Of a stretch of DNA of 33,222 nt, positions 1-33,222 are shown piece by piece. Location: positions 1-33,222 of the forward strand of contig JAIXVY010000512.1 in NCBI GenBank assembly GCA_027482505.1. Direction: 5' to 3'. The notes under the pieces were generated by a model. The model searched no databases. It was not told the origin of the DNA and saw only the letters and a list, made by a program, of their open reading frames with translations. Positions within the stretch are counted from its first letter, which is position 1. Each line of letters opens with the position of its first letter. A program made the position numbers and the translations under genes. The DNA is from Opitutaceae bacterium. Its GTDB lineage: Bacteria; Verrucomicrobiota; Verrucomicrobiia; Opitutales; Opitutaceae.

Positions 1-44
1 CCCTTCGTGCTCTCCCCCGCAGCCATCGAAAAGCTACGCTTCGT

Positions 45-875
45 TCACGGCGCCATCGCCGAGACCGCCGGCCGCTTTTCCTGAGTCGCTGCGGCCGGCG
101 CGGCCCGCCGGAAAAACGCCGCGATGCGCTCGCCCGCTTCGTCCGCCAGGCGATGGCCGCCCGCGTGCAGCAGCACCACCGTCTCGGCGCCCTTGTCGTC
201 CTTTGCTGGATACGCCACTTCGCCCGGCGCCGAGGGCCGGCGCTCGCCGCCGTGGTTCACCCGCAGCACCAGATCGATCATGCGCTCCTGCCACTCGAAC
301 TTCACCAGCCGGTCCTCGACCCCGCCCATGTGCAGCACGGGCAGCGGACGCAGCTCGCGCTCCGGAACCACCAACGCGGCCGCCGAGGGAGCGATGGCCT
401 CGAGCGTGTCGGGGCGCTCCGCCCAGAGCAGATAGGTGAAGCCTCCGCCGTTCGAGTGCCCGGTCACAAACACGCGCCGCGCATCGATCCCCGGCTCCTT
501 GCGGAGGCTCTCGAGCATCGCGTCGTAAAACGCCAGATCCCGGTCGCCCTGCCCGCCGCGCCGCAGCTGCCAGCCCGCGCGCCTGCCCTCCGGATCCGAC
601 AAAAGGCCCGGCGTCGGCATCCCCTGGGGATACACCACCAGCGCCTCCGGCCACGCCTCGTGGAGCCGGAAAGTCCGGGCCGCGTTCCGCGACGAACCAC
701 CGTGTCCGTGAAAGACGAATACAACCGGCGCCGCCCCGGTCTGCTTCGAGGGCGTTTCCACCAAGGCGGTCCGCTCCACGCCGTCGACCATCCAGCTCCG
801 GGGCTCCGCCGCCCTCGCGGTAAAGGCGGCCAAACAGCCAACCAGAATCAACGCGAGCAGTCGTGAGTGGCTCAT
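45..875 (-). CDS. Secreted alpha/beta hydrolase, LpqC/PHB-depolymerase-like esterase
   Basis: Frame of the 45..2465 ORF; start taken at MSHSRLLALILVGCLAAFTARA (signal peptide). FVFHGHGG and VTGHSNGGGF (nucleophile elbow GHSNGG) motifs. ATGA overlap with the upstream cstA stop at 872-875. Confidence 0.85.
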   Translation of the reverse strand: MSHSRLLALILVGCLAAFTARAAEPRSWMVDGVERTALVETPSKQTGAAPVVFVFHGHGGSSRNAARTFRLHEAWPEALVVYPQGMPTPGLLSDPEGRRAGWQLRRGGQGDRDLAFYDAMLESLRKEPGIDARRVFVTGHSNGGGFTYLLWAERPDTLEAIAPSAAALVVPERELRPLPVLHMGGVEDRLVKFEWQERMIDLVLRVNHGGERRPSAPGEVAYPAKDDKGAETVVLLHAGGHRLADEAGERIAAFFRRAAPAAATQEKRPAVSAMAP

Positions 876-2629
876 GCCACCGGAGACGCTTTCGCGTCCG
901 GCCCAGTTACGCGGCCCAGCCCGCGCGCCAGCAGCAGCGCCTCCGCCACCAGCCAGCCCGCCAGCACGATCAACAGGGCGGAAACACCCGCCTCCACGTG
1001 GTGCACGAAGGCCGCCGGCGCGTCGCCCGCGAGGCGCGCCGCGTGGGTCTTGAGCATGAGCCCGAGACTCCAGATTGAAACGGTCAGCATGAGCACCGCC
1101 GGACCCAGCGTGAGCCAGGCGCCGCGACCGCGCCGCGCCAGCCACACCGTGAGCCCGAGCAGGGTGAGCGCGGCGAGCAATTGATTCGAGGTGCCGAAAA
1201 GGCCCCAGAACACGCGCCAGAGCGGCAGCGTCTGTCCGTTGACCTCGGCCGGCGGCAAGAGGGCGAGCGCCACCGGTCCGGCCAGCGTGAGGAGCGTGGC
1301 GAGCTGGGCGCGAGCCGAGCCCTGCCAGCCGAGCAGCTCCATCAGCACGTAGCGGGCGAGGCGCGTGCACGCGTCGAGCGTGTCGAAGATGAAGGTCGCG
1401 AAGCACAGCAACGCGAAGCCGTGCGCGGCCTTCACCGAAAGCAGTCCAAAAGTCGCGTGGTGGAGAAACTGCGCCACGCCGTTGGCGAAGACCGCGTCGG
1501 GCCGGCCCGAGGGCTTGGCCAAGATCATCACCGCCGCGAGGCTGATGCAGGCGAAGAAAGCCTCCAGCAGCATCGCGCCGTAGGCCACGGGACGCGCGTC
1601 GGAAAGGCGGTCGAGCTGCTTCGAGGTCGTGCCGCTGGCCACGATGGCGTGGAAGCCGGAGCACGCCCCGCACGCGATGGTGATGAACAGAACCGGAAAC
1701 AACGGCGGCATATTCCCCTCCGCGGAGAAGAGCCCCGCGCCCGTGAAGGCCGGCGCCTGCAAGTCGAGTTTTCCCGTGAGCCCGCCGACCAGCACACCCA
1801 GCACGCCCGCGATGGTGATGACGTAGAGAAAGTAGCCGCCGAGCGCGCCGCGCGGCTGCATGAGAAGCCACATCGGCGCCAGCGCGGCGAGAAAGCAGTA
1901 GCCGAGCAGGATCAGATTCCAGGCCGAGCCGACGCGCGCGCCCTCGGGCAGCCACGCCGCGAGATCGAAGGGCATCCACGGCCCCGCCACGATGGCCAGC
2001 AGCACGAGCGGGAGGAAGATGATCTGCGCCTTGCCCTCGCCGAGTTTCCAGCGGCGCATGCTCCAGCCCATCGCGAGGGCGAGGCCGAGATAGAGAATGG
2101 AAGAGGAGGCCACCGCCGGGCCAGGCGCGTCGCCGCCGTCCGCCGCCGCGCCCGTGGCCACGAAGGCGCCCGCCGTCACGTCCGCAAAAGCCACGATCAC
2201 GTAGATCAGCGACACCCACACGAAGGCGAGAAACAGCAGGTGGCAGCGCCGGTTCATGTGCTGGCGCACCACCTCGGCGATGGATTTTCCCGCGTGCCGC
2301 ACCGAGGCGACCAGCGTGAAGAAATCGTGCACGCCGCCGATGAAGATCGCCCCGACGATGATCCAGATCCAGGCGGGCAGCCAGCCGAACCAGGTCGCCG
2401 CGAGAATCGGCCCCACGATGGGACCGGCCGCCGCGATGGCCGAGAAATGCTGGGGCAAGAGCCACGACCAGCGCGCCGGCTCGTAGTCCAGCCCGTCGCG
2501 CGAGGCGTGGGCCGGCGTGGGCTCGGCGGCGTCCGTCAGGCCGGCGACCCGGGCCAGCAGGCGTCCCATGAAGCGGTAGGCGAGCGCGAGCAGGACGGCC
2601 GAAACGACAAAGAAAAGAATGAGCTTCAC
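872..2629 (-). CDS. cstA: Carbon starvation protein CstA family (peptide/pyruvate transporter)
   Basis: 585 aa polytopic protein with CstA-typical SAIAAAGPIVGPILAATWFGWLPAWIWIIVGAIFIGGVHDF and VASGTTSKQL segments. Confidence 0.93.
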   Translation of the reverse strand: MKLILFFVVSAVLLALAYRFMGRLLARVAGLTDAAEPTPAHASRDGLDYEPARWSWLLPQHFSAIAAAGPIVGPILAATWFGWLPAWIWIIVGAIFIGGVHDFFTLVASVRHAGKSIAEVVRQHMNRRCHLLFLAFVWVSLIYVIVAFADVTAGAFVATGAAADGGDAPGPAVASSSILYLGLALAMGWSMRRWKLGEGKAQIIFLPLVLLAIVAGPWMPFDLAAWLPEGARVGSAWNLILLGYCFLAALAPMWLLMQPRGALGGYFLYVITIAGVLGVLVGGLTGKLDLQAPAFTGAGLFSAEGNMPPLFPVLFITIACGACSGFHAIVASGTTSKQLDRLSDARPVAYGAMLLEAFFACISLAAVMILAKPSGRPDAVFANGVAQFLHHATFGLLSVKAAHGFALLCFATFIFDTLDACTRLARYVLMELLGWQGSARAQLATLLTLAGPVALALLPPAEVNGQTLPLWRVFWGLFGTSNQLLAALTLLGLTVWLARRGRGAWLTLGPAVLMLTVSIWSLGLMLKTHAARLAGDAPAAFVHHVEAGVSALLIVLAGWLVAEALLLARGLGRVTGPDAKASPVA

Positions 2630-2830
2630 GCGAAAATAGGGGGTTGGGGCGGAGAAAACCCGAGGCCGAGGGGCTAGCCGCAGGCGGTCGTTTTATCGAG
2701 GCGATTCACGAGCGTCGCCCAGTTGGCCTAATTCTTTGCAGAAGTCCGCGCACTGATGCCGGCAAACCGGCGAAGGGCGATTTTCGGCCAAGGCAAACCG
2801 GCTTAGACTGTCCGCACAACCCCGCGGCCC

Positions 2831-3166
2831 ATGAACACCCCCGCCCTGAATACCTTTCGCGGCGACGCCCGGCGCACAGCCTGCGCCCACGCCGTTTTGC
2901 ACGCTTGGATGGAGCTTCGCGGCGCCCGAGCCGTCTCGCCCCGGATCCTCGAAGCCGTGGACACCGCGCGCCCTCCCCCGGGCCGCTGCGGCGCGCTGCT
3001 GGCGCTCGCGAAGCTGGCTCCGGAGCGCCGGGCCGAGCTGGAACGCGCCTTTCTCGACATCACGGGAGACACCCGTTGCCGCGATCTCGACCAGCCCGAC
3101 ACCCACCCCTGCCGGGAGAGAATCGAGGCCGCGCTCGCCCTGCTGAAAACGACGCCCGACGCCTAG
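2831..3166 (+). CDS. Small Cys-rich protein, possible divergent member of the C_GCAxxG_C_C redox family
   Basis: 111 aa; four Cys in contexts CAHAVL ... GRCGALLALAKL ... CRDL ... PCRERIEAALALL, resembling the order of that family. Confidence 0.6.
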   Translation: MNTPALNTFRGDARRTACAHAVLHAWMELRGARAVSPRILEAVDTARPPPGRCGALLALAKLAPERRAELERAFLDITGDTRCRDLDQPDTHPCRERIEAALALLKTTPDA

Positions 3167-4485
3167 ACCCGCTCCACGACCAGCGGGAGCGCCTCGGGCG
3201 CGGCGTCGGCCAGCGTGAAGGCGGACTCCAGCGCGGCGCGCGCCTCGGCGGCCTGCTCCGCGGCGCTCGCGTGCACCACGCCCAGCACGTCGCCCGCGGC
3301 CACGCGCTCGCCGACCTTGGCGAGGCGGGTGAAGCCGACCGCGTGGTCCACCGCGTCCTCGGCGCGCACGCGCCCCGCGCCCATCTTGAGCGCGGCGAGG
3401 GCGACCGCCATCGCGTCGACCCCGCCGATCACGCCCGCGCGCGCGGCGCGGACCTCGACGACATGCGCCGCCCGCGGCAGCACGCCCGACGGATCGTCGC
3501 ACACGCGCGGATCGCCGCCCTGCGCGGCCACGATCTGGCGAAACTTCTCCAAGGCCGCGCCGTTCGCGATCACCTCCGCCAGCCGCGCTCGCGCGTCCTT
3601 TTCGTCCTTCGCCGCCTTCGCGAGCACGAGCATCTCCGCGCCCAGCGCGTAGGTGACCTCCATCAGGTCCTCCGCCCCGGGCTCGCCGCGCAGGCACGCG
3701 ACGCTCTCCGCCACCTCGACCGCGTTGCCGACCGCCCGGCCGAGCGGTTGATCCATGCGCGTGATCAAGGCGCGCGTGGGCCGGCCCATGGCGTTGCCGA
3801 TCTCGCACATGGCGGACGCAAGCGCGCGCGCCTCGGGCAGCGTCTTCATGAACGCGCCGTGGCCGACCTTCACGTCGAGCACGAGCGCGTCGATGCCCTC
3901 GGCCATTTTCTTCGACATGATGGAGGCGCAAATGAGCGGCAGGCACTCGACCGTGGCGGTGACATCGCGCAGCGCGTAGAGTTTTTTATCCGCCGGCGCC
4001 AGGTCCTTGGTCTGGCCGATGAGTGCGCAGCCGACGCGGCCCACCTGCGCGGCGTATTCGGCGAGCGATAGGCCGACGCGGAAGCCGGGTATGCTCTCCA
4101 GTTTGTCGAGGGTGCCGCCGGTGTGGCCCAGGCCGCGGCCGGAGATCATGGGCACCGGCACGCCGCAGGCCGCGACCATGGCGGCGAGGGGCAGGGAAAC
4201 TTTGTCGCCCACGCCGCCGGTGGAGTGTTTATCGACCTTCACGCCGGGCACGGCGGAGAGATCGGCGACGGCGCCGGAGCGCATCATCGCCTCGGTGAGC
4301 GCCACGCGCTCGGCGGAGGTCATGCCGCGGAGAAAAATCGCCATGAGCAGCGCGGAGAGCTGGTAGTCGGCCCAGGAACCGTCGGTCGCGCCGCGCACGA
4401 AAGCGCGGATCTCGGCGGCGCCCAGCTCGTGGCCGTCGCGCTTGCGGGCGATGATGTGCTGGGGAAAGGCGGTCGCTTCGCTCAT
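3163..4485 (-). CDS. deoA: Thymidine / pyrimidine-nucleoside phosphorylase
   Basis: 440 aa; DKHSTGGVGDKVSLPLAAMVAACGVPVPMISGRGLGHTGGTLDKLESIPG, diagnostic of the thymidine phosphorylase family. Confidence 0.95.
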   Translation of the reverse strand: MSEATAFPQHIIARKRDGHELGAAEIRAFVRGATDGSWADYQLSALLMAIFLRGMTSAERVALTEAMMRSGAVADLSAVPGVKVDKHSTGGVGDKVSLPLAAMVAACGVPVPMISGRGLGHTGGTLDKLESIPGFRVGLSLAEYAAQVGRVGCALIGQTKDLAPADKKLYALRDVTATVECLPLICASIMSKKMAEGIDALVLDVKVGHGAFMKTLPEARALASAMCEIGNAMGRPTRALITRMDQPLGRAVGNAVEVAESVACLRGEPGAEDLMEVTYALGAEMLVLAKAAKDEKDARARLAEVIANGAALEKFRQIVAAQGGDPRVCDDPSGVLPRAAHVVEVRAARAGVIGGVDAMAVALAALKMGAGRVRAEDAVDHAVGFTRLAKVGERVAAGDVLGVVHASAAEQAAEARAALESAFTLADAAPEALPLVVERV

Positions 4486-4490
4486 GTGGG

Positions 4491-5267
4491 CTAGACTGCG
4501 CCGCGCCCTGGCGCCCGCAACACCAGGGTGGCCGTCGCCGCATGGAAGAAAGCGCCGGAAACCGGCACCCGCCGCGCCTCGACCCCATCCGCCGCGAGCG
4601 CGGCCAGCAGGTTGTCGAGTTGCGGATAATCGCGCCCGTCGCCGCCGCAGAGCGGATGCAGCCTGGCCTCGCCGCCCGGACGCGTGACGCGCAAGAGCTC
4701 GCGACAGGCGGCGAGGTGAAAATCAAAATCGAGCAGGGCCGCGTGCAAAAAGAGCAGGTGCGCGCACAGCACGAGATCGAAGGCGCCATCCTCGAAGGGC
4801 AGGCGAGGCAGGGCCGCGCCGACATAGCGGCCGATCACAAAGCCGCTCTCGTAATCGGCGAGAAACCGCTCGGACGCGGCGCGACGGGCGGCGATGGCAG
4901 CCTCCAAATCGGGAAATGTTTCCCCGCCGGGACGAAACATCGCGGGCTTGGCGCGCATCTGGGCGGCCACGCGCTCGCGATCGGAACGGGCGAGCACGGC
5001 GAGCGTCTCCGCGCGCGCGCCGTAGCACGGGTCGACCGCGATCGCCTCCACGCCTCGCGCGCACGCCTCGACGGCGAAGGACGCGGGGCCGGCGGCGACG
5101 TCGAGCACGCGCGCCCCGGGCCGCAGCTCATGATCTTCGCGCAGGGCGAAGAGCCGGCGATACTCGGCGAGATCGCGCCCGAAGAAGTGCGTCTTGGGCA
5201 GCGCGAAAACGGAAGAAGGCGAAAGCGTGGCGGGAAGAGAACGGGAAGTGCGGACGGAAAGGGACAT
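4491..5267 (-). CDS. Class I SAM-dependent methyltransferase
   Basis: VLDVAAGPASFAVEACARGVEAIAVDPCYG (motif I) and FDLVLCAHLLFLHAALLDFDFHLAACRELLRVTRPGGE. Stop is 5 bp before the deoA start. TTG at 5303 is an alternative start. Confidence 0.85.
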   Translation of the reverse strand: MSLSVRTSRSLPATLSPSSVFALPKTHFFGRDLAEYRRLFALREDHELRPGARVLDVAAGPASFAVEACARGVEAIAVDPCYGARAETLAVLARSDRERVAAQMRAKPAMFRPGGETFPDLEAAIAARRAASERFLADYESGFVIGRYVGAALPRLPFEDGAFDLVLCAHLLFLHAALLDFDFHLAACRELLRVTRPGGEARLHPLCGGDGRDYPQLDNLLAALAADGVEARRVPVSGAFFHAATATLVLRAPGRGAV

Positions 5268-5616
5268 GGCAAGAGACCGGCCGGGCCGGCGAAGGGTGAA
5301 CAAGGCGCGCGTCCGCCCGCGGCGGACGCGAAAAAGGCCCGGATCGCGTTGGCGATCACGGGCCCGGCGGGGGCGACGAGAACCAGCCCGGGGCCGGCGG
5401 TCGCGCTGCGGCGAAGGCTCGCGCCCTCACCATCGCCGGGCCGCGCGCCACCAGCCGCCACGCGCCAAAAAACCTTCGCCCGCAACGAAGCGGACGGAGT
5501 CGGCGGAAGGCTGGGCGAAAAAGCTCACGCGCGGAGCAAAGGACCTCTTCGAATAAGCCGCAAGCCGAAGCCCAACCCTGCCGGCCGCCCCCGGACTTGA
5601 AAATCGCTCGCGCGTT

Positions 5617-5659
5617 AAAAAAAGCAGGGCCCGCCGGTTACCCCTAAACGGCGGGCCCT
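5617..5659 (-). terminator. Rho-independent terminator (minus-strand orientation; possibly bidirectional)
   Basis: 11-bp perfect stem AGGGCCCGCCG (5626-5636) / CGGCGGGCCCT (5649-5659). The A-run at 5617-5623 becomes a U-tract on the minus strand; a T-rich run follows on the plus strand. Confidence 0.8.
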
Positions 5660-5711
5660 TTTCTTTTCTTCGTCCGGCTCATAGGCCGGACATCCATGTT
5701 TACCCCTAAAC
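5636..5711. repeat. Two near-identical 14-bp copies of GTTTAGGGGTAA(A/C)C (minus strand) bracketing the sORF
   Basis: Minus-strand copies at 5698-5711 (GTTTAGGGGTAAAC, self-complementary arms around GGGG) and 5636-5649 (GTTTAGGGGTAACC); 13/14 identical. Confidence 0.8.
5644..5697 (-). CDS. Candidate 17-aa sORF MDVRPMSRTKKRKGPAV
   Basis: ATG at 5697 (minus) preceded by TTTAGGGGTAAAC, an SD-like AGGGG about 5 nt upstream; TAG at 5644-5646 lies in the terminator loop region. Too short for the ORF track. Confidence 0.35.
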   Translation of the reverse strand: MDVRPMSRTKKRKGPAV

Positions 5712-5816
5712 CCTGCCGAGGCAGGGAAGTGTTTTTAAGAACACCTTGGATTTAGCATCGTCCATGCCAGCGGACTCGCGCGGAAAAAATTTCATGCGAG
5801 TCGCGCAAAACAGGAC

Positions 5817-6038
5817 TCAATAGTGGGGCGGCCGTTCGTCGGCGGGAGTGCTCGTTGCGGAAGGGCCGGCGGAAGCCACGCGATCGCGCAGCATCCGCAG
5901 TTCGGCGAGGGCGCGGTCGAGCTGGCGGGACATCTCGAGCATGGCTTTGTCCTGCTCGGTGGCGTGGCGCTCGAACCAGGCGAGGCGTTCCTCGAGGCGA
6001 TCAATGCGTTCGTCGGACATGGGGGATGGGTTTGCCAT
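5817..6038 (-). CDS. slyX: SlyX family protein
   Basis: 73 aa heptad-rich coiled coil (IDRLEERLAWFERHATEQDKAMLEMSRQLDRALAELRMLRDRV) ending in the SlyX-typical PPHY. Alternative start at 6020. Confidence 0.8.
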   Translation of the reverse strand: MANPSPMSDERIDRLEERLAWFERHATEQDKAMLEMSRQLDRALAELRMLRDRVASAGPSATSTPADERPPHY

Positions 6039-6617
6039 CGGCGGTGTGGGGGACCACGCAGCCCAGTTTTTCCATTTCGGGCATCACGATGCGCGAATAG
6101 CAGTCGGGGCAGATGGAGTGGCTGAAGTCGGTGCCGGTGCGGGCGTTGATGTAGCTCTCGATTTTTTGCCAGTAGTTCCGGTCGTCGCGGATTTTTTTGC
6201 AGTAGCCGCAGATCGGCAGGAAGGCCTCGAGCTGACGGACTTGGGTGGCGAAGCGGAGGATGCGCTCCGCCACGTGCAGACGCATCCAGATATCCTGGGT
6301 GGCGAGAGGCTTGCTCAAGAAATCGTCCACGCCCGCCTCGATGGCTTCGCGCTGGTTGGCCTCGGAAGGCAGCTTCCCGGTGAGCAGGATAAAGTAGACG
6401 TATTCGCTGCCCGCGCGGGCCCGGACCCGGCGGCATAGTTCCAGGCCGTCGAGGCCGGGCATCACCCAGTCGCTCACCACCACGCGCACCGGATCGCGTT
6501 CGAGGGCTTCGAGGGCGGACGCGCCGTCGATAACCGTCACCACCTCGTGACCGAGTTTTTGCAAGGTGCGGGCCAGCACGGCGCCGGCGACGGGATCATC
6601 TTCTACGGCGAGTATCT

Positions 6618-6621
<4 letters not shown>
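6001..6621 (-). CDS. Response regulator receiver with C-terminal CxxC/CPxC domain
   Basis: REC: MKILAVEDDPVAG ... VVSDWVMPGLDGLEL ... ILLTGK ... DFLSKPL. C-terminal LPICGYCKKIRDDRNYWQKIESYINARTGTDFSHSICPDCY. ATGA overlap (6618-6621) with the upstream hybrid kinase. Confidence 0.92.
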
Positions 6622-9325
<2,704 letters not shown>

Positions 9326-9329
<4 letters not shown>

Positions 9330-9802
9330 GCGGCGGGCGGCAGCGCCGCGATCTCGAACCAGTAGCGGGACACCACCCGCATGGCATCGACCATGCCGGC
9401 GAAAGTGGTCGGCTTGGTGATGACGGTGTTGGCGCCCAAGGCGTAGGCCCGGGCCACGTCCTCGGGGGCGCGCGAGGTGGTGAGAACGACCACCGGCAGG
9501 GCGCTGAACGCGGGGTCGGCGCGGATGCGGCGCAAGGCCTCGCGGCCGTCGAGCCCGGGCATGTTGAGATCCAGCAGCACGACGCCCGGGCGCGGCGCGG
9601 CCTCGGCGGCGGCGTAGGGATTCGCCCGGTTTAGATAGGCCAGCAAGCCGGCGCCGTCGGGCACCGACCTCACCTCGCCCGGCACGCCCGCCTCGGCGAT
9701 CGCCTCGCGCACCAGCAGACGGTCGTCCTCGTCGTCGTCGGCCAACAGAATCAGAAAGGGGCTGCGGGCGACGTGGGACATGGAGAACGGCGATCGAGAC
9801 AT
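9326..9802 (-). CDS. Rcp1/CheY-like single-domain response regulator
   Basis: [23 protein letters not shown] ... [21 protein letters not shown] ... VVVLTTS ... TVITKPTTF. Start at [10 protein letters not shown] within the 9326..11266 ORF. Confidence 0.9.
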
Positions 9803-9822
9803 GGAGGTGGCCCGGGGTTGGT

Positions 9823-12612
9823 TCAAGCGTCGAGGGCGTCGGCCGGCGGAGCGACGGGCAGCACCACGGTGAAAACGGATCCCTCCCCGGGCCGGCCCTC
9901 GGCGCGCACCGCGCCGTGGTGCCGCTCCACGATTCTCCGGCAAATCGCCAGCCCGACGCCCGCGCCCTCGTAGCGATCGCGCGGATGCAGCCGGTGAAAG
10001 ACGCCGAAAATCGCCTCCGCATGGCGCGGCTCGAAGCCGATGCCGTTGTCCTCCACGCGAATCTCCCAAGCGGGGCCGGACGCGCGCAGCGCCCCCGCGG
10101 GCGCCGGGGCGGCCGACACGCGCACGTGCGGCGGCGCCTCGGGCCGGTGGTATTTCAACGCGTTGCCCACCAGGTTCTGGAAGAGCTGGCGCAACTGGAC
10201 GGCGTCTCCGCTCACCTCGGGGAGCGGCCCCGCCTCGACCTTGCCGCCGGTCCGCTCGAGGCGAAACTCCAGATCCTGCAGCGCCTCGCGCAAAACCCGG
10301 TCCAGGGAAACCGGCGCGAAGGTGCGCGGCTGGCTGCCCACGCGCGAGTAGGCGAGCAGCGCGTCGATCAGCGCCGACATGCGGGCGGCCGCCGCGCGCA
10401 TCCGCGCCACATAGTCGCGCTCCTCCGGCTCCAGGCGCGGCCCGGCCCGCTGGTCCAGGCGGTCGCCGAAGGCCTGGATCTTGCGCAGGGGCTCCTGCAA
10501 GTCGTGCGAGGCGACGTGGGCGAAATCCTGCAACTCGCGGTTCTTCTCCGCGAGACGGTCGGCGTAGGCGGCGAGACGCTCGGCGGCCTGCTTGCGATCG
10601 GTGACGTCCTCGATCTGCATGACGAAGTGCACCGGAGCCCCTCCGCCGTCCCGCACGAGGGCGCCGGTGAGGCGGATCCACACCACGCGCCCCGCGCGGT
10701 GGAGATAACGCTTCTCGTGCTGATAATGCGACACGTGGCCGTCGACCAGCCGGCGCAGTTCGCGCAAGTCGTCGTCGATGTCGTCCGGATGCGCGACATC
10801 CCGGAAAGTGCGCGCGAGCAGCTCGGCCTCGCTGTAGCCCAGGATCTCGAGCAGGGCGCGGTTGACCCGCAGCCAGCGGCCTTCGAGGCCGACGATACCC
10901 ATGCCGATGCCGGCGTGGTCGAAAGTCTTGCGAAAGCGCTCCTCGCTCTCCCGCAGGGCCAGCTCGGCCGCGCGGCGGGCGGTCACGTCGAAGAAGCTGC
11001 TCACCACCGACGTGACGCGGCCCTCGGCGTCGCGGACGGGCTCGGCGTTGATCGTGATCCAGACGAGGCTGCCGTCGGCGCGCTGCACGCCCATGAGGCG
11101 GTCGCGCTGGGGCTCGCCCGAACGCAGGGCGGCCATCGCGGGGTGGGTGTCGCCGGGATAAGGAGAACCGTCCTCGTGGATGGCCCGCCAGCGGGCGTCG
11201 AGAGGATCGCGGCCGGCGAGCTGATCCGCGGTCAGGCCCAGCACCCGCTCGGCCGCGGCGTTGCACTCGAGGATGACTCCATCCCGTCCGTGCAGCACCA
11301 GACCCTCGTCCAAGGCGGACACGATGGAGGCCAGCCGCCCGCGTGAATCGCGCAGCGCCCCGAGGGTGCGGCGCAGCAGGAACACGGCGCCCAGGCCGAA
11401 GAGCAGGGCGAGGGAAAGGCCGAGGGTGACGACGCCGCGCGCCTCCGCCACCGCCCCCGCGGCGCGAGCCAGCGCGTTGTCCAGCGCCTCGCGCTCGGCC
11501 GTCTCCATGCGACGCAGCACGGCGTCCAGCTCGGCCGCCAGGGCCAGCCTCTCCTCGGGCCGCGAGGCGCCCCCGGCCGCGGCGGGAGACTCGAGCGCGC
11601 GCGTCCTCTCCCCGACCAGCTGGACGAGACGCTCCAGCCTCAGGGCCTGCGATTCGTCGGCGACGAGCGCGCGCAGCTCGTCGAGCGCCGTGCGCAGACG
11701 GACCGCCTCCCCGTTGGCGACGCGTTCATGCGCGGAATCGCGGGTCAGCGACCAGGCCAGTTGCGCGGCTTCCAGCCCGGTCAACGCCAGCCTCGCCTGG
11801 CGCAGCCGGTCCTCCGCCTGCAAGGTGCGCGCTATGCCCGCGTCCGCCCGAGCGACCTGATCCAGGCTGCGGTAGGCGATCCAGCCGACGGTGAGCAAAA
11901 GAAAACCCGCCGCGCACAAGGCGACGGCCCAGGTCGCCACCCGGCTGTCGCGCCGCAGCCCGCGTCGCGCGATCACCAGGAGAAGGGCGGCCAAAAGCAG
12001 GGAGACCGTCGCGGTGTGCGCGGCCATGCCGGTGGTCGCCTCGCCCCATTGGTAGGCCGCGGGATAACGTCCGGCGTAGCCGGCCAAAGAGGCCAGCCCC
12101 AGCCCGCCGGCGAAGACGGCGCAGGCGGAGGCGCATCGGAGGGCAGTCCGTCCACCGCGCGCGATCAACAACCCCGCGGCGGCCAGCGCCAGAAGGGCAA
12201 GGGCGGTGTTGGGCCCCATTTGGCCGGGCGAAGCCACAGGCGCGGGCATGTCGCCGGGATGAAATAAGGTGGCCACCCCCAGATCCCTGCCTGAGGTCGT
12301 CTCGGCCAGGGCGGCGACGGCCAGAACGCCGGCGAAGCTGGAGCAGGAAACCGCGGCCGGATGCCGCCCGCGGCCCAACCCGATCAGAACGGTGGCCAAT
12401 CCGAGCGCAAGCAGGCAGAGGGCGGTGTTGAAGACCATCGGAGCGAGCCCCGGCAGCGCCACGACGAAGATGTCCACCCGAAGTATCCAGCCGACCATGA
12501 CAAGCGCGGCCACCGCCATCACCGCGTAGCCGCCGGCCGCCACGCCCCAGTCCTCGGGCGGGGCGGCGCGTGGAGCGTGGGCTGGATCGGGCGCGTTCAC
12601 GCGTGACATCAT
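9823..12612 (-). CDS. Membrane sensor histidine kinase with multi-TM N-terminus, PAS/PAC domains and bacteriophytochrome-type HisKA
   Basis: 929 aa; several hydrophobic N-terminal segments, PAS motifs (EERFRKTFDHAGIGMGIVGLEGRWLRVNRALLEILGYSEAELL), HisKA FAHVASHDLQEPLRKIQAF, HATPase VEDNGIGFEPRHAEAIFGVFHRLHPRDRYEGAGVGLAICRRIVERHHG. Confidence 0.92.
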   Translation of the reverse strand: MMSRVNAPDPAHAPRAAPPEDWGVAAGGYAVMAVAALVMVGWILRVDIFVVALPGLAPMVFNTALCLLALGLATVLIGLGRGRHPAAVSCSSFAGVLAVAALAETTSGRDLGVATLFHPGDMPAPVASPGQMGPNTALALLALAAAGLLIARGGRTALRCASACAVFAGGLGLASLAGYAGRYPAAYQWGEATTGMAAHTATVSLLLAALLLVIARRGLRRDSRVATWAVALCAAGFLLLTVGWIAYRSLDQVARADAGIARTLQAEDRLRQARLALTGLEAAQLAWSLTRDSAHERVANGEAVRLRTALDELRALVADESQALRLERLVQLVGERTRALESPAAAGGASRPEERLALAAELDAVLRRMETAEREALDNALARAAGAVAEARGVVTLGLSLALLFGLGAVFLLRRTLGALRDSRGRLASIVSALDEGLVLHGRDGVILECNAAAERVLGLTADQLAGRDPLDARWRAIHEDGSPYPGDTHPAMAALRSGEPQRDRLMGVQRADGSLVWITINAEPVRDAEGRVTSVVSSFFDVTARRAAELALRESEERFRKTFDHAGIGMGIVGLEGRWLRVNRALLEILGYSEAELLARTFRDVAHPDDIDDDLRELRRLVDGHVSHYQHEKRYLHRAGRVVWIRLTGALVRDGGGAPVHFVMQIEDVTDRKQAAERLAAYADRLAEKNRELQDFAHVASHDLQEPLRKIQAFGDRLDQRAGPRLEPEERDYVARMRAAAARMSALIDALLAYSRVGSQPRTFAPVSLDRVLREALQDLEFRLERTGGKVEAGPLPEVSGDAVQLRQLFQNLVGNALKYHRPEAPPHVRVSAAPAPAGALRASGPAWEIRVEDNGIGFEPRHAEAIFGVFHRLHPRDRYEGAGVGLAICRRIVERHHGAVRAEGRPGEGSVFTVVLPVAPPADALDA

Positions 12613-12684
12613 CGCGCGTGCAACCGGGGTGCGCGAGCCGTTTTGGCTTCGGAAAACCCCTTACGCAGGGGGAGCCGTATCGGC

Positions 12685-13569
12685 CTAGCGGCGCACGCCG
12701 AGCGAACGGGTGATGCGGCGGCGCACCCACTCGCCGAGCAGGTCGAGCAGGGTGACGAGCGCGAGAATGAAGATCAGCACCGTGGCCACCTTGTCCCACG
12801 CGAAATATTCATAGTAGCTCGCGAGCTGGGCGCCCAGGCCGCCCGCGCCGACGTAGCCGATGATCGATGCGGCGCGCAGGTTGTATTCAAGCATCCACAA
12901 CACGTGGCTGGCGATGAGAGGCTTGGCGTGCGGCCAGAGCCCGTATTGGAAGGCCTGCGCGCGGTTCGCGCCGAGCGCGGAGAGACCGCGGGCCACGTCG
13001 GCGTCGACCGACTCGAAGGCGTCGCTGAAAAACTTCCCGAGGTAGCCGAGCGAGTAGAGCGTGAGAGCGACCACGCCGGCGAGCGGGTTGGCCCCGACGA
13101 TGGCCACGCCGAAGAGCGCCCAGACCAGGCTGGGCACGGTGCGGGCGGCGTTCATCAGCAGGCGGGCGGGCGCCACGAGCCAGGCGGGCGCCAGGGTGCG
13201 GGCGCCGAGCGCGGCCAGCGGCAGCGAGAGCAGCGTGGCGAAGACGGTGGCGAGGACGGCGATCTGGAAGGTCTCGCCGAGGGCGCGGAGCGTCTCGCGC
13301 CAGACCGACCAGTCGGGCGGGAAAAAGTGGCCGAGGAAGCGCGAGAGGTTGCCCCAAGTGTCGAGATCGCGGCCCGAGCCGCGCATCGCGGGCCAGGAGG
13401 CGATGACCGCGAGGGCGAAGGCCGCGAGCGTGACGGTGAAGACGTTGATCCGCGGCGGCGGAGGCGGCTCGGCGGGGTGCACGGGCTTCTGCGAGGGGTG
13501 GAGCGCGTTGTCCCCAACGCGCTTCTCGGCGGCGGGCGCGGACGCGGGCGAGGGTTTCGACGCGCTCAT
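12685..13569 (-). CDS. phnE: Phosphonate/phosphite-type ABC transporter permease
   Basis: 294 aa; RTVPSLVWALFGVAIVGANPLAGVVALTLYSLGYLGKFFSDAFE...WMLEYNLRAASIIGYVGAGGLG, characteristic of PhnE. ATGA overlap with phnC. Confidence 0.92.
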   Translation of the reverse strand: MSASKPSPASAPAAEKRVGDNALHPSQKPVHPAEPPPPPRINVFTVTLAAFALAVIASWPAMRGSGRDLDTWGNLSRFLGHFFPPDWSVWRETLRALGETFQIAVLATVFATLLSLPLAALGARTLAPAWLVAPARLLMNAARTVPSLVWALFGVAIVGANPLAGVVALTLYSLGYLGKFFSDAFESVDADVARGLSALGANRAQAFQYGLWPHAKPLIASHVLWMLEYNLRAASIIGYVGAGGLGAQLASYYEYFAWDKVATVLIFILALVTLLDLLGEWVRRRITRSLGVRR

Positions 13570-14300
13570 CGGCGCACCTCCCGGAGTTTCCAGTTGGCGG
13601 GGTCGGCGGGGTCGAAGCTGAGGGCGAGGTCGGCGAAGCGTTCGACGAGCTCGGCGTTGTGCAGCACGCAGAGCACGGTGCGGCCGTGCTCGCGCGCCTC
13701 CTGGCGCAGCAGGCCGAGCACGCGACCCGTGAGGTAGGCGTCGAGCGCGGACACGGGCTCGTCGGCGAGGTAGAGGTCGGGCTCCTGCAACAGGGCGCGG
13801 GCGATGGCGGTGCGCTGCTGCTCGCCGCCGGAGGTCTGGCAGCTCCAGCGGTGGGCCTGCGCGCCAAGGCCGAGGTCGCAGAGGATGCGGTAGGCGGCGA
13901 CGCGATCCGCGCGGGGAAAACCGAAGAGCGTGCGCCAGGCGGAGTGGCGGCCAAGGCGGCCGGCGAGGGTGTTCACCAGCACGCTGGCGTTGGGCGTGAG
14001 GAGATTGTTTTGGAAGATCACGCCGGTGCGGCGCTGGAGCGCGGGCTCGGCGGGATGATGGGCGTGGCCGCTCGCGCAGCGCAGGACGATCTCGCCCTCG
14101 GCCGGCGCGAGCAGGCCGGCGAGCGCGGAGAGAAAGGACGATTTGCCCACGCCCGAGGGTCCGACGACGGCCACGAAGGCGCCGCGCGGAATGACCGCGT
14201 CGAGGCCGCGCACGAGCCAGCGATCGCCGCGGCGAAGGCCGAGGCCGCGCAACTCGAGATGAGGCGCGGCGGAGCCGCTTGTGCCCCCGGGCCGGCTCAC
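13566..14300 (-). CDS. phnC: Phosphonate/phosphite-type ABC transporter ATP-binding protein
   Basis: Walker A GPSGVGKSS, signature TSGGEQQR, Walker B LYLADEPVSALDA. GTG start (VSRPGGTSG) in a GTGA overlap with the phnD stop (14297-14300); the longer track ORF is spurious upstream of that. Confidence 0.9.
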   Translation of the reverse strand: MSRPGGTSGSAAPHLELRGLGLRRGDRWLVRGLDAVIPRGAFVAVVGPSGVGKSSFLSALAGLLAPAEGEIVLRCASGHAHHPAEPALQRRTGVIFQNNLLTPNASVLVNTLAGRLGRHSAWRTLFGFPRADRVAAYRILCDLGLGAQAHRWSCQTSGGEQQRTAIARALLQEPDLYLADEPVSALDAYLTGRVLGLLRQEAREHGRTVLCVLHNAELVERFADLALSFDPADPANWKLREVRR

Positions 14301-15202
14301 TGTTTCAGGGCCTTTTTGGCGAGGGCCAGACCCTCGGCGAGGGAGGCGACGTGGGCGGCGCCGTCGGCGGCGACGAGCTTGGTGGTGAAAACCTTGTCGC
14401 GCAGGTCGGAGGCGGCGGGCTCGTTGAGCGCGAGAAGGGCGGCGCGCAGGGCCGCGGCGTCGGCGGCCGAGAGGCTGTTCCGCACCGCAAGCACGTGGCT
14501 GGGGACGGGCCCCTGCTTTTGCAGCATGCGGAGCTGCGCGCGCTGCCCGGGCGAGAGGTGCTTGTCCTGATCGAGCACGTAGTAGCTCACCGCCGCGGCC
14601 TCGGCCTCGCCGGCGAGGAGGCGCTCGATGGCGGAGACGTAGCCCACGCCGAAAAACACGTTGCCCGCGCCGAAGAAGCCGGCCGGATCCGCGTCGGGGC
14701 CGAGCAGGCCGCGCTTTTGCAGGTCGAAAAGCGGCACGATGAAACCGCTCGTGCTGGTGCGGCTGGCGAAGGCGACGGGCTTGCCGCGCAGGTCCTCGAT
14801 GGAGCGATAGGGAGCGTCTTTTTTGACCACCCAATAACTGTCGTAGGCGGTGCGGCCGTCGGGGAACTCGCCGGCGAGAAGCAGATCGGCGGCGCCGCGG
14901 GCGCGGGCGTTCACCAGATCGGTGGCGGAAAGATAACCGAGGTCGATCGTGCCGTTGGCAAAGCCTTCCAAAATGACGGTGGCGGAAAGAGGAATGACCA
15001 CCTCGACCGGGCGGCCGAGTTTTTCCGCGAGGAAGGAAGAGAGCTGGGATTTCTCGGCGCGAAGGACCTCGGGATTCTTGTCGGGCTTGAGCGCGACCAC
15101 GAATTTCTCGACGGGCTTGGCCTCGGAGGCGAAGGCGGCGGGCGCGATGGCGCAAAACGCGGCTGCAGCGACAAAGGCGAGAGAACGGAGGAACGTTTTC
15201 AT
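14297..15202 (-). CDS. phnD: Phosphate/phosphite/phosphonate ABC transporter substrate-binding protein
   Basis: Signal peptide MKTFLRSLAFVAAAAFCAIAPAAFA; VVIPLSATVILEGFANGTIDLGYLSATDLV, SYWVVKKDAPYRSIEDLRGKPVAFASRTSTSGFIVP, typical of PhnD. Confidence 0.92.
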   Translation of the reverse strand: MKTFLRSLAFVAAAAFCAIAPAAFASEAKPVEKFVVALKPDKNPEVLRAEKSQLSSFLAEKLGRPVEVVIPLSATVILEGFANGTIDLGYLSATDLVNARARGAADLLLAGEFPDGRTAYDSYWVVKKDAPYRSIEDLRGKPVAFASRTSTSGFIVPLFDLQKRGLLGPDADPAGFFGAGNVFFGVGYVSAIERLLAGEAEAAAVSYYVLDQDKHLSPGQRAQLRMLQKQGPVPSHVLAVRNSLSAADAAALRAALLALNEPAASDLRDKVFTTKLVAADGAAHVASLAEGLALAKKALKQ

Positions 15203-15382
15203 GGCGGCCCGGAATCGGTATTGAGACTCGGTATCAAATCAAGCCTTGGGCGCTTATAATTCGAACGCCTGTTTGATCCCTAAGTCGAAAGATCCTCATG
15301 CATAAGTTGGATAACGGCTTACAAATCCGCAGCTCTGTTAAAATATCCTTGGTGTCCTCGTCCGGCCACGGATGCCAAGTCC

Positions 15383-17671
15383 TTAGGAGGCGAAGGCGGT
15401 GCGCAGCGCGGCGGGATCCTGAAGGGGAGCTTGGCAGGCAAAATCGCGACAGAAGTAGGCGGTGGGGCGCCCGTTGATGGGATGCATTTCCTTCGCCCAA
15501 GCCGCGCAAGCGGGCGTGAGAAGGTGTATGGGCGCGCTAAAGGGCGCGGCCGAGTAAACGGCTTCCGCCAGGGCCGCGAAGGCGGGGTCTTGCCGGTCGC
15601 CGGCGAGGACCACGTGGGCGGGCTCGGAGAGCAGGTCGGCGAGACCGCAGAGCAGCACGGGCAGGGCGTGGGGAGCCCCGGCCCATTGCGAACGGAAGGC
15701 CTCGGCGAGGCGGCGGGCGCGGGCGCGGTGGCCGTCGGCGAGCGCAACGGATTCGCCGGCGAGCACGGAGAGCCGGACCAGATTGGACATCGCGACGGAC
15801 GACGCGGTGGGCTCGGCGCCATCGTAGTCGTCCTTGAGGCGGAGCACGAGCTCGGTGCCGGCGGGCGCGGCAAAGTAGCCTCCTGCCGCCTCATCCCAGA
15901 ACAGACGATCAAGAGTGGTCTGGAGTTTTTCGGCCAGCCGCAGCCAGTGCGGGTCGAGGGTCGCCTGGTGCAGATCGAGCAGGCCCGCAATCACGCACGC
16001 ATAGTCCTCGGCGAAGCCGTCGATCGTGGCGCGCCCCTCGCGCCAGGATCGGCGCAGCACGCCGCGGGCGGCGTCGAAGAGCTCGAACTCGATGAAACGC
16101 GCGCAGCGCACCGCGGCCTCGAGGTAGAAGGGGCGCTTGTCGGCGAGGCAGGCGGCGGGGTGCACGGCGGCGCGGGCGAGGGCGGAGAGCGTCATGCCGT
16201 TCCAGGCCGCGATGATCTTGTCGTCGAGATGGGGACGCGGGCGCGCGGCGCGGACGGCGCGAAGCCGGTCGAGGGCGCCGGCAAGCCGGTCGGCGGCCGC
16301 GGCGACGTCGTCGAGACCCAGCGCGGCGGCCGTCTCGGCGAAGGGGCGGCGCTGCTTCAGGATATTCCGGCCCTTGAAGTCGCCGTGCGGATCGAGCCCG
16401 GCGGGCACGTTGCCCTCGTCCTCGATTCCAAAATGGGCGCGGACGAGCGCGGCCTCCAGCGGCGGCAGGGCGCGCCCGATCTCCTCGTGCGTCCAGACGT
16501 AGAAGGCGCCTTCGGCGTGGAGCAAGGAGCCGGGAGCATGGGGCGAGGAGCCAAGCCCGGGCTGCGAATCTGAATCGGATATACGGCTCCCGGCCCCCCG
16601 CTCCTCGCTCCCCGCTATTTCGCTATCCGCGTCCTCGGCGGAGAAGAAGCCGCCGGCGGGATGCGCGAGGTCGCGTAGCAGATAATCGAATACACCGCGG
16701 GCGGCCCAGGCGAGGCGCTCGTCGCCGGTGGCGCGGGCGCAGTCGAGCAGATTGCGGGCGATCTGCGCCTGATCGTAGAGCATTTTCTCGAAGTGCGGCA
16801 CGAACCAGGAGTCGTCGACCGAGTAGCGGTGGAAGCCGCCCCCGAGGTGGTCGTGGATGCCGCCCTCGCACATGCGGCGCAGGGTGTGCGCGGCCAGCTT
16901 CAGCGCCTCGCGGCCGGTCTCAGTGGCGCCCCCGCCCTGGAGGGCGGCGACGCGGAGGAGAAAGTCGATGTTGCCGGCGCGGGGGAACTTGGGGGCGCCG
17001 CCGAAGCCGCCCTTGTCGGCGTCGAAACTCTCGTAGAGATGCATGAAGCCGCGCTCGTAGGCGTCGCCCGCGGCGTCGTGGAGCGGAACCTCCCCCGGGG
17101 GCGCATCGGCGGCGTCCGCCGGGCGAGAACCGGGTCCGCCCGAGTCGGCGACGGCGACGGCGCGATTCTTGTAGTGGCTTTCCAACGACTCCAGGGCGCG
17201 GTCGGCCTCGGCGTCGAGCTCGGGGCGCTTTGTTTTCCAGGCCTCGGCGATGGCGCCGAGCAGGGAGGGGAAGCCGCGGCGCCCCTCGCGGTCCTCGGGC
17301 GCGAAGTAGGTGCCGCCGAAAAAGGGCTTGAGATCAGGGGTGAGCCACACGTTGAGCGGCCAGCCGCCGTGGCCGGTGCGGGCCTGGACGTAGGTCATGT
17401 AGACGCGGTCGACATCGGGCCGCTCCTCGCGATCGAGCTTCACCGGGATGAAGTCGCGGTTGAGCTGGGCGGCGACGGCCTCGTTCTCGAACGACTCGCG
17501 CGCCATGACGTGGCACCAGTGGCAGGTGGAGTAGCCGATGGAGAGGAGGATGGGTTTGTCCTCGGCGCGGGCGCGGGCGAAGGCGGCCTCGCCCCACTCC
17601 AGCCATTGCACGGGATTGTCCGCGTGCTGGCGGAGATAGGGCGACGTGGCGTGGGCGAGGGCGTTGGGCAT
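15383..17671 (-). CDS. Thioredoxin domain-containing protein, YyaL/DUF255 (spermatogenesis-associated protein 20 family)
   Basis: [60 protein letters not shown], hallmark of the family; start MPNALAH. Confidence 0.95.
16519..16615. repeat. Imperfect inverted repeat of purine-rich (GGAGC)-type arms inside the YyaL CDS
   Basis: GCCGGGAGCATGGGGCGAGGAGC (16529-16551) versus the reverse complement of 16586-16608 (GCGAGGAGCGGGGGGCCGGGAGC), 17/23 matches; also exact 9-mers GCCGGGAGC/GCTCCCGGC and GCGAGGAGC/GCTCCTCGC. Confidence 0.7.
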
Positions 17672-17730
17672 CGGCGAAAAAAAGGGGGATGGAGCCTCGA
17701 TGCAAAGGCGGCGAGGCGCAACGAGCGCAA

Positions 17731-17765
17731 AGAAAAAGCCCGGCACGCGGGCGAGGCGGCCGGGC
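17731..17765 (-). terminator. Candidate rho-independent terminator downstream of mscS
   Basis: GCCCGGC (17738-17744) / GCCGGGC (17759-17765), followed on the minus strand by a TTTTT-C-T tract. Confidence 0.5.
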
Positions 17766-17798
17766 CGAGGGCTGGCGGGCGAGGAAACGCGCGCGATC

Positions 17799-19061
17799 TC
17801 AGGCTCCGCGCGCGGCCAGTTTCTCCGCGACGGGGCCGGCCAGCTCGACGGTCTGGGTGGGGAAGGCGAAGCCGAGGCCGCGAGCGGCGACGAGGCGCAT
17901 GATGGCGAAGTTGATGCGCTCGCGGGTGTCGAAGCTCTTGCGCGCGTCGGGATCGGACACGAAGTAGATGATCTGAACGTCCAGCGAGCTGGCGCCGAAG
18001 TTGAGGAAGTTGACGGTGATGAACTCCTGATGAACCGCGGGATCGTTCTTCAGCAAGGCGCGGATGTCCTCGAGCAAGCCCTGGAGCTGCTCGGGCCTGG
18101 ACGAGTAGGTTAGCCCGATGGTCTGGTCGACGCGGCGCTGCGGCATGCGGCCGAAGTTGTTGATGGTCTCCGCGGCGACGGTCTTGTTGGGAATAGCGAT
18201 CAGCGTGCGGGCGGGCGTGCGGAGCTTGGTGGAGCGCAGGCCGATGTCCTCGACCGTGCCCTGGTGGGCGCCGATCTGCACGAACTCGCCGACGCGGAAG
18301 GGCTGGTCGACCGCGACGACGACGGAGCCGAAGACGTTCGCGATGGTGTCCTGGGCGGCCAGGGCGAAGGCCAGGCCGCCGATGCCTAGACCGGTGAGAA
18401 AAGCCTTCACGTCGGCGCCAAGCGACTGGGCGGCGATGAGCACGCCGAAGATCAGGAAGACGGTGATCAGGGTCTTCTTGATCCAGGGCATGAAGGCCGC
18501 CACCGCCGAGCCCTTGGCCCTGGCCGCGGACTGAAGGTGATCGAGGATGCAGGAGATCGTGCTGATGAAGAACCAGAGCGCCACGACGGCGAAGGCGATG
18601 GTGCGCAGGTAGCGGAACGCGTTGTCCGCCTCGGGGGTGAGTTTAAGAACCTTGATGGCGATGACCGCGCCGAGGACGGCGATGAAAGCCGACACGGGCC
18701 TTTGCCACGCCCCGATCAGCTCGTCGTCGAGCGTCGTCTCGGTGCGCGCGGTGAGGCGCTTGATAAAGCCGAACACGATCTTGGCGACGACCTTGCGCAG
18801 CACATAGAAGAGCACGGTGATCAGCGCCGCGATCGCCCAGTGCTGCCAGGTGTTGCCGGCGGTCTTCACCCCGAAAAGACCGAGGGTGAGATCGACGAGA
18901 TGCTCGACGAAATCGGGGGCGTTCGTCTTGACCGCACCGCTGCCCAAGGCCGCGGCGGCCTGGGTGGAAACATCAGGCGCGGCCGCGGTGGCGGCGTCCT
19001 GGGCGAAAAGGCCGCCCGCCCAGAGGAGCAGCGGCAGAAAAAGGAAACGAAGGTGGCGCAT
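17799..19061 (-). CDS. Mechanosensitive ion channel, MscS family
   Basis: [70 protein letters not shown], typical MscS core. Start [21 protein letters not shown]. Confidence 0.95.
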
Positions 19062-19135
19062 GGCTAAAAAAGAGGGGGCAGAGCTAGCGGCGCGGGTCGG
19101 CAAGTCAATCGGCGGGCGGAGCACCGGGCCGCGCC

Positions 19136-19168
19136 AAAAAAACGCGCGTCCCGGAAGCGGGACGCGCG
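19136..19168 (-). terminator. Rho-independent terminator of the hsp20 pair
   Basis: Perfect 11-bp stem CGCGCGTCCCG (19143-19153) / CGGGACGCGCG (19158-19168), 4-nt loop, minus-strand T7 tract. Confidence 0.88.
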
Positions 19169-19191
19169 GCATGAGCATATTCCACGCGGCC

Positions 19192-19599
19192 TCAGGCCAC
19201 GGCGATCTTGCGGGGCTTGAGCGCCTCGGCCTTGGGCAGCGCGACGCGCAGCACGCCGTCGCGCAGCTCGGCGCGGATCTTGTCCGCGTCGACCGCGCGA
19301 CCATGGTCGAGCGCGAGCTCGAACCCGGCCTCGCGCGATTCGCGGTGCAGGGCTTTCCAGGCTTCGGGCTTGCGCCAGGCGCGTCGGCCGACGACGCGGA
19401 TCCGCTCGTGGTCGACGGTCAGCTCGAGGCCGTCCCGGGCCACGCCGGGCAGCTCGACGAGCAGGGCGTAGGCGTCGGGGGTTTCGGTGATCTCGTGGCG
19501 CGGGGCGACGGCGGGCTCCGCCGGGCGGGCCGTTGGGGTGGATTCGCTCCGGGCGGTCGCGGAGGCGAAGGCGGGGATGAGGGAAGAGACGAGGGACAT
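19192..19599 (-). CDS. Hsp20/alpha-crystallin family protein
   Basis: HEITETPDAYALLVELPGVARDGLELTVDHERIRVVGRR ... ELRDGVLRVALPKAEALKPRKIAV (A-x-x-x-x-G-V-L-x-V-x-x-P motif). Confidence 0.9.
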   Translation of the reverse strand: MSLVSSLIPAFASATARSESTPTARPAEPAVAPRHEITETPDAYALLVELPGVARDGLELTVDHERIRVVGRRAWRKPEAWKALHRESREAGFELALDHGRAVDADKIRAELRDGVLRVALPKAEALKPRKIAVA

Positions 19600-19631
19600 G
19601 GCGGGATTCTCCTTTTGTATTCGTTTTATGG

Positions 19632-20075
19632 TTACGCAACGGTCACGCTGATCTTGCGGGGCCTGGCCTCCTCGCGCTTGGGCAGGGTGACGGTGAGCAC
19701 GCCGTTTTCGTAGGCGGCGCTGATCTTGTCGGACTGGACGGCGCCCTCGGGCACGGTGAGCGCGCGGCTGAGCGCGGCGGTTTCCTCGATATCGCCGACC
19801 TTGCGGACGCGCTTGGCGGAGATCTGCAAGGTGCCGTCGGCCAGCTCGACGCCGATGTCGGCACGGTTAACCCCGGGCAGTTCGGCGCGCACATAGGTGG
19901 CGGCGGCGTCTTCATACAGATCGACCGGAAACCCGGCGACAGGCGCCGCGACCGATTCGCCGAGTGCGGCGCCGAAGAGGCGGTCCATCTGCTGTTCCAG
20001 CCCGGCCCACGGACTGCGGGCAAAAACAGGCGAGTAGGTTCGACCGTGGGGAGTGGTGTAGTGGATGAGTCTCAT
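19632..20075 (-). CDS. Hsp20/alpha-crystallin family protein
   Basis: Start MRLIHYTTPHGRTY; ATYVRAELPGVNRADIGVELADGTLQISAKR ... AAYENGVLTVTLPKREEARPRKISV. AGGAAA SD-like sequence upstream. Confidence 0.92.
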   Translation of the reverse strand: MRLIHYTTPHGRTYSPVFARSPWAGLEQQMDRLFGAALGESVAAPVAGFPVDLYEDAAATYVRAELPGVNRADIGVELADGTLQISAKRVRKVGDIEETAALSRALTVPEGAVQSDKISAAYENGVLTVTLPKREEARPRKISVTVA

Positions 20076-20301
20076 GGTGATGTTTCCTGGGTTGGGTTTG
20101 GAATTTGTTTTACGCCGACTGACTTTGCACACGGAATGCCGCGCCCATTCGGATCGTTTAGTCCTTTAAGCCAGGCACTTATGCCGCAAGGGCCCCGCGC
20201 CCCTGGGTAATATTGTCCGCCTGCGTGTCGCGCTTCCGCGCAAAGCCGTCTCAAAAAACACGTGCCGAGCCCGGCCTGCTTCCCCACCGTGCCGACCCGC
20301 C

Positions 20302-21498
20302 ATGAGCTTTGATTTCACCACCGTTCCCGATCGCGCCGGCACCGATTCCCAGAAGTGGAAAAAATATGCCGGCAAAGACATCCTGCCGATGTGGGTGGCG
20401 GACATGGATTTTCGCTCTTCGCCAGCCATCCTGAAGGCGCTGCACGACCGTGTTGAGCACGGCGTCTTCGGCTACGCGCGCCCCACCCAGGCCACGGTCG
20501 ACGCGGTGGTGAACGCCTGCGCAGCGTGCTACGGCTGGACGATCGAAGCCGACTGGCTCGTGTGGCTGCCCGGGCTCGTCTGCGGCCTCAACGTCACCTC
20601 CCAGGCCTTCGCCCAGCCCGGCGAGGAGGTGCTCTGCCTCACGCCCGTCTACCCGCCCTTCATGACCGCGCCGAAAAACTCCGGCCGCGTGTCCGTGACC
20701 GTGCCCCTGACGCTGCGCGCGGGACCGACCGGCCGCGGCGACGGCGCCTGGGAGATCGACTGGGACGCGCTGGAGCGCGCCGTCACACCGAAGACGAGGC
20801 TGTTTTTCCTCTGCAACCCGCACAACCCGGTCGCGCGCGTTTTCCGTCGCGACGAACTCGCGCGGCTCGCGGAGTTTTGCGCGCGGCACAGCCTCATCCT
20901 TTGCTCGGACGAGATCCACTGCGACCTCATCCTCGACCCCGCGCTGCCCCACCTGCCGACCGCGCTCGTGGCGCCGGAGCACGCCGCCCGCACCGTCACG
21001 CTCATGGCCCCGAGCAAAACCTACAACGTCCCCGGTCTCGGCACCTCCTTCGCCATCATCCCCGACGCGGCCCTTCGCGCGCGTTTCGTCCGCGCCACCC
21101 ACGGCATCGTGGCCGAGGTTACCTGCCTCGGCTACTCCGCATGCGAGGCCGCCTATCGCGACAGCGAAGACTGGCGCCAGGGCCTGCTCGCCACCCTGCG
21201 CTCCCACGCCGCCCACCTCCAGGCCACCTTCGGCTCGGGCGTCTTTAAAAACGTGAAACTCGAGGCGCCGCTGGAGGCCACCTACCTCGCCTGGCTCAAC
21301 GTGTCCGCGCTCGGTCTCGAGGATCCGGTCGCTCACTTCGAAGAGCACGGCGTGGGCCTGAGCGACGGACGCTTTTTCAACGCGCAGCCCGGACACTACG
21401 TCCGGATAAATTTCGGCTGCCCGCGGGCCACGCTCGACGAGGGCCTGCGCCGCCTGGCCGCAGGCGTGGCCGCGGCCGAGGCTCGCCTCGCCCGCTAG
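20302..21498 (+). CDS. patB: MalY/PatB family PLP-dependent aminotransferase / cystathionine beta-lyase
   Basis: PMWVADMDFRSSPAILKALHDRVEHGVFGYARP; FFLCNPHNPVARVF; SDEIHCDLI; APSKTYNVPGLGTSFAIIP. Confidence 0.93.
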   Translation: MSFDFTTVPDRAGTDSQKWKKYAGKDILPMWVADMDFRSSPAILKALHDRVEHGVFGYARPTQATVDAVVNACAACYGWTIEADWLVWLPGLVCGLNVTSQAFAQPGEEVLCLTPVYPPFMTAPKNSGRVSVTVPLTLRAGPTGRGDGAWEIDWDALERAVTPKTRLFFLCNPHNPVARVFRRDELARLAEFCARHSLILCSDEIHCDLILDPALPHLPTALVAPEHAARTVTLMAPSKTYNVPGLGTSFAIIPDAALRARFVRATHGIVAEVTCLGYSACEAAYRDSEDWRQGLLATLRSHAAHLQATFGSGVFKNVKLEAPLEATYLAWLNVSALGLEDPVAHFEEHGVGLSDGRFFNAQPGHYVRINFGCPRATLDEGLRRLAAGVAAAEARLAR

Positions 21499-21572
21499 AA
21501 AACTCCCCCGCCCGGGCCGCCACACCCGGGCTGCTCACCTATCCCGCCCGACGCTCTCAAGCGTTTTCCCCC

Positions 21573-21601
21573 GGCCGTGTAACCTATTGGGTTACACGGC
21601 C
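21573..21601. promoter_or_regulatory. 29-bp palindrome GGCCGTGTAACC-TATTG-GGTTACACGGCC (candidate operator / left inverted repeat)
   Basis: Perfect 12-bp arms with 5-nt spacer. Positions 21573-21597 are the exact reverse complement of 22117-22141. Confidence 0.75.
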
Positions 21602-21635
21602 AGCCCCACGTTGCCGCATGGGGCGCACCGAGGCT

Positions 21636-21652
21636 TGAACCTCTGCGGTTCA
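21636..21652. promoter_or_regulatory. Palindrome TGAACC-TCTGC-GGTTCA (candidate second operator)
   Basis: 6-bp arms, 5-nt spacer; shares the AACC-N5-GGTT core with the flanking palindromes; ends ~20 bp before the ATG at 21672. Confidence 0.5.
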
Positions 21653-21671
21653 TCGGGTTGCGTCCATACCC

Positions 21672-22130
21672 ATGGGCTCCCCCCAGATCGTGCCTGATCT
21701 TCCGCCGAGCGCCGCCCGCATCGCCGATTTGATCGGCCTGCTCGGCGTGGCGGCCGAAAACGCCGCTCGCGCCGCCGGTCGGGCCACTTTTCGCGCCATC
21801 GACCAACGTGCCAAAGGCAAACGGCTGCCCGACGCCGCCTCCCTCGGGGCGGCGGACGCGCCCCGGCCGACGCCGCTCTGGAACGTATTCGCCGCCGAGC
21901 TTGATCGAGCGCTGAAAAAACCCGGCTCGCGCGCGCGACTCGCGCGCTACCTCGGCATGCCCCGCCAGCGAATCACCGACTTTACCAAAGGCAGGCGCTT
22001 GCCCGACGCGGAAACCACCCTGCGCCTCCTGCACTGGCTCGCGGCCGTCGAGGCGGGGCGAGACCCCTCCTACCTCGTCCAGCCGCCCCTCCCCGAAGCG
22101 ACCTCTTCATCGGAAAGTGTAACCCAATAG
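21672..22130 (+). CDS. XRE-like helix-turn-helix protein
   Basis: SRARLARYLGMPRQRITDFTKGRRLPDAETTLRLLHWLA is HTH-like; N-terminal half carries a related segment FRAIDQRAKGKRLPDAASLGAAD. Bounded by inverted repeats; stop TAG is inside the right palindrome. Confidence 0.75.
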   Translation: MGSPQIVPDLPPSAARIADLIGLLGVAAENAARAAGRATFRAIDQRAKGKRLPDAASLGAADAPRPTPLWNVFAAELDRALKKPGSRARLARYLGMPRQRITDFTKGRRLPDAETTLRLLHWLAAVEAGRDPSYLVQPPLPEATSSSESVTQ

Positions 22131-22141
22131 GTTACACGGCC
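22117..22141. promoter_or_regulatory. Palindrome GTGTAACC-CAATA-GGTTACAC + GGCC (right inverted repeat)
   Basis: 8-bp arms, 5-nt spacer; exact reverse complement of 21573-21597 over 25 bp. Confidence 0.75.
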
Positions 22142-22209
22142 AGGGACGCAGGCCTGGCGGGCTGGCGGCTCGCGCGGGCGGAACGCAAATCATCCCCTTT
22201 CTATCCGAG

Positions 22210-22623
22210 TCAGGGCAAAAATCGCCCCGGCCATTTCGCCGCCAACGCCTCGGCCCCGCCCGCGCCCGCCCCGAAAAACACCCGACGCCAACGCGCCACG
22301 CACCGGTAAATCGCATCGCGCGCCCCCGCCGGCACGCAGCGCGCGCCTCGCGCCAGCCGCGCCCAGCTTCCTCCCAGTTCGGCCAGCGCCGCCAACGCGC
22401 CCTCGGTGCGCAACCAGCCCGGCCCTTCCGCGCCTCGCGGCAAAAACACCAGGCTGTCGAAATCCGCCTCCGGAAGACCCAGCCTACGCAATTGGGCCTG
22501 GCCGAAATTCCCCTGCAAGGTCGCGAAGCCGAGACGCCCGGCCCCGTCCCGGCGCACAACAAAACGGACCAACGCGACGCACAGCCCGCACTCGCCGTCG
22601 AAAAGCAGGACCGCCCGGCTCAT
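22210..22623 (-). CDS. DCC family (DUF393) thiol-disulfide oxidoreductase-like protein
   Basis: MSRAVLLFDGECGLCVALVRFVVRRDGAGRLGFATLQG..., DxxCxxC motif at the N-terminus. Confidence 0.85.
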   Translation of the reverse strand: MSRAVLLFDGECGLCVALVRFVVRRDGAGRLGFATLQGNFGQAQLRRLGLPEADFDSLVFLPRGAEGPGWLRTEGALAALAELGGSWARLARGARCVPAGARDAIYRCVARWRRVFFGAGAGGAEALAAKWPGRFLP

Positions 22624-22793
22624 CGCGACGCGACATGCGCGGAGGGAGAACCCGCCCCGGCCTCGACCGGAGGACATCCCGAAGCGGCGCAGGCCGCTCC
22701 GGCGGACGATCCGCGGCCGAGCAGCCACTGCGCGCCCGCCAAGGCGAAGGCGAGCAGCACGGCCGTGAGACGGCGATGGCGACGAAGGTTCAC
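22620..22793 (-). CDS. Small membrane-anchored Cys-containing protein (57 aa), GTG start
   Basis: MNLRRHRRLTAVLLAFALAGAQWLLGRGSSAGAACAASGCPPVEAGAGSPSAHVASR: basic N-terminus, one hydrophobic helix, CX4C. TGA overlaps the DCC ATG (ATGA, 22620-22623). In-frame TAG upstream. Below the ORF-track length. Confidence 0.55.
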   Translation of the reverse strand: MNLRRHRRLTAVLLAFALAGAQWLLGRGSSAGAACAASGCPPVEAGAGSPSAHVASR

Positions 22794-22903
22794 TTCGGCA
22801 ACCTAGCCGCCCGGCCCCGGCGCGCAACCCTCCCGCCGCACCTCGCCGGCGCGCAAGGCCCTTGCCGCGCGCCCCGCCTCCCCCTTGCCTGCTCGCCCAC
22901 GCC

Positions 22904-24013
22904 ATGCGCCTCGGACCGCTCACGCTTTCGTCCAACCTGTTCCTGTCTCCGCTCGCCGGATACACGAATCTGTCCATGCGCCTCACCGTGCGCGAGCTGG
23001 GCGGCCTGGGCTTCGCCACGACCGACCTCGTCAACGCCCGCTCCCTCATCGAGCGCAACCCGACCGCCCTCAAGCTCGTGGCCACCGCTCCCGGCGACCG
23101 CCCGTGGGCGGTGCAGCTCTTCGGCGCCGTGCCGGAGGAGATGCGCGACGCCGCCGTGATCTGCCAGGAGCTCGGCGCCGACGCGGTCGACATCAACATG
23201 GGCTGCCCGGTGAAAAAAGTCGTCAAGATCGGCGGCGGCTCGGCCATGATGACCGAGCTCGACAAGACCGCGGCCCTCGTGCGCGGCATGATCGCCGCGG
23301 TGAAGATCCCCGTGACCGCCAAGATGCGCCTCGGCTGGGACGAGCAAAACCTCACCGCGCCCGACCTCGCGCGCGTGCTCGAGGACGCCGGCGTGGCCGC
23401 GGTCTTCGTGCACGGCCGCACCCGCGCCCAGGGGTTTTCCGGCCAGGTAAACCTCGCCGGCATCCGCTCCGTCGTGCAGGCGGTGAAAACCATCCCCGTG
23501 ATCGGCAACGGCGACGTCACCACGCCCGAGGCCGCCCGCCACATGATCGCCGAGACCGGCTGCACGGGCGTGAGCATAGGCCGCGGCGCCTTCTACGACC
23601 CGTGGATCTTCAAGCGCACCGACCACCTCCTGCGCACGGGAGAACTCCTGCCCGAGGCGACGTTCGAGGAGCGCGTGCGCGTCATGAGCCGGCACTTCGG
23701 GCGCTACGTCGAGTTCTACGGCGAGGCGCACGGCGCGCGGCTGTTCCGGCGCGTGGCGCCCTGGTATGCGCGGCGCTTCGGACCCTCGAAACCCTTCAAG
23801 CAGGCGATCCTCGGCATCGCCTCGGCGGCGGATTTCGAAAAGGCGCTGGCCGACTATGTCGCCTGGCGCGCGCGCTTCTGCGGCGAGGACGGCGATTTGC
23901 TGCCGAAATACCGGCCCGACCCGATGGTCGCCTCCTTCATGCGCGACCCGGACGACCCCGTGTTCGCGCGCGAATCCATCCCCGTGCCCAAGGGGCCGGT
24001 CGAGAACTGGTGA
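22904..24013 (+). CDS. dusB: tRNA-dihydrouridine synthase (DusB-like)
   Basis: LSPLAGYTNLSMR, VQLFGAV, GADAVDINMGCPVKKVVKIGGGSAMM, VTAKMRLGWD, VHGRTRAQGFSG, VIGNGDVTTPEAA, GCTGVSIGRGAFYDPWIF. Confidence 0.93.
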   Translation: MRLGPLTLSSNLFLSPLAGYTNLSMRLTVRELGGLGFATTDLVNARSLIERNPTALKLVATAPGDRPWAVQLFGAVPEEMRDAAVICQELGADAVDINMGCPVKKVVKIGGGSAMMTELDKTAALVRGMIAAVKIPVTAKMRLGWDEQNLTAPDLARVLEDAGVAAVFVHGRTRAQGFSGQVNLAGIRSVVQAVKTIPVIGNGDVTTPEAARHMIAETGCTGVSIGRGAFYDPWIFKRTDHLLRTGELLPEATFEERVRVMSRHFGRYVEFYGEAHGARLFRRVAPWYARRFGPSKPFKQAILGIASAADFEKALADYVAWRARFCGEDGDLLPKYRPDPMVASFMRDPDDPVFARESIPVPKGPVENW

Positions 24014-24055
24014 AGCCGCGCGACGGCGGGGACGCCGCTTTGCGTATCGGATTTC

Positions 24056-25150
24056 TCAATACTTGACGCGCACCTCCGCGCCGGAGGAGTCGCGCAGGAC
24101 GAGATGCTTCGTGTCGGCGTCCACGTCGTGGAACACCACGCCGAGGGCGGGCTCCAGAACGTCGCCCTCGCGCACCACCCGGCCGTCGACCAGCGCGCGG
24201 GCCGGCTCGCCCTGGAAGACCCCGCTCACCCGCAGTCCCTCGGCATAGCGCAGAAAACGCGGCGTGGGCGCGGGCGCGGCGGCCGGGGCGCCGACGGGCG
24301 GCGGCGAAACGGGCGCCTCGGCGGAAACGACCGCGGGCGCGGACGGCGCCGCCTCGGCGGGCTTCGCGGGCGGCGCGACGACGACGGGCGCGGGCGCGGG
24401 ACTGGCGGGCACCGGGGCCGGTTGAGGCGCGGGCGCCACCGCAGGCTCCGGCGCGCGGGTCAGATAAAAATAAGCTCCGGCCCCGATCGCCGCCACCGCC
24501 AAGAAAACGACGGCAAAGAGCAGCGCGTCGCGCCTGGCGTGGCGACCGGACGCCTTGGCTGGTTTGAGCGGAAGCGGCGGCGGCAGTCTGATCGGTTCCG
24601 GCTCGGAGGCCGACACCACGACCGGAGGCGGCGCGGCCAAGTGCAAAGGGGCCAGCGGAGGGTCGCCGGCGGCGCCCGGCAAAGGCACGGGCAAGGGCAG
24701 AAGCGGAGGCGCGCCTACGCCCTCGGCAGGCGGAGCATGAGGCGCAGGAGGCTCCATCTCGGGCTCAGGGACGGGAGGCGGCGGGGCCGGCGGCCGCGGA
24801 GCCACTTTCAATTTGAAGGTCGCTCCGGCTTGCTCCGAAGGAAGGGGGGGGGCCGGTGGATGCGGTGGCTCGGGCGGCGGCGGGGTCGCGCCGGCCGGCG
24901 CGACCGCCGGAACGGGGGCGGCGTTTGCCTCCGGCGCGAGGCTGGGCCGCCGGCGATGACGCTCGGGCGCGCCGGCGTCCACGGGCGCGGAACCCGGGGC
25001 GGCGGGAGACGCCATTCCAGGCAGGGGGAGCAAAGGCGACTCGGCGTGGTGTGCAGATGCCGGAGGAGCCGCCTCCGGACCGGGCGCCGGGCCACCGGCG
25101 GCTCCAGGGCGTTTCAGGCGCAGGGGCGTGACCTCGGACTCGTCGCTCAT
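24056..25150 (-). CDS. Pro/Ala-rich single-TM protein with a small C-terminal PilP/GspC-like beta domain
   Basis: Long low-complexity Pro-rich cytoplasmic part, TM DALLFAVVFLAVAAIGAGAYFYL, C-terminal RVSGVFQGEPARALVDGRVVREGDVLEPALGVVFHDVDADTKHLVLRDSSGAEVRVKY. Confidence 0.65.
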   Translation of the reverse strand: MSDESEVTPLRLKRPGAAGGPAPGPEAAPPASAHHAESPLLPLPGMASPAAPGSAPVDAGAPERHRRRPSLAPEANAAPVPAVAPAGATPPPPEPPHPPAPPLPSEQAGATFKLKVAPRPPAPPPPVPEPEMEPPAPHAPPAEGVGAPPLLPLPVPLPGAAGDPPLAPLHLAAPPPVVVSASEPEPIRLPPPLPLKPAKASGRHARRDALLFAVVFLAVAAIGAGAYFYLTRAPEPAVAPAPQPAPVPASPAPAPVVVAPPAKPAEAAPSAPAVVSAEAPVSPPPVGAPAAAPAPTPRFLRYAEGLRVSGVFQGEPARALVDGRVVREGDVLEPALGVVFHDVDADTKHLVLRDSSGAEVRVKY

Positions 25151-25188
25151 GCCTTCGAACGTGACCGACAGGCTTGCCGGTCGTCCAC

Positions 25189-25222
25189 AAAAAGAAAAAC
25201 GGCGCCCCGCGAGGGACGCCGT
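25189..25222 (-). terminator. Rho-independent terminator of the RRM gene
   Basis: Minus strand ACGGCGTCCC-TCGC-GGGGCGCCGT (10 bp, one G-U) followed by TTTTTCTTTTTG. Confidence 0.85.
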
Positions 25223-25286
25223 CTTGGTAAATCGTGCCCCGTGCCTTTTAGGGCGCGGGATACGCTAAGCAGGCCGGGCCTGCGAC

Positions 25287-25679
25287 TTAGTAACGGCGAT
25301 CGCCGCCACCGAAGCCGCCGCGGCGCTCGCCGCCGCCGAAGCCGCCACGGCCGCCGCCACCGCCGCCGCCGCCGAAGCCGCGACCACCGCCGCCGCCGCC
25401 GCCGCCGAAGGAGCGACCAGCGCCCTCTTCCTTGGGACGGGCCTCGTTCACGGTGAGGGCGCGGCCGCCGAGGTCGGCGCCGTTCATCTTCTCAGCCGCG
25501 AGCTTGGCCTCTTCGGCCGTGCCCATGGTGACGAACGCGAAACCGCGGGGGCGGCCGGTCATCTTGTCCATGGCGACGTAGACGTCGGTGACGGAACCGA
25601 ACTGGCCGAAGGCCGAACGGAGTTCGTCCTCGGAGGTCTTGAAGGACATATTGCCGACGTAGAGTTTGGAGTTGCTCAT
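25287..25679 (-). CDS. RRM-domain RNA-binding protein with Gly-rich C-terminus
   Basis: KLYVGNMSFKTSEDELRSAFGQFG (RNP2) and RPRGFAFVTMG (RNP1); C-terminal GGGGGGGGRGFGGGG. Start MSNSKLYVG. Confidence 0.95.
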   Translation of the reverse strand: MSNSKLYVGNMSFKTSEDELRSAFGQFGSVTDVYVAMDKMTGRPRGFAFVTMGTAEEAKLAAEKMNGADLGGRALTVNEARPKEEGAGRSFGGGGGGGGRGFGGGGGGGGRGGFGGGERRGGFGGGDRRY

Positions 25680-25889
25680 GATGTTTGAATTCGTCGCTGA
25701 CGCGTCTCTGCCAGTCCGTTCCCGACCATCGGGTTTCAAATCATCACTAGAGCCTAACTCTCCTGACGACTCACCAGTTCCTGTCATCTAACGTTTCGCT
25801 AACGATGCCGCCACCACACCGCACGGCGGCTGTTTAGCAAGGACAATCGAACTCATCGGATTTCGTAAGGTGCCGGGAATGGGGAATTT

Positions 25890-26381
25890 TTACAACGCTT
25901 CCGGCTCTTCGCGGAGCGCGTCGCGGGCCCGCCGATCGCGTTTGGTGGGCCGGGGGCCGCCGCCCGCGAGAATATGCTGAACCCGTTGCTCGCGCGCAGC
26001 CTCCAACGCTTCGGGCGGGGTCTCGTCGCGCGCAAATTCACGGGCCTTGGCCGGCCCCTGCCGCCCCCGAGGCACCCCGAGAACCACCAGCCGGCGCGTT
26101 ATAACACCCTGTCTGGCTTCCACGACCTGCCCGGGCCGAACCGAGGCGGCGGGCTTGGCCTCACGCCCTTCCAGGGTCACCCGCCCGAGCCGGCAGGCTT
26201 CGGCGGCGAGGGCGCGGGTCTTGTAGGCGCGCACCATCCACAGCCACTTGTCGAGGCGGGCGTCGTCTGCGCTTTCGGGCGCGGAGCGGTTTTGCGGGCT
26301 TTCCACGCGGTCCGATTGCGCGCGACGGCGGACGCGGGTAAACGTTAATCCGCTACGGTCTCCGGCCGAAGCCACCGTCAT
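25890..26381 (-). CDS. S4-domain RNA-binding protein (Hsp15-like)
   Basis: ARLDKWLWMVRAYKTRALAAEACRLGRVTLEGREAKPAASVRPGQVV, S4 fold signature. 5' end uncertain; a start further downstream is likely. Confidence 0.85.
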   Translation of the reverse strand: MTVASAGDRSGLTFTRVRRRAQSDRVESPQNRSAPESADDARLDKWLWMVRAYKTRALAAEACRLGRVTLEGREAKPAASVRPGQVVEARQGVITRRLVVLGVPRGRQGPAKAREFARDETPPEALEAAREQRVQHILAGGGPRPTKRDRRARDALREEPEAL

Positions 26382-26658
26382 GTTCGCCCCCCTCACCCGC
26401 TTCTTCCACCGTCGTCCCGATCCCGCCGAGCTCGAGCACTCCTTCGTGCGCGAGATGCGGGTGGAGCATCCGCGCGAGCCGCGCAGCCGCCGCGTCGAGC
26501 TCGTCCTCGCCGTGGGCTGGGTGCTGGTGATTTTGAAGAGCGTCGTCGTCCACTGGGCCTGCCAGCACTACCGGGTGCCCTTCAACGCCTGGTGGCTGAT
26601 CGTCCCCACGCTGGTCTTCGCCGCCCTTTGCACGTGGCTCTACTGGCGGCGCGACTAG
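26380..26658 (+). CDS. Small hypothetical membrane protein
   Basis: 92 aa; two hydrophobic segments (VELVLAVGWVLVILKSVVVHWA; WWLIVPTLVFAALCTWLYW). Confidence 0.65.
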   Translation: MFAPLTRFFHRRPDPAELEHSFVREMRVEHPREPRSRRVELVLAVGWVLVILKSVVVHWACQHYRVPFNAWWLIVPTLVFAALCTWLYWRRD

Positions 26659-26730
26659 GCGACCCGGCGGCGCAGACGGGAGCGCATTTTCGGCTTTAGC
26701 CCGCCGCGCCCGAGAGGCTTTGTCCTGCCC

Positions 26731-27216
26731 ATGCCTCACGTTCCCGGTCTTCGCAGCCCCTACGCCCGCGTCGGGCGCCTCGTCTACTTCGGCCGCATGC
26801 TCGACAAGATTCGCGTGCACGCGCGCGGCGGCCTGCCTCCCGACTACGCGGAAAACCTCGGCGAGGTGCCGACCAAGCCCACGGTCTTCGACGCGCGCAT
26901 GTGCCGCTTCCTGCGCGTGCCTTACGTCGAGATCCGCGACCATGCGCTGGCCAACCCCTCCGCCGGCGACGCCGAGATCCTCGCGTGGGCCGAGGCCCGC
27001 TCCCGCGCGGCGGGCCACACCCCGCGCACCGACGAGGAGTGCGAGATCTTCAACGCCTTCCTCATGAAGCGCGGCTGGCGCGACTCCGGCGCCGAAACCC
27101 TCGCCCTGCGCGTCTCCGAGTCGGGCTTCGGCGGACGGACCGATATTCTCACGATGTTCGACTACCTCGACGCCGACGAGGGGCGCGACCCCGCGCAAAC
27201 TCGCGCCCAGGCGTGA
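26731..27216 (+). CDS. DUF5069-like protein
   Basis: LRSPYARVGRLVYFGRMLDKIRVHARGGLPPDY... resembles DUF5069; GTGA overlap with the next gene. Confidence 0.75.
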   Translation: MPHVPGLRSPYARVGRLVYFGRMLDKIRVHARGGLPPDYAENLGEVPTKPTVFDARMCRFLRVPYVEIRDHALANPSAGDAEILAWAEARSRAAGHTPRTDEECEIFNAFLMKRGWRDSGAETLALRVSESGFGGRTDILTMFDYLDADEGRDPAQTRAQA

Positions 27217-27707
27217 AGCCGCCGCTCATCGTGGTGATGGGCGTGTCGGGCGCGGGCAAAACCACGCTCGGCCGCGCCCTGGCCGGCGCGGTGGGATGGG
27301 ATTTCGCCGACGCCGACGATTTTCACCCGCCGGAAAATATCGCGAAAATGCGCGCCGGCGTCCCGCTGAGCGACGCCGACCGGGCGCCCTGGCTGGCCGC
27401 GCTGGGTGAAGAAGCGGGCCGCCGCGCCGCCGCGGGTCGACCGCTTGTGCTGGCTTGCTCCGCCCTCAAGCGAACCTATCGCGACACGCTCCGCACCTGC
27501 GTGCCGGACGCGCGCTTCGTTTTTTTGGACGGCGCGCGCGAAACCCTGGCCGCGCGTCTCGCCTCCCGCGACGGACACTTCATGCCCGCCAGCCTGCTCG
27601 ACAGTCAACTGGCCGCCCTCGAACCGCCCTCCGACGCCCTGCGCCTGGACCTGGACCGGCCGACCCCGGCGCAGGTCGCCGCGGTGCGCGCCGCCTTTGG
27701 ACTGTAA
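27213..27707 (+). CDS. gntK: Gluconokinase, GntK family
   Basis: VVMGVSGAGKTTLGRALAGAVGWDFADADDFHPPENIAKMRAGVPLSDADRAPWL...LACSALKRTYRD...GHFMPASLLDSQLAALE. GTG start (VKPPLIVV). Confidence 0.95.
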   Translation: MKPPLIVVMGVSGAGKTTLGRALAGAVGWDFADADDFHPPENIAKMRAGVPLSDADRAPWLAALGEEAGRRAAAGRPLVLACSALKRTYRDTLRTCVPDARFVFLDGARETLAARLASRDGHFMPASLLDSQLAALEPPSDALRLDLDRPTPAQVAAVRAAFGL

Positions 27708-27761
27708 AGTCGCCGCGTGAACGCCAGCGAGGGGGCGCGCTGGCATTGTCCTTCGAACCCA

Positions 27762-30275
27762 ATGCCCGCCGTCCTGCCCCTCGCCTCCGCCCGCTGGTCC
27801 TTTCGCGAAGCCTCCGCCAAGCCCTCCGCCTGGCTGCCCGCCACCGTGCCCGGCTGCGTCCACACCGACCTCCTCCGCGCCGGAAAAATCCCCGACCCCT
27901 TCCACGGGACCAACGAACTCGACCTGCAATGGATCGAGGAGCGCGACTGGGAATACCGCGCCGACTTCGCCGCTCCGCCCTCGCTGCTCGCGGAGCAGGT
28001 GGTCGAGCTCTGCGCCGACGGCTTGGACACCGTCGCAAGCGTGTTTGTTAACGGCGAAAAAATCGCCGCGACCGACAACATGTTCGTCGCCCGCCGCTGG
28101 GACGTTCGCCGTCATCTGCGCGCCGGAAAAAACGAGCTGCGGGTCCATTTTCGCAGCGCCCTCGACTACATCCGCCGCACCCGCGCCGACTTCACCCCGC
28201 CGCGCGAGATCAACGACCCGGTGGGCAACTGCGTCCGCATCCGCAAGCAGCAGTGCCAGTTCGGCTGGGACTGGGGTCCGCGCTTCGTCACCGCCGGCGT
28301 CTGGCGCGACATCCGCCTCGAGGCTTGGTCGGGCAACCGCCTCGCCCACGTGCGCGTCGAGCAGCTCCACTCCGCCGACACCGCCGGGCGCCCCGCCGTT
28401 TCGCTGCGGCTCGCGCCCGAGCTCGCGCGCCCCGACGCCGGCGCCCGCTTCCGCGCGACGCTTTCGCTCGACGGCCGCGAGGTCGCGCGCGCCGATTTCC
28501 CCGCCGCCGCTCGCGAACACGCGCTCGCCGTGCCCTCCCCGCGCCTCTGGTGGCCCGCCGGCCAGGGCGGGCAGCCGCTTTATACTCTCGTCGTCGAGGC
28601 CTTCGACGCCTCCGGACGTAGTTGCGGAGTCATTACGAAACGGCCCGGCCTGCGCACCGTCGTCCTTGACCAGTCGCCCGACGCCGAGGGCCGGCGCTTT
28701 CGCTTCGTTGTGAACGGCCGCCCCGTTTTCCTGAAGGGCGCCAACTGGATCCCGGCGCACAGCTTCGTCGCCGGACTCGTCCGCGCCGACTACGAGCGCG
28801 ATCTGCGCGCCGCCGTGCTCGCCCACATGAACTGCGTGCGCCTCTGGGGCGGCGGCGTCTACGAGAGCGAGGACTTCTACGATCTGTGCGACGAACTCGG
28901 CCTGCTCGTCTGGCACGATTTCCTCTTCGCCTGCACCCTCTATCCGAGCGACCCCGCCTTCCTCGAAAGCGTGCGCGACGAGGCCGCCTGCCAGCTTCGC
29001 CGCCTCCACCATCGCGCCTGCATAGGCCTCTGGTGCGGCAACAACGAGCTCGTCCAGATCAACGGCGAGGACCTGCGCAAGGACGCCGCCCTCCGCGCCG
29101 GCTACGAGGCGCTTTTCCACGGCGTGCTGCCCGAGGCCGTCGCCGCGCACTCGCCGCACACCGCCTACATCCCGACCTCAGAGTGGCGCGGCACCTTCGA
29201 GAACGGACACGAGCACGGCGTGCGCGAGGGCGACACCCACTTCTGGGACGTCTGGCACGCCCGCAAGCCGGTCAAGGACTACGAGCTGTATCGCTTCCGC
29301 TTCTGCTCCGAGTTCGGCATGCAGAGCTACAGCTCGCCCGAGACCAACGCCACCTTCGCCGCGCCCGGCGCCAACGTCTTCGACGCCGTGATGGAGAACC
29401 ATCAGAAGAACCGCGGCGGCAACCAGGTCATCCTCGATTACGTCTCCCGCCGCTACCGTTTCCCCAAGTCGCAGGACGACCTCATCTACCTCTCGCAGCT
29501 CAACCAGGCCCACTGCATGCAGGTCGGCGTCGAGCACTACCGCCGCACCATGCCGCACTGCATGGGCGCGATCTACTGGCAACTCAACGACTGCTGGCCC
29601 GTCGCCTCGTGGAGCTCGATCGAGTTCACCGGCCGCTGGAAGGCCCTCCACTACGTCGCCCGCCGCTTCAACGCCCCCGCGCTCGTATCCGCCCACGTCC
29701 CCGGCGACGAGGGCACCAAGATCGGCAACTACCGCGTCAGCACCGTGCGCGAAGTGCATCTGTTCACCGTCTACGATTCGCCGCGTCCCGCCGCCGGCCT
29801 GCTCCGCTGGGACCTCTTCCACCTCGACGGTCGCGTGCTCCTCTCCGGGCGAAAACGCGTCCGCCTGCGGCACAACGAGTCGATCCGCCAGCACACTCTG
29901 GATCTCGCCAAACCGCTCGACGCCCACGGCCGCGATCATGTCTACCTTCGCGTCGCGCTCGACGTGGAGGGCGAACTCGCCGGCGAGGAGACCGTGCTTC
30001 TCACCCCGCCGCGTTTCATCGATCTCCCGCGCGCCAAGGTGAAAACCTCCCTCCGCCGTTTGGACACCCACCGCGTCCTCCTCACCTTGGAATCGCCCGT
30101 CTTCCAGCACCGCGTCGAGTTCGATTTCCCCGGCCTGGGCCACACCGCGTCGGACAACTACCTTGAACTCTACCCGCGCGAGAAAAAGCAGGTCGTGGTC
30201 TCCTTCGCCAAGCCCGTCCCCGTGGACAAAGCCCGCCGGCTGCTGCGCGTCCTCTCCCTCGCCGATACCTACTAG
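27762..30275 (+). CDS. Glycoside hydrolase family 2, beta-mannosidase-like
   Basis: WLPATVPGCVHTDLLRAGKIPDPFHGTNELDLQWIEERDWEYR; FGWDWGPRFVTAGVW; FLKGANWIPAHSF; LWGGGVYESEDFYDLCDELGLLVWHDFLFAC; CGNNE; FCSEFGMQSY. GTG at 27717 is an alternative start. Confidence 0.95.
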   Translation: MPAVLPLASARWSFREASAKPSAWLPATVPGCVHTDLLRAGKIPDPFHGTNELDLQWIEERDWEYRADFAAPPSLLAEQVVELCADGLDTVASVFVNGEKIAATDNMFVARRWDVRRHLRAGKNELRVHFRSALDYIRRTRADFTPPREINDPVGNCVRIRKQQCQFGWDWGPRFVTAGVWRDIRLEAWSGNRLAHVRVEQLHSADTAGRPAVSLRLAPELARPDAGARFRATLSLDGREVARADFPAAAREHALAVPSPRLWWPAGQGGQPLYTLVVEAFDASGRSCGVITKRPGLRTVVLDQSPDAEGRRFRFVVNGRPVFLKGANWIPAHSFVAGLVRADYERDLRAAVLAHMNCVRLWGGGVYESEDFYDLCDELGLLVWHDFLFACTLYPSDPAFLESVRDEAACQLRRLHHRACIGLWCGNNELVQINGEDLRKDAALRAGYEALFHGVLPEAVAAHSPHTAYIPTSEWRGTFENGHEHGVREGDTHFWDVWHARKPVKDYELYRFRFCSEFGMQSYSSPETNATFAAPGANVFDAVMENHQKNRGGNQVILDYVSRRYRFPKSQDDLIYLSQLNQAHCMQVGVEHYRRTMPHCMGAIYWQLNDCWPVASWSSIEFTGRWKALHYVARRFNAPALVSAHVPGDEGTKIGNYRVSTVREVHLFTVYDSPRPAAGLLRWDLFHLDGRVLLSGRKRVRLRHNESIRQHTLDLAKPLDAHGRDHVYLRVALDVEGELAGEETVLLTPPRFIDLPRAKVKTSLRRLDTHRVLLTLESPVFQHRVEFDFPGLGHTASDNYLELYPREKKQVVVSFAKPVPVDKARRLLRVLSLADTY

Positions 30276-30332
30276 CCGCGGCCCGCCGCCGCGGATTGCA
30301 ATTCCGTTGCGCGGCGGCAGGTTTGCGCCGCC

Positions 30333-31121
30333 ATGCAAATCGCGACCCTCTTGCCGCGCGCCCTTGCCGCCGCGGCGTTTGTTTTCACGGCGGGCCTTCT
30401 CTCCGCGAAGGTATCCACCTGGACCAATCTGGACGGACAGGCCATGCAGGCCGAATTCCTCGCCCGCAAGGGCGACTACGTCAGCTTCCGCAAAGAGGAC
30501 GGCTCGCGCTACCTCTACCCCTACGCGAAACTGAGCGAGACCGACCGCGCCCGGGTCGACGCCCTGTCGAAGCCCGCCTCCGAGATCGCCGCCGACCGGG
30601 AAACCGCCGCCGCGCCCGCGCAGACTTCGCCGGCCGCCCCGGCCACGGCCGCCCCCGCGGGAGAACTTGCCACCGCCCTGGCCGGAAAACTGGTCGTCGC
30701 CAAGGGAAGCTCGCTCGCGCCCGCGCCCCGCGAACGCCTCGACGGCGCGCGCTACGTCGCGGTCTACTACTCCGCGCACTGGTGCCCGCCCTGCCGCGCC
30801 TTCACGCCGGAACTCGTCGAGTTCTACAACAAAGCCAAGACGCGACGCCCCGAGCTGGAGGTCATCTTCGTCAGCAGCGACCGAAACGAGGATGCCATGA
30901 AAGGCTACATGAAGGAATACAAGATGCCCTGGCCCGCCCTCGATTTCGACGCGAAGAAATCCACCCGCGCCCTCCGCCGCCCGGACCACGAGCGCGGCAT
31001 CCCCAATCTCGTTTTCATGGACGCCGACGGCAAGGAGCTCTCCGTCAGCTACACGCCCGACGGCGAATACCGCGGCCCGCGCGCCGTGCTCGCCGACATG
31101 AAAAAACAACTCAAGCTTTGA
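30333..31121 (+). CDS. Exported thioredoxin-like (nucleoredoxin/tryparedoxin-type) protein with SHD1-like N-terminal domain
   Basis: Signal peptide; TWTNLDGQAMQAEFLARKGDYVSFRKEDGSRYLYPYAKLSETDRARV (SHD1-like); YYSAHWCPPCRAFTPELVEFYN (WCPPC active site). Confidence 0.9.
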   Translation: MQIATLLPRALAAAAFVFTAGLLSAKVSTWTNLDGQAMQAEFLARKGDYVSFRKEDGSRYLYPYAKLSETDRARVDALSKPASEIAADRETAAAPAQTSPAAPATAAPAGELATALAGKLVVAKGSSLAPAPRERLDGARYVAVYYSAHWCPPCRAFTPELVEFYNKAKTRRPELEVIFVSSDRNEDAMKGYMKEYKMPWPALDFDAKKSTRALRRPDHERGIPNLVFMDADGKELSVSYTPDGEYRGPRAVLADMKKQLKL

Positions 31122-31159
31122 GGTCGGCGCCCGCCCGCGCGCCAAGCGCCGACCCGCCC

Positions 31160-32077
31160 ATGTCCACCTCTTCAGCCCGCATCGCCCCCGCCGACGACCG
31201 CGCCGCGTCCGCGCATGAAATCCTTGCGGCGGAGGCCTGGGCCGGACGGGCGCGCGCCCACGAGACGCGCGTCCGCGCCTGGACCGATCCGCACCAGGAC
31301 CGCGCCGCACGCGGCGAAAAGCACCCGGTCTACGATTTCCTTTTCACCTACTACGGCCACCGCCCCTCCTGGCTGCGCCGCTGGTTTCCCGGCGCGGGCG
31401 TGACGCTCGCCGGCGAGGGCGCCCGGGCCTTTCTCGCCCGCCCCGAATACCGCGAGACCGCCGCCGGCGTGGCGCTCGACATCGGTCTCGTGCTCGAAAA
31501 ACGCCGCGTCTTCGTCGCCTGGCTCCGCGGCTTCCTCGCCGCCGCCGCCGACCGGCCCGCCTTCTTCGGCTGCTTCGGCCTGCACGAGTGGGCCATGGTT
31601 TATCGCCAGACCCCCGAGGAGGTGCGCCACAACCAATATCCCCTGCGCTTCGCCCCGGACCGGATAGCCGCCATCGTCGAGGCCCAGCCCCTGCGCTGCT
31701 CGCACTACGACGCGTTTCGCTTTTTCACCCCGCCCGCCCGTCCGCTCAACCGCGTCCAGCTCGCGCGCGAAACCACGTCCGAGCACGAGCAGCCCGGCTG
31801 CCTGCACGCCAACATGGACCTCTACAAGTGGGCCTTCAAACTCGCCCCGCTCGCCCCCGCCGAGCTCGTCGCCGACTGCTTCGAGCTCGCCCGCGACATC
31901 CGCGAGCTCGACATGCGCGCCAGCCCCTACGATCTCGCCGCGCTCGGCTTCGAGCCGGTGAAAATCGAGACGCCCGAGGGCCGCGCCGACTACGAGCGCG
32001 CCCAGCGCGCCTTCGCCGAGCGGGCCCGGCCCCTCCGCGCGCGTCTCATTGCCGTGTGCGACGCCGCCCTGGCCTGA
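31160..32077 (+). CDS. Conserved protein of unknown function
   Basis: 305 aa; HPVYDFLFTYYGHRPSWLRRWFPGAGVTL, FGLHEWAMVYR, LRCSHYDAFRFFTPPARPLNR, QPGCLHANMDLYKWAFKLAPL: many aromatic/His motifs, probably an orthologous family sometimes auto-labelled 3-methyladenine DNA glycosylase. Confidence 0.75.
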   Translation: MSTSSARIAPADDRAASAHEILAAEAWAGRARAHETRVRAWTDPHQDRAARGEKHPVYDFLFTYYGHRPSWLRRWFPGAGVTLAGEGARAFLARPEYRETAAGVALDIGLVLEKRRVFVAWLRGFLAAAADRPAFFGCFGLHEWAMVYRQTPEEVRHNQYPLRFAPDRIAAIVEAQPLRCSHYDAFRFFTPPARPLNRVQLARETTSEHEQPGCLHANMDLYKWAFKLAPLAPAELVADCFELARDIRELDMRASPYDLAALGFEPVKIETPEGRADYERAQRAFAERARPLRARLIAVCDAALA

Positions 32078-32089
32078 CCCGCCGTCGCC

Positions 32090-33046
32090 GTGCCGTCCGA
32101 CGCACATCCTCCTCTGGTTGACGTCCTGTGCGTCGGCCTCGTGTGCGTGGACATCGTTCTCTCCGTTCCGCATCACCCCGCGACCGACGAAAAACTCCGA
32201 GCCACCTCGCGCCTCGTCGCCCCCGGAGGCCCGGCCGCCGTCGCCTCCGCGCAGGTGGCGCGCCTCGGCGGCCGCGCCGCCTTCGCCGGCTTGCTGGGCG
32301 ATCCAGCCCGCGATCCCTTCGCTCCGCTCCTCCGCGCCGCGTTCTCCGCCGCCGGCGTCGAGACCTCCGCGCTGCTCGCCGCCCCCGGCCACGAGACCCC
32401 GCTGGCCGCCATCCTCGTCAAACCCGACGCCTCCCGCGCCGTCGTCTCTCACCGCCCCGCCGCCCGATCCGTCTGTCAATCAATGATTGACGAATTCCGA
32501 TTGAGCCAACCGGCATTTCCGCCCGCGCGGGTCGTGCTCGCCGACGGCCACCGGCCGGAGTGGAACGACACTCTCGCAGGCCACGCGCGAGCCCAGGGCG
32601 CGCCGCTGGTCCTTGATGCCGGCTCTTGGAGCGACTCCGTCCGCGCCCTCGCCCCCCTCGCCGATCACCTCGTGGCCTCGGAGGCCTGCGCCCGCGACGC
32701 CCTGGGCGGGGCCGACCCCGCCGCGGCGAAACCCGCCGCCCTGCGCCGCGCCCTGCTCGCCCGCGACGACGCCTTTGTCGTCGTCACCCTGGGCCCGCGC
32801 GGCCTCGTCTGGAGCTCGCCCTCGGAGGCCGGCGCCCTGCCCGCCTTTTGTATCAACTCGTTGGATACCACCGGCGCGGGCGACGCCTTTCACGGCGCCT
32901 ACGCGCTTGGGCTGGCCCGCGGCCTGCACGCGCAAGACCGCCTCCGCCTCGCGTCGGCCGCCGGAGCGCTCGCCTGCACCCGCGCGGGAGCCTGGACGGC
33001 CCTGGCAGACGCGGCCGAGATCGACGCCCTGCTCGCCTTGCCCTGA
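32090..33046 (+). CDS. PfkB/ribokinase family sugar kinase
   Basis: VDVLCVGLVCVDIVLSVP, APGGPAAVASAQVARLGGRAAFAGLLGDP, VVVTLGPRGLVW, SLDTTGAGDAFHGAYALGLARG (PfkB signature 2). GTG start. Confidence 0.93.
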   Translation: MPSDAHPPLVDVLCVGLVCVDIVLSVPHHPATDEKLRATSRLVAPGGPAAVASAQVARLGGRAAFAGLLGDPARDPFAPLLRAAFSAAGVETSALLAAPGHETPLAAILVKPDASRAVVSHRPAARSVCQSMIDEFRLSQPAFPPARVVLADGHRPEWNDTLAGHARAQGAPLVLDAGSWSDSVRALAPLADHLVASEACARDALGGADPAAAKPAALRRALLARDDAFVVVTLGPRGLVWSSPSEAGALPAFCINSLDTTGAGDAFHGAYALGLARGLHAQDRLRLASAAGALACTRAGAWTALADAAEIDALLALP

Positions 33047-33079
33047 GCGCCGATCTTGTTTTTTTCTCCAACCCGCCCC

Positions 33080-33222
33080 ATGAGCACCTTTTCCGACGAA
33101 CCTGTTCTCGTGAAGCCCGACGCCAAACGCGACTGGAAGCGCTGGGCGCTCGCCGCCGCCGCCCTGTTCGCCACCGGGCTCGTCATTTACATCCCCCTCA
33201 ACGAGGCGCGGATCGAGGAAAA
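33080..33222 (+). CDS. Partial CDS, N-terminus of a membrane-anchored protein (runs off the window)
   Basis: MSTFSDEPVLVKPDAKRDWKRWALAAAALFATGLVIYIPLNEARIEE...; TM segment near the N-terminus; open to the window end. Confidence 0.6.
   Translation, partial: MSTFSDEPVLVKPDAKRDWKRWALAAAALFATGLVIYIPLNEARIEE

Follow-up and report, generated by a model that had tools for sequence, protein, structure and literature searches.

In REP/RAYT systems, a single-copy gene is flanked by palindromes that are dispersed over the genome, gene and repeat coevolve, and the repeat copies lie mostly in intergenic DNA, between unidirectional or convergent genes, and occasionally within genes (PMC2817692, PMC3733652). 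Rickettsia palindromic elements (RPE) and CGTC-tagged REPs comprise in-frame palindromes within genes for which no associated transposase is known (PMC10969869, PMC3733652), and RPE have no known partner gene (PMC10969869). O. terrae has been reported to be rich in GTAG REPs, a kind distinct from the palindromes described here, and a literature search found no description of these Opitutaceae repeats or of the system to which they belong.

We analyzed a 33,222-nt stretch of Opitutaceae DNA (the window), in which an HTH gene stands between two palindromes; the whole unit has patB (20302-21498) on one side and a DCC-type gene/dus (22862-24013) on the other. Its features, together with a palindrome of a second family further downstream, are as follows.

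21573..21601, plus strand: upstream palindrome, with its core GTGTAACC-TATTG-GGTTACAC at 21577-21597 and GGCC extensions that produce 12-bp perfect arms
21672..22130, plus strand: single-copy gene whose 152-aa product is a predicted XRE/HTH_3-like DNA-binding protein
22117..22141, minus strand: downstream palindrome GTGTAACC-CAATA-GGTTACAC, core 22117-22137, an exact inverted copy of the upstream palindrome
32474..32492, no strand assigned: second-family palindrome TGTCAATCAATGATTGACG, in frame within a PfkB-family kinase gene (32147-33046)

The first-pass annotation had described exact 25-bp inverted repeats, themselves palindromes, around the HTH gene, and this was borne out: the repeat at 21573-21597 (GGCCGTGTAACCTATTGGGTTACAC) returns as its exact reverse complement at 22117-22141, with one copy of each in the window and 0 matches expected by chance (100 shuffles). 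Both copies are palindromes whose core arms measure 8 bp, extending to 12 perfect pairs in the left copy, and their core is the 21-bp palindrome GTGTAACC-N5-GGTTACAC. The HTH gene ends inside the right-hand palindrome, which contains its stop codon. The open reading frame itself (21672-22130) is real, as had been proposed, since its homologues are under purifying selection (dN/dS 0.12-0.16). We again saw no target-site duplication at the unit, an Rfam scan of the window gave 0 matches, and a sigma-70-type promoter scan of the unit, which is not informative for the host's phylum, found none.

A scan of GTDB genomes yielded 80 HTH homologue loci, nearly all from Opitutaceae/Opitutia. Matching 21-bp palindromes occur on both sides of 58 of these 80 homologues, compared to 0 of 116 neighboring genes, confirming that other copies are paired around HTH homologues. 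Within the genus set, palindromes likewise flank most HTH homologues, each genome having its own version. The earlier argument that the ends form a true inverted copy, unlike operators, does not hold in general: of 52 homologous units, 30 have opposite center bases at their two ends and 22 have identical ones (p=0.33), so end orientation is not a rule. Across 61 family genomes, the median palindrome number is 21 with the HTH gene and 0 without it (Mann-Whitney p=2e-8, Spearman 0.72, both uncorrected for shared ancestry). Of 34 genomes in which no HTH gene was detected, 6 have at least five palindromes, which has to be explained by loss or by missed genes. A second palindrome, AGTCAATCAWTGATTGACT, has 29, 8, 12 and 13 copies in the four genus genomes that carry a second HTH subfamily, and was not found in the other eleven genus genomes, which lack that subfamily.

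A genome-wide site search detected about 40 copies of GTGTAACC-N5-GGTTACAC in the host genome (G000, a 4.28-Mb, 79%-complete MAG), so the repeat extends well beyond the unit. With ≤1 mismatch there were 35 matches against 0 for a reversed-pattern control, and with ≤3 mismatches 43 against 4. All but one of 41 sites are intergenic (40/41), in examined DNA that a simple codon-model gene caller scored as 85% coding. The spacer is nearly constant within a genome (TATTG at 27/31 sites in the host) and varies among genomes (AATTT at 20/21 in G004 and 17/17 in G007). In G000, G004 and G007, the sequences flanking the core are mutually complementary to a degree well beyond that of shuffled sequence, with compensatory flank changes between orthologous sites of G004 and G007, and no complementary extension was found in G047; what the copies share is thus the 21-bp core, with or without a longer hairpin around it. 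At three loci (L024:2052-2106, L029:1306-1348, L252:1530-1620) we observed perfect palindromes with arms of up to 29 bp around the 21-bp core, the outer part being locus-specific. Spaced copies were also seen: three at 270-bp spacing with similar flanks at L210 (G047:C1:2022720, 2022990, 2023261), and several pairs 110–190 bp apart in another genome (L211-L214), possibly representing composite elements. Palindrome pairs about 110 bp apart in G047 likewise have the appearance of composite cassettes.

The HTH gene is single copy in the host genome, with a distant paralogue (40% identity) on another contig. Its product matches HTH_3 weakly (E=4.5e-4; 20.7 bits against a Pfam cut-off of 23), and 19 of 20 family members weakly matched YdaS. 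In the AlphaFold model, the HTH helices span residues 68-127, with a predicted recognition helix at residues 98-105, and a long N-terminal helix (12-47) lies beside the HTH domain. Neither family searches nor the model revealed a catalytic domain or motif of a nuclease or transposase, and the viral contigs searched contained no relative of the protein.

Across 59 non-redundant protein–palindrome pairs, the residues most informative on the half-site are 84, 97-100, 103 and 109, which correspond to the predicted recognition helix and its surroundings, and residues 109/100/98/84 covary with half-site bases d3/d4/d8/d10. Of 20 proteins whose site has C at d3, 18 carry R109, and none does where d3 is G or T; at all 6 sites with A at d4, T or Q stands in place of R100, and at 4 of 6 sites with T at d8, P stands in place of R98. 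Nearest-pair contrasts were uniformly concordant (concordant:discordant 15:0 for R109/d3=C, 6:0 for R100/d4 and 4:0 for R98/d8). These measures partly share ancestry, and the switches recur on the tree, with 5–6 changes for R109/d3. The window protein has R109, R100 and R98 together with the matching site, and G047, which is outside the 59-pair set, obeys the code at d3. Because the palindrome is lineage-specific and the recognition residues switch alongside it, protein and palindrome belong together as cognate partners, much as RAYT and REP do. This coevolution strongly supports the suggestion of the first-pass annotation that the protein binds its own ends, and we strongly infer from the paired sequences that it recognizes its palindrome, presumably as a symmetric dimer.

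The patB-DCC-dus neighborhood is conserved within the genus and offers orthologous loci that lack the unit, as the same annotation had envisaged: it is absent from this locus in G001, G002, G003, G009, G011 and G014, occupies the DCC–dus interval in other genomes, and lies between patB and DCC in the window. On G008 contigs C35 (L019) and C394 (L032), dus is adjoined by HTH units that differ in palindrome specificity, which suggests either a favored site or an in-place change of specificity; contig C394 may reflect bin contamination.

Some palindromes also reside within genes. A GH20-like gene (L244:765-2975; orthologues L260, L264, L266, L268 and L272) has two hypervariable loops that carry in-frame palindromes, of families that differ by species (G004/G007, G006, G013, G008, G000), and G002, G005, G009, G011 and G014 have short loops without palindromes, constituting empty alleles. 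Further short repeats of neither family were noted in the loops at L270/L272 (GTTTCAAGTTTCAAG in G001; GTCGAG-rich in G013). In the window, the in-frame second-family copy in the PfkB-family carbohydrate kinase gene encodes the peptide RSVCQSMIDEF. We resolved no exact insertion boundary or target-site duplication; the available relatives are 75–90% identical, which blurs empty sites at the base level.

We consider it likely, with a probability of roughly two in three, that a REP-like family of dispersed palindromes has the HTH unit as its 'master' locus. An XRE-type HTH protein, encoded between two 21-bp palindromes, would bind that palindrome, and solitary copies would scatter into intergenic DNA and, in frame, into some genes, inserting with the protein's help. 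Because the protein has no recognizable nuclease or transposase domain, the copying itself would have to be done by an enzyme acting in trans, from the host or elsewhere, that the bound palindrome may recruit or guide. The flanking arrangement, the genome-wide copies, the cognate pairing and the presence or absence at conserved loci can be read directly from the genomes compared, and dispersal of the palindromes is supported; that the HTH protein aids their spread is a less certain deduction, and the copying step would be the work of the putative recruited enzyme. The first-pass annotation had also proposed a transposase-less mobile unit, which stands insofar as a conserved locus has the unit in some genomes and lacks it in others and palindromes are dispersed, and falls insofar as the 569-bp cassette is not multi-copy: the spreading part is mainly the solitary palindrome rather than the whole cassette. 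Against the master-locus reading are the missing catalytic domain, the lack of a resolved boundary, the palindromes of genomes with no detected HTH gene, the incompleteness of the host MAG, the partly shared ancestry of the coevolution measures, and the conserved position of some sites in G004 and G007, as would be seen in a regulon.

The main rival, which we judge unlikely, is an autoregulated transcription factor with a large regulon, for which the flanking palindromes would be 5′ and 3′ operators and the scattered ones target operators. An XRE-type fold together with symmetric 21-bp sites, coevolution of protein and site, the many family members whose upstream site lies immediately 5′ of the start codon, and the position of some sites being conserved between G004 and G007 are all consistent with such a factor, but where the sites lie, the palindromes within genes and the copy at the 3′ side tell against it. 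Host sites lie between 11 convergent and 4 divergent gene pairs and so show no promoter bias, palindromes are inserted in frame within coding sequence, and the copy 3′ of the gene is near-constant. Spacers are uniform within each genome and replaced wholesale between genomes, the locus-specific complementary flanks past the core in G000, G004 and G007 are superfluous for an operator, and sister species do without the gene.

It is improbable that the protein organizes the chromosome or nucleoid through dispersed sites, acting like MatP/matS, Noc or SlmA. A dedicated DNA-binding protein with 20–100 intergenic palindromic sites per genome, scattered in G047 over a 6.1-Mb chromosome, would suit this role, but the G047 matches listed exhibit no strong regional clustering. 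Also against it are the patchy presence, the speed at which specificity changes, the copies inside genes, the several paralogues that each have their own site family within one genome, and a unit that some genomes have and others lack at one locus. Improbable, too, is a true REP family moved in trans by a RAYT/IS200-type Y1 transposase, with the HTH gene a repressor or hitchhiker. The distribution is REP-like and Y1 transposases were found in 52 of the 61 family genomes, but their presence is not associated with palindrome number in those genomes (p=1), and no Y1 was found in G000, G044, G050 and G073 despite 38, 20, 8 and 35 palindrome copies. PF01797 was not found in the host genome, none of 68 copies in three genomes has a GTAG/GTGG/CGTC tag beside the palindrome, and the gene that the palindromes flank is the HTH gene; with none found in the host, no association with copy number and no tags, we rejected a Y1 transposase as the palindrome's partner. 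Chance, whether an ordinary repeat that landed to either side of an HTH gene unrelated to it or hairpins serving as intrinsic terminators, is very improbable and refuted as a general explanation, because the excess of flanked homologues over flanked neighboring genes, the cognate pairing of each subfamily and the residue–base coevolution rule out coincidence, and because terminators alone were rejected: some host copies are terminator-like, with complementary flanks and T-runs, but many have no T-run or extension and G047 has no extension at all.

Collectively, our results point to a previously undescribed type of repeat, scattered and probably mobile, that is run by a DNA-binding protein and not by a known transposase. 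Whether the master locus heads a self-spreading class of palindromes, with a dedicated transposase-free HTH protein, a coevolving recognition helix, an Opitutaceae-wide range and in-frame insertion into proteins, we regard as evenly balanced. Transposase-less short dispersed palindromes such as RPE and CGTC REPs had no known partner gene, and one such class now gains one. About 60 natural protein–site pairs can serve directly as a recognition code for an HTH fold, and the multiplication of a repeat with only its own DNA-binding protein becomes testable.

Among known systems, a classical transposon or insertion sequence is a multi-copy unit with a transposase and a target-site duplication; here the genome has a single HTH unit, with no catalytic domain and no target-site duplication seen. 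XRE/Cro-like autoregulators (HTH_3, YdaS, restriction-modification C-proteins) share the predicted fold of residues 68-127 and a symmetric palindromic site, but our system has sites on both sides of the gene, dozens more dispersed away from promoters, and a long N-terminal helix in the protein. REP/RAYT systems (REPtrons) resemble it in having a single-copy gene flanked by dispersed palindromes, cognate pairing, mostly intergenic copies with a few intragenic ones, and a repeat number that follows presence of the cognate gene, which here is the HTH gene and not Y1. They differ in that their gene encodes a Y1/HUH (PF01797) transposase whereas ours is XRE-like, and in the GTAG/GTGG tag that our copies lack; the core here is 21 bp and copy numbers are in the tens. 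With the Y1 transposase and GTAG tag, both defining, missing, we do not file the Opitutaceae system as a REP/RAYT member. RPE and CGTC REPs share its in-frame palindromes within genes, represented here by the GH20-like loops and the PfkB gene of the window, and the Opitutaceae palindromes are set apart from them by another sequence, without a CGTC tag, and by the dedicated DNA-binding gene that accompanies them.
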